Assembly (NCBI RefSeq): GCF_037975245.1
Contig: NC_092568.1
Coordinates: forward strand, 35,183,501 to 35,247,500
Direction of reading: 5' to 3'
Source of the DNA: Apostichopus japonicus
Lineage: Eukaryota > Echinodermata > Holothuroidea > Aspidochirotida > Stichopodidae
Length of the DNA stretch: 64,000 bases
The translations under genes and the position numbers were made by a program. Positions 1-64,000 of this stretch are shown one piece after another (position 1 is the stretch's first letter; every line of letters starts with the position of its first letter). The notes beneath the pieces are model-generated. The model worked only from the letters and a program-made list of their open reading frames with translations. It was not told where the DNA came from and made no database searches.

Positions 1-61
1 ATTTGTTTGCGATCGGGTAGCTCACATACAGTCTATGTATTCCTCTTGCCCTTTATAACAG

Positions 62-200
62 GAAGTGTACTGCGGACGGGAGACGATATGTACAGTGGAC
101 GGACTACATTTCGATACGACCTACCACGCCCGGGTTAAAGCCTACAACCACGCTGGAGAAGGGGATTATTGTGATACCATCTGCTTACAGACTGCTGAAG
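62..200 (+). CDS. TRIM9: TRIM9-like E3 ubiquitin ligase, internal exon (end of fibronectin type III domain)
   Basis: This exon encodes the C-terminal half of a fibronectin type III domain (for example [16 protein letters not shown], the typical F/G strand pattern of FN3). It follows an AG acceptor at 60-61 and ends at a GT donor at 201, leaving one base of a codon that joins in frame to the SPRY exon at 1839. The order FN3 then SPRY, with this sequence, is that of TRIM9/TRIM67, brain-enriched RING-type E3 ligases that act in axon branching and vesicle release through netrin receptor and SNARE partners. The RING, B-box and coiled-coil parts must lie upstream of the window. The family is recognised from residues seen here; TRIM9 rather than TRIM67 is inferred, since invertebrates usually carry one such gene. 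Confidence 0.85.
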
Positions 201-2353
<2,153 letters not shown>

Positions 2354-2676
2354 CGAAAACAAGGCTTATGTTTAATGAACGGGTGTCGTAGCAGCTAAAT
2401 CCGTCCATCTGACTGTGCAGACTGTCTCAATGGAAAATTCCACCAAGATTTCTATCTTGTTTGGAAACGATTGCTGTGCTGAAGAGAGAGGGCGCAAAAA
2501 GGGGATTGTACATGAACGCAGCAATCCGGATTATACCAGTTGGCAGTCGTGATGTTGAAAGATGTTTTTAATATCTAGGAGATTGCATCCTACATTGAAG
2601 TTTCGCAGTTATAGCATATCCGAAAAGGCTTGTAACAGGCTTAGGTTGTTGCTTGCGCTTTTGTGCTTGAAATGAG

Positions 2677-2682
2677 AATAAA
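2677..2682 (+). promoter_or_regulatory. Proximal polyadenylation signal AATAAA for the TRIM9-like gene
   Basis: AATAAA lies 324 nt past the stop codon, followed within 40 nt by a GT-rich stretch (GCGTGATTGTGG). It is a plausible short-3'-UTR end. Confidence 0.5.
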
Positions 2683-5600
2683 ATAAGAAAAACATTACAG
2701 CGTGATTGTGGAAATAGACAAGAAGTAGAAAATTATGTACTGGTCCTAGCCTCTCAAGTGACCATTTCTCCAAGCCTCACAGTTGCCTTATTTTGGCTAC
2801 TTCCTTGTTCAAATATCGTTTCGGTTAGGTTAGGTTTAGCCGACTGGTTGTCTATGTGTGTTTTTGCACTATTGTTTATACTATAGGTTGTCATGGAAAT
2901 GACTTCATTTATAGAAATACCTGCAAAGATCAATGTGTGATTACAATCTGTCTTTAATACTTTCTCCTTGGTCCAAAAACTTGTAGTGACCTATAATAGT
3001 ACAATCTATGATATGGCAATTGTTTTAGTGAAATAATCTCTCTTTATCAAAGTTCTCAAAATCAAAAATTTTCAAATCGTTTTGGATTTACTTCTCATTG
3101 GCACTTTTGTGAAAGCAATTGACCCATGTGAAGAGTGAGCAAGCCTAAAGGCCTGTTCAGGGACTAATTTATCCAGTATGGCATAGGAAAATGGGCAAAA
3201 TGCTATGCAAAACGCTATACAAGTGCAAAGATGCATAGCAGTTTTTTGTACACAGGGAACCATAGTATTTTGTACAGAAACCTTCAGAGTAATCAAAACT
3301 GCTGTACACAAATTTTGAGTTCTAATATTCCCTGCTGTTGTATTAAAATAGAAAAGAAATTATTGTGTCCTGGCAAGTTCTATAAAACCCGAGCCTTCAT
3401 TCTTGTACTCTTACAGTGTATAATGTGTAAATTTGATGACTATATCTTCACATGAACTTTAAAGTAGTGAATAATATCAGAAATCAGACTTAAGCATCTA
3501 ACAAGATTCTCTCATCTAGCCAATCACATGCTTTTATGGTAGTGTAACTTGCATCTGTAACACCAAAATTGATTGTACGTTAAGGGAAAAGATATTCAAG
3601 ATCTATGTATTGGATTTTCAGTTATGCATGGGGAGGCAAGTAGCATATATTTTATGCCTGTCGAGGCAAATACCATATCCCCGAATGAAGTTTGTGATTA
3701 TCGTAGGATACATATTTTGCCTGAAGTTAATCCATCATTTTGATAGCAGTTATTTAGTGTATGTCTGTGTGATGGTGTGATCGCTTTGTCCTAGCATCCC
3801 TCCCCTCTCCCCCGCCTCCAAAAAAGAAAATCCCCTAAAAAGTGGGTCAAATTATGCAGTCACAGAGAGTTTTTTTGAAATTATTTATCATACCATAATT
3901 TTCAGTTTGATAAATGTATTAAACTACTCTATTTTGAAAGTGCCAAGTAATATTTGACCAACTTAGCTTTGCACTGACTGGTTCTTAAATAGCTACATTA
4001 GCAGTTAGCAAGTCCTTAGAAGGAGAGTGTAACATGTAGCAATGAGAAGCATACCTTGATATTATCGAATTTCAATGAAATATTGCCTTTTCCACGTTTA
4101 TAACTCAGCTCACCTACAGCAATATTACGTACACAAGGTTCTTTGTAGGCAATGAATGGAAAATAAGTATTCTTACGATAAACAAAGAATAGCTTCAAAT
4201 TTGTTCTTGTTACTGATGCATTGTGTCCATTTTATAGCATATCTAGCAAGCTTAATTGGGAGGTTATTATTCAGTGACAAAATGACAATATGTATAATTT
4301 ATAATGGTGACTGTTATTGAACGAAAATTCCCTCTTGGGTATAATTATATACTGTATGACTTTGTCTCCTCTTTGAAAATTACGTTTGAATCTTAACAGG
4401 AACCCCCCCCCCCCCCCAATAAAAGGAGGAAATGAAAGTTGTCACAAATAGTAATCTTCCTACATTGACTGTTATAATTCCCGCATGAACGGTGTATCAT
4501 GAATAATTAAACCTAACAGTGTGAGATACCAAGATTGATTCATTAATAAAAGCATTATACGATAAACAAATGATCAGAAAGTTGTTACTTTGATTGTTAC
4601 TGTCCACAAAAAAAATGGCTGATAATATATAGATTCAAGTTCATATTTTCTTTCTCTGGGCACGTCAGATGAGTTACAAAATGACATTAGTCGGTATGTT
4701 GGGGATGTTAAAGCATTTTACACATTATAACAACTAATGTTGACAGTGATGCAGTTTATTTGTTCACAATAAAACTATGATTTGGTTTTAGAAGATTTAT
4801 TTTGAATAAAATCTAATCGTATATCTTTCTTACAAGTCAATCACGGAAAGGTCTTCTTAAGTTCACCGAGATTACTTAGACTACAACTGTTAAAGGTCTA
4901 AAACCAGGAAAAAGCCAACAAGCGTCAACACGTCCTGATAGATTATTTGATATATTTTTGAGTTGCCCTTCTCCACGTATCGACAAGTGCGATCTCGTTT
5001 GGAGAACAAGTTCAGAAATTGACCTGATGGTGGCGAGGGGCCTGCTTCTCTTCGATTTCATCTTTGAAAGATACTTTATAACAGCAGGGCGAACCTTGCT
5101 AATGTTATTTATCTATTCTTATGGAGGCCAAACCTGCCAAATTGACCTCTCCATTACTCTAAAGTATGGAACGGCATCAAACATTGGCCGATTGGAGGCA
5201 CGAGGAAAGGTATCTTATACCCGCTGCATCTTGTTAAGTGAGGTAAAATTGTGCAGATTGTTTGAGATATCATCATCATCATCTTCATCATTGTTTTGTA
5301 AGCTGGAATTGCTGATTTCGTACCTCTAAGGTGTGTTAATACTAGGAATCGCCCTCGACTCAATAATAATAAACATCTTGAGAGTTAAGATCCATCGAAG
5401 GTTTTTGCAGGATAAGGGTTAGCATGCATGTTGAGAGTTAAACAGGGAGAAAGAGGTTTTAGGATTTGAAAAGTAACACAATTTTGATCACAATTAAAGT
5501 TTTGATGGAGTAGGCCCTTTCATGGGTTGTAAAATTCCTTTTATTAGAAATATGGGGGGGGGGGGAGGGTTTTGGGAGTTGCAAGTTGTTAAAAAAAACA

Positions 5601-6929
5601 GCCAAATGTTCAAAGCTCTATGCTGCATTGAGAGATTGACTCTGTGTTACTGACAAAGGTTTAGTTTAAGGGGAAAAAACAATGTGAAATCTAAATGTAC
5701 TAGTACTAACGAGCTGTTGTATTCTTTCTACAAGTCTGCTAATTATGACGTGGCTAATTTCTTGGATCTGACGAAAACAAACAGGTTATGTGTTCTAGTA
5801 CAGTATCTTTACTGTAAGGATAGAGAATGGAACATCCTAATGGAGGCAAAGTCAATGGAATATATCATTTTTAACAGAATTTAGGTTAACCTAGAGTTGG
5901 ATTAGGCCCCGGGAACTACTATGTCACTGGGCCCTTATCCCTGCCCCCCCACCCCTTTTTTGCACTCTAAATTTTTTCCTTAATTATATTATTATATAAG
6001 AATACCATATTCTTTATCCAATATTTTGCCCTGGCCCCCTCCATATTTGCAGAGGCCCCTCCCCCATATTTTCAGGGACCCCCTGATTGTCAAACCTGCT
6101 TTTTAACTTGTGTGAATATGATATGGACTCAATCTCTTTTGATTGAAGAAATTCGAGATTGCAAAATGTGACAGTTATTCTGCAGCTCTCTAAACAATCA
6201 AAGTGATGTCATGTGTGGGGCAGGGGAGGGAGGGGGGGGTGGAACTGACCTTTTTATTAAGAATAAGGATTATTTGGTGGGTATAAGTTCAAGATGTGCT
6301 CTAATGACCTTTGACATGGTATCTATCCTCTTAACGTGATGTAATGTCATCAAATTATGTTTTGCTTTTGTAGAGGCAAATAAGTTGATATTTGTGAGGC
6401 TTTGATCTGTTTTGGGAAAGAAAGGGTTTTCTATACAGAAATATTGAAGTCATGTTCTAAAGGAATAAGCGAATAAGTCTTGTTTGGTAACCCAGTTATG
6501 AGAACTTTCTGTAACATAAAAGCTCTTTCTTCATTTTAGCATGTTTTGTATGTATTAGAAATAGCTTGTCCTTTTGAATGAGGGGCGTGGTCGAACTTAA
6601 ATTATACTTTTTATTTAAATTACCTTTATTGTAAGAAGGCTTTCATGGAATAACATTATTCAAAACTGAAGATAATGTGCCTTGCTGCATATTCAAACAG
6701 AAGGACTATAAATAGATTATGACATCATGAGCTTTATCCTGGCTAATGACACATGTTGCTGAAGTTAAATGTTATTTTTCCTTCTTCTTTTTTTAACAGT
6801 AAATTTATTCACATCTTTAAATAAATGATTTGTGCAATTTGATATTTGATGAGTTTAAATTTTAAGATAACCTATACCCTTTGGTTTTGTTGTTGTTTGT
6901 TTGTTAAGAATAAAAGACCGAATAAAAAT

Positions 6930-7870
6930 TGTTATAATATGTTCATAATGATGGTGCCTAGGTGAATATGTGGTGAAGATATGTTGATTCACATTAAACG
7001 ATCTGTGAATTTTCATTATGTAGTATTTCATTATGTAGTATTCAGTAATTAAGTATATTTTGATCATGGAGGGTACATTCACATCTCACTAGATGTGATA
7101 TTTTGTTTTGCAGTTGGGTGGCTACCTGACAAACACATGTTGATGATAATGGTGTTTTCCCATCTCACAATATGCCAAACCAGTATTTCACATTAGTGTG
7201 GGTACCCAACAATCACCTGATGTTGTTGTGTTCGTTCACATGGTCACATGTGAACTTAAAGTAAGGTGGATAACCAATAACTACATGGTGGTGATGTATT
7301 CATTCTAATCTCACCATATGTGAACCCATTATCTGGTGTAAGTGTGAGTACCCAACAATAGTATGGTGTTAATGTGGTCAGTCATCACACCATATGTGAA
7401 CGAAGTAGGGTGGGTTATATGATATTATGTAATATTACACAGTGCTAATATGTTCATTCGAATCTTACCACATGTGAACGCAGTGTTATTGTGGGTACTG
7501 ATTACTGAACATTTACCTGATGCTGTTGTGTTCATTATACATCATCATGTGTAAACCTAGTAAGGTGGGTGTCCAACATTCACACAGTGGTGATACTGAA
7601 TCTTACCACATGTCAACGCAGTGGTTTGGTGTTATTGTCGGAACCCCATCAGTTATGTGTCATTCACCATACCATATGTGAATAATTATGATCAGTAACC
7701 AGCAATAAGAAAGTGCTAATGTGTTCATTCAAATCTTACCACATGTGAACAGAGTGTGTTACATCAGTGTGGGTATCCAATAGTAACATGTTCTTGATGT
7801 ACTCATTCACATTACTGCTATATTACAAATATTAAAGTAGGGTGGGTAAGCAATCATTAGACAATGTTTA
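6930..7870. repeat. Degenerate tandem repeat, ~70-bp unit with CACATGTGAAC core
   Basis: At least eight diverged units share the core CA[CT]ATGTGAAC. Cores start at 7245, 7315, 7391, 7469, about 7545 (broken), 7607, 7673 and 7740. The spacing is 63-78 bp. Between cores recur GGTGGGTA-CCAAC, GTGTTCATTC and AATCTTACC. The core contains the palindrome CACATGTG or CATATG, both E-box type (CANNTG). It lies inside the possible TRIM9 3' UTR. Confidence 0.75.
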
Positions 7871-9234
7871 ATTTGTACCCTCACATTTAACCGATGTTCA
7901 AAATTTTACCATGGAGGAAGCTCATACCTCTTTTTTTATGTTCACATATGCATAGTGCAAGGACCTTGCTGATCAATATGAAGTCAGTAATGGTCAAACC
8001 TTGAATAGTCTGATGGTGTACTATATAATAATTCTAATATAAAAAATATTGGAATCATATCTTAGCCGGTTGGCTTTTGATTAAAACTTTCCACTCAATT
8101 TCAAGATTTTTTTAATATTTTTTTTAGAAATGTTAGTATTGAGTTTTATGGAGTAAGCATGAATCATAGAGGACAATAATCACCTCTCATAATATTCAGT
8201 TGGTTTAGTTAATGTCTCTGTGTGTGTGTGTAAATCTGCTTGTATGGATGCATTATTGTTTGCTCGTCCCAAATTGACGTTTCCGATGAGACGATAGTAA
8301 CCAAGCTGAACGTGAAAGCTTGCGAGATTAAAGTTTAGGCAAGGGCAAGATTACCTGTCGTTAAGGCCTACCACTGAAACTTGTCATAGAAATGATTCTG
8401 TCTAACTTTGAACCAAATATTGCAATATCCTTTTTAGCCACCTTTAAAATTTAAGATGGATGGTCCCAAACATGTTCTGGAGAATTGGGAAGTTAACTGT
8501 TTCCAGTATTTAGGATTCTTTGTCGTTTTTAAGAGGGACACATCGAGAAATCTCCTAGAACCACATAGGTGATGAATGAGCTCCATGAACATTGCATGTT
8601 TACTTATCGAGCCTAGGACCTAATCAAAGGTTGTTTTCAACGAAAATGTGTCACTGGTTTCGAGTAGCGTAGTAGAGATATTTAAGGTATCTATTGTGTT
8701 TGATTTCCGTATGTAAAGGGAAACAATTTTGAACAATTTTTTTTTTCAAGATGCCAACTTATTATTTTTTAATACTGTGTATTGAATTGATGTGAGTAGA
8801 ATCGAGTACAGCACATGCCAAACCAATCATAGCGAACTGTATTCATTTTATTGTCAATATTTATTTTTAGTTTCCACTCAACTAGTTTTTAACACAACAC
8901 ATTTGTCACCTAGTTAGAAGCAGAAGAAGAAGGGGAAAAAAATTGAAAAAAGAAAGTAAAGAAAAACGTCAGGAATATTATTAGCAGTTGAAGATTGAGG
9001 TAGAAAAATAATGTTGCTATAACTAGATTGTTAAAAGATTGCAAAGACAAAAACAATTGTGTAAAGTGTAGATATGAATAGCTAATATTTATATGTGCAA
9101 GGTTTTTAGAGAAATATACTACAAAAAACAATACAAAAAACCAAGATGTTGCACAGTATCAAGTTTACATGTAATATGGTTGCGTTTCTTCTATATATTA
9201 TTATTATGATCATCATTATGAATTTTTTTTTTGC

Positions 9235-9240
9235 AATAAA
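9235..9240 (+). promoter_or_regulatory. Possible distal polyadenylation signal AATAAA
   Basis: AATAAA preceded by a T-run and followed by a TG-rich downstream element. It could end a long 3' UTR of the TRIM9-like gene. Based on signal only. Confidence 0.3.
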
Positions 9241-10346
9241 GTTTCAAAAATGCACAGTTTATTGTGATTTGTGATGTGATTTGCTTCCATTGTTCGAAAT
9301 CAAGCAGCCAGAAAAAAAAAATGGGTGCATTTTGACTATGGGATTATAATGTGCTTTATTGTACAATAATTTGAACTTTCAGAAAATGGATATCTTATTG
9401 CCCCGTCCCTCCTCTCATGACCAAAAGCAGATGGTTTTTTTTATGTGAATGAAATTACCTTAACAGTTATCCAACTGAAGAATGCAGTGGTCCATATATA
9501 AACGTTCCTTCTATTCTTTTCTACCCCTTTGGGTAGTGGAAAGTCATTTGAGGTCAATAGAGGTCGAAATCAAAAAAACTTCTGAACATGATAACTGCGT
9601 AGAAGTATAGCATAGGAATATTTTTATGAGCATAGGCGGTGGGGGTCAGGTGGACGACCATCCCCCCCCCCTGTCATCCCTATGTTGTGAAGAATCTACA
9701 AGATGCAGCTTTTCATATATTAGAAGTGCCCCTCTTTTCATAATAAATAGTATCCATTTCCATCTGCACTTTGTTGCAAAATCCAAATATCAGAATTTGT
9801 GGTGCTGAATGCACACAGAACTGTGGGTAGCAGTTTGAAGTAAATTTGTCTTTTGCACCACCACCTACCCCCCACCCCCCCTCTCTCTCTCTGTCTATGC
9901 CTTCGATTGAACCATGTGCGAAAGAACTTTTCATGTATATCACGTAGCTAAAGCACCCTAATACCAACCTTGAACCCATGACTAGATACGTTAACCGCGG
10001 TTAAACCCTCTCGCAAGTAATGCATCACGATAAACCGTTCTGGTTCACTTTCCTTTGTATTGACCGTCAAACTTCTTTGTCCGGGAATATACATTCATAC
10101 TTTGTCATCACAAGAAATTATGTCATGAAATTGGTCATGCAGGCAACACTTTTGCGCCCATCGAAAGGCGAACAACTGAGTAATATATTCAGTGACTGTC
10201 CATAGGTTACCGGACCATGACGGTTGCGGTAGGGGAGCCGTGACCGAGACGCTATGTGAGGCAAATTGTTAATTTACATAATTCATCATAAATCCAGTAA
10301 AAGAAAAATCAACTTTATGGATTAAGTAGTGACATTTTCTTGACAG

Positions 10347-10557
10347 GGTTCGTGATGCATCTTTGTGGGTGATTTTTAAAGGGAATAATATTAGTTTTGG
10401 TCCTCAGTTGCCTAAAGGCATGAAAGATATGTCTGAAAGTGCGAAAAATATTTCTGAAGAAACCATTAAAGTTTCGGTTCATAATAAAGACGGTAAATGT
10501 ATGGAATTAATAACACCATCGAGCATTTTCACACCTGACAGTGACCCGGTTTATTAA
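10347..10557 (+). CDS. Possible terminal exon of an unrecognised protein
   Basis: After an acceptor TTTCTTGACAG at 10336-10346 an open frame of about 70 codons starts VRDASLWVIFKGNN and ends FTPDSDPVY with a TAA at 10555-10557. Composition is protein-like, with alternating charged and hydrophobic residues, rather than the stop-rich low-complexity frames around it. I do not recognise the family. No AATAAA follows closely. It could be a last exon of a + strand gene, a retrocopy piece, or chance. No partner exon was found upstream. Confidence 0.3.
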
Positions 10558-13374
10558 AGTAAACATTTACTGAGAAAACTTGAATGAATTCATGGATGTG
10601 TCCGGCATCAGGGGACAATACGCAACCAATACATATAGGGGCCTACTATTCCTGCACCAGGTATGCAGTTACAGTTAAACTTACGGACACATCGCGACAA
10701 AGGAAATTTTTCCTTATTCGTGTATCATGTAAAATAACAGACTAGTAGAAATCTCCCTCTTAAAAAGAAAAGCTCAGTAAAATTGTGGGCAATATATGTA
10801 GGTCGGTTAATATATAGAATGACTAATAGTCTGTGTATCAGACTAACAGGTCCAGTCACTTTAACTGATGAACCCCGATTGTTCAAAGTGTCATCTCTCA
10901 AAAATTTAAAACTGTGGTATAGTCATCATATCAAAATTAATGAGTGTAGTCACTAGTCATCCTTTGAACTAACAAATTAGTGGTTGGCCCGACTGACCAT
11001 GTAACAAAATCATGCATGCATTCAGGGAAGCATATTCTAGGTATATGTACACAGAACATGTTTCGCTGGAGAAGAGTGTGGGGTGACTGTGGGGGGGGGG
11101 GGGGAGTGGCTGTGGTGGGAATGGACCGAGAAGAAGCGATTCGTGAATGATGCATTTTACCAATTTCATGTTATATTTATGCCCAAATATGTCCTTTGCT
11201 CCAACTCTCTAACCCAGCCCTACCTTCAATCCCGTATGGAACTTTCATATTAGTCATAACGTACTTGACTCCGTAAATTGGTTTAAAGTTCTCAGTATCG
11301 GTTACCAACTTGTAACATGCTAAAAACTGCCAGAAGTTTCCGAAAGTACTTTCCTGGTGGTTCTGTATCTCTGCAGACTTTGAGGAGTGTTAAAAATGGA
11401 CAATAACAAATTATTTCGGTGAAGGGAAAATATTCAAGTTGAGAGTGGTAACGAAATGATTGTTGAAAGTTGAAGCATTTGTGACCATTTTAATATATTC
11501 CTTTATAGCATATTCGGGACTACTACTGATGACCTCTGGAAGGAACACCACCCTACCCCCTCCCCCACCACCCACACCACCACAACCCCTGTGATTCTGA
11601 CATCACTAAGTAACGACTCTCTTTTATATGGTGTAAAGCGCTTTTACTAAATTTGGTGGCGTGGTGCTTCAAACTTCCGCACGGTAATTCTAGCATACCG
11701 CCACTAATTTAGACTGGTATTATGTCTGTGGTTTTCATGTTTTATATGTTATTATTTAAAGGATAATTTTACACATAAATTTAGTTTTGAATTGTAACAG
11801 TCCGTTATAAGAGAAACATTTGAGTGTCTGTATTGTTTCTAGGGCTATTTTGGTTTTCAATATATGCAACTTTTGAAATTCGCTAAATTTCTGGAATGCT
11901 CCTAAATTGACGATGACTTCGGCTAATAAGTGCAGGTCTCAATGTTGTAAATATACAAACTGGACTGTTGGCCGTGGTTTTGAACGATTCACATCTTATC
12001 AAAAATTAATTGTAATTAATAAATCCTTTAAAAAGCTGCTTATTTTGTAGAGTGATGACAATGCATTAAATATAATTAGCCAAAACTCCCCCCCCCCGCC
12101 CCCTCTCATCTCCATGCACCGATCGGAACGAAGACAAATAGGCAGATAGACCCAGGACTACTATGAAAATATAAATTGTATAAATAGGATGTGGTAAGGG
12201 TAACCGAGGGTCAGTGAAAGAGGCCAGAGAGAGGTGGAAAGGGATCCGTGGGCGGGGCGAGATGGGAACGCGGGCAAGGTTTGACTCATAGCTGGAAAGC
12301 AAGACTGGTGTTCCTATAGCCAAGTGGTTTTGTCAAAAATGGATGGAATTTGTCTGGGTAGTTTCATAACGGACCCTTGTTTAAATGAACAACACTAAAC
12401 GTGTCCAAATATAGATAAAGTTTCTCAGTATTAGATATGTACTGGATAATTATCATTTTTAATATTGTGTGCGTATGTGTTTACTCGAATATATTAGGTT
12501 AGACCTCTACTGTAAGTACACGGTCTCTAAACTTGCATAGAGTAATTACTCTAACTTAATTAAGTTATTCCCTGGCTCGTATCAAACACTGTTTCTCTTC
12601 ATTAATGACGCTTCATGTGTTTGCACTTGCCCATGGAAACCGTTTTTGTATCTGCAAAAGCCTTTATAAATGACATACGCTGTTTCAACTCCCCAGCAGG
12701 TCGGAAACGAGAGTTAATGATCCTTTATGTATGAAAATTATATATAGACACATTCGATGCGCTTCCACAATACTTATTACGTCATAATGTAGTCAGTTGA
12801 ATCTAACCCATAGAAATTGAAGTAGGAAGAACGCTGACACAAGTGTATCGCCGTGCGTTTAAACAGTGAAGCATTGACAAATGTGAGGGCGCTTTGCGTT
12901 GTACGACTAAAAGCCAAATCATTTGTACGTGTTCATACATGTATTGCGCATTGGACTTAAAAACTGAATTTGATTGTCAAAAAAGAGTACATTGCACAAT
13001 AGAGATAGGTTATGGCTACCAGAGTGGTAAGTACTATACTCCTGACTTAAGAACCAACTTCGAAAACCTTTTTTTCGCCTCTAATGACTCGAGCAAGTGG
13101 AGTGTTTTATGCAACTTTTAATAAATGTAAAGTGTCATTTCCGGTATCTGAGAGGCACATGGCAATGATTTTTGTTGTTTGTATTATTTTAGTGTTCCAC
13201 TCAGATATTGTCATAGTTTCCCCTGAAAGGCCGTGAAAAGCATCCCTCCACCCCACCCCCCCCCCCCTTCCCACACAGACACATGTACTTTTGTGTAATA
13301 CTTCAATATTCTATAGTCTGTGCATGCACTTCTCAGTTAAATGTCAATGTTGCAGAGTACGGAACGCTTATTTC
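10558..13374. other. Gene-free stretch
   Basis: No exon recognised. It holds G- or C-rich tracts near 11,090, 11,550 and 12,090 and otherwise AT-rich unique-looking sequence. Confidence 0.5.
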
Positions 13375-13595
13375 GTTGTCTAAACTAAGTTTGTTGCTGT
13401 CTAAACTAAAGTTGGTGCTGCTATTTTACCATATTGCTGTTGTTCGTTGATGTCCAAACTTACGTTGATATCTAAAGTCACGTTGATGATTAAACGCACC
13501 TTAGTGTCTGAACTCACGATGATTTCTAAATTCACGGTTGATGTCTAAACTCACGTTCATGTCTAAACTCACGTTCATGTCTATCTAAAGACCCG
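13375..13595. repeat. Minisatellite, ~18-20-bp unit (TCACGTTGATGTCTAAAC)
   Basis: About ten imperfect units in a row contain GTCTAAAC followed by TCACGTT. The best copies are the last ones (AACTCACGTTCATGTCTA twice in a row) and the array decays towards the left. No coding meaning is visible. Confidence 0.7.
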
Positions 13596-16500
13596 TTGTT
13601 GTAACACATTGTGAACGAACATCATCATCTTTCTTTTCAAAACATAACAATCAACCGCAAGTTGCTTCCGTGCAGAGCTAACAATATATCTATTACAAAG
13701 ATTTTCATGCGAAAGACAGCCAATGACGTTTTTCCAAATTTCCCGAGATTTGTTTGGCTAATAATTGTCTGCAAACATGTTCAGTGCTCAATGAACGCAA
13801 ATTATATATGATGGTTTAACTATGTGTATAGCATTCATAAAGTACAAGCAGTGATAAGATCGCATCTTTACAACTACACTGGTAAAACTAGGCTATAGGT
13901 CATATAATAAACGCAATTGGTCTTCGATCGGGACGAAAACTTTTGTCTCTAGTAATATTACTGCATTTTGTCTCGACATTCGTTTTACTTGATTGCCGAC
14001 ATTCACAACATATCCAGACATCAAATAAATAAGTTTTAAGTACAGTATTTTATGCTGGCATTTTGTCTCGACACTCGGTTTACTTGATTTCCGACATTCC
14101 CGGATTATCTCTACACATTGTTGAAGGGGCTCAATGAAATCAGATTAAAAGTGCAGTATTTTTAGGCTGGTACTTTGTCTAGACACTCGTTGTACTTGAT
14201 TTCCGACATTCACAGCGTATATACTTAGCCTATAACCTTTTATAAGTTGTTTACCGTGCAGCCAGCCTCCTATGTTCGTATGAGCCAGTGGCGGAGATTC
14301 CTCTCAGGAGTAGAGGGGGGGGGGGGAAATAAAAAGTCATAACTGCTGGCTCACTATCTAAGTGGAGCGTTGTATTTTCATGTTGTATTCTCAACTTGTA
14401 AATAAACGGTCACCATGGATTATATAGCCTATTGGCCGTATCCAATCAACTTTTTCTGAATCGCATGCGCATTGCCCTCTACCAGTGCAACATAAAGGAT
14501 ACAGTAAAATGCATTTCAATGCAGTTTTCCCGCGTGGGGAAAATATTCTGAAGTACCGTATGTTGTTTTTTATATAGTTTTTGATACTCTCAGTCAGTTA
14601 CAGCATAATAGTTCTACACTAACCATATCACAGGTTTACACACAGGAACAAAGTCTCAAACCTAATTTACATTTGAGTTCAGGTGAGTTTTCACATGATT
14701 CAAGTGAAGTTTCCAAACATTTTCTTTCTTGTTTGCGACCTCCCTGCAAATTCCCAAGCTAGTTGAATAATGTCCACTGCATCCAGCTTTTTCTTGTGCA
14801 CGTTCAAAACTTTAGGGAGAAAAGTGTTCAGAATCTTAACACAAATGTTCAAAATTATTTGAACAGCAGATTGCGTGTGTTACATGAGTCATTAATTTTC
14901 TACACGCTGCGTTTTTATAGAGTAGGCCTACCGAAGTGTGACGTCAGTTTTGCATGACTATCATGCCGTGCGGTCTAAGCAAACTTAAAACAAATTAAAC
15001 TTAAACCAATTAACAAGCATAAACAGTAACGCTATAAGCTTTTGAATCGATCATGTTTTGATCATGCTTTCTTTATTTTTGTTTGGAATTTCACTCTTTA
15101 TGACCCACGAACAAGTCTGACATGATTATAGGCCAACATACTTGCATTTGTAGAGTTTCCTTTCGTAAGTATGACTCACTGACGATTAAAAACAGTAGTG
15201 CCCAAATCGTAATTATTTACGTTGACTTTATACGTAAACTGTCAACAAGTTACAGTTCCGCGAAATTGTGTGAGCCGGTGGCCATAGCAAGTTAGCAACG
15301 GGCAGTTATTACAATCTACAGTCATCACATACTCCAAACTTTGCCAAAATAGTCCTAACTCATAAGGTAGTCCCCTACAACACAACCAATGTAATTATCA
15401 ATTCATTCCTAAAAACAATAAGAGTACATTTTTACCAAACGGTGCTGTGTAAGACGTAAGGCACGTGCAGCGAAATCGACCTCGCATTGATAGTGCCAAA
15501 GCGCGCTAGCCTAGCGACAGATTTCGACATTCATATTGCCTACGTACATGTACTTAGAAACACCTCGTTGAAATAGGTAAGTGTATACAATTCCAAAGCT
15601 ATTCAACAGCAACAAAACGTTATTTTGTGTATGTCTGTTGTGGGGTGAGTAAGCGCTATGAGCTACAAGTTCCAATGCGCAAGGTGGGGGAAAGGGGCTA
15701 GAAATAATGTGTGAGTCAATTCTAACTCGTTTTTCGGTCGTTAATTGTTGATGTACCAGGTAAAAGGTTGAAATGACTTTAACAATTTCAAATTTAATAA
15801 TTTGATTTATTATACCATTTGGTGCACATAACATAGGCTATAACAGAACATTACTGGCAAAAACTAGGGTGGGGGGTTGATTGTGTGGGCCAACCCCCCT
15901 CTTCAAAAAGTGGGGGGTTAAAAAAACCAACCCCCCTGTTTCTCCGCCCATGGTATGAGCTGTAACGCACATGTTATCTGATAGGCTGGCGGTGGGAGAT
16001 ACGGTAGCTTATAAAACAAGGTTTAGACAATTTTGCGTCTGTTGACTCCAAATGGACTTGGCCGACCTCCAAGACCCCTATTGTGTGTATAGCCACCTAC
16101 AGCAGACTGACCTGTGTTTATCATGTCATAGTGCTATTGTATCAAAATGGTGGTTCGGGCCATTTCTATAGTAACAGCTAGTTCTGCTTATACTAACAAG
16201 CAGAAGTTTCTAGTGTACTGAAGTCATCGAAACCTCAATGCATTTTGCATTCTGGTTTACATTACGCGGTTGAGCAATCTGAACAGCGCCGATAGCAACA
16301 ACGTAAGTTTAGACAACGACGTATGTTTAGAGGTTAATAGTCTATAAAGTTACTGTCCAGAACATACCTGTCTAGGCTGAGTAGGCTTAGGCCAATCTCA
16401 AAACTCAGATTACTGGCTATGCCTATTCTGCTCTGCCCTATTGCCAAATTTACGTTGTTAGGAATATACCTAGTTTCCTAGTATTGAATTGTTAGTGATA

Positions 16501-18640
16501 AGTCCAGGACATCATAACCGTCATCCAATGTTATTCTGGCATGTAGATCTTAATGAGGTGGTGTCCGTGGTGATAATTGTTTTCATTAGGCTTTTGTCAT
16601 ATCGCATCCGAAAGGACAGCCGTAGCTGGTCTAGGGGCCTAGGCTAACTATATCCAGGGTCCAGTGAATAACAATACAGCAGCTGAGCAGATGACACTAC
16701 TAAAGTAATTAGATTTATATGTAACTGCATCTATACTATCGCTTGCTAAGAATAACCTGTGAACTTCAGTCAACTGCCGCATTTTTGGCGATTTTGACCC
16801 CCAAATGTGGCACATGATATCATCATTTCGAGTGATTTATGTCAACTTTATCACTTTTATGTCAAAGACGTAGCGTTTGTATTACGAGCCGGTACTTTCT
16901 TGCCGTACATGCAAAGCGCCACCAGTTGGATGAGTGGCTTCAGTATATATGTCTCAAGACGTCATTCTCACTACTTCAATTTCTATGCCCTAATCACATT
17001 AATGAATTCATGTCAAGCATTTGATGATACAGCAACACATGAACCCAAAAAGAACAAAGACATAGTGCATAACGTTTATAGTCTGAAATGTCGGGACGTA
17101 TAGCTGTCGGTTGAGAAAGGCATGCACATGGAATTACGTTCTGATCTCAAACCTGTTTAGAGGAACAGACGGACTTTGACCAGAGTTGGGTAAATCATTG
17201 AATATATGAGAATGCAGTTACATTCCTAATTAGTAAACGGTTTGCAAACATTACAGTGTTAATATGCTAGTTTTACTGTATCTCCATGGTGGAGGGAGGA
17301 AAACGGGAAACTATTATCTACATTTCGATGTGTTTGTGTGTGAGGGGAGGTGGGGGGGGGGGTTACAACAATAGGGAGGTTGAAGTATGGAGGGACGTGT
17401 ATGAGGGTGTACATTGGGAGAAAGAGGTACAATGGAATATATCCGTATATGGTTAATTGGCCCTAGTTTCGTTACTTGAAGGTCAATAGACAAGTTAAAT
17501 CGTCAAGATTTTGGGCTGAGGGTTGACAAGAGGTTTTGAGTAAAGAAGGGCTTAAAATGTTGATTTATCTACTAGCTAAGCCTTGCTTAACCGCGATTTA
17601 TACTTCCAGCAATGGCATACAACATCATACACACTGTTCTATATAACATATAGGCTAGTTGAGGTAGCCTGAGCGATGGGAGAGAGATAATGCTATTTTG
17701 CGTATATAGATCTTTGTTCAACGCTATATGTATGTTTACCGATCATACATTACTATATAAGGGCAAGAGTAGTGGCGTATCGAAAGCTGCACATGCGCAC
17801 AATCGCATATACACGGGAAATGTGATAAAATGATGCAAGTGGTAACACCATTTTGCATCTAAGCCCTCATTCTTATCGACATAAACATTTCCCAAATCCC
17901 TGAAACCCGCTCCGAAAACGGACTTCAGTCAAATTTAGAGCCCACATGGTGTCATGAAAAGTCATATCAATGTAAGCGTTAATTAAACATAACTTCTCCT
18001 ACTCTTAAAATGGTGGAAATGATGGACCCCCCCCCCCCACTTCCCCGTCATACCAGGCAGGCTAGCTACGCGCATGGGCAAATGGATATGGTTTTCCAAA
18101 TCAACCTGTTTCTCATTCGACGATTCTCTTCTATCGATATACTAAAAGTTAGTTGGTAAAACCATTTCATTTAACTTTATATATTCAATGATAACTATAT
18201 TCATGCACATAATATTTACAGTGCTTATATGATATAGTACATAGACAGTTAGCTCAATGAAAATGTTACTGCAGATATTGGCCTCAGATATTGTTCTCTT
18301 CAATTTTACGTTCATACTGTAAAAAATTTTTAAAAAAAGTTAGAAAAACAAAAGAAAGGTATATTTCTTAAATATGATTTGACGCAAGTTTAAAGACAGG
18401 TATATGCCTATTGACTTTCAACAACTTCTTGAATACATAATGCCCGGGAGTGGGGCGGTATTTCTGGCCATTAATACATTGAGAGCAAATAGTATAGGTT
18501 TGTTGCTAAAATTACATACAAAGAATTGATTTCCATTCTTTTCAGAGAAAAGTAGCCTGATGTAAGAACATATGGTGTAACGTACGGACTTATAATACCA
18601 TGTCCACTTAAGTATATCTAACAACTTCTACGTAACATTA
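13596..18640. other. Gene-free stretch with single transposon ends
   Basis: No exon recognised. A lone CAGTGGCGGAGATTCC end followed by a G14 tract lies at about 14,285-14,330, and a short G/C-rich element lies around 15,868-15,950. The longest open frame, at 16,807-17,103, has no recognisable domain. Confidence 0.45.
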
Positions 18641-19986
18641 CAGGGGCGTATCCAGGATTTTCCAATAGGGGGGGGGGGGCGCCAGGCATGAATGATCGCC
18701 GTCCTGGGGGATGGATCTAAGGGTAGGGGTGTACAATTTTTGCTTTCGAAGAAGGGCTGAAATGCAAAATGGTGTCATATGCATGGGCGGCGATCCGTAC
18801 TTCCGAGTGGGGGGGGGGGGGATATGACCTTGTTGACTATCTAAGCGTAGCGCCACCATGAGTTGGCGCGAAGCGTACAAGAAAATTTTGGGATTAACAA
18901 ACCCTCTAGATGGCCGGAAACGGCACTTCCCGAGGTTTCCAAGCGGCATATACCCAACTTTAAAATAGGGATGTCATGTCCGAAATATCTCATAATCAGG
19001 ATCCAAAATACTTTTTTTTTTAATTTCGGGTGTTATTTTGGGAAAATTGCCCCTCTCAATCTTGTTTCAGGCGCAACGTAAGAATGTTCGAGAGCTCTTT
19101 TATATTATTCGATGAAGAAAATGGCCTCATGCAGGCTATTACAGGCCTATACACATGCAATACACAATTACACATAGTTACATTCCTAGGTACCGATTGC
19201 TAGGGCATCCAGGTGAAACGTGTATTAAGCATTACCCTGGTTACATGAGATTCTCAGCTGTTCGAGGGAACATGTACGTGTGTAGGCCTACTATAGGGCC
19301 TATATGAATACTATGAGGATGCATATATGTACTATATCAATACCGTGGGCGCAATAATACATTTTGTTGTTATAGGGCCAATGAAGCCTACAGTCAACCA
19401 TTTTTGCTTATAAAGACGCTTTATTTGAAAAGATCGCACTGCGTTTATGGTAGGCGAGAAATGAAGCTAAAAAAGAGCCGTACATTAACGAAGATGCATA
19501 AATGTAGGCATGAAAATATTCTTATCCCTGGCATTTGCTGGGGGGGGGGGGATATGGTGCATTACATCCCCTCCACACATTTTCATGGGGGGATATATCC
19601 CCCCTCCACCCAGGATCGCCGCCCATGGCCATATGTGATCCATTTTTCGACCTTAATAATAAGCAACATTTCCAGTAAATATGGACACAAAATGCACAAT
19701 TTAGTATGGCTGGCATGTCACTTAGTGTTTATAGTGATAATACAAACACAATTACCATCTATGTTTCTAAAACTATTATGCCGCCGAACTTCGCCAGAAC
19801 CTTTTTTTGCAAACAAAAAATAAAGCATACGGGAGGGGGGGGGGGGGGGTTGAGCGATCACCGACATCTCACATAAAGGTCGTCATCAATTTTTTTTTTT
19901 TTTTTTTTTTTGCTAAACTTTTTTTTTTTTGGTGACGGCCAATAGGGGGGGCGCGCGCCTGTTGCGCCCCCCTGGATACGCCCCTG
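18641..19986. mobile_element. Non-autonomous DNA transposon with TIR CAGGGGCGTATCCAGG, containing a nested element
   Basis: The left end CAGGGGCGTATCCAGG at 18,641 is matched by the exact reverse complement CCTGGATACGCCCCTG ending at 19,986. CATTA flanks both outer ends, a possible short or decayed target duplication. The interior lacks a transposase and is itself interrupted by a second inverted-repeat element. The end sequence and length resemble hAT-type or related cut-and-paste MITEs. The superfamily is inferred. Confidence 0.65.
18782..19627. mobile_element. Nested non-autonomous DNA transposon with TIR CATGGGCGGCGATCC
   Basis: Perfect 15-bp inverted ends lie at 18,782-18,796 and 19,613-19,627. 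They are flanked by GTCATATG on the left and GCCATATG on the right, an 8-bp duplication with one mismatch, as hAT and P-type elements make. G-runs sit just inside both ends. No transposase is present. It lies wholly inside the 18,641-19,986 element and is therefore younger. Confidence 0.65.
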
Positions 19987-22423
19987 CATTATATATTGCC
20001 ATTAGAGGGGATAGGTAAATATAGCATTTCGAAGAGTCTCGGTCACAAATCTTTTCCCGTACATCGGTTGGAAAAGAAATTTGCATTAATACGGTAGTCG
20101 CTTTGACATAGGAATATGCCCTCGCGTGACATAATTTCTAACTTTCGGTAATAACGTTTCACCGGAGTACGCCGCGGATATACATGGCGGGATTCATGTT
20201 TACTTATCAGTGAATTATAAATCTCTCTTAGTTCACCTCACAGTTGACCTTTAGGATATACATACATTGATAAACAGCCAATTCATGCTAAGTGTTACGC
20301 AATGTTGAATATGCATTGCATGCAAGGTACAGAAGAAGCCACGCTTCCTGCAGACATAACGACTATACATGCATATAACAATATTACTCCATGCAAGAGG
20401 GTTGTGCTTGAATGCATGCGATATTAGAAAGAAGGAAATAAGTCAGAATGCTTCGAGGATCCTTAGCGGTAAGTTGGATATTTATTTGCTTGCTATTACG
20501 TAGAGGGTAAATGTATTGTTTGATTCACATAGGCAACAATTTATACAGATAAGCCATATATACCTACTCAGACATTGTATTGTACAACGTAGAGATACTG
20601 GGTTAGTTTGTTATATACTGCAAAGACATTGTCTATGCAGTATTCTCTAACATTTTCTGTTATATATTAATTTCAATTTCATAAGTTTCATAATATTTCA
20701 TACAAATCGTGTGACTTACTTGTCTGGTATCGTTACTCATGCCTTTTTTGAAGTTTGTTTAAAAGAACCTAACTTTCACTTCAAGGTTAACAGATTAAGT
20801 TGTACTTGTGCTGTATCACTTTTGTCGTTCTTGAAATAAGAAATATTTTTATCTGAAATGCATTTTATTGACTACCGTGAAACTGAAAGGCTATCGTGTT
20901 TTGTGTTGTACGTACGCGGCTGATGTTACCATGATGTATACATGTTATCTTTTGTATTGTCCAGTGACTTTAAAGGTCGGGGATGTCGGGGGGGGGTAGG
21001 GGCTGATCTAGGTGGGGACTTGAATGTTTATGGAAGAACCAAAAGCGAATCAAGGATTTTTGACAACGGGGTGGGGGTGGGGGTGGGGGGGGGGTGACAC
21101 TTGTGTGATTGAAGACGTCTCTCATGTAGGTATGGTGGTCCTGCCCCAAGAAGAATTACCTGAAAAGGTTTCGAAGTGTGCATTCTTGGGCATAGTAAGA
21201 TTATTTCAATTAAGACCATATATTTAGCTCCAAACGAAATGCTGTGCTAATAACTTTTCTTGTTTTATTTTGGTGTGAGAGGGGGGGGGGGGTGTACCCA
21301 TAGCAATGGTATAACTCTTACACGGCTGAATATAAATAAATCCGCCCTCCCCCAAGTTTGCACACGCCAACTATACGCGTAACGTGTTGGTTGTTTTTAG
21401 GTTGTTCATTACACCTATTTGGAAATAGCCTATCACCATGTAAGAGTTATTGATACTATACCACAATCAATGGAGTTCTTATCCCATCACTCCACCCTAC
21501 CCTACCCTACCCCACCCCCATAAGGTTATATTATTTTCGGGAAAGGTATTTAAGTAACATTACCTTACATGAAATGAGGTGTTTTTTTTTGGGGGGGGGG
21601 GGGGTATATCTGTAGAAATCATTTTTGGACCAACATGTTATCGGACTCAATGTTTTGAGACCAAAATTTTGTTCACGAAAAAAAAAAAGTCACCAGTAAA
21701 TGTTTGGTACTCAATTTTTTGGGGACCAAAATCGTTTTGAGCCAAATCAATTTCGAATTAAATGTGTTTAGATTAAGACCAAACTATGCTGTAGACCTCC
21801 CATTTTTTTGGGGGGGGGGGGGCAGTGGCCTGCGCAAATGAGGGCAATAGCCATGCCCCGCTCAACCTCGGGCTCAGTCGGGAGATTTGAAAACAAGTTA
21901 AGGAAGTGGTGGGGGAAGGGGAAGGGATGCCAGTCGGGGGAATTGGGTACTTGGCCCCACCACCCATGAAATCGTGCAGACGCCACTGGCCGGAAATCTG
22001 AAAATTGTTACGGTCCTAATTTGTTCCGGATCATAATTTTTAGGGCTGTGTTTTTGGTTTATAGTCTTGTATCATGGTCGTCGATGTAAGTACCTTTTGA
22101 TTTTCTATACCTCCTTCAGTGCAACTTAATATACTGAAACATTTTTCTGGCTTTTTCTCTTATCGTATGTATGTACCTTTTGATTTTCATTTTAATATCT
22201 TTTTCGTGCACCGCGCCGCTTGCAGTATTCTTTTATGGTCCCAAAGTTTGGTCCAAAGAATTTTGGTTCACAAAATTTGGAGTATTCGGGTCACAAGCAA
22301 CTTTTGATCATAAGCACTGTTTTGGTTACAACAACTTTTAGGTCACATTTTCTTTGGGGGGGGGGGGGGTTGGTCCCAAAAATTTGGTCCAAAGCGTTAA
22401 TATAGCTTCATGGCTCATAATGC
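19987..22423. other. Gene-free stretch rich in G-homopolymers
   Basis: No exon recognised. G-tracts of about ten bases or more occur near 21,281, 21,591 and 21,811. A short run of TACCC-like units lies at about 21,495-21,515. Repeated GACCAAA/TTTTGG motifs (about 21,630-21,790) look like decayed low-complexity sequence. Confidence 0.45.
21823..21988. mobile_element. Possible short MITE with CAGTGGC ends
   Basis: The left end CAGTGGCCTGC directly follows a G-tract, and the right end GCAGACGCCACTG is nearly its reverse complement (one-base gap). The element is about 166 bp. No clear target duplication is seen, so this is weaker than the other elements. Confidence 0.35.
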
Positions 22424-22699
22424 CAGGCGCGTAGCCAGGGGGTGGGGGCGAAGGGGCGACCGCCCCCTTGAGTAATTTTTTTTTTAAATATATTTTTTTT
22501 ATGATATCGCTGGTAATTTCAAAATAGAAAATGCTTAGATGCAACTTACAAAGCCAGGGAAGTGCCATTTCCAGCGATCTGGGAGGCATTTTCGGCCAAA
22601 ATTTTTTTGTGCGCTTCGCGACAGTCATGGTGGCACTACGCTTAGATTGTTTGCATACAGGCTTCGCCCCTCCCTTGGCAATTTCTCGCTACGCGCCTA
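22424..22699. mobile_element. MITE, 276 bp, with perfect 8-bp target duplication CATAATGC
   Basis: The ends CAGGCGCGTAGCCAG and (reverse complement) TAGGCGCGTAGCGAG are 13/15 identical. The flanks at 22,416-22,423 and 22,700-22,707 are both CATAATGC, a perfect 8-bp duplication. The interior has no coding capacity but carries a module CATGGTGGCACTACGCTTAG shared with other MITEs of the window. The 8-bp duplication and CAG ends fit hAT. Confidence 0.8.
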
Positions 22700-24293
22700 C
22701 ATAATGCTGTGTGCAATGTATATTAAGAAACCTTACTGAACTAATCACGCTTTAGACACGCATCCCTTAGTGAAGTGTTCTCTTATAAAGTAGTTTTACA
22801 CACGAAAATGTAGACATTCATTTGGAGTTGAGTAAAGTACATTCAGTGTTTTAATCGACGTCTATTCAACCCTAATGCAATACGGTAAGATAAAGGATTA
22901 ATTATAATTCTGTGGTTACTAAGGTTACAGTGTCGTCTGTATGTAGAAAACAATTATGACGGTGACTTAAGAGTGATGATCTCGATATGTACTACCGAAT
23001 AGGCACTCGGTCACGTGGTCCGAGATTCCCAATAACAATGAGAGACCTGCGCGTTTGAACGATGTTTCCTCTATCGGTATTGTGTGGGGTTGAGAGGGGG
23101 TGGACGGGCTTTGTTCACCCCACTGGACTCGAGCCTGGCATACTATACTGTTATGTATTTGGATCGCATACTACATCAACCTTTTGATTGTGTGTGTATG
23201 GGGGTGGGGGGGGGGGGTTGGCGGGGCGGACAGTGGCCAGGGCAGGGTTGGGAGAGGAACACTGGGCCATCAATATTGTGAAAGTGGATTACATACCCTT
23301 GTTGCTCAGTGTTGCGACAACTGTACCTGGTGATGTTTGGTAACGTTGACATTTACAAGAAATGAAATTACGATAGGAATATTTCCTGGTTCGAGGACGT
23401 CTTGCTAGTTATCTCGCCAATTAATAAAATACGCATATACAGGTACGAGAAAGGACAACGATATACTTTAGACGCTTAGCTCAGATTACGAAGTCATGCG
23501 GTCTGACATTAGTGGCAATGAAACTTAATTCATTCATGTACTTACTTGTCCGGGTAAAGGTTAATAAATACTGTGTATAAACAATTACTTACTTTCATTA
23601 TTGAGTCGTTTTTCAAAGGAACGGGAAATGCATAAGAGCGCGTAATATGTAGGCCTATATGTAAAACGCCACTGAGTTCCGGATATGAATTCACATTATG
23701 GTCATACATTTATAGGCAAATGTAGATACCATCATGTGGCAAATGATGCACCTCCCTGAACTGTTATGACATGTTGTGGAATATTCGTTGGGTCTCAGCT
23801 GTTTGTGTAGAGGGGATGTGGTGTTGTGGGTGGGGCTGGGACGGGGTCAGGTTGGGAGAGCAAAATATACTGGTTCTACTTAATTTGTTTTCCTCTAATG
23901 TGACATATATCCCATTGAATAGATATGGATTTTCATTGTGTTGTGTTCCTGCAATAAGCAATCTCTTCTTTAGTATGCATGTTTGTGAATGTCAACGCAG
24001 ATATATCATTACGCGTTCTGTATACACTCACTCAAAGGACCAACATGTGTTCTATATATATTGTACGTCTTGGTCTGGAAGCCAACATAATTGGTGGTAG
24101 CAGTGGGCCGGTCGTTTCCGCTAGTAGGGGGTGGGGAGGGTTTGGATTGCTCGTTACGTCCGTAAAAGTATTGCCTGTACCTCACACCAGAATGATGAGT
24201 TAAGTGTTCCGTATGCAATCACCTCAGTGACAATAATTGGAAAAAAAGGCTCGGGAAGTTGCATTCCCTCCACAAATGTATGCGTAGACTGTG

Positions 24294-24322
24294 TATAGTA
24301 TAGTATAGTATAGTATAGTATA
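24294..24322. repeat. (TATAG)n microsatellite
   Basis: About six perfect TATAG units. Confidence 0.85.
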
Positions 24323-24486
24323 AAGGTGACTATAATCACACGAACGCAATGAGCGGGGCTGCAAGAGACCTTGTAATCACATCTCCCTATATATACATGT
24401 AAAGTATTGGGAGATGAGATATTGTACTTTACCCCCCTTTACTGTAAGGAAGTATGTGAGTATGTATTTGAGTGAGCAAACCAAGA

Positions 24487-25030
24487 GTGTCGCGAACTCC
24501 TCAGTCCTAGACCCCTAAGTCCGATCACTGTAGTTGGGTGCGTGCCTGACCATGTAAGCTCGTGCCTACGTGATTGATGACGTCATAGGTCATAGGTCAA
24601 AGCTCAAGAAACCTAGAAGGTAGTGTTTAGCAATTTTCTTCTTATCAACATATAGGGAATTGTCACTAAACCACACGATATGTGGAGAATGATGAAATGA
24701 CTTTTAAAATAGGGTCGGGGTCACAGGTCAAATTGGCCTACATTTTGCGACAAATTGTGTCGCAAACTCCTCCTACACGGTAAGTCCGATGAATTTCAAA
24801 CTTAGTGTGGTAGGTAGGTGCCTGACCATGTAAACTCGTGCCTGCGTGATTGGTGATGTCATTGGTCAGATACCTAAAGATTGTTGTTTTGCCATTTTCT
24901 GCTTGTCAACATGTATAGGAAAAAGTCAACAAACCACACGATATGTAGAGAATGGAGAGACAAATGCTAGAATATTTCTTTTTGGCTGTTGAGGGTTAGG
25001 TTGAAAGGACAATGCAGGTCAGAGGTAATA
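24487..25030. repeat. Tandem dimer of a ~270-bp unit
   Basis: Two diverged direct copies start GTGTCGC[GA]AACTCCTC at 24,487 and 24,757. Shared landmarks in the same order are AAGTCCGAT, GTGCCTGACCATGTAA, CTCGTGCCT, GTGATTG-TGA, AAACCACACGATATGT and GAGAATG. Neither copy codes. Confidence 0.75.
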
Positions 25031-25155
25031 TTGGCCCAAATTTGATGCCTTGCATGAAATAACAGTGATAGTCAGGTAATATCGTTTTCTACTAAATTTT
25101 CACTAAATTATACGTTAAAAACAGGATTCCAGCCAATTAACAAAGATGGTACCAA

Positions 25156-25882
25156 CAGTGGCGGAGCGTCCATATAGTCAGGGGGTGGATGCCCCCCCCC
25201 CCCCCGACGGACTCAAATGGACTGCTGGCGCCCTTTTCAGTTTTTACCACTTTTTACTTATTCGCGATTATTGACTTTTTTATTGCGCTCTCATCACCTA
25301 TTGACATTTGTCATATATTGTTGGTGTAATTTTCTGACAAAATGCTCTAACGGCGGTCTTTAATTTATAGGCAATTCCGTTGTACGAAGCTATTACCAAG
25401 AACTGTACAGGATTTTCGATCTATTTTTAGACGATACGCCACGCGCAGTGGCTGAAATAGTAATAAACACCAAATTTTAAGTCGGCATGCAAGTGTACGT
25501 TATACGCCGCTCCATGATCAGTGTGTTGATTAGTGCGCAGTAGGTAGTAGGTTACAACAGGCACAGCAGGCATTGTGTCAGGGCTACGAAAACATGAGCA
25601 CTCACAAAGATACCGCAGGGATTGTGATGAACGCATGTACTTTCAACACCCATATAAACTTCCGAGTTGTCACAAATGGCGATGACACCTATTTATTCTT
25701 CGTTTATCTGCAATTAGCAAGGCCCAGAACGGGTCATTTCCGGCGATCTAGGGATTTTTTTTTTACTCAAGAAATTGTTTACGCTCCGCGCCAACCTATG
25801 GTGGCGCTCCGCTTAGATAGTGTCGAAAGCGCCCCTACAGACCATTCTCGCCCCCTGACCTTTACCCCTAGCTCCGCCACTG
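25156..25882. mobile_element. hAT-like MITE, long form (TIR CAGTGGCGGAGC)
   Basis: The ends are CAGTGGCGGAGC and its exact reverse complement GCTCCGCCACTG. The flanks GTACC-AA (left) and GTACCCAA (right) look like one 8-bp duplication with a lost base. In inverse orientation it aligns with the 373-bp element at 42,701 over both outer thirds, but has about 354 bp more in the middle. The short form therefore looks like an internal-deletion derivative of this longer one. A C-run sits just inside the left end. Confidence 0.75.
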
Positions 25883-26523
25883 GTACCCAAGATGCATTCA
25901 GAAGTAAACCAATAATCACTTCCTTCATAGAGTAGATGAGATCTGCAACTCCATGGATTGCCCTCTTGTTAAATCAGGCGATGGACCGAGAGGATATATA
26001 CACAACGCCCGATTATTATAACTATATGTAACTTTGATTGCCTCAGTTTGAAGCGTTTTTTCGTTGTTTTCAATCAAGTATATAGGCCTACCGGTATATA
26101 TTCCAAATTTAACTAGCAATATTGATCAAGCTATAAGAGGTATTTGCTTTACTCAAGGATCGATTAATATCGATCTATAATCATCCAATTTCGGTGTCGT
26201 TTTTTAAAGCACTATTATATCAAACGCATGTACGCCGAAACGAAAAAAAACATTCACAATTTATTTTACCAATTTATTTTATGTGCCCCATAAAAAAGGA
26301 GTGAGATATGGCCTACTCCCCTCCCCCCACCTCCACCTCCACCCCTTCAAATCCGTGACTGGTCTCTCAAACAACAAAGCATATGTAACCGCATATAGTA
26401 TGAACTCACATGAAAGAAATATTCAGATTCCATTTAAAATGCAGCTTCAAGTTCATGTCTTGGATATGACAAAGATTATCGTTCTTCTCTTCCCAAATTT
26501 AGTTTACCACAAAAATCCGCAAG

Positions 26524-26748
26524 ATGGGATCGGATACACCAAACATCTTCTCGTTCTCAGCTGAAGCCCTGGACGGTAGCAAGATTGATTTTGATCAGTA
26601 CAAAGGGAAGGTCCTACTCATAGAAAACGTTGCCTCCTTGTGAGGTACAACCATACGCGATTACCATCAGCTCAATGAGTTAATGGATCGCTTTGGTGAG
26701 AGGGGGCTGCAAGTGTTGGGCTTTCCATGTAACCAATTTGGATATCAG
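26524..26748 (+). CDS. Selenoprotein glutathione peroxidase, exon 1 (with in-frame TGA = Sec40)
   Basis: This is the first exon of a GPx1/GPx2-type glutathione peroxidase, which reduces hydrogen peroxide and lipid hydroperoxides with glutathione. From ATG 26,524 it reads [20 protein letters not shown] and continues to [15 protein letters not shown], with TGA at 26,641-26,643 at codon 40. This is exactly the catalytic selenocysteine position of the family. Further on come [11 protein letters not shown] (the conserved PCNQFG motif) and the donor CAG/GTTAGT at 26,749, phase 0. The open frame on both sides of the TGA and the conserved context show that the TGA is a Sec codon and not a nonsense mutation. 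Exons 2 and 3 join in frame to give 189 aa, close to the family's usual ~190-205. Confidence 0.93.
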
Positions 26749-26994
26749 GTTAGTGTAGTTATTTATTTCTCCCTCACCCCCCCTACCCTTCCCCTTTCTT
26801 CTTCTACGTCGCTGTTGGTATTGTTAACTGTCTTTCAGAAGCGTGCAAACAGAGTAGTAGAGAAATGACTAAACAGAAGTCCTATCAATGATGATAGATT
26901 TGGAATAAAAGATCAACATATGTGAAATGAAATGTTCCCAGAATGCCAAATTGGAAGACTCTTTACAAGCGTGGAACCCTACCCTAACCTATAC

Positions 26995-27022
26995 CAGGGA
27001 GTTGTTACATAACAACTCCCTG
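26995..27022. repeat. 13-bp perfect inverted repeat upstream of the hammerhead
   Basis: CAGGGAGTTGTTA, two bases, TAACAACTCCCTG: a strong hairpin about 140 bp before the ribozyme core. A diverged version of the CTATACCAGGGAG...CTCC-TGCCTAT sequence recurs at 30,179-30,220 in the GPx 3' flank. This suggests a repeat family whose left end this may be. Confidence 0.7.
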
Positions 27023-27163
27023 CCTATATCGTCACCCCGCGGACAATGAGAGTTACAGAAAGTTATAGAAAGTTATAGGAATATAGCCCATAATACACAT
27101 TCACACCAGTAGAATCACTGTGTCTTAGTGATAAGGACTTATAGTTCTGTGATACGAAGTTAG

Positions 27164-27219
27164 ATTCCTACCATCGCCTGATGAGTCCTAAAAGGACGAA
27201 ACCGGTCGTGAAGTGGAAT
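27164..27219 (+). ncRNA. Hammerhead ribozyme motif, type I, with minimal stem III
   Basis: All conserved core positions are present in order: CTGATGA (27,178-27,184), stem II GTCC/GGAC (27,185-27,188 with 27,194-27,197) closed by the loop TAAAA, GAAA (27,198-27,201), a self-complementary stem III strand ACCGGT (27,201-27,206), and the cleavage-site C at 27,207. Stem I forms from TCGC with GTGA next to the core and, beyond an internal loop, ATTCC (27,164-27,168) with GGAAT (27,215-27,219). Six self-complementary bases cannot fold into a hairpin, so stem III would form only between two molecules or two tandem copies. This is known for newt satellite and Penelope-associated hammerheads. It lies in GPx intron 1, sense strand. 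Cleavage in vivo is not shown. Confidence 0.88.
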
Positions 27220-27887
27220 TTTGCTGGTGTGTTGATCTTGAATTATCTATTACTTAATATCTGTCTTGCCATATAGAGAATGAAACAGAAAATGGAACAG
27301 ATTCTGTAGAGGTCATGTGCTTTGTCACTGTACAAAGTGTCTGACTGTCTGTAAACTTGTTTACCGAGAATTCAGGAATTAAATAAAAACCAATGGCTTT
27401 GCATATTTTATCTGATTTAGAAAATCAGATGACAACAGTCACAGAGCTAGACTTTACAAATACCAGTCCTATTATACTTATTGAACAGCCATGGATGAGT
27501 TACGAACTTTAAATGAATCCACCTGGCAGGCTCTACGTATTTCTTTGTCTTTAGATTCTTTGCTTTTTCTATAGATCCTTTGTTTTGTCTTGGCAACTGT
27601 TTTTTATTACAACGTCTGAACCCGCACTACATTTATTGGTGTATATACTACCTCGTTGTTCGCTTTGTACAAAGCCTGGCGTTGCTTTAGTCTCTGCATG
27701 CTAATTTGTAATTCGTTGAGGCGTCAACAATAACAACAAAACATCTTAGATCTGCCGCGGAATTTGTCACGTCATCCTGTCTGGTAAACGTAAACCCTCA
27801 TAAAACTTATAAACACGACCAACATAATACAAGTCTTATGTGTATCTGTTAGTCTAAATTGTGTTTGCCAAATTTTAACTTCGACCT

Positions 27888-28400
27888 TTCTATTTCAATT
27901 TCTTTATTCTAGTATAAATTATAAAATTTATAAATAGGACGCATAAAAATGAAACATAAAAGACGTAAACATGTACAAAAATGAAAGCATTAACTAAAAC
28001 AAGAAATAAGATAGAAGATTAGAAGTTTTAAAGATTAAAAGGATTTTAACAGAGATTCTAAGAACCCATATTGAATATAAATGGCTGCTCTGTAGATAAA
28101 CGAGTTCTTAAAAAGCATAATTCTAAAAGATGGCAAGATAGTAGGATTACGTAGATTGTACTTGTTGGTTCTATTGCACAGAGAGATCAACTCGGAGTGA
28201 AGTGGGTGATCTTTAGAACTATGTATCTTATGAATTCATTTTTAGCAGCAGTGTTTACTTTACCAACAAGGCTTTCATAGTCGAGATTAAATATATTTGA
28301 GCAGTATTTCAAGAAACTTCGGATTCTTTTCTTGTCCTTTTCAAGTAGAAGGTGTTACCAGACAGGAACTGCATACACTGCCCTAAAAGCTCCGCGAAAA
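27888..28400 (-). mobile_element. 5'-truncated LINE, C-terminal coding remnant and 3' tail
   Basis: Read on the minus strand, fragments such as LLLEKDKKRIRSFLKYCSNI, LVGKVNTAAKNEFIHKI and ELISLCNRTNKYNLR (with frameshifts) match the pattern of the region after the reverse transcriptase in non-LTR retrotransposons. The copy ends AATAAAGAAATTGAAATAG, as does a shorter copy at 1241-1312. It is dead and lies antisense in GPx intron 1. The clade is uncertain. Confidence 0.6.
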
Positions 28401-28839
28401 TAACACGGTTCTATGCAATTTTCTTATTAATAATCAATATTTTATTGAGTTATCTGTCGTTGAGCTGAACTAAATTCGCCAGAGTCCGTATATTCTACAA
28501 ACTTCAAACAAAATGTGCAAGCCCCGCCCAACAGATCATGCGCCAATAAAATCACTTTTTTTTTGTTTACGAAGGTTAGGCCTGGGTCTTACTTTCAATT
28601 TCGTGGCTAGCCTGTGCTAGGTCCATTCTCTTGAAAAGTTTCTATCTTTCGGTCTTCCCGATGTAACTTGCAAATTGAAATTATGCCTTACTCTAGAGAT
28701 CAAGCATGATGCCAACCAACTCGAAATCATTTTTTCCTAGAGCCGGATCTCGAATGAGATACTTTGAACAGACTTTGTTAATGAAAAGGAGGTTAACGAT
28801 AAAGGCAAATGAATATATCTGAACCTCTGGACATACACT

Positions 28840-28913
28840 CAGCGTCCATAGCCTAGTGGTTAGGGTGTCCGCATATAAAGCGGGAGGTCCACCGTTCACA
28901 CGGTGGAGGCTGG
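28840..28913 (+). pseudogene. tRNA-like sequence (tRNA pseudogene or SINE head)
   Basis: An A-box-like TAGCCTAGTGGTTAGGGT, an anticodon-arm-like CCGC/GCGG stem with a seven-base loop ATATAAA, and a T-arm-like CCACCG/CGGTGG stem are all present. The acceptor stem pairs only in part (CAGC/GCTG), and the B box (GTTCACAC) lacks the conserved GA. I therefore read it as tRNA-derived and probably non-functional as a tRNA. Confidence 0.5.
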
Positions 28914-28991
28914 AAGTTTTTACACTGTTCTTGATTTTACAGAAACATGGAGAGCTTTGAAACTTGAACTGCATTTATCTTTCTCATTCAG

Positions 28992-29062
28992 GAAAACTCT
29001 AAAAACGAAGAAATTCAACACATTCTGGAGCATGTTCGACCTGGGAATGGATTCAAACCAAA
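28992..29062 (+). CDS. Selenoprotein glutathione peroxidase, exon 2
   Basis: Short 71-nt exon between CTCATTCAG and GTAAGTG. It reads ENSKNEEIQHILEHVRPGNG then FKPK, the standard GPx continuation after PCNQFG-Q. It enters in phase 0 and leaves two bases (AA) that are completed by the A of exon 3 to give Lys. This region carries part of the substrate channel of the enzyme. Confidence 0.92.
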
Positions 29063-29768
29063 GTAAGTGTTGAAACATCCACACATTGTTTCACACAAAC
29101 CCGCTGAAGAACAAGACCCAACGCAACTCCATTGTCCTGACCTAGATTAGTTATAGTTTATTAAACTGGGCAGACAGTTGCAGTCGTGAACCGCCCGTTC
29201 ATGCTATGACCGTCACCGACTGGTACAGTCGTCCGGCTAATTATTGATCAGCCGTATATCCTATACTTGTAAGCACATGTGCGCATGTACGACTATCCAC
29301 GCTTATCGACCGAGTTAAGTCGGTCTGCGAACAGTCTGGCAGTGACAATTGGGTGGGGGGGGGGGGCGGGAAATATTACGAGGTTTATGCCCCGTCCGGA
29401 CCTGCCCCCTTCCCTTCCCCATGGCTACGCCACCCATTTACTACCTCATTCTTAATCAGTAGTAGGAGTAAGCACACGCATGACACTGCCTGAAATGTCC
29501 ATGATTACCTCCTACCGGTTAAAGACGGCTGAGTTCAATCAGAGAGTTGTTATGTTTAATCGGCTCGTGTTCAGTCGTAAAACTTTTCCCAATGCAGATA
29601 TATTAAGCATATATATCAGCATGTATCTTTAGCATATATTAACATATATCGATCCAAAATGTCTTGGAAAGTTTTCGTTACATTTAGTGGTACATAAATA
29701 CTAATGACCCATAAATATCTGTATCTCTTAATATTGATTAAATATTTTGTTTAATTTCTCTGTGTTAG
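29063..29768 (+). other. GPx intron 2
   Basis: GTAAGTG to CTGTGTTAG. A G-run near 29,355 and GGCTACGCCAC near 29,425 suggest a decayed MITE. Otherwise nothing is recognised. Confidence 0.75.
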
Positions 29769-30042
29769 ATTTCCTTTGTTCAAGAAGATCGAGGTGAACG
29801 GCGCAAACACTCATCCCATTTTCAATTTCCTGAAGACTGCATTACCAATGCCTTCGGATGATCCATACCACTTACTAGACGATCCATCCAAAGTTATTTG
29901 GCGTCCACTTCAACGGAATGATCTGAAATGGAACTTTGAGAAATTTCTTGTCGGGCCTGACGGTGTTCCTTTCAAAAGATACGGACCTAGCTTCGAGACC
30001 AAACTAATTGCTCCCGAGATTGAGGCACTTCTTCAGTCATAG
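29769..30042 (+). CDS. Selenoprotein glutathione peroxidase, exon 3 with stop
   Basis: The terminal exon reads [38 protein letters not shown] and then [20 protein letters not shown], ending IEALLQS and TAG. The segment WNFEKFL with its Trp and Asn, together with Gln in exon 1, completes the Sec-Gln-Trp-Asn catalytic tetrad of glutathione peroxidases. No signal peptide is present at the protein's N-terminus, so a cytosolic enzyme of the GPx1/2 type is expected. All three exons join in frame (570 nt). Decoding of the TGA requires a SECIS element in the 3' UTR, which I could not place with confidence. Confidence 0.94.
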
Positions 30043-30464
30043 CTCTTTGTATTTATCTTTTTTTATAAGGTGATTTGTTAAATCTTCTATCATTATCAGT
30101 GCTGGATTATCCAACAGGCTCAAGATTAAGGCCCCTTAATTGGTCTAGTTGCCCACGTAAACACTTTCAGGGAAACACCTATACCAGGGAGCTGCTACTC
30201 TAACTCCTGCCTATACTATACAGATTCACCCAATATAGGTTATGGGTATAGGACACCAATATATTGCTTCCACTGAAAACTCTGACAGTCATTGTTGGAT
30301 TTAAAAGATAACTGCCAGCCATTAGTAACTTCCCCAGAGCAACAAACTACAAGCTTGTGAAGAACCAAAAAAAAAAACGATTTGCTATTGTTTCATTGAA
30401 ATATCTCTCCAAAATGAATGACTAATCTAAACCCTTATTGAGAGATATACCAGCAGTAGTTGCA

Positions 30465-30546
<82 letters not shown>

Positions 30547-32726
30547 AGATTTTCTATTTATGCCTTTACTTTGCATATTAATAACATCGACCACATATAA
30601 TTTGCAGTTACTATATACGCTTGACAATTCTACTTGCTGAAAGAACTTGATATTTATCACGTAAATGGACTCCATTGGAGTAAACATCTATGCTTTTGTC
30701 TTATCGCACATGTAAATTGATATTTTCAGTAAGAGGTTATCATGTGAGTAATATACTAACATCGTAAACAGGTAGGATTTAAAGCTTAGGCCTACAGCAA
30801 ATTAAACAACTCAAATAAACATACATGAAGTTAGCAGATGTGAAAATAAAGGTCACCGAAATGTTGTTTTCACTGCGGTATATTAGATATACGGTGACGT
30901 GGCATTCTCTAATTGGCTAACTATGCTTAATACATTAAAACCTTTCAATTTATGAATATTCAAGAAGGTTAACGACAAAGATGTTAGCCTGTGTGAAGTG
31001 GACTGCGTGGAAATTCCAAACTATACCTCGGGGCATATGTAGATACCGCATTTCTAAGTAATCAAAATATATAGTGTCTAAACTTTCCGATGTTGCCATA
31101 AAACGAGTTCACACATCCACGATGCCTTTTTTTTTAATATTTAAAGAAAGAATTCTTTGAAACAAAAGCAAAACAAAATAGATAACATTTACAGTACTAC
31201 CGTATCTGTACATACAGCAGCTTGTTCAGTATGCTAATTTCCTCCTGGTGAACTTTGACCTATACCCAGTATTTTACCGTATAGAGAGGCTTAACAAAAC
31301 ACACAGTAAAATTTGTTTCTCGTTGTTTAATTTGATCTCGAAATATGGCATCTTTAAGGTTTCCTCAAAATGCAAAGATTCTGTCCTGTAATGTTGCTAC
31401 AATTTATCATTTTGCTGCAAAAGGTTAGAGATGTAATACAAATGATCAAAATTTATTATTTAGCTTCACACTGTTGAAACGATGACTTTCTGAGGGAAAA
31501 ATAATCATTTTGTTGCAAAAATGTCCAATTGGCGAAATTTATTAAGTCAGTCTATTGTTATGCTGTTAATTTTTAAAGAAGTGACATTTGATGATTCATT
31601 ATTTTGTTATCTTGCAGCGAAATTTCAAGGAATTGGTTATGTTGTTGCAAATTGTTCACCTATATTTAGCTTGAAAATTGTTTCTATATTTTACAGATCG
31701 ATTTTTACTACGTCAGTTTAACGTTTCCAATATCACAACATTTCAAGTAGGCCAATCATCGCAGAGGTTTCTTTCTGCATTAACAACAACAAAACCAATA
31801 AACAAACGGAATGGGGGAGAAAAGAAAAGAAAAACAATCCAATAAAATTTACCACTCCTGCAACAATAATCCATTACATGTATGGTTTACATTAGCAGAG
31901 AATAATCCAGAGAATGACACGTGGAATCATTATGTGTCGGTCAAAAATAATCTAAGCGATTAACATATTATTTAGCATATAGCCTAATCAAAATGCATAA
32001 TTTAGCATCATTCCTTAAATTTATCAAAAGCTCCGTATTCTTCCTCAAGATGACTTACCGGTATGTTTAACACTTTACTTTCAGATTCTTCTCTTCTTAC
32101 GAATATAATTCTAAAATTTTCGTTTTAATCTGGAGGCTCTAGGATTCTGTTGTCTTCATTTCAGTATACTTTTATCTATCTATGTACTCTGGTTTCAAAT
32201 GTTTCTCTGTTTTCTGTCACTCCTTTTATTGTCATGAATAGTCATGAGGTGTTACAGTCTATTTTATGATGATGTTACATAAAATACCCATCGGAGAACG
32301 TGTAGTATCGGAAGCTTTCAATAGATGGAAAATGTCATGACTTTTCTTTATACAATAAAAGAGAAGCGATATGTTCACCGATCTGGTTTCCTATTATTTA
32401 CTTTTGATCTTTTTCTTTTCTGGGGATGGGGTGGGGTGGGTGGGGGAAGGGGTGATGGCTGAGGGGGGGTAGTATCACGAGTTTTTCCCGAGATTATTAT
32501 GTTCACCAATCTTACATGTGTTGTCGTAATGAACATATATCTGCGATATACAGAAGACAGAGTTTGTGGAAGGCACATGCATATTCCATGGCCGGAGAGA
32601 CCCATTTTTGAAATTTTACTTAGGCATCTGGTAACGACAGCCTGTTTGCGATACCATTACTATCTATTGAGTGAATTGTATAGTATTCTTACAAACAACT
32701 GATTAACTTCTTGTTGCAAGAGCACA
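30043..32726. other. GPx 3' UTR and gene-free flank
   Basis: AATAAA occurs at about 30,814 and 30,842 and could end the GPx mRNA. The stretch holds a 9-bp-stem hairpin (30,401-30,448), a long (AT)n, a diverged copy of the CTATACCAGGGAG repeat (30,179-30,220) and C/G tracts near 32,420. No exon recognised. Confidence 0.5.
30470..30544. repeat. (AT)n microsatellite, ~75 bp
   Basis: Uninterrupted TA/AT dinucleotides. It sits within the probable 3' UTR of the GPx gene and is likely to be length-variable. Confidence 0.95.
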
Positions 32727-33076
32727 TTGTCAACCTAAGCATACAATTCAATTGTATCGCATACCGGTATTCTTTTTTGAAACAAAGTTTTTGAAAAACA
32801 CCTGCCATGACGGAATCTCAGACAACCTATACGATGATCCACATCCTGGAGTATAGGGAAGGCTTTATCTCCTAAAAAGAAAATATAGTTTACTTTCAAA
32901 CAACCATATCCAGAGTTATGGTCGAGATTTTGAGAAAAGTTTGTGATTGGTTTTACAGAGTAGCATATATTTCTCTTCCCATATCAGCTTCAACTTTTCG
33001 TTGCCACATAAATAAACATTCATTCATTCATGATTGCATGGGAATAATAATCAAATTGTGAATTTTGTCAAAGGGT

Positions 33077-33560
33077 TAACAATGGGCACCAAAATGGGTC
33101 CATCCATCGCCTGCTTGATCATGGGCCCTTTTACATGGGAACAGACCCATTTTCAACAAACGTTACATCGATGACATACTTAGTGCTGCCATTGGATCCA
33201 GAAATGAACTACAAACCGTTATTAATTGTGTAGGTCTATTAAGTTTCTACTCTTCTTTAAATTTCACCTATGAAATTTCTTCTTCTGTTAACTTCCTAGA
33301 TCTAATGCTATCCATCGATAATTGCGTAATCTCTTCAAATATTTACTTAAAATCTACCGAACTCTCACAAATTATTACTTATTGTACTCATCCAGTCATC
33401 CACCTACTTGTACCAACCCCATTCCCTATTCTCAGATGTTACAAGCTAAAAGAATATGTTCCCGCCATTCTGATTTCGCGTAGGCTTCACACCAGATCAC
33501 CAGATATTTTGAGACGCGTGGTTACCCACCAAAGGTCATTTCAGAAGCGAATGTCAGAAT
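33077..33560 (+). mobile_element. Penelope-like element, reverse transcriptase fragment (copy 1)
   Basis: Translated pieces in more than one frame give GTKMGPSIACL, then RYIDDILSAAIGSRNELQT (the YIDD catalytic motif; YxDD is the metal-binding site of reverse transcriptases), then FYSSLNFTYEISSSVNFLDL. This order and wording is that of Penelope-like retroelements. Frameshifts separate the pieces, so it is dead. The paralogous piece lies at 51,270-51,660. Confidence 0.75.
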
Positions 33561-33691
33561 AGAAATGCAAGCTGGATGGAACTACAAAATAAAGAAACAC
33601 ACCTGAGGTAATATCCATTGCAGCAAACCTAACATAATAATTACCGTTTTACCAAAAAGATAATGAACTAGTAAATGTTGACTTTTCCAAA

Positions 33692-33985
33692 TTATCCCTG
33701 CTGGTTAAGCCAATTTGGGAAGGTTGTGCTTACAAAATCCACCATATAATCACGAAGTCTGTCACAAATAGTGTTTGTTAGCTGTGTTTGCCCCTTTGCT
33801 GTTCTGAAAGCTAGCTTAACACCCATCAGAAGCAGAGCTACTTGGTGTCTGTCGCTCTTGTCTGTCAAGCTGTGCTGATGTTTGTCTAAGATTTCTTTAA
33901 TCCACTCTTCAAAGGTTGTATATGCTACTTTTCCTGCTTCTAAGAGCATTTTTGGAACGAGTATCTTCTGAAGTTCAGGTTGTAT
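33692..33985 (-). CDS. BID-like BH3 protein, gene 1, exon 3 (C-terminal helices, stop)
   Basis: The terminal exon on the minus strand follows the acceptor TTGAAATTTAG. It reads IQPELQKILVPKMLLEAGKV, then FEEWIKEILDKHQHSL, then DRHQVALLLMGVKLAFRTAK, ending FPNWLNQQG and TAA at 33,692-33,694. Pattern and spacing follow BID after its BH3 helix: IQP-x-L directly behind the motif, then a hydrophobic central hairpin LLL-x-x-KLA, then amphipathic helices. BID is a pro-apoptotic Bcl-2 family member that is cut by caspases and activates BAX/BAK at mitochondria. Identity is inferred from motif and helical pattern, not from a search. Only a handful of residues differ from gene 2. Confidence 0.72.
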   Translation of the reverse strand: MQPELQKILVPKMLLEAGKVAYTTFEEWIKEILDKHQHSLTDKSDRHQVALLLMGVKLAFRTAKGQTQLTNTICDRLRDYMVDFVSTTFPNWLNQQG

Positions 33986-34714
33986 CTAAATTTCAAGAAA
34001 AAAGGATGAAAGTATACTTAATTTTACAACCTATGAGGTTTACGTTATACGATGTTACCATCACATTATAACAACGCCTTTCATCATTTGACGACAGTCA
34101 TTACTAATACCAATGTACATGTTATTCTGGCAAAGTAAACAATGTTGCAGTTAAAGGTATCTTGCGATTAATCAAAGACTTTTACAAATTGACATTAGTA
34201 ATGGTAAATAAATATATGTCTTGAAACGAATTACAAAGATACTTTTAATTGGTTAAAAAACATTGTGATATGATATTACATTTGTACCTCTAATGTGGGA
34301 ATTACAGATCTCTAATTCATTTTAAAATATCATAACGTTACTCGACCAGACAAGTACGCAGAACGGGGTAGGGGAATGCGACCGTTGCGTACGAACAACC
34401 CCCCCCCCCCAACCCTCCCATTTTCAAAGGTCCACACTTTAGTGGGTAGTGAATGGTCTTTCGTACTACGGGCGTTTTATACTCACTGCATCAAAATTAT
34501 GTCACAAAACAATTTCAATTGGTTGCAAAGTATATATATAGCACAATGCTCCACCAGCTATTCACCTAATATAATGTAAACACTATAGATTCCTTTCCCA
34601 GGACGATGTTCAACAAAAAGGTAGATATCCTCAGTAACTAACACACCACCCCATAGAAAATCAGGCATCAGGGCCTAATCGATATGTAGATATCTTAAAG
34701 ACATCGGAACAAAC

Positions 34715-34797
34715 CTCTTTGTTAAGATTATCTCCTATTTCCTTGAGTCGTTCAGCTATTTCGTGTAATGCTCTCTGGTCAAAGCTCTGGTTATCAT
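34715..34797 (-). CDS. BID-like BH3 protein, gene 1, exon 2 (BH3 motif; shortened)
   Basis: Between the acceptor GCTATGAAATACAG and a GTTTGT donor it encodes DDNQSFDQRALHEIAERLKE followed by IGDNLNKE. IAERLKEIGDNLN is a textbook BH3 motif: hydrophobic, Ala, two residues, Leu, two residues, hydrophobic, Gly-Asp, one residue, hydrophobic, Asn. Phase fits both neighbours (1 + 83 nt = 28 codons). Compared with gene 2 this exon is 123 nt (41 codons) shorter, in frame, at its upstream side, next to the same acceptor sequence. The predicted protein is 169 aa. Confidence 0.75.
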
Positions 34798-35430
34798 CTG
34801 TATTTCATAGCAAGAGAACATAGTCATCGTACAATAGCGTGAACAAAGGGGGAGGGAAGGGCGCGTTCAGTCGAGTTTGTAAGACCCCCTTCATAACAGT
34901 CAGTTTCAACGACCCCTTGGCAACACAACTTACTTTGTAAATCCCTGCAGTGATCTGCTTATGGCCTTCTCATACCCCTACCTAAATCAGTCGGGAAAAT
35001 AATAGACTTTGACTCACACCCACAGTTCAAATCTTGTGCACGCCACTGGTGTTGTGACACCCTCATATCATTCCACACCTCACTCACTCAATCGAACCTC
35101 ACCCCATCCTCATCTCAATTAATGCCCCCACCCCCTTCCCGCACCACCACCACTACAGGCAATATATGTGTCATATAATTTGATTTAAACTAAATGTATG
35201 TCGTCACATAATTACATTCACATCACTCTATATAGGTGACCATAATGCAGCCAAATTATGCAGTTTGTCTACTTTTTGAGTTGTGATTTATACTCTTAAG
35301 CTATGGAAGATACACCTTTGTAAAGTTGCACAACATTGATCTTATTTAGAAACTTATTTCAAGGAAATATCCATCAATAAGCTATGTATATGTATTAACA
35401 TAATACACCGTTCTTTAAAGAATGTGGTAC

Positions 35431-35563
35431 CTTGTTCTTCAGGGGTAACTGGGCCCTGCCCTACCAAAACTGTGGTAAACGGCACTTCGTCATCTTGAAG
35501 CAGTAAGGAGAGTACACATTCGGTATCCCATCGTACTTGTCTGCGAATTGTCACTGACGCCAT
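35431..35563 (-). CDS. BID-like BH3 protein, gene 1, exon 1 (start)
   Basis: ATG at 35,563-35,561 opens MASVTIRRQVRWDTECVLSL and runs to VTPEEQ plus one base before the donor GTACCA. This N-terminal part is conserved with gene 2 (MASATLRRQVRQDTTHVLFL; LLLQDD-VPFT shared). In BID the N-terminal region holds a first helix followed by a loop cut by caspases. Start choice: the ATG is shared in position by both paralogs and follows a conserved leader. Confidence 0.68.
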
Positions 35564-36176
35564 CTTGTGCAGACGATTCTTGTAACAAGAAATTGGGAAT
35601 ACTGATCAGGCATGCAGCTACTGTAGTCAGTTCAGTCACAACTGCCGGAAGACTGTACAGAACAAATTGACAGGCTAGTAAATATGTAAACATTGAAATT
35701 ACTGTCATTTTGAACACTCACTATTAGCTGTTAATTAATGATCTAATATCTCACACTAATTACCATTTTGACGTGCTATTTTTACGCAAAACCTCACAAA
35801 CTTGGAATTTACCCGTTTTTGTAAATTTCACAACATTATTGTCATGAAGTGATATTATGCCTTCCTCTAAGTGCCTACTCCTTCAAGGTCTTTAACCATT
35901 TTCCCTTTGACCGTTAAGTTTCCCCATCGTTAATTCCTACGGTGTCCACTTAAAGAAATACATGAGAAATTTTACGGTTAACTGTTTTCATTTAGGCAAT
36001 TGAGGTGAGTAGATTTTTGTCAGTCAAACAACATCATAACATCCGTCTGCCCTGATCTTACCTTACCTGAGAGTATACAATCCGTGATTATCACAATAGG
36101 CATTACACAAACTAATGTAGCTTAAGATTTGGAATTACGATAGTTCACACAATGCCCTCAGAAAAATGTTCATCAC

Positions 36177-36425
36177 ATGGCGGAGTGTATCGCCTAGTGG
36201 TTAACGCCGGCGTCTCCCGGTCATGAGATCCCCGGTTCGATTCCCCGCCGACAGCAATGTGTGTCGTCTGGCAAGGGTGTTGTTCAATAACAACTTCCCG
36301 ACATGGACGTTAAATGGATGTGTGCCGAGAGATTGGCTTCGGTCAGCTTGCGAGTCTATAAGCCTCCATGGCTTCTTTCGCGAGTTCCTGCTTGCGGGAA
36401 GATCACATATACATACATACATTCA
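36177..36425 (+). mobile_element. tRNA-derived SINE with (CATA)n tail
   Basis: It begins with a tRNA-like head: A box TATCGCCTAGTGGTTAACG and B box GGTTCGATTCC, the internal RNA polymerase III promoter. A ~150-bp tRNA-unrelated body follows (GGCAAGGGTGTTGTTCAATA to TTCCTGCTTGCGGGAAGATC), then the tail CATATACATACATACATTC. T-arm pairing is poor, so it is not a working tRNA. It lies in the segment present only in duplication copy 1. Confidence 0.75.
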
Positions 36426-39315
36426 TCTCTTGATCTGCTATCATGTACAGTTCACCTAATGAAGAAGACACCCACCATTTGACATATCCTTTGACATTTT
36501 ACTTTTCACTTTTATAACTTCATGCACCATTTAAGTAAAAGGTAGTAAACAGTTGACAATTTATTTGCACTTTCATACCTACATGCACCACTCAATTTAT
36601 CTCCAACACTTTCAATATGTATATCATATTTGACAACTTATTTTCACTTTCATATCTTCATGCACCATTCCACTTATCTGTACTACTAAACGTATATCAT
36701 ATTTTCCACTATATTCTTTTCCAAATTGTTAACCTTTGGGACTTCAACACTTTATTACCATCATGTTCTTATTATTAATGTCCACACTGTAATTTCAACC
36801 ACTGTATCTACAACATCACCTCACAAAACTATTATTCTTAACAGCTTCATTTCTTTCGCTACTAATTGCATAACTGGCAAGTGATGTTGTAAACCAACAG
36901 TCAACAGTGTATTGTGTGTGAATTCTAAGCATTTAAGTTTAACAGTTAAGTTTAACAACATTTATCTTAAAGTACATTTAACAGGTATCCCAATATCAGC
37001 CAAGCCAAAACATTTCCAGAACAACCACATGAGACAGCCTACCCTTTCGACAAAGTCTGTACTAAACTTCTCTGTAACTTCTGCATAACACCTACATCCA
37101 AACTTCCCTAACTATAGGTTGCAACCTAAAAATGACTCACCAAGCGTTGGTATTGGGTTGCACACATATATTTCATCGTCAAAAAATGTTAATGAATATT
37201 TGTCGGCAAAATTAACCCATCACTTCACAGCCGACGTTACGCACAGTACGTCACAGCTTTACTGTTGCCATTTACCACAACAAATTTGTGGGAATCTGGG
37301 TTTTGCCACTGTGACATATCTAAAAAATAAATCTACCAATTCATCAGAAACTACTCTTCTTATGAGGTATTGATAGTCACATGTTTACGTAATAGTGTAT
37401 TAGTATGGTTATAGAGTTATATGTGTGTCCACTGATGATACATCTCAAGAAAATAAATTAGAAAAGACTTTCAACTTTGTCGCACAGTTCTAATAATTGT
37501 TACATCATACCATTAGTCAAAGTAAGCAAATTACTGGCAGTGCATACAGGTAACATTCCTTGTAATATCAAGATCAAGTATTCCTTTTAGCATAAAAAAG
37601 AACAGCTAAGACACTCATCATTTGAAACAGTCGAGGTGCGGTTTTAACATCAATACCAGGCAGTATATCTGGGTCTGTTAGCTGTTAGAAAATTATGGAT
37701 CACAGCTACTGTGGGGAAAGCACAACATGGGTCCCGAAGGAAAGAATTGGGAAGCAATGACCAACATTTTAAGGACAACCCCAAATGCTGAGGATCTACT
37801 GACCTGTTTCACCATCACAATCCTTCAAGAAGCACACTACACAACACACTACATCCATGTTGCCAGATTCACCTAACTTATATATTACCAACAAACCTGT
37901 ACACAGTAATACAAACAAAGTATTTCCGTATCGTTTTGTATTTAAGTAACTTCTCTTGAGACTCCATCAATGCCACTTGTCTATATCAACATGGTATTCT
38001 CAAAGTTTAAACCTCATAGGAAATAAATGTTCAAGTCACCTCACATTACAGGACTTTCACCGAGATTCAGAATCCGTCCATTCTCCAGTGCCATAACATC
38101 ACACCGATTATTACTACATGTCAGTGTCATTCATAGTATCAGGTTTCCAAGACTTGCTGTATATATTTATATATTTCTAATTAAGTATTACCAGACCTTC
38201 TGCACCAATGCAAATCCTAAGAACTTTCATGATTTTGTCTTGCCTTGATTTTAACAGCAGCGTATTTTACAACTCTCTTACTTTAAGTGTCATTCATAGT
38301 ATCAGGTTTTTCAAAAATTCAACTTCACTCCACTTCTAACTAGTGTGGACTTGCTGTTTAGATTTATAGATTTTACTATAGTATTATCAGTCTTTTATTT
38401 TCAATACAGTTTCTTTAACACAAGCATCAATTACTTCTTCTTGTCTCATGGTCACAATTCCAAATTGTAGAATATAAAATGTACTTTAAATTATAGCACC
38501 ATTTGGCATCAAGCACGCTTACCCAAACACAAATTTCGCAAAGGCAGGGTGACACCCCCTTACACACCACGACCCTCTCCTTTTTACCCCTCCCCCATGA
38601 CAAACAACTTTTCCACCCCCTCCCTTCCACATATCCTGTACATGCCACTGGATAGAAATGTTTCGAAAACGAGGCTACATAATTTCTCCAGCTCCCTGGT
38701 TTGGCTATCGCATATTATAAGTTCCACATCAGTAGTCTCAATTAGCATTATGAATGTACTGCCTTCCAACTTTTTAGTTGGCAACCATTTGGTCATCTGC
38801 TTCCTTTGCCCACAATTATCAGTAAATCTTGACCACAGTCAACTGGATTCAAACCAAGGTGACCTTGAAAGCTGAAGATCGGGGCCTGTCGTAGCAACTG
38901 AATGAACTTTACTTCCAAAGTACCTAATAACCTACAATGAATCATCCCCATGGCCCATTACGTTCATGTATACACAAAGTAACCACTTCCGGTATCTATT
39001 GCCGAGATCATAACCGCTCAGACATCACAGGAGGCAATGGCCATTTAACTACTGTGATGACGTCCTCCCACTTATCATTCAGCAACCCCTTCATCTATTC
39101 ATTATTCCCTAAATATAGACTCGCATAGGACTTTTACCCACTACTCGCTATCCCCTTCAACCTTGAAAACAGACTCATAAACAGAGTGGATGCGATTTCG
39201 CAACCACATTTTCTAGTTATATCTGTTTTTACCTCCATGCTTATATATTACGTACGCATCTCGAACGTGCGTATACAGCCTACCATGCCCAGTTTGTACG
39301 TGCATTGCATTGTAC
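36426..39315. other. Gene-free stretch with short degenerate repeats
   Basis: At 36,491-36,720 three diverged tandem units (62-77 bp) share TTGACA, TTTCAC/TTTCATA and CATGCACCA. At 38,124 and 38,287 GTGTCATTCATAGTATCAGG occurs twice, 163 bp apart. No exon recognised. Confidence 0.5.
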
Positions 39316-39507
39316 CATGGAGCTATAAACGGTTCTTCTATAACCCAAACCCATTCTACATAGTTTTCCTCACTCTATTCTGGGTCAGGAATAGATTTTT
39401 TTTTAAATTTTGTCTCCCTTTTCTTCACGCATCTACACGAATTACAACAACCGAATGTCTGGCACTGAGGCATCGTTCTACACAAAGCCTCTGTTTATAG
39501 CTCCATG
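39316..39507. mobile_element. Putative MITE, 192 bp, 15-bp perfect inverted ends
   Basis: CATGGAGCTATAAAC at 39,316-39,330 is the exact reverse complement of 39,493-39,507. No clear target duplication is seen. The right end overlaps the start of the large palindrome at 39,500-39,567, where a third copy of the same terminal sequence occurs. Confidence 0.5.
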
Positions 39508-39567
39508 CTTGAATGTAGTACCGGGAAGCTTAGCTAAGCTTCCCGGTACTACATTCAAGCATGGAGC
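39500..39567. repeat. Perfect 68-bp palindrome without spacer
   Basis: Bases 39,500-39,533 (starting GCTCCATGCTTGAATG) are mirrored exactly by 39,534-39,567 as reverse complement, 34 bp per arm with no central gap (centre CTTAG/CTAAG). Outside, AAGCCT (39,485-39,490) and AGGCTT (39,570-39,575) also face each other. Confidence 0.97.
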
Positions 39568-40145
39568 CTAGGCTTCGTACAACAGTCCGAAAGTAAACTT
39601 TACTGCGGTAGCCTACATGCGAACATTCTTCGCATTGGTGCTGGATAGCGCAATGTAAACAATAAATAGTCTACTGTTCAAACTTATCTTGTGTTACATA
39701 AAGACCACGAAGTCACCGATGAACTACATATATATGACGACTTAACGATGTTTTTTAAACATACCGGTATCTAATTTATAAGAAATTTCACCGAACATTA
39801 AGGAAGAAAATTAATCTGTATTCAAACAAGGTTTTTGTTGTGATTATTGTAGGAACTGTATGCAGCGTACGTGGTTTATATCGCGATCTGAATTCGCCCA
39901 GATGACGGCACGTTCGATACTGAAAGCTTATTTGAAATATCCATCCCGGAAACGATTAAAAAATTGATTCTCTGTTAGAGTAGCAGCTCCCTGATCCAAT
40001 ATTCCTTGGATTTTTGAACTGTCAGATAAAGTAACTCTTTTGAAACACAATGTATCATTTTTATGTCAGAAGGGTAGATTTATGCTGAAGTTCCAGTTTG
40101 AAAGTCTCACGCTCGAGTTAGCCAAATGTAGCAATTAGACCAGGT

Positions 40146-41467
40146 CTAGACTGCCACTGTGCCAGTGTCGTGGTTTTCTCTTTTATAGTTTAGTTTATAG
40201 TTTAGTTTAGTAGAATCAGGAGGGACACTCAAGTCCGCATCAAGGACCCTATAGGAGAGGGAAAAAACTGAAGACACAAACTCAGACCCGATTACAATGC
40301 TTAAAGTGCTTGTCCAAAGCATTCTTAAACCCATTGACACTAATTGCAAGTACAACTTTCTCAGGCAAACCGTTCCACTCATTCACAACCCTATTAGAAA
40401 AAAGTTATGCCGAATATTAATCCTACTTTGTGACTTTTGGAATTTAAGACAATGACCTCTGGTACAATTGCTATTAGCAAACATGAAAAAGTCGGTCAAG
40501 GATAACTTGTCAAAACCATACACAATCTTGGAAACCTGAATCAATTCCCCACGTAACCTCCTAAGCTCCAGTGTGGTGAGATTCAACAGTTTTAAACGCC
40601 TATAACAAGGAACACTCTTTAAGGAACTAATCATCCTAGTAGCCCTCCTCTGAACCTTTTCAAGTACTTCCTTATCCTTAGCAAAATATGGGTTCCAAGC
40701 CTGCACAGCATACTCCAGATGAGGCCTAACCAAATGCTTATAAAGCCTAACTAATATGTCCTCTTTCAGAAAACTGAAGTTCCTCTTGATCATACCTAAA
40801 ACTCTATTACCTCTTTTAGCAGCTTCAAGACAATGTTTAGAAGGTTGCAGAGATGAGTCAATGTAGATACCTAGTCTCTTTCAACAAAGACCTCCTGTAA
40901 CTCCACACCATTAAGATTGTAGGTATACTTTTGGTTTCTACTACCTATGTGCATTACCTTGCATTTATCAATATTAAAAAGCATATTCGCCATCTCTGAG
41001 ACCAGGAAAAAACCTTATTCAAATCCGTTTGAAACTTCTCAGAATCGCTTTTGGAAGAGACCTCAGAATACAATTTTGTGTCATCAGCAAACTTCTTAGC
41101 TGTACACACAATATCTCCGTCAATGTCATTTATATAGGCAACAAACAACAAGGGACCCAAAACAGACCCTTGTGGAACCCCACTAGTAACATCTTGCCAA
41201 GAAGAATCACAGCCTTTATTTACCACCCTCTGTTTCCTATTACCAAGCCAATACTCGATCCAAGACAGTAAATTCCCATTGACACCCATACTCTTCAACC
41301 TAAGTAAAAGACGCTGGTGGGGCACTTTATCAAAGGCCTTCTGGAAATCCAGAAACACAACATCTACAGACTTATGCCTATTTAGTGAGCTATAGTTACA
41401 TCTTCCATAAACTCAAGGATATTAGTGAGACAAGACCTATTTTGACAAAAGCCATGTTGAGACTGTT
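40146..41467 (-). mobile_element. CR1-like LINE, 5'-truncated, reverse transcriptase with frameshifts
   Basis: On the minus strand the order is QHGFCQNRSCLTNILEFMED (about 41,467-41,400), then FLDFQKAFDKVPHQRLLLRL, SGVPQGSVLGPLLFVAYIND and KFADDTKLYSEV (the catalytic FADD motif). After frame shifts come LYKHLVRPHLEYAVQAWNPY, LEKVQRRATRMI and LELRRLRGELIQV. This wording is typical of CR1/jockey-group non-LTR retrotransposons. It ends at 40,146-40,200 in a short-repeat stretch (AGTTTAGTTTATAGTTTAG, plus strand). At least two frameshifts and stops make it inactive. It lies in the segment found only in duplication copy 1. A 3' relative lies at 56,030-56,325. Confidence 0.88.
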
Positions 41468-41549
41468 CTAATAACTGTATGACAAATGTCGGGGGTACCT
41501 GTGACATAGACTAAGTTAGATAGTAAGGGAATGATGTATTTCAAACTTG

Positions 41550-43232
41550 GAGGCACAACTTTTCTCTCTATGGCATGAGTTACTCAATTTATCAGCATTG
41601 TTTCTGGTAAAGGCTTACATGTATCACCTGTCAACATTTGTAAAAAAGTAATTATGCCTAGACCTAACATGTTAAACACATTCCAAAACGATGCCTAGCA
41701 AGATCTTGTACTTTTGCCTAAGTCTCTATTACTGCCATAGAATAATGAGTGGTAAGCTAGGCCTAACTTCGAATGCTATTTTCATTACTTGCGAGGCTTG
41801 CGTAGGCTTAATGTTACAGCTGGCTACAGTGTAGGGAATAGGATAGGGCAATTCCTATGCGAATGTTAATCGAGGCCTACAGCCTGTCATGCATGCGTTT
41901 ATCGTAGAATGACTCGAATAAAGCGGTGCACGCTTCCAGCGATAGGGTTATAACCCCGTGACAGTTGGACATGAAAAGAAATTACTAGCTTACCAAGGAC
42001 GTGCCAGCCCGATTTTAAATCCAGACAAACAGAAACACACGTGGAACTGCTAACTTACGTCCAAATCAGTTCATATACGTAGTGTTATAAGCACATGAGC
42101 AGGTTACTTCCTCATAACCTCATGTTTCAGGAACTTGGAAAGTCCCTCGTTAAGGAGGGACTTATATTAGTAGGCAAACGTTTCTAATGCGCATGATTTA
42201 TATAAATCTCTAGCTGGAGCTTTTAGTCCACCTCTTATTTAAAATTGTAACGAAATTTATTTTTTATTCAAATTATAGCACAGAAATTAATTTATGTGGC
42301 ACCTAGCCTCAGAAATGAATCATTTCTGTGCGCCTAGCTCGTAGTTTTGTATTTACCATGCTCTCAAAAATCCGTAATTTGCATAGACCCGAAGTAGGTA
42401 ATATTGAACCAATCATGGATCAGATGCCCCATCACATGTGACCCAAAGCTTTGCAACTTCTGAGCAGTTTTATAGAGGAAAACTAGTTCTGGAAAAGGAA
42501 TCATCCAGTATTCAGGATCAGAATATTGTGGCCAAATAATTTATACCTATTTGTTTTCAATCAGTATCTTGAATCAATGTTTTAATGCGTTTATTTGAAC
42601 TTTAAATTGTATCACAGAGAGAATAAATCATTTTGAAATCAACAGAACATTTTAATCATTTATTTGAGTGGGGCTAAGCTTCCGAAATACCCTACCGAAT
42701 CAGTGGCGGAGCTAGGGGTATTGGTCAAGGGGGGCGAGAATGGTCTGTAGGGGCGCTTCCGACACTATCTAAGCGGAGCGCCACCACGGGTTAGCGCGGA
42801 GCGTACCGAAATTTTTGAGTAAAGATACTCCCTAGATCGCCGGAAATGACCCTTTCCGGGCCTTGCTAATTTGCAGATAAACGTAGTATAAATAGGTGTC
42901 ATCGCCAAAAATATGTGACAAATGTCAATAGGTAGATGAGAGCGCATAAAAAGTCAATAATCGCGAATAAGTAAAAAGTGGTAAAAAGCTGAAAAGGGCG
43001 CCAGCAGTCTATTTGAGTCCGTCAGGGGGGGGGGGGCATCCGCCCCCCTGACTGTATGGACGCTCCGCCACTGTACCGAATGATATTCCCCAGGGCAACG
43101 ATAGTACCATCTCTACCGAGCTACAGACGATATTCGCCACATTACATTATAAGTTCATTAAACATCATACCGGCGAGATATCTGCACAAACCATTATTTT
43201 TTATGATCAAAAATGAAATCCAAAATCAATGT
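41550..43232. repeat. Segmental duplication, copy 1, part B
   Basis: Aligns in direct orientation first with 54,483-54,975 and then with 60,828-61,507, the partner being interrupted by an extra 5.85 kb. It contains the hairpin AAGTCCCTC/GAGGGACTT (42,140-42,163, also at 60,844-60,867). No protein coding recognised in it. Confidence 0.85.
42701..43073. mobile_element. hAT-like MITE, short form, perfect target duplication TACCGAAT and empty paralogous site
   Basis: The ends are CAGTGGCGGAGC and GCTCCGCCACTG. TACCGAAT occurs at 42,693-42,700 and again at 43,074-43,081. The paralogous site in duplication copy 2 (around 61,350-61,365) reads ATATACCGAATGATAT with a single TACCGAAT and no element, a pre-integration site. 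The 373-bp body matches the outer parts of the 727-bp element at 25,156. Confidence 0.92.
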
Positions 43233-44459
43233 TTGTATTACTGTATGTGTATCGCAGTCTATTGATACTTATACTGTTGCTTTTTTTTCTCTTTTCTTTT
43301 TTCGTTTACGACCTGTGTAAGCCGAATTTCCAATTGTTGACAATAAATTCAAATTCAATTCAATTGGGAAAACATTATAAACAATATAAAGGTAGTGCAT
43401 ATTGGTTAATATGACGGGATTTGCAGCAAGGACTAAGAATGGGTTTTGGATCAATACAGGGTCAAGGGAAAGTATGGACTGCCCGGGGAAATATAGTTAA
43501 AGAATAGCGTGTACTCGTTTTCATATAATATACTCCGGGCAAAATAAAGAATGCAGAAAGGGGGCTTGGTGGCATGATCGTCCTCGAAAGGCAACCTGAC
43601 TTACGTGGACAACGGGGAAAGAATGATTCAGTAATAGAATTTTTTTTTTGGACAGTCTTGGCCATATAGTTGGTCGCGATCACATCATTTCCTTACTGAG
43701 TTGCCGGTCACAAGTACCTTGCATACAGTGTAGTACTGTAGTCATGTCCTGCGAAATTGTACTTTTCTGGTTCATGGATTGCAATACCTTTAGAAGGGTT
43801 GACAAAAGACGAGGAAAGTAACACGCAAACACAGGCGTTGTCTTAATGTATGAGAGATCGTTTTCATTCAATTATGTGAAGAATTATGAAAAGCATTTTG
43901 AGTGGATGTTCTTACATGCATAAATAGAAACAGAAACAATCTCTTAACATTAAATTAATTATTCTTAACTCAACAAACCCATTTAAAACATCTGAAGTTA
44001 GCACACTGAATGCTTGTTATTTCCAATAAGCAGGCTGGCCTCATCACATTATGATCTAGCGCCCTCACTTTCATGGCAAGATGACCAAGTTCCCAACATC
44101 ATATCCAAATCTAACCTAGCATCCTTCATTATGCATAACCTAAAGGAGTTCTATGTAAAGCTAACTACAATAACACAAGGTATATAATGAAATCAAATCA
44201 TTACAACTTACTTCTGTGACTGGATGTAACTACAAACCTCTGAACAAAGTTATTGTGGTTCACAGTCACACATGGGTTAGCGGTACAGTCTGATTCAGTA
44301 ATTGGCAGATCCTGTAATAAACAGCATCATAACTATTAAACCAGGGAGCACCGGAACATTTTTTTTATTCCTTGTGCTATTTTTTATTTGCTATATCTTA
44401 AAAGATAGCCTAGGGTGCCCTGATGAAAATCTGAAATGACTCACTCTCAAATGTTCACA
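43233..44459. other. Gene-free stretch
   Basis: Unique-looking AT-rich DNA with small open frames lacking recognisable domains. Confidence 0.45.
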
Positions 44460-45000
44460 CAGCCCCCACCCCTGAGGTGGGGAGGGGTAAAATTGAGATT
44501 ATTTTAAGTATGGCATGGTGAGTATCAAATGAAAGGAAATGATACCAGGAATCCAAATATTTCCCAATACTGAGAGGGGGAACCATAAATGCTCTCATAT
44601 TCCCCATGAACTAGGGGATCCCAGGGAAAGTTCAAAATGGTATTTCATGTAATATTATAGATATTAGATATGACTATCAAATGGAAGGGAAAACCCAGCA
44701 GGAATATTAATCTACATGTTACTATGCTGAAGAGCTGAACCTTTATCAAAAATATTAATCTACACCCACTATTGGCTCGGTTGGGCAACGTGGGTGGGTG
44801 GGGTTGGGAAGGGTAAAAACTAAAAACTGAAGTTTATGAAAGTAAGGCATAATGGGTATCAAATGAAAGGAAATTACATTAGGAATACATTTTCATAAAG
44901 ATAAAAGTGATATTCCCAAACTTTGTCGCATATGCTCACTTTTAGGATGGGGTCGCGGAGGTGGTGGAAAACTCAGCCAGTTTGCAATATATGACGCCTA
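44460..45000. repeat. Degenerate tandem repeat, ~150-180-bp unit with TATCAAATG-AAGG
   Basis: TATCAAATGAAAGGAAAT or close variants occur at 44,523, 44,675 and 44,857. The first and third are each preceded by a GGGGTGGG...GGGTAAAA stretch about 50-60 bp upstream, and all are followed by AGGAAT. Three diverged units, no coding. Confidence 0.6.
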
Positions 45001-46556
45001 ATTTTTGAAGATAAATTGGGTAAGGGAAGCCTGTGTCATGAGAGCCCTCCTGTAGGAGAGCCTCCAATGATATAAGCATAGGTATCTTCAGACAAAATCG
45101 TACCCCAAGTCAGAAAAGATGTTCAGGGCAATTCCAATAAGACAATGTTTCTCCTTCTTTTGGCATATCACATAGTACCTATAATTTGTTACTCCTTCAC
45201 TACAGTTCTGGCTGCACTCTGGAGTTTGCATGGTTGAATTTTTTATTCCTAAAAAGAATGGTATATAAATCTATGAGGCCTAACTGTAGCTGAAGCCAAA
45301 CAGGTAAAGTGGGTATAAACCTGTTTTACCAGTAAAATTCTCTCAGATCAAGGATTCTCCCCATCCCCATCTCTACCAAGCACCACACCACTGGTATCCC
45401 ACATAGGAAGCGGGGATTGTGGGAGTTAATCATTCAAAAGACCTCTCCCCAGGGCGGCGATCACAAGATGATGACCCCCATTTCATAAATTCATGGATCC
45501 TCCCTAGCCCCAGTCAAAAATGTGGAGGGGCCACCAGAACTATTCAAGCCGAAAAAATCTTTTCGTTCTCGCATAAGGGATAATCACCAGATACACAACA
45601 TTCAATCTAGCCTAAGGATCCTTAATTATTGAAAACATTGTCAACTTTTTTATTTGCCTCAATTAAATAGTATAAGACTAACCCCCAAAATAAGAAAATT
45701 CATGAACATAAATTTACTTTGAAGTTGCAAAATATAGCCTAGGCCCTAGCACCAGTATGCATATAAGTAGCCTACCCTTAAATATTGAAAATATTCTGAA
45801 ATGGGGAGGGGGACACACCCTCCTCTCAGACCACTCTCTAGGACGGCGATCACAAGATGATATATATGGCCCCCCTTTCATAGAATCATTGATCCGCCCT
45901 TGCCAGCTTATCAAGTACATCTTACAAGATAGAGCATCTATTTATAAAAAATTTTAATGAGAGGGCACATACCCTCACCCCATCCCCACCTCCCCACCCC
46001 CCCCCGGGTACGTCTTTACGCTCGGCTTCGCCTCGTCATTCAGAACCCCTCCCCCTTCCTTTCTCAAAATCCTGGATCCATGCCTGCTGCCTACATACAT
46101 ACTGTAAGTTATTGCATTTATGCTAGCCAGTAACGTTTAGGCCAATGTTAGGCTAGCCTAACATAGCACAACTGCTACACACACTAATGTATAGGGATAA
46201 TTATTTAGGAAGTTGTTAAATATCATTGATAAAATCAAGTTTTGTCATGAACATTGCATATGTTATTATTTTGAAATGTACAATTATTGATATACCACTT
46301 ATATTCTACAATTCTTAAAGCTAGTTTGGTTAACAACGTCATCAGATGGTGGTCATCCAACGGCTGTTGTTGCCTGTATTGTGGCGGCTGAGGAACGTGC
46401 ATATAGCTTTTACTACAATTGTAGATGACAGCTACCCTTAAGATGACGTCAACTCGGCAGCCTGGTCTTGAAGCCTGTAAGTAAAAATGAGAGTCTACTT
46501 CATGTGTTCCCGCGTCTTGAACTGTTTTCGTTTGGGAAAATTCCAAATTCCATTCT
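45001..46556. other. Gene-free stretch with decayed MITE fragments
   Basis: Two related fragments contain GGCGATCACAAGATGAT (about 45,454 and 45,845), each followed by CCCCC-TTTCATA and CAT-GATCC. They resemble the C-rich ends of short transposons. No exon recognised. Confidence 0.4.
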
Positions 46557-46735
46557 GAGTGTTTCACTTACGTATCAAACGCACAGTGATTCAAACACTT
46601 GGTATTGCATTTTGAGTGTTTCACTTACGTATCAAAGGCACAGTGATTCAAACACTTGGTATTGCATTCTGATTTTTTCACTAACCGCTGCACCACCGTA
46701 AGCCAAACACATGGTATTGTATTTTGAGTGTTGTG
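46557..46735. repeat. Tandem repeat, 57-bp unit, three-plus copies
   Basis: Units start at 46,557, 46,614, 46,671 and (partial) 46,726. The first two are nearly identical (GAGTGTTTCACTTACGTATC, then ACAGTGATTCAAACACTTGG). The third is diverged. Confidence 0.85.
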
Positions 46736-46746
46736 GCGACCATGAG

Positions 46747-47141
46747 CATAGGCGTAGGAGGCGGGGGAATGAGGGGGGGGGGGGCTGCAGCCCCCAACCA
46801 AACATTTCTGTGAAAATTCGGGCAATATGCTGAGAATTTTTCGGGCACCTATACCGAAAGAAAAATAATTTGCAATGTGTTTTTCAATGGTTAAACTAAT
46901 ATTATTGTGATCATTATTATTGAAACGACTTCCCCAATAATTCTAATCAATGTGGAAGGGTTATAACATGGCAAATGATTGTATGTTATTGGCATGCGAT
47001 GTAATAACCGATGCATGCTTATATGATATGCACTTAAATTTGTTGAACGCGCGCGGGGCGCGAAAAATTTTGTTTATATTTATCGGGCAAGTCGTTACAG
47101 CCCCTCCCCCCCCCCAATCAAATTGGGCTCCTTCGCCTATG
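46747..47141. mobile_element. MITE-like element with CATAGGCG ends
   Basis: Left CATAGGCGTAGGAG and right CTCCTTCGCCTATG are inverted repeats with one mismatch, and G- and C-runs lie just inside the two ends. No target duplication is visible. The interior reads GGGGCGCGAAAAATTTTG, reminiscent of other MITEs here. Confidence 0.55.
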
Positions 47142-47363
47142 TCCAAAAGCTTCACAATTTACCACTAAAACGATGTTGAAGAGGATGAAATAAACTAATG
47201 ATGGTCTCAAAAATCTGGATGATTGAAGGTGATTTAAGTCATTTTAGAAAATCTTGGGTGAAACAAGAAGATTCCGCGACGGGAGCTGGCAGATAAGTTG
47301 GGGTGGACTATGTTAAACTTTGAGCTCTTCTAGCTCAAAATCCAAAACGTTGTAGTGGCAAAA

Positions 47364-47513
47364 GTTGAATGTGCTGTGATAGCCCAAGCCATCAGCTATC
47401 ATATGGTGGGTAGGACATGTCAGTTGAAAACTATTATCTACAATTAATTGTGGGCGACACCTGTTGGCAAAGTTGTGATAGCTGATGGCTTGGACTATCA
47501 CAACACATTCAAC
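47364..47513. repeat. 38-bp inverted repeat, 74-bp spacer
   Basis: Arms 47,364-47,401 (GTTGAATGTGCTGTGATAGC...) and 47,476-47,513 are reverse complements with two mismatches. They would fold into a 150-base stem-loop if transcribed. It could be a small MITE, but no target duplication is evident. Confidence 0.85.
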
Positions 47514-50500
47514 TGGGGAAATAGGCCACTTTCGGACAAAAACGAAGATACAATAGACCAGATCTTAGGCCAAAATCTATGTAAAAAATGTTGATGTAAG
47601 TAAACTTCGGCATGCTTGGCTATTTCAAAATAAAAATCCATCGGGAAAATTCTATGAAACACAGAGATCGTACAAATTTTTGAGTGAGCAGAGTTTACTG
47701 TTGTTCTGGTTGGAAGTTTGTGCGTATATCGTGGCTTGGAAAGGAGGAAGATAAACAAAATACTACTTTTCACATAAGGTTGTAATATACACACGCCGGA
47801 TTAAATAATGAATAGCTGTACGGCCTATATATTAGAGTCCTGCCTACTGAAATATTAGTTCTTCAATTTTGCGCTATTTTTGCCAATCTAGACTACCAAT
47901 TCTTTAGACAACATTTAGGTTAGGCTTTTATGGCCTCACTCACAACATTTCACTCTCCTTCGCACTACGTATCGCCTCCCGTGGCCAGCCAACGCCACAA
48001 ACGTAAAGCCCCTCACAACCCCACCCCCACCCCACCCTTGTGTTTTTTACAAGGTGATGTGCGCTATTGGCTTCAGGCGTAAAGCCTACATGTTTTCATG
48101 GCGGCATTCAAAGTTTTGGTAGTGCTAATGCCGGGCTTAGGATTCCTTAACTTCGGGGTAATTTTTGAACAGACGTATACTGGCAGTCCTGATGCACTGA
48201 CCTACATGACGTACTTTCTTGTACCCGCTGATTCCACTGACCAAACTTGAGCATGCCGATTACCCAAAAATAATATACCAGATCATAAAATCAGCAATAT
48301 AAACTAAAATAAAGCCATTTTGGGTTAAATAAAAAAGTCATGCATGGCTTATTGTCTTCGAAAACAATCGTACAATAACATTTTAAATAGACTTTTTGCC
48401 CAATACCTCATGGCGTAGGCTATTGCCTTCGACAAAAATTGGACAAGACACAATTTAATAGGACATTGGGCATTTTTGGCCGAAAACAGGTCAATCTGGC
48501 AGCCCTGCTACACAGGGGCATCAATGATGGGGTGACAGGGGGATACGTCTCCACTTTCTGAATGGTGGGGGACACAATATCAAATGTCCCCAGGTTTAGT
48601 GACTGACTCGTTTAGGCGATTGTCCCCCCAGGGTTAGTGATTGACTCATGTAGGCGCTAGGCATATCATGCTCATAATGACTCATATAATATATATCATA
48701 ACGGGAGCTGAAACATTGTGCTATGAGATAAGTAATTATTCATATTGAATTCTCATGTGCTCAACCCCGATGATAAAATAGAACTTTTTAACTGGACTGA
48801 AATATGAATACGAATTGCAGTTACAACGTAAATTAAATGAGGAACCACGTCTATACATCGCTGATGCTATCTGCTAAGCCTGGGTGCTAAGCTGCGAGTC
48901 ATGTTGTAGTTATAACAATATTATCCATTTTACCTCAAGTTCTATAATTCAGTAGGACAGAGTTTCACCAAATATTTTATTTGCAATTAATGCCAAGAAC
49001 AGTCCCCCCCCCCTCCCCTCCTCCCCTCCTGAGATTTCCACTTCATAAATGAAAGTTGGTGTACGACAATGTGGTTTTCTGGATATGTGCTATTTCAGTT
49101 AGTTTTAGCGAAATGTTCGTATCATTTCTTCTGATTTCGTTAGTCAGTCGTCTATACAACCTCAAGATTCTAGGCACGAATTCTAGGAATGGCGTTCAAA
49201 CAGAGCATTATTAAGCAAAGTCACACAAGAAATAACCTGGACATGAAAAACCAAAATCCGAACGACTGATCCCCTCTCAGCTCAACCCCAGTCCCCATTG
49301 CTTGTCGACTATGAGGGTGCGATCATCGTCAGGTGTGTAGCACGATTCCCCTACAAGGGGAACATTATGCTACACATGATCTTAGCCAAAAGGCCGCTCA
49401 TCACGTACATGCATGTTCGCGAAGGTGATGACCTTGTGCTTCTCGGTGTTCCTCAACTGCCTTTATAGATTCTACTAAGCCAACGGCCCTGTATCGTTAC
49501 TATATATAGGTATTTACTTTATATAGGTATCTTTACTTTATATAGGTCGTAATGTTCCGATAATGCGAACATGCCCAAATACCTATTGCAACAGTGCTTA
49601 TTAAATACACGTAGGATACCATATGTGTGCATGTTGTAAGCATCTGTATAAAAAGATTATTTTATTCGTGGGTGTAAAGTTTAAGAAAAGTGTCTGTTTG
49701 TGGTTTAAGTTCTAGTTCTATCAATCATGATAAAGGGCCTAGGTAACACCCGGTTGTTAGATATATACGTCTTTTTTAATTTAAGTCTAATCACTTGTCA
49801 GATGTGACTATTGTTAAAGTATGTCATGACTCACATGTCAACTCAGGAACCAAACAGAAGCAAACTTGAAGATTTCTACATGTAAGTCCGTCCCCTGGAC
49901 CCTCGACGGGGATCCCTGGACACCATAAGGGGACCCCACCCGATATAGGCTTCGTGTCAAGTGGGTGGCAGCAATATCCATGTCCAGTCATTTATATCCC
50001 CCCCCCCCAACTTTTTAATTGGGATTGAAGCCACTGCTGTTACAGTCGGCCAGCGAATGGAACCAATTATCATAAAGGGCGTGTCTTAGCAAGGTTTTCG
50101 TGCCTATATCACAGAGATGTATACATTTCTGTAGCTTGTATATGGATCTGGCGCTTTTTATAGAAAGAGCACCCTCTATTTATTCGAACGAAGATATCAA
50201 GTTTCGCTCGAAGCAACATTGTTACACTTTGAAGTCTCACAGTTGACGTTTGGCGGTTATAAGACTTGTTGATGACGCGAAGGGGTCATAAACCACATCT
50301 GAATAAAGTGTTATCCAACTTGTTTAAACTGTACCAAGATGGTGCATAAACTAGTTTATTCAACATTTAAAGTATGTAGTACATGGATCACACTTTGTGG
50401 CATCTTTGTACATTGTTTTTAGAATGAAGGCTATGCAAACTGCTTAACCTTCGAATTTCAAAATTAATTTCATACTTTAAATTGCTTATCGAAAGGTAAT

Positions 50501-50933
50501 TGTTAGGTTATGAAGCCAACATCAAATCCTAGTTATACAACCATGAAGCTAGCTCCATGGTACAACACACTATATAAACTTGCCTGTATAAGTTTTCGTT
50601 GTTGGTTCATTTTGACGATGTGTAAACAGCGTACGTGCGACACCTCATGGAATTATTATTATTATGTTATTATGCAAATTCGATGGTCCCTTTAACACCT
50701 CCATACTTTTTTTTACAACACAAGAAAGCATCACTCATTCATGATTAGGAAATAATAATTAATTGTCAAATGATTAACTTATGATATTGTGAACTTTGCA
50801 CTGCTTATCTTGGTATCCCAGTCTATTGTCGATGCAGATATTTCTATCGGTATCCTTTGATGAAAAGTCTTAATCAAATACAGTTGTTGATGATACGAAG
50901 GTTCATGCAGGTGTTGATGTTGCAAGTGGATAT
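47514..50933. other. Mostly gene-free stretch
   Basis: Only the U2-like sequence at 49,325-49,402 was recognised. A G-rich MITE remnant (about 48,515-48,640) and a C-tract near 49,000 also occur. Confidence 0.45.
49325..49402 (-). pseudogene. U2 snRNA 5'-end-like sequence fused to a strong hairpin
   Basis: On the minus strand CGGCCTTTTGGCTAAGATCA-GTGTAG matches the highly conserved 5' part of U2 snRNA, then diverges. The branch-site-pairing region (GTAGTA) is replaced by GTAGCA. The next bases form a near-perfect hairpin: TGTGTAGCA/TGCTACACA (9 bp, 49,334-49,342 with 49,368-49,376), then TTCCCCT/AGGGGAA around a three-base loop. It is not a complete U2. It may be a U2-derived SINE or retropseudogene, or a diverged snRNA-like gene. 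TATAAAGG lies about 80 bp upstream on the same strand, which proves little. Confidence 0.55.
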
Positions 50934-51269
50934 TGACAACCTAAGCATACACATTCCAATTGTATCACATGTTCACGATTGAAAACAAAGTTTGAAAAAC
51001 ACCTGTCATGACGGAATCTCAGACAGCCTATACGATGATCCACAGCCCGGAGTATAGGGAAGACTTTATTTCTTAAAAAATAATAGAAATATTTTCAAAC
51101 AACCATATCAAGAGGTACTGAGAAGTTGTTGAGAAAAGTTTGTGATTAGTTTTACAGAGTAGCATATTTTTCTCTCCCCATATCAGTTTCAAATTTTCGT
51201 TATAACATAAGTAAATATTCACTCGTTCATGATTGCATGGGAATTCTAATCAAATTGTGAATTGCAGAT

Positions 51270-51660
51270 GTTGTCAAAGGGGTGCCGGGCCATGGGCATC
51301 AAAATGGGTCCATCTATCGCCTGCTTGGCCATGGGCCCTTTTACATGGAAACAGACCCATTTTCAACAAACGTTACATCGATGACATAGTTAGTGCTGTC
51401 ATTGGATCTAGAAATGAACTACAAACCTTCATTAAGTGTGTATGAAGTTTCTACTCTTCTTTGAACTTTACCTATGAAATTTCTTCTTCTTCTGTTAACT
51501 TCCTAGATCTAAATGCTAGCCATCGATAATTGACTAATCTCTACAAATATTTACTTTAAATCTACCGACTTTCACAAAATATTACTTATTATACTCATCC
51601 AGTCATCCACCTACTTGTACCAACTCCATTCCCTATTCTCAGATGTTACATGTTAAAAGA
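51270..51660 (+). mobile_element. Penelope-like element, reverse transcriptase fragment (copy 2)
   Basis: Carries the same pieces as at 33,077: IKMGPSIACLAMGPF and RYIDDIVSAVIGSRNELQTF, then FYSSLNFTYEISSSSVNFLD. It is frameshifted and dead. It was duplicated together with the neighbouring BID-like gene. Confidence 0.72.
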
Positions 51661-51720
51661 ATATAGTCATTACCGTTTTACCAAATAGATAATGAACTAG
51701 CAAATGTTTACTTTTCCAAA

Positions 51721-52014
51721 TTATCCCTGCTGGTAAATCCAATTTGGGAAGGTTTTGCTCACAAAATCCACCATATAATCACGGAGTCTGTCACAAATAG
51801 TGTTTGTTAGCTGTATTTGCCCCTTTGCTGTTCTGAAAGCTAGCTTAACACCCATCAGAAGAAGAGCTACTTGGTGTCTGTCGCTCTTGTCTGTCAAGCT
51901 GTGCTGATGTTTGTCTAAGATTTCTTTAATCCACTCTTCAAAGGTTGCATATGTTACTTCTCCTGCTTCTAAGAGCATTTTTTGAACGAGTATCTGCTGA
52001 AGTTCAGGTTGTAT
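51721..52014 (-). CDS. BID-like BH3 protein, gene 2, exon 3 (C-terminal helices, stop)
   Basis: Acceptor TTGAAATTTAG; reads IQPELQQILVQKMLLEAGEV, FEEWIKEILDKHQHSLTDKS, VALLLMGVKLAFRTAKGQ, and ends NWIYQQG and TAA at 51,721-51,723. It is the same length (98 codons) as in gene 1. Differences are few and conservative, while the introns diverged more. This is the pattern expected if both copies still make protein or did so until recently. Confidence 0.72.
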   Translation of the reverse strand: MQPELQQILVQKMLLEAGEVTYATFEEWIKEILDKHQHSLTDKSDRHQVALLLMGVKLAFRTAKGQIQLTNTICDRLRDYMVDFVSKTFPNWIYQQG

Positions 52015-52723
52015 CTAAATTTCAAGAAAAAAAGTATGAAAGTATAATTATTTTTTCAACCTTTGAGGTTTATGTTATCATTTTAACGCCTTTCATCATT
52101 TGTCGACAGTCATTACCTTACAAATGTATATGTTATTCTGGAAAAGTAGACATTGCCGTGTTTAAAGATACTTTGCGATTAATCTAAGAGATTTACAAAT
52201 TGACATTATTAATGGTAAATAAATATATATCTTGAAACGAATTACAAAAATACTTTTAAATAGGTAAAAAACATTGTGATATGATATTACATTTGTAATT
52301 TGGGAATGAAAGACCTCTAATTGATTTTAAAATATCTTATCGTTATAATCGTCCAGACCAGTATGCAGGACGGGGTAGGAAAATGCGACCGTTGCGTACA
52401 AACAACTCCACCCACCCCCTCCCATTTTCGAAGGTCCACATTTGACTGGGTAGAGAATGGTCTTTCCTACTACAGGCGTTTTATACTCACTGCGTCAAAA
52501 TTATGTCACAAAACAATTTCAAATGGTTGCAAAGCAGATAAAGCACAACGTTGCACCAGCTATTCACCTTTAGTTATATTACTTAAAAACTGTAGATTCC
52601 TTCCCCAGAACGATCTTCAACTAAAAGGTAGACCACCTTACTAGATGACACACCACCCCATAGAAAATCAGGGGTACGGGTATAATCGATATGCAGATAT
52701 CTTATAAAGACAACGGAACAAAC

Positions 52724-52929
52724 CTCTTTGTTAAGATTATCTCCAAGTTCCTTGATTCGTTCAGCCACTTTGTGTATTGCTCTCTCTCGGGCATATATCT
52801 GGTAAAGATCTGGCATTTCTTCTTTTGTAACTGTTTTTGTTATAGTTTCATAGCCTCCAGTTTCTTCGTTTCTCTCAGCCACCTCAACTTCCGGTAACTC
52901 ATCATGCGGTATGTCTTCATATTCTGGGG
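52724..52929 (-). CDS. BID-like BH3 protein, gene 2, exon 2 (acidic loop and BH3 motif)
   Basis: Acceptor GCTATGAAATACAG (identical to gene 1), donor GTTTGT. It encodes APEYEDIPHDELPEVEVAER, then KEEMPDLYQIYARERAIHKV, then AERIKELGDNLNKE. VAERIKELGDNLN is a full BH3 motif with the Gly-Asp pair. The preceding acidic stretch is the place where BID has its caspase-cut loop, and LPEVE and EEMPD are possible but unproven protease targets. Phase is 1 in, 0 out (207 nt with the split codon). Whole gene: 633 nt, 210 aa, near BID's usual ~195. Confidence 0.77.
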
Positions 52930-53532
52930 CTGTATTTCATAGCAAGAGAGCTTAGTTGTCGTACAATGACGTGAAAAAAAAGGTGAGGGAAGGGCGCGTT
53001 CAGTCGAGTTTGTAAGACCTTCTTTATAACAGTCCGTTTCAACGACCCCTTGGCAACACCACTTACTTTGTAAATCCCTTTGGTGATCTGCTTATGGCCT
53101 TCTCATACCCCTACCTAAATCAGTCGGGAGAAATATAAACTTTGAATCCCACCCACCTTCAAATCATGTGCATGCCACTGGTGTTGTGACACCCTCATAT
53201 CATTCTACACCTCATTCAATCAAACTTCACCTCATCCTCATCTCAATTACCCCCCACCACCTTCCCTCACCACCACCACATACAATATATGTGGTATCTA
53301 ATTTGATTTTAAATAAACGTATGACGGCACATAATTACATTCACATCGCTCTAGGTGATATATATGCGGCCAAATTTTGCAGTTTGACTGTAATATATTC
53401 ATAACCTATGGAAGATAGACCTATGTAAAATTGCACAATATCTTATATAGAAAAATATTTCAAGGGAATGTTAGTTTAAAAAGCTATGTGTATGTGCTGA
53501 CACAAGACACTGTTCTTTAAAGAATGTGGTAC

Positions 53533-53665
53533 CTTGTCCTTTAGAGGTTACTTTGCCCCCACCAGACTGCACTATGGTAAACGGCACTTGGTCATCTTGA
53601 AGCAGTAAGAAGAGCACATGGGTGGTATCCTGTCGTACTTGTCTGCGAAGAGTTGCTGAGGCCAT
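53533..53665 (-). CDS. BID-like BH3 protein, gene 2, exon 1 (start)
   Basis: ATG at 53,665-53,663 opens MASATLRRQVRQDTTHVLFL and continues LLQDDQVPFTIV to KVTSKGQ. Donor GTACCA lies directly after 53,533. The exon is 133 nt, as in gene 1. The leader upstream (CTTGTAACAAGAATCGTCT, minus strand) is shared by both genes, supporting this start and suggesting that the promoters were duplicated too. Confidence 0.7.
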
Positions 53666-54482
53666 CGTGCGTAGACGATTCTTGTTACAAGAAATTGGAA
53701 ATATTGATCCAGCATGCAGCTATGGTCAGTTCAGTCACAGCTGCCGGAAGACTGTACAGAACAAATTGACAAGTTACTGACCGTCGCATCCATACTTAAG
53801 ATGTAAACATGAAAATAACTGTCATTTTGTACAGTAACGATTTGTTGATGATCTAATATCTCACGCTAATTACCATTTTGACGTGCTATTTTACGCAAAA
53901 CGTCACAAACTTGGAATTTGCCTGTTTTAGTAAATTTCACAACATTATTGTCATGAAGTGATATTATGCCTTCCTCTAAGTGCCTACTTCTTCAAGGTGT
54001 TTAGCCCTTTCGCCTTTTGACCTTTAAGTTTCCCCATCGTTAATTCCTACGGTTTCAGCTTAAAGAAATACATTAGAAATTTTACGGTCCATTTTCAGAC
54101 GTCTAGTTTAGGAGCCTGTATTTTCAGACAAAGAAAATCATAACGAAAAACCATGATTGGTTCATTCATTGATAGATTTCATGTAATCACAAAGGGGCAG
54201 GTAGCCTATACATACCTAGCATGTCACTTATGAGTTATGATGATTACAAGCCAAAGTGCCACACTTCATGACAATGTGTGTCTTAGGTTCAGAATGAGGA
54301 CCATTGTTCAAATCCACGTCCCATAACCTTAAGATTCCCTTTAACAATACAATTCTTCACAACATGTGGTGATTCAGATTTTCAAACAATGTCTGAGGAC
54401 TTGGGATTTCCTTGGTCAAGTCCTAAAGAGTATTCTTGTTTACGAGGTTTCAGACTTTGACCACTATTGCCCTCAATAGGAG

Positions 54483-54975
54483 CCACAACTTCTCTCTATG
54501 TCATGAGTTACTCAATTTATCAGCATTTTTGCTGGTAAAGACTTACATGTATCACCTGTCAACATTTGTAAAAAAGTAATTATGTCTAGTCCTAACATGT
54601 TAAACAAATTCCAAAACGATGCCTAGCAAGATCTTGCACTTTTGCTTAAGTCTCTATTACTGCCATAGAATAATGAGTGGTAAGCTAGGCCTAACTTCGA
54701 ATGCTATTTCCATTACTCGCGCGGCTTGCGTAGGCGTAATGTTACAGCTGGCTACAGTGTAGGGTATAGGATAGGGCAATTTCTGTGCACGCTTCCAGCG
54801 ATAGGGTTATAACCCCGTGACAGTTGGACATGAAAAGAAATTACTAGCTTACCAAGGACGTGCCAGCCCGAGTTTAATTCCAGACAAAAACAAACACACG
54901 TGGAACTGCTAACTTACGTCCAAATCAGTTCATATACGTAGTGTTATGAGCACATGAGCAGGTTACTTCCTCATT
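54483..54975. repeat. Segmental duplication, copy 2, part B left
   Basis: Aligns with 41,551 to about 42,114. It lacks roughly 60 bp found in copy 1 (around 41,865-41,930) and stops at CTTCCTCAT, where extra sequence begins. Confidence 0.85.
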
Positions 54976-54981
54976 GCAGGA

Positions 54982-55001
54982 TTGGGTCGATATCGACCCA
55001 A
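54982..55001. repeat. Perfect 20-bp palindrome TTGGGTCGATATCGACCCAA
   Basis: Exact dyad symmetry with no spacer, seven bases inside the left boundary of the copy-2-specific segment. Confidence 0.97.
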
Positions 55002-56029
55002 ATAATCATTGAGTTTAAAAAAAAATAGTACTCAGCCACCTTATATCCTACAACATTCATTAAGGTATTGAAATGTAGCTAAGACCATACGTTTGTGTAT
55101 AAAACAAATAAAAAGGGGGTATAACTGTGATTTTTTTTAGTGGGTGGGGCTCAAAGGTCAATCTGAAAATGACGTAATTTGGCTAAAAATCGATGTTCGC
55201 TTCATAAAAATCGTGACAGAAAATAAGAGTTGAACAAACCCCCCCCCCCCCATTATATTTGGTATAAACCCTAACATGTTTTGAACATATTCTGAGCATT
55301 TCAGGAATATATCTATAGAGAGTTCTGAGAAAAATGCAAATGTCCTTGAAATTTCCTGTAATTTGACACCAAAATCGTCCAAATCCGTTCATTTTTGAGA
55401 AAATTCTCATTCCCGAACGCTTCAACCTACGTACGTGTTTTTTTTTTTCTTATTTGAGATATTTAGGCCACTGCAACATTTGTAATTGATAGTCAGAGCC
55501 GTATATAGAGAGAGTTTGGCCAACTGGCGATTTGTGACGTCACACGCAAAACATGGGCATCAAAATAGGTCCAGTTGTCGTTACCAGTTGCGCGAAACAC
55601 GAAAAACACCACACACAATATATAGCAGCTTTGCACACTGTGCTCGTTGCGAACAAACGAAGCGACTCAGAATGTCAGATTTTGACAGGCATACGAGGAA
55701 CAAAATGGATATCAGGTAATGAATTAGCGTATGCGTTAGTTAATCACATTTACGTTTATCTTCACACCTGAAATGCATAGAAAACTAGCTGAAAACCTGT
55801 CATTACACTTGTTTTATTTTACTCCTCATACTACTAGTCCTACTTTAGTCATACAAACGAAAAGCACACATCACAGTCCTGGCTAGGCTAGATTACAGAC
55901 GCACAACAATAGCATCAGGCCTACATTAATAGATCCTTCAATTAAATAAAGTAGGCCTACACATAAAATGACAATTTATGCTTCACTGATCTTTTCAGGT
56001 TTGCCAAAAGTAGTTGTACCAGAGGTCAT

Positions 56030-56325
56030 TGTCTTAAACTCCAGAAGTTACATAGTAGGATTAATATTCGGCATAACTTTTTCTCTAAAGTCTAATACAA
56101 CTTATACAAGGGTTGTGAATGGATGGAATGGTTTGCCTGAGAAGGTTGAATTGCAAGTAGTGTGAATGGGTTTAAGAATACTTTGGATGAGTACATTAAG
56201 CATTGTAATTGGGTATGACATTTGATGTCCTCGGTTTTATTCCTCTCATATAGCCTTAGGGTCCTTAATGGGGACTTGAGTGTCTCTCCTGGTCTTTTTT
56301 TCTACTAAACTAAACTATATACTTG
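56030..56325 (+). mobile_element. CR1-like LINE 3' end fragment
   Basis: Reads TRVVNGWNGLPEKVELQVV, the WN-x-LP motif near the end of CR1-type ORF2. It then continues to CTTAGGGTCCTTAATGGGGA and TTTCTACTAAACTAAACTAT, matching the 3' end of the element at 40,146 on the other strand. It lies inside the 4.6-kb transposon. Confidence 0.75.
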
Positions 56326-57116
56326 AGTGTAGGAGTTAGCAATAGTTGGGAGTCTGTGGGCAAACCTAAGACTGATATTGTGGTGTTAATTTCTGAGGAA
56401 TGTAGTACTAGGCGATAGTAGGTGTAACAGATTGAATGGGTCTGTCGAGAAAAAAAAAACCTGCAACAACTGAATACTGGTGTATGTTGTAGCTTATTTA
56501 TTTTCCATTAACATATATACTATACGGTCATGTCCTTAATAAGGTTTCATGGATCACACTGACATAGTGTGCCTGCTTGTCAGTGTTGTCAACTGAGCAC
56601 AGGGCTGATGACATCATTCAGTTTGTTATTATGCAGACAGCAAATGGCCATAATGATAATTATTAATTGTTACTTATTCTTCATACTGCCCTTACTGGCC
56701 TTACCTGAACAGTGATGTATAAAAATGCAAGAAGTCGTTAAGATTTTCATTTAAGAATCGTTTCAGCCTGTCCTATTTCAAACATATGATTGGCAGGTTT
56801 CCACGTTACATAGCTTATCAAAATGGAGCTGTTCTGTAAAGCAAGAAAATCACACATATGCATGCATACAAACACACTCATATAACAATTTCTGAATACC
56901 TTTTCAGCTGCCCAAAGGTACTGGAATGCAAGCTCTGTTGGGTGAATTAAAAAACCCTCATTGTACTCTTTTATTATGGTTGGCGTAGCTGGAACCAGCA
57001 ATGATGGTGATGTGGATTTGACAGTACCTAGACAAGAATTCAATAGCTGCTTTGTGTTGAAGTGGGTTCAACTTGCTCAAGGCCATGACAGGATGAGACT
57101 AGACATCAGGATGAAT

Positions 57117-57507
57117 TATCTGTTGCAGAGCTCTATAAACCAGGCAGTTGTTAAAACATCCATTGGGTGACCCTCACAGTCTACCAGGCACTGCATCGCA
57201 GAAGCAAAATGAAGTGTGTGTGATACCTTCATCTTATGAGAGTGGAATGGTATCAGTGTGGCCTCAATCAATTTGGCTTCAAGTCTTTGTTTTCTTGAAA
57301 GCTGAGAAGGTCTTTCAGTGGTTTTACACTGACCTCTGTACTTGACAATTCATGTGTATTTGCCAGCTCAGGAGGAAGCCAGATTTTAATTACATTAACC
57401 AATGCTGACTTTTTTTTGGACATGTGGTACATCTGCAAGGAGGTGAAGGAAGCAGTTGGAGTTGCATGGATGTGGAATCTTGTTGATAGTCTGGCAGTCT
57501 TATCCAC
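57117..57507 (-). pseudogene. Transposase remnant (P-element/THAP9-like, tentative)
   Basis: Two overlapping frames on the minus strand are open: 57,507-57,268 (IKIWLPPELANTHELSS, PLKDLLSFQENKDL) and 57,292-57,117 (LEAKLIEATLIPFHSHKMKV, then ASAMQCLVDCEGHPM, TTAWFIELCNR). Together they follow the order seen after the catalytic region of P-type transposases, with a frameshift between. The remainder of the gene was not recognisable, so assignment rests on a short pattern. Confidence 0.4.
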
Positions 57508-60057
57508 AGATTATCCCAAAGCTTCTCCACATTGCCACATTCAGAACTTATTACATTGATAAACTTGAAAATTGCAGGAATCTAACAAAGCACCCATCAA
57601 GGGAATTTGTTTGTATAATTATTGAAAGCTGTGACCTTCTGATGTGACAGACTAATGTGAAATAAAGGGCAGTAGATTACCTTGTAAATGAACCTTGTTA
57701 TTGTTTGATTGTATATAATGTTTGCAAAATTTTAAGTTGCATGCTACCAATTGAAACATAATTCTTTCTCTATTAATGGGATATAAATACTTCTCCTTAA
57801 AGGGTGTGAAGACTCCCCCCACAAAGAAACGTCTCATGCCGGTTATCTGACCTAGTTTCGAATGCGGTGTAACAGAAGTGTTAGACACCACCATTGATCC
57901 CAGAAAATACACACACAGCTTGCTACCATCTGTAAATAGACATTAGTGTACAGTCAATACAAACATCACGGTCAATACCCACAACACAGTGTACATAGCA
58001 GCGTGGACATCTCAGGTCTAGATAAAAGATAACAAGGTATCAGGTTTCATTACTGTCTGCATTTTGTAGCGACACAAAAAAAACTTCACTTGCAAGCAAC
58101 GGAAAGTAACTTTTTCAGAGCGCGGCATGCGGTTTAGGGCGAGTCTTCAATACCTTTAAATATACTGCATCGGTTGTTGTCACTTGATCATTTGCTTGTG
58201 TGTGAGCTAAACAGCTTAAATAATATGTAAAAAAATAATACAAACTTTCAAATTGCCAGATATTTACTTGCTCAAAATCAATATCCAATCATGATTTGTT
58301 GCTGTCATTGAGTCCATTATTCAGATGATGAGGCAGATTCCCTTCAACTCTCCATGATGAAGGTAAAACCTTATATCTTAACCAACTGCCATTGAGTGTC
58401 CATTTGAAAGTTTCAAACACACAAGTGCATTGATTAAAACAAAGACTTTATTGCTGTGGTTGCAGGAACTGGATTTCAGTCCAGTAGTCACTCACCAGGT
58501 TCGTCTTTATCACAGTCTGCTAACTGTGGCTTTTTCTGTTAGGAGTTTTTCTTCAGAGCACATGTCACCTTTGATTTGTAAAAAAAGTCCTGAAATCCAG
58601 GGAGTTAAAATTTACTGTCTAAAGATAATTTAAAAAGATTTTTTTAACTTCAATCATCAATGTGGGTGTCAATTAAGGGAATAAGGAGTTACTGATGCAA
58701 TGACTTTCTGGCATAAGTGCATTTATAATGTGTTAAAACTTGAAAGGTGTATCATACTGCATCCCGCCCCCCCCCCTTCTTAATTTGCACTCCGTTTGAA
58801 TGCACAGACAGTTTTGCTTATTAATGAAATACCAGTTAACACTAAATTTTCAAGTCTTCCTTTAAAACAGTCAAACGAAACCGTGCATTGCCTAAGCTAT
58901 GCCTACGCAATAGTTTGAACATTTCTTTATCAACATTGTGGTGACAGGGCTCTTAAGATAATTCAGTGACCAAGACAAGAGTGTAGGGTAGTCTTTGCAA
59001 TAAGCATGACTAAGGCTAGGCTACCAGTACCATAATTAGCCTTGGCCTAGTGGTCTTTGAAATGTAGCCTAGGCCCCTGCTACTTTGATAAATGATAGTT
59101 GACTGCATCCAAATTAAACCAAGGCCTTGGCTATACTTTTGAAGAAGAAAAAATTAGGCTGAATTCATGTTAGCCTAAAAAGGCTAGGCCAATGCTGACA
59201 ATTAACACAAACCAAGATCATTTAACCATTTGTTTATGGCATACTAAAAGGGTCTATATAATTAGGCCTGTATGTGTACACAACCCACAAGTTGCCAATG
59301 AGTATAGACCTAGCCTAATTAGTTTAGGCCTAGGCTACTTTGTTTTCCTTAGGCCTAGTATAATTGGGCCTTATACTGTGCCATATTATGTAATGTGCTA
59401 TAACAGTTGTAGTAATAGCAAGAATGGTCCAGGTCTAACTAAGCCCAGGCTTAACTTATGCTTCGGGCTTAACTAAGGATTAGGGCTTTACGTGATGCCT
59501 AGAGGCTAGCCCACCCTTTTACATTAAACTAAAAGTGATACTTTTTTAGGCTAGGCATACAATAACTAGGAATTAGGATAACTATATGTGCGACTGAAAC
59601 TGCCATGCCTATGATTAGGAGAGCTGGCATAATGAAATCGAATTTGTGGATCGTAAAACGAGAGAGAATAGCCATGAATGTAATTACAGAAACCAGTCTG
59701 AACGTAAAATTCTCGCATTGCTTGTACATTACTCGTATTACACTATGGCCTATGGCTAGTATGGGCCTAGTCTACACAGACTTTTTTTCATTAGATCTCC
59801 ATCTCGTTCTCTCTACTTCCAAAAAATTCCTCTTCTTTTATGGTCAGTCGGAAAATCAAACAACAATATCCATGTTCTGACCGATTGCAGCATCCCCAGC
59901 ACCATTTCTTTCATAATTTCGTACTTTTTTCGTGTACACAAACGATAGTCTATACACTGTGAGTATGCGTGTCGCCTGCTATAAAGTTTTCAAGTGGACC
60001 TATTTTACCACCCTGTGTGGGCGTTTTCCCTCTCGACCAATCCAAATCGGTTACATG
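57508..60057. other. Interior of the 4.6-kb transposon, right part
   Basis: No confident exon. The frame at 57,652-57,912 (minus) has no recognisable domain. From 58,880 to 59,560 the palindrome TAGGCCTA and close variants recur many times. Confidence 0.45.
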
Positions 60058-60827
60058 GTTGGCCAAACTCTCTCTATATACGGCTCTGTTGATAGTTATG
60101 GCATAGCGCCCTCGCTTCCTTTGTAAGTCGATAGCAACCGCCGTTCTTGCGCAATATTGTTTCATTGATTGTTTAGTGTACAGTCTCAATGGACTGTTAC
60201 GTACGGGTACACTTTCAAAAAGGCCGTGGCCCAAATTTACGGCCCAATTGGCCCTAAAGATGTGGGACGATTGGTCAGATACCATGATGAGGTCCAGGAC
60301 CTTCTGGTCGAACCAGTTTATCAAGGTTCGGTCCTTTTGAGGACCTAGAAATCGTAAGTCAATAGCGTTGTTTACAAAAAAAAAAGGCTAGGCTAGGCCT
60401 AACGTTATGCCAACGTTAGGCTGTAATTTTCGAAAGTAAACAAAGTAAACAACTTTTGTACTAAATGAAATCAGTCATAACTCTGTCAATCCTCAACAGA
60501 TTTCAGAAAATAAGGTATCATCTGAAAGAGCAGCCCCAGAAAAACCTTTATCATACAATTTGAAGTCAATTTTGAAGTCAGTGATTTTATTGTATTTTGG
60601 TGTTTTCCAATTAAAACAAAAGTATCCTAATTTGCATATTATAATTTGCATATAATTTGCAATTTTTATAAAATTATCAATTCCAAATTTTGTTCTCTAT
60701 TGATCTAAATCAACTTCCTAATAGAGAAGTTGTCCCTAACCTTTATAAGCCAGCCCTAACAAGATAAGTGTCCCAAATCCTATTTGTGTGCCCAACCCCC
60801 CATGTAAAGAAGGGTGCTCATGTTTCA

Positions 60828-61507
60828 GCTGCAGGAACCTGGAAAGTCCCTCGTTAAGGAGGGACTTACATTAGTAGGCAAACGTTTCTAATGTGGATGT
60901 TTTATATAAATCTCTAGCTGGAGCTTTTGGTCCCCTCTGCTACTGGCTTCCTATTGTAACAAAATTTATTTGTTATTTAAATTATAGCACATAATCTAAT
61001 CATTTCTGTGCGCCTAGCTCGTAGTTTTGTATTTACCATGCTCTCAAAAATCCGTAATTTGCATAGACCTGAAGTAGGTAATATTGAACCAACCATGGAT
61101 CATATGCCCCATCACATGTGACTCAAAGCTTTGCAACTTCTGAGCAGTTTTATAGAGGAAAACTAGTTCTGGAAAGGAATTACCCAGTATTCAGGATCAG
61201 TATAATTTATACCTATTTGTTTCCAATCAGTATCTTGAATCAATTTTAATGCGTTTATTTGAAATTTTAATTGTATCACAGAGAGAATAAATCATCTTGA
61301 AATCAACAGAACATTTTAATCATTTATTTGAAGAAGCTTCCGAAATATCATATACCGAATGATATCCCCCAGGGCAACGATAGTATCATCTTTACCAAGC
61401 TACAGAAGACATTCGCCATATTACAAGTTCATTAAACATCATACCGGCGAGATACCTGCGCAAACCATTATTTTTGATGATAAAAAAATGATATCCAAAG
61501 TCGATGT
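60828..61507. repeat. Segmental duplication, copy 2, part B right
   Basis: Aligns with 42,118-42,700 plus 43,074-43,232, that is copy 1 minus its MITE. It retains the hairpin AAGTCCCTC/GAGGGACTT (60,844-60,867). Confidence 0.87.
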
Positions 61508-61619
61508 TTCATTTCTTGGCAGTCGAATGAAAAGTACAAAATTTAACACAATGAAAGTATGGCGCTAGATAAGTGTAAGTTGCAATGATGGAATTAAAAC
61601 CAAATAAACCATGACTATA

Positions 61620-62364
61620 CAGGAAGCGGATTAAGGAGCAAAGAACGGATTACATATGCTTGTAGAACTGATAGTTGTTAAGGGGTCCCAAGTCTTTGTT
61701 GAGGCCGGTGATGTGAGACTTAATACGAAAGATCCAATCGATTTCTTTACGGTTACGTTCAGTAGTTGATTTGAAGTTCGAGGCAAGTAAAATACATTTT
61801 AGGTTTTTTAGAGAATGACTATGAAGATTGAAATGTTCGGAAACAGGGAATCCTGCCAAATTATCACGAATAGATTTTTTGTGATTGTTAAAACGTAAGC
61901 GGAACCGGGAGCCTGTTTCACCTACATAATTGCCCTATTTGCAAATAGAAAATGTTAATAACATTAATAGAATCACAAGAGAGGGAAGGGGGTCTTAGAC
62001 TAAAGTCAACATTGGGAATCTTGACCACGGTGCCTGGGGTAATATGGGGGCATATTTGGCATCTATATAAGTTTACCGCAAGGGAAATTGCCTGCGGGGG
62101 TGGAAATTGAGTGGGGGAGTCTGGAGGAAGTGAGAAGAAATTTAAGGTTGGGGGGCTGACGAAATGCTAGCATGGGGGCACCTTAAACGATTCTCCTACA
62201 GACTGATCGTCTTGGAATACAGCCAATTCCTGTTTGATGGAGCGAATGAAGGATTTGATGAGGGGGTTGTAACTGGTAACGAACGGAATGCGTGTGTTGG
62301 GACTTTTAGACTTGTATTTTAATAAGTCCTCACGGCTCAACTTGTCGGCCCTGGAAATACCCTG
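61620..62364 (-). mobile_element. Penelope-like element, 3' part with GIY-YIG endonuclease remnant
   Basis: Minus-strand pieces: SRADKLSREDLLKYKSKSPN and RIPFVTSYNPLIKSF (region after the reverse transcriptase), then NYVGETGSRFRLRFNNHKKS, FPVSEHFNLHSHSLKNLKC and RNRKEIDWIFRIKSHITGLN. The last pieces are the YVGET-x-x-R...NH and SEHFN patterns of the GIY-YIG nuclease that Penelope elements carry at the C-terminus. Stops and shifts interrupt it (a stop just before NYVGET). It is the continuation of 63,625-64,000 across the inserted LINE. Confidence 0.82.
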
Positions 62365-63624
62365 TCATTATCATCTTCCAAAAGACTGGATTTCAGTGTC
62401 CCACAAGGAAGCCTGTTAGGACCTGTTTTGTACTCGGCATATGCAAGCACATTGCGATACGTCATTCCGGATTCATTCCAATTACATGACTATGCGGATG
62501 ATCATGCAATTAAACAATCGCATAAACCAACCTTCGATGAGGCAAACACAGTCAGAAATGAAATTTCAACAACTATGAGGGATGTGAAAGTTTGGATGGA
62601 CCAAAATAGACTAAAACTGAACGAAACTAAAACTGAATATATACAAGTTGGATCGAAGAAATTATTATCTAAGTGTGCTTTAGACAGTATTTGTATCAAT
62701 AACACTACCGTAAATAGTTCAAATTGTGTAAAATATTTAGGCGCATATCTGGACTCTCATTTAACGTTGAAGACTCACATTGCTGCCAAATGTAGAGCTG
62801 CCATGGCAGGACTTCGACTTGTAAGAAATTTTAGACACTTACTAACCAAGGATGCATGCCATACTATTGTTTTAGGACTAGTGATAAGTCACTTAGATTA
62901 TGCTAACTCCCTCTATACTAATCTACCAAATGTTGTTATTATGATGCTTCAGAGAATTCAAAACATGGCTGCCAAACTTGTTCTGAAAAGGGGAAAGGAG
63001 GATAGTGCTTCTGAAGCTTTAAATGAGTTGCATTGGCTTCCCATCAGACAAAGAATCCTGCACAAAATATTAACGCTGGTATTTAAATGCGTGGTTGATA
63101 AATCTGCTCCTCAATATCTTATATCTAGATTCACTTTAGCACCACAATCTAGTAGGTCTCTACGTTCAAATAATATTCTTTATAAGCTGATTATTCCACG
63201 AACACAGAGGGTCACTTTTGCTTCAAGAGCAATAAGTGCATTTGGCGCCGAGCAATGGAATAAATTACCTAACCATATCAAACAATCTGAGAATCTTGCA
63301 ATTTTTAAAAGAAAACTCAAAACATATTTATTTCCTGGCTAATCACTTTTATACTCAATTTTTCAAAATTTCAATATTTGTATTCATTATATTTCATAGT
63401 TTTGAATTTTCTTTTAGATTTTATATAACATTTGTATTTTTGATTTTGATTTTCATAACAATTGCATATTTTTATACATTCATCTAGTATATTTTTCTAC
63501 GCCATTTTATATCTTATTTTCTTATGAATAGTTTATTCTTTGTATTTTGTTGTAAAGCGCAACCGAAAACTTTGTTGGAGTTGCGCTATATGAAATTCAA
63601 TAAATAATAATAATAATAATATTT
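62365..63624 (+). mobile_element. L2-like LINE, 5'-truncated, inserted in the Penelope-like element
   Basis: An open frame from about 62,365 to a TAA at 63,342 starts inside the reverse transcriptase: FSVPQGSLLGPVLYSAYAS, then LHDYADDHAIKQS (YADD catalytic motif), KLNETKTEYIQVGSKK, VKYLGAYLDSHLTLKTHI, LDYANSLYTNLPNVVI, LHWLPIRQRILHKIL and WNKLPNHIKQSENLAIFKRK, closing LKTYLFPG. These are hallmarks of the L2/CR1 group. The 3' end has the hairpin TGTAAAGCGCAA...TTGCGCTATATGAAA and an (AAT)n tail (63,600-63,620), also typical. Over 300 codons are uninterrupted, so the copy is young although truncated. Confidence 0.9.
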
Positions 63625-64000
63625 AAGTGAAGGGGGTATCCAACGTTCAAGAAATAACCAGTTAATATGGATACTTGGTGTTCAAAATCACATGGGTTGG
63701 AGCAAATGCGTTTAAGTATAAGGCATTGGCTGTGAACAATAGAACTCTTGAGATTATGTGGGTGAAAACTATTAAAGTGTAAATACATATGAATATCAGT
63801 GGGCTTATAATAGACCGAAGTGGTTAAGGAATTGCCATCCAACTTGACCAGAACATCTAGGAATGAAATTTGATGTTGGAAAACTTCGACAGAAAATTTA
63901 AATGCTGTCATGAAAAGAATTAACATGATCAAAGAAAGACTTAAGAGATTCTTCACCATGTGGCCAGACAAAAAATATATCGTCAATATATCTATGATAA
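63625..64000 (-). mobile_element. Penelope-like element, reverse transcriptase part (runs off the window)
   Basis: Minus strand: RYIDDIFFVWPHGEESLKSF (YIDD catalytic motif) at the window edge, then in a shifted frame KFSVEVFQHQISFLDVLVKL, TTSVYYKPTDIHMYLHFNSF, HPHNLKSSIVHSQ and GYFLNVGYPLHLN. The FLDV...YYKPTD-x-H-x-YL...HP-x-x-x-KSSI wording is that of Penelope-like reverse transcriptases. One frameshift lies after the YIDD stretch. The copy continues beyond 64,000. Confidence 0.87.

What the first reader, a model, noticed from the sequence alone, without database searches (positions are those of the whole stretch)
27164..27219. Hammerhead ribozyme in the first intron of a selenoprotein GPx gene
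Seen directly: CTGATGA, GTCC-TAAAA-GGAC, GAAA, self-complementary ACCGGT, then C, with stem I closing on both sides of an internal loop. Every invariant core base is present and in order. Established: type I hammerheads with a stem III too short to fold alone occur in Penelope-like elements and act as dimers. Inference: this is a Penelope or retrozyme relic, or a domesticated intronic ribozyme, sitting sense-strand in a host transcript where cleavage at 27,207 would cut the GPx pre-mRNA.
Basis: partly seen in the sequence, partly recalled or inferred. Interest (0 to 1): 0.88.

Follow-up and report, generated by a model that had tools for sequence, protein, structure and literature searches.

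The report
Decayed tRNA-ribozyme jumping element in intron
The self-cutting RNA motif seen inside this echinoderm antioxidant-enzyme gene is real in sequence, but it is one old, worn copy of a short mobile element, present in hundreds of copies in the genome, that joins a tRNA-like head to a hammerhead ribozyme; this resembles a combination reported before from blood flukes.

Summary
All hammerhead core bases lie at 27,164-27,219 (+), predicted cut after 27,207, inside intron 1 (26,749-28,991) of a GPx gene with an in-frame TGA. The copy misses Rfam's gathering scores but matches HH9 at E 8e-6.

It is not a single-copy ribozyme. The same core occurs exactly at 328 places in this 672-Mb echinoderm genome, against 0 for the reversed pattern. 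In 20 of 20 sampled places a tRNA-type B box stands just 5' of it; 615 places carry B box plus hammerhead.

The family is non-coding: arm CACACCAG, A box, B box, minimal type I hammerhead with palindromic stem III, T5 run, arm CTGGTGTG. Several loci hold head-to-tail units of 340-341 bp; 15 of 20 sampled copies lie beside (TA)n. This is retrozyme anatomy; tRNA plus hammerhead has a published precedent, schistosome Sm-alpha. The window copy is old: 81% identical to its best-scoring relative, B box mutated, one stem I mismatch.

Best reading: decayed copy of an echinoderm tRNA-headed retrozyme. Penelope origin and domestication are not supported. Cleavage and pol III transcription are untested.

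The parts
26524..26748 (+). GPx exon with in-frame TGA (ASL-U-GTT context); host gene upstream of the intron
   Evidence: translation; PF00255 E 3e-26
26749..28991 (+). host intron (GT..AG) holding the element; the junctions are inferred from the reading frame
   Evidence: sequence; exon context NQFGYQ | ENSKNEE
27063..27275 (+). diverged copy of the tRNA-like/hammerhead repeat (about 80% to the family)
   Evidence: the alignment to the L051 unit runs on weakly to 27360
27102..27118 (+). left arm CACACCAGTAGAATCAC
   Evidence: present in the 45 aligned copies, which were picked for having both arms
27121..27133 (+). remnant of A box (family TGGTCGAGTGGT)
27159..27168 (+). remnant of B box GTTAGATTCC (family GGTTCGATTCC), overlaps outer stem I
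27164..27168 (+). outer stem I, 5' strand (ATTCC)
   Evidence: HH9 alignment
27172..27177 (+). inner stem I, 5' strand CATCGC (family CTTCGC; A27173 mismatched)
27178..27184 (+). hammerhead core CTGATGA
27185..27197 (+). stem II GTCC-TAAAA-GGAC
27198..27207 (+). GAA core, palindromic stem III ACCGGT, cleavage-site C27207 (predicted cut 27207/27208)
27208..27219 (+). stem I 3' strands GTGAAG and GGAAT
27219..27222 (+). T4 run (T5 or more in 62 of 74 family copies): possible pol III terminator
27224..27231 (+). right arm CTGGTGTG, complementary to the left arm

Best explanation
The feature is an old, 5'-truncated solo copy of a non-autonomous, non-coding retroelement of the retrozyme kind, dispersed through an echinoderm genome. 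SHOWN from sequence: the family unit has a left arm, a tRNA-type A box and B box about 43 nt apart, then a minimal type I hammerhead whose outer stem I uses the B-box strand ATTCC, then a T5 run and a complementary right arm. Units occur as 340-341-bp head-to-tail dimers and a trimer, some with an inverted piece, and copies mostly end beside (TA)n tracts. INFERRED: RNA from tandem copies is cut at each hammerhead, most efficiently as dimers joined through ACCGGU. The roughly 341-nt monomers are closed into circles by a tRNA ligase, as published for animal retrozymes. A partner reverse transcriptase (a Penelope-like element is a candidate) copies them, often more than once round, into microsatellite-rich sites. 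The tRNA-like part probably served as an internal pol III promoter. The window copy most likely has no function of its own in the GPx gene.
For: Genome-wide repeat: 55 DNA matches including the window itself, 874 candidates; 328 exact cores against 0 reversed; 615 B-box-plus-hammerhead places at up to 3 mismatches against 0 reversed. tRNA link: 20 of 20 sampled cores have a B box within 30 nt 5', against 92 of 20,000 shuffled 30-mers. A-B start distance is 42-46 nt in the 32 of 74 copies where both boxes were found. Tandem units: 341 bp in L051, L085 (trimer) and L086, 340 bp in L087. Unit GC 41.9%; longest frame listed in the L051 tandem 73 codons. (TA)6 or longer beside the 3' end in 15 of 20 sampled copies, against 23 of 5,000 random window stretches and 6 of 261 flank stretches. 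Core intact in 62 of 74 copies, ACCGGTC in 65 of 74. The circularised 341-nt unit is predicted to be well folded (z -3.1 against 100 shuffles) with stems I and II paired as in a hammerhead. In 34 copies picked by similarity the hammerhead core is the most conserved part: 98.8%, against 94.6% for the tRNA-like part and 88.4% for the 5' flank.
Against: No RNA data: cleavage, circles and pol III transcription are all inferred. In the predicted circular fold, and in the consensus fold of 45 copies, the CUG of the catalytic core pairs with CGG of ACCGGU, so the monomer fold does not show a free core or stem III. A dimer was not folded. Rfam's tRNA model does not match the head at E up to 5, and ARAGORN finds it only at relaxed cut-offs, so 'tRNA-derived' rests mainly on A and B boxes and their spacing. 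Covariation support for the fold is nearly nil: 1 of 35 pairs changed on both sides. No target-site duplications could be scored because of the microsatellites. No reverse transcriptase partner was shown: the one intact Penelope-like frame examined shares no sequence with the unit. The conservation figures come from copies picked by similarity to the window copy, so they are biased towards the module.
Confidence: 0.83

Rival explanations
1. A domesticated intronic hammerhead that regulates GPx pre-mRNA, like the conserved intronic hammerheads of amniotes.
For: Sense orientation; core and stems II and III intact in a copy otherwise about 20% diverged; best Rfam match is HH9, which as I recall is an amniote intronic family.
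Against: It belongs to a family of hundreds; the hammerhead is also the best conserved part in the 34 copies compared, so its retention here needs no local selection; stem I has a mismatch; HH9 gathering score missed by 21 bits.
Confidence: 0.05
2. A solo terminal repeat (pseudo-LTR) of an autonomous Penelope-like element, rather than a non-autonomous retrozyme.
For: Minimal stem III, tandem units, inverted 5' pieces and microsatellite-side insertion are Penelope-like traits (partly recalled). GIY-YIG matches (37) and one frame with RT plus GIY-YIG exist in the genome, and one copy of that element also ends at (TA)n while another does not.
Against: tblastn of the 910-aa frame against 47 held loci, some overlapping, hit only 3; two of these are duplicated copies of one region with Penelope debris 0.8-0.9 kb from the unit. 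The Penelope locus L056 has no similarity to the unit.
Confidence: 0.12
3. A pol III-transcribed tRNA SINE that carries the hammerhead only as a passenger and moves as a linear LINE-dependent RNA.
For: A and B boxes at tRNA spacing, T5 run, dispersed copies.
Against: Head-to-tail 340-341-bp units without a break and the high conservation of the hammerhead in the copies compared fit a circle or multimer intermediate better. The copies viewed end well 3' of the T run.
Confidence: 0.1

Closest known systems
Metazoan non-LTR retrozymes (Cervera & de la Pena 2020, PMC7229834; parts 1-4 of 6 read, plus a term search)
   Same: Type I hammerhead, tandem units of 150-450 bp, GC below 50%, dispersed copies, co-existing Penelope-like elements
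   Different: Carries a tRNA-like head with A and B boxes whose 3' strand doubles as hammerhead stem I; complementary terminal arms; the main text of that paper does not contain the word echinoderm (term search; its supplement was not seen)
Schistosome Sm-alpha / Sj-alpha SINE-like elements (PMC2770079 and PMC4918200, passages only)
   Same: tRNA-related sequence plus hammerhead in one dispersed repeat; [quoted passage not shown]
   Different: Different phylum; Sm-alpha keeps a recognisable tRNA-Gln, here no Rfam tRNA match. No sequence comparison with Sm-alpha was made
Minimal hammerheads of Penelope-like elements and Terminons (PMC7761336, PMC6155905, passages only)
   Same: Type I with stem III lacking or very weak, thought to cleave as a dimer
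   Different: No Penelope reading frame attached in the loci examined; stem III ACCGGU; a separate ACGU-type hammerhead set also exists in this genome
Amniote intronic hammerheads (RF02275 HH9 by name; PMC6155905, passages only)
   Same: Best Rfam match; intronic, sense strand
   Different: Score below gathering; multi-copy and decayed; no conservation shown. That HH9 is an amniote intronic family is recalled

Membership tests
Type I hammerhead ribozyme | Invariant core CTGANGA..GAA..NUH in order with three helices, open at stem I | tested here: met
   Sequence; one A.A mismatch in stem I of the window copy; stem III only as a palindrome (needs a dimer)
Type I hammerhead ribozyme | Rfam gathering score | tested here: not met
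   Window copy: none. Relatives: 50 of 59 hits over the RF00163 cut-off
Type I hammerhead ribozyme | Hammerhead fold as the predicted minimum | tested here: inconclusive
   Stems I and II form, but CUG of the core pairs with CGG in the circular and consensus folds
Type I hammerhead ribozyme | Self-cleavage with magnesium | not testable with these tools
   bench assay needed
Metazoan non-LTR retrozyme | Hammerhead in tandem units of 150-450 bp | tested here: met
   341 bp in L051, L085 (trimer), L086; 340 bp in L087. The window copy itself is solo
Metazoan non-LTR retrozyme | GC below 50%, no coding frame | tested here: met
   unit GC 41.9%; longest frame in the L051 tandem 73 codons
Metazoan non-LTR retrozyme | Expression as circular RNA | not testable with these tools
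   no RNA data
Metazoan non-LTR retrozyme | Target-site duplications | tested here: inconclusive
   by eye only: many ends lie in (TA)n, one in (TCA)n and one in (CT)n, so duplications cannot be told
tRNA-derived SINE | A and B boxes at tRNA spacing | tested here: met
   20 of 20 sampled cores with a B box; A-B distance 42-46 nt in 32 of 74 copies; in the window copy both are mutated
tRNA-derived SINE | Recognisable tRNA cloverleaf | tested here: inconclusive
   RF00005 no match at E up to 5; ARAGORN sense-strand hits in copies against shuffles: 42 of 45 against 37 of 180 at 70%, 21 of 45 against 4 of 180 at 80%, 1 against 0 at 90%, 0 against 0 at 100%
Penelope-like element | RT plus GIY-YIG frame in the element | tested here: not met
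   no attached frame among 47 held loci; the Penelope locus L056 lacks the unit. Not a survey of the 328 or 615 places
Domesticated intronic hammerhead | Conservation in orthologous introns | not testable with these tools
   no other echinoderm genome held

The most novel reading that the evidence does not exclude
The 136-nt arm-to-arm module is a self-contained pol III gene for a self-processing RNA. Transcription would start near CACACCAG, be driven by internal A and B boxes, and stop at the T5 run about 11 nt past the ribozyme cut. The same ATTCC strand serves as B box and T-arm in the DNA and tRNA-like fold, and as outer stem I in the ribozyme. The RNA would thus switch between a tRNA-like form and a hammerhead that trims its own U-tail and, by read-through of tandem copies, releases 341-nt circles that carry their own promoter into each new insertion.
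Probability: 0.25. Interest if true: 0.62.

Novelty: new variant of a known kind. Interest (0 to 1): 0.38.

Why it matters
A review seen in passages says that animal retrozyme repeats show no conserved motif that would point to their helper element, and to my knowledge (recalled) it is unsettled which polymerase makes their RNA. A family with hundreds of copies whose ribozyme is fused to A and B boxes makes the second question directly testable. It also suggests that the tRNA-plus-hammerhead design known from schistosomes either arose more than once or is older than thought (inference; no sequence comparison was made). For the GPx gene itself the finding is ordinary: an old mobile-element insertion in an intron.

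Tried and rejected
Single-copy ribozyme: rejected because of the genome-wide family. Element as part of a Penelope-like element: a lead from L026/L032 (tblastn to the Penelope frame) was followed by fetching more DNA. The two loci turned out to be duplicated copies of one region in which the unit is a solo insertion 0.8-0.9 kb from Penelope debris, so the lead failed. Penelope-type hammerhead with the GAAACGTCGTG end: 0 matches. The looser pattern gave 23 against 5 in the reversed control, a different ACGU-type set; of the 4 loci viewed, one (L082) has a weak 33-aa match to the Penelope frame and three have none. tRNA-like/hammerhead pattern in viral contigs: 1 match, a phage tRNA array without a hammerhead, taken as chance. 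Paper searches: (hammerhead, polymerase III promoter, Schistosoma, satellite) gave 0 papers. One search listed 3, of which I looked into one (PMC10886601, passages). One search listed 1, not opened. One search listed 15 of 941, none with the term hammerhead ribozyme. led to the schistosome precedent. A SECIS element was sought 3' of the GPx gene at 30000-32000 and none was found at E up to 1. Pfam found no family in window 29869-30039, the stretch taken by eye for the last GPx exon.

The first regex script printed nothing because of a greedy pattern and was redone. Of 92 regex matches to the hammerhead in the held loci, 18 were dropped as identical contexts. For the alignment only the 45 distinct copies with both arms were kept. 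For one search, rows under 60% identity to the consensus in a part were left out of that part, and the rows kept are printed there (25 of 34 for the 5' flank, 33 for the tRNA-like part, 32 for the 3' tail, 34 for the others). The A-box flag (19 of 20) came from a loose pattern that also flags truncated copies and is not used.

Full report
OBSERVATION. Stem I pairs ATTCC 27164-27168 with GGAAT 27215-27219 and CATCGC 27172-27177 with GTGAAG 27208-27213. The core is CTGATGA, stem II is GTCC/GGAC, then GAA, the palindrome ACCGGT and C27207. At Rfam gathering thresholds the window gives only a tRNA-like hit at 28842-28911. In a short search the hammerhead is found as RF02275 HH9 with 30.9 bits, E 8.4e-6, and the better kept relative L051 scores 40.0 bits, E 5.8e-9. 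The A at 27173 is a mismatch; 47 of 74 copies have CTTCGC/GTGAAG there. The host gene is a glutathione peroxidase: exon 26524-26748, PF00255 E 3e-26 with the in-frame TGA read as Cys. No SECIS element was found by Rfam in 30000-32000 at E up to 1, so 'selenoprotein' rests on the TGA in GPx context.

ORGANISM. The genome has 671.6 Mb in 35 contigs. Contig C35 (16,099 bp) is a mitochondrial genome. Of the codes tried, its COX1 looks most like the COX1 proteins I recall with ATA as Ile and AAA as Asn, the echinoderm code (a judgement by eye). The tRNA order is that of sea urchins and sea cucumbers (recalled, not from a call).

A DISPERSED FAMILY. A search with 27080-27320 gave 55 matches from 874 candidates, one of them the window itself; the others are 76-88% identical over parts of the query. 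The hammerhead core CTGATGAGTCC-N4-7-GGACGAAAC occurs exactly at 328 places, its reversed control at 0. GGTTCGATTCCTACCTTCGCCTGATGAGTCC occurs at 615 places with up to 3 mismatches, its control at 0. RF00163 finds 59 hits, 50 over the cut-off (a lower bound by the tool's own note).

THE tRNA-LIKE HEAD. One search lists the first 100 of the 328 places (contigs C1-C9). I fetched 20 of these: every fifth, one swapped because it was already held. All 20 have a B box (GGTTCGANTCC, up to 2 changes) within 30 nt 5' of CTGATGA; shuffled 30-mers have one in 92 of 20,000. In 74 distinct copies an exact B box is found in 48 and TGGYNNAGTGGT in 45. The A-to-B start distance is 42-46 nt, mostly 43, in the 32 copies with both, which is the spacing of tRNA genes (recalled). 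Rfam's tRNA model does not hit the head at E up to 5. ARAGORN finds a sense-strand tRNA in 42 of 45 copies against 37 of 180 shuffles at a 70% cut-off, in 21 against 4 at 80%, in 1 against 0 at 90%, and in none at 100%. The head is thus promoter-like more than a preserved tRNA. The last five B-box bases, ATTCC, form the outer stem I of the hammerhead with GGAAT; these pairs hold in 43 or 44 of 45 aligned copies. Only 1 of 35 pairs in that consensus fold shows a change on both sides, so covariation says little. A T run of five or more follows the cut site in 62 of 74 copies.

UNIT AND ENDS. Head-to-tail units of 341 bp occur in L051, L085 (three in a row, then one inverted copy) and L086, and of 340 bp in L087; L084 has a 205-bp pair. 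Copies differ at the 5' end and mostly stop at one of two 3' points, after TTTACTATATAT or after CACATTCA(ATTCTTAT), often running into (TA)n; one runs into (TCA)n and one into (CT)n. (TA)6 or longer lies 45-200 nt 3' of the hammerhead core match in 15 of 20 sampled copies, against 23 of 5,000 random window stretches and 6 of 261 distant flank stretches. Inverted 5' pieces were seen by eye in L017, L021, L024 and L030. In 34 copies chosen by similarity the hammerhead core has 98.8% identity, the right side 98.7%, the left arm 97.8%, the tRNA-like part 94.6%, the 5' flank 88.4% and the 3' tail 79.1% (biased by the way copies were found). The 341-nt unit folded as a circle has z -3.1 against 100 shuffles. 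It forms stems I and II, but the CUG of the core pairs with CGG of ACCGGU, as in the consensus fold. A free core and stem III would need the dimer, which was not folded.

PARTNER. The genome gave 37 GIY-YIG matches. L056 has an open frame of 910 codons with RT and GIY-YIG domains. One of its copies ends at (TA)n and another does not. It shares no sequence with the unit. Its 3' part contains GGGTTTATACCCGAAACGTCGTG, which looks like the second half of a minimal hammerhead, but CTGANGA is not kept. A separate set of ACGU-type minimal hammerheads gave 23 matches against 5 in the reversed control. A Penelope-like partner therefore remains an inference.

THE WINDOW COPY. It spans about 27063-27275. 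Its best-scoring relative is 81% identical over query 23-192; shorter pieces reach 88%. Many other copies are 95-99% identical to the L051 unit, others 82-94%. The B box reads GTTAGATTCC and 8 bases before it are missing. The ribozyme part 27164-27219 differs from the L051 unit at two places, one in stem I and one in loop II. Because the ribozyme is the best conserved part in the copies compared, its survival here is no proof of a local function.

COMPARISON WITH PRINT. Animal retrozymes are described as 150-450-bp tandem repeats with type I hammerheads and GC below 50%, expressed as RNAs of about 170-400 nt (PMC7229834, parts 1-4 of 6 read). Its main text does not contain the words SINE, echinoderm or polymerase III. 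[quoted passage not shown] PMC2770079 (passages) reports a tRNA-Gln-derived SINE family similar to Sm-alpha and the hammerhead within Sm-alpha. The echinoderm family is therefore a new variant of a known kind. My claim that it is not described rests on searches in an open-licence library only; the 2014 paper on Penelope-like elements and hammerheads was seen only as a reference.

VERDICT. Observation confirmed; retrozyme relic supported; Penelope relic in the strict sense and domestication not supported by what was tested. The family is more interesting than the copy: a ribozyme whose stem I is also a B box is a testable design.

Noticed in passing
window 28840-28913 (+): A tRNA-Tyr(ata)-like sequence, probably the head of a second, different tRNA SINE in the same intron; by eye, similar pieces lie beside hammerhead copies in L001, L013 and L016.
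   Followed up: no
G000 23 places (L079-L082 viewed): A second set of minimal hammerheads, mostly CTGAYGA-AGATCCTGCTAGGATC-GAAACGTC, of the type known (recalled) from Penelope-like elements; in L081 stem I looks unusually long.
   Followed up: partly
G000:C9, four pairs near 34.93, 34.94, 35.01 and 35.58 Mb; L084: Pairs of hammerhead units exactly 205 bp apart, repeated at four places: a shorter unit or a duplicated locus.
   Followed up: partly
L012 1419-1586: Two hammerheads 167 bp apart joined by a 24+24-nt palindrome (GAATGCGTATAAATTGGCTTTGTA/TACAAAGCCAATTTATACGCATTC), as if made by strand switching.
   Followed up: no
L056 3' of the 910-codon frame: GGGTTTATACCCGAAACGTCGTG in a Penelope-like element resembles the 3' half of a minimal hammerhead without its CTGANGA.
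   Followed up: partly
G000:C29 14745-16086 and 30842-31219: COX1-like matches on a second contig besides the 16.1-kb mitochondrial contig C35: nuclear mitochondrial DNA or a second mitochondrial copy.
   Followed up: no
window 30000-32000: No SECIS hit by Rfam at E up to 1 although the GPx exon has an in-frame TGA; the element may lie further 3' or be divergent.
   Followed up: partly
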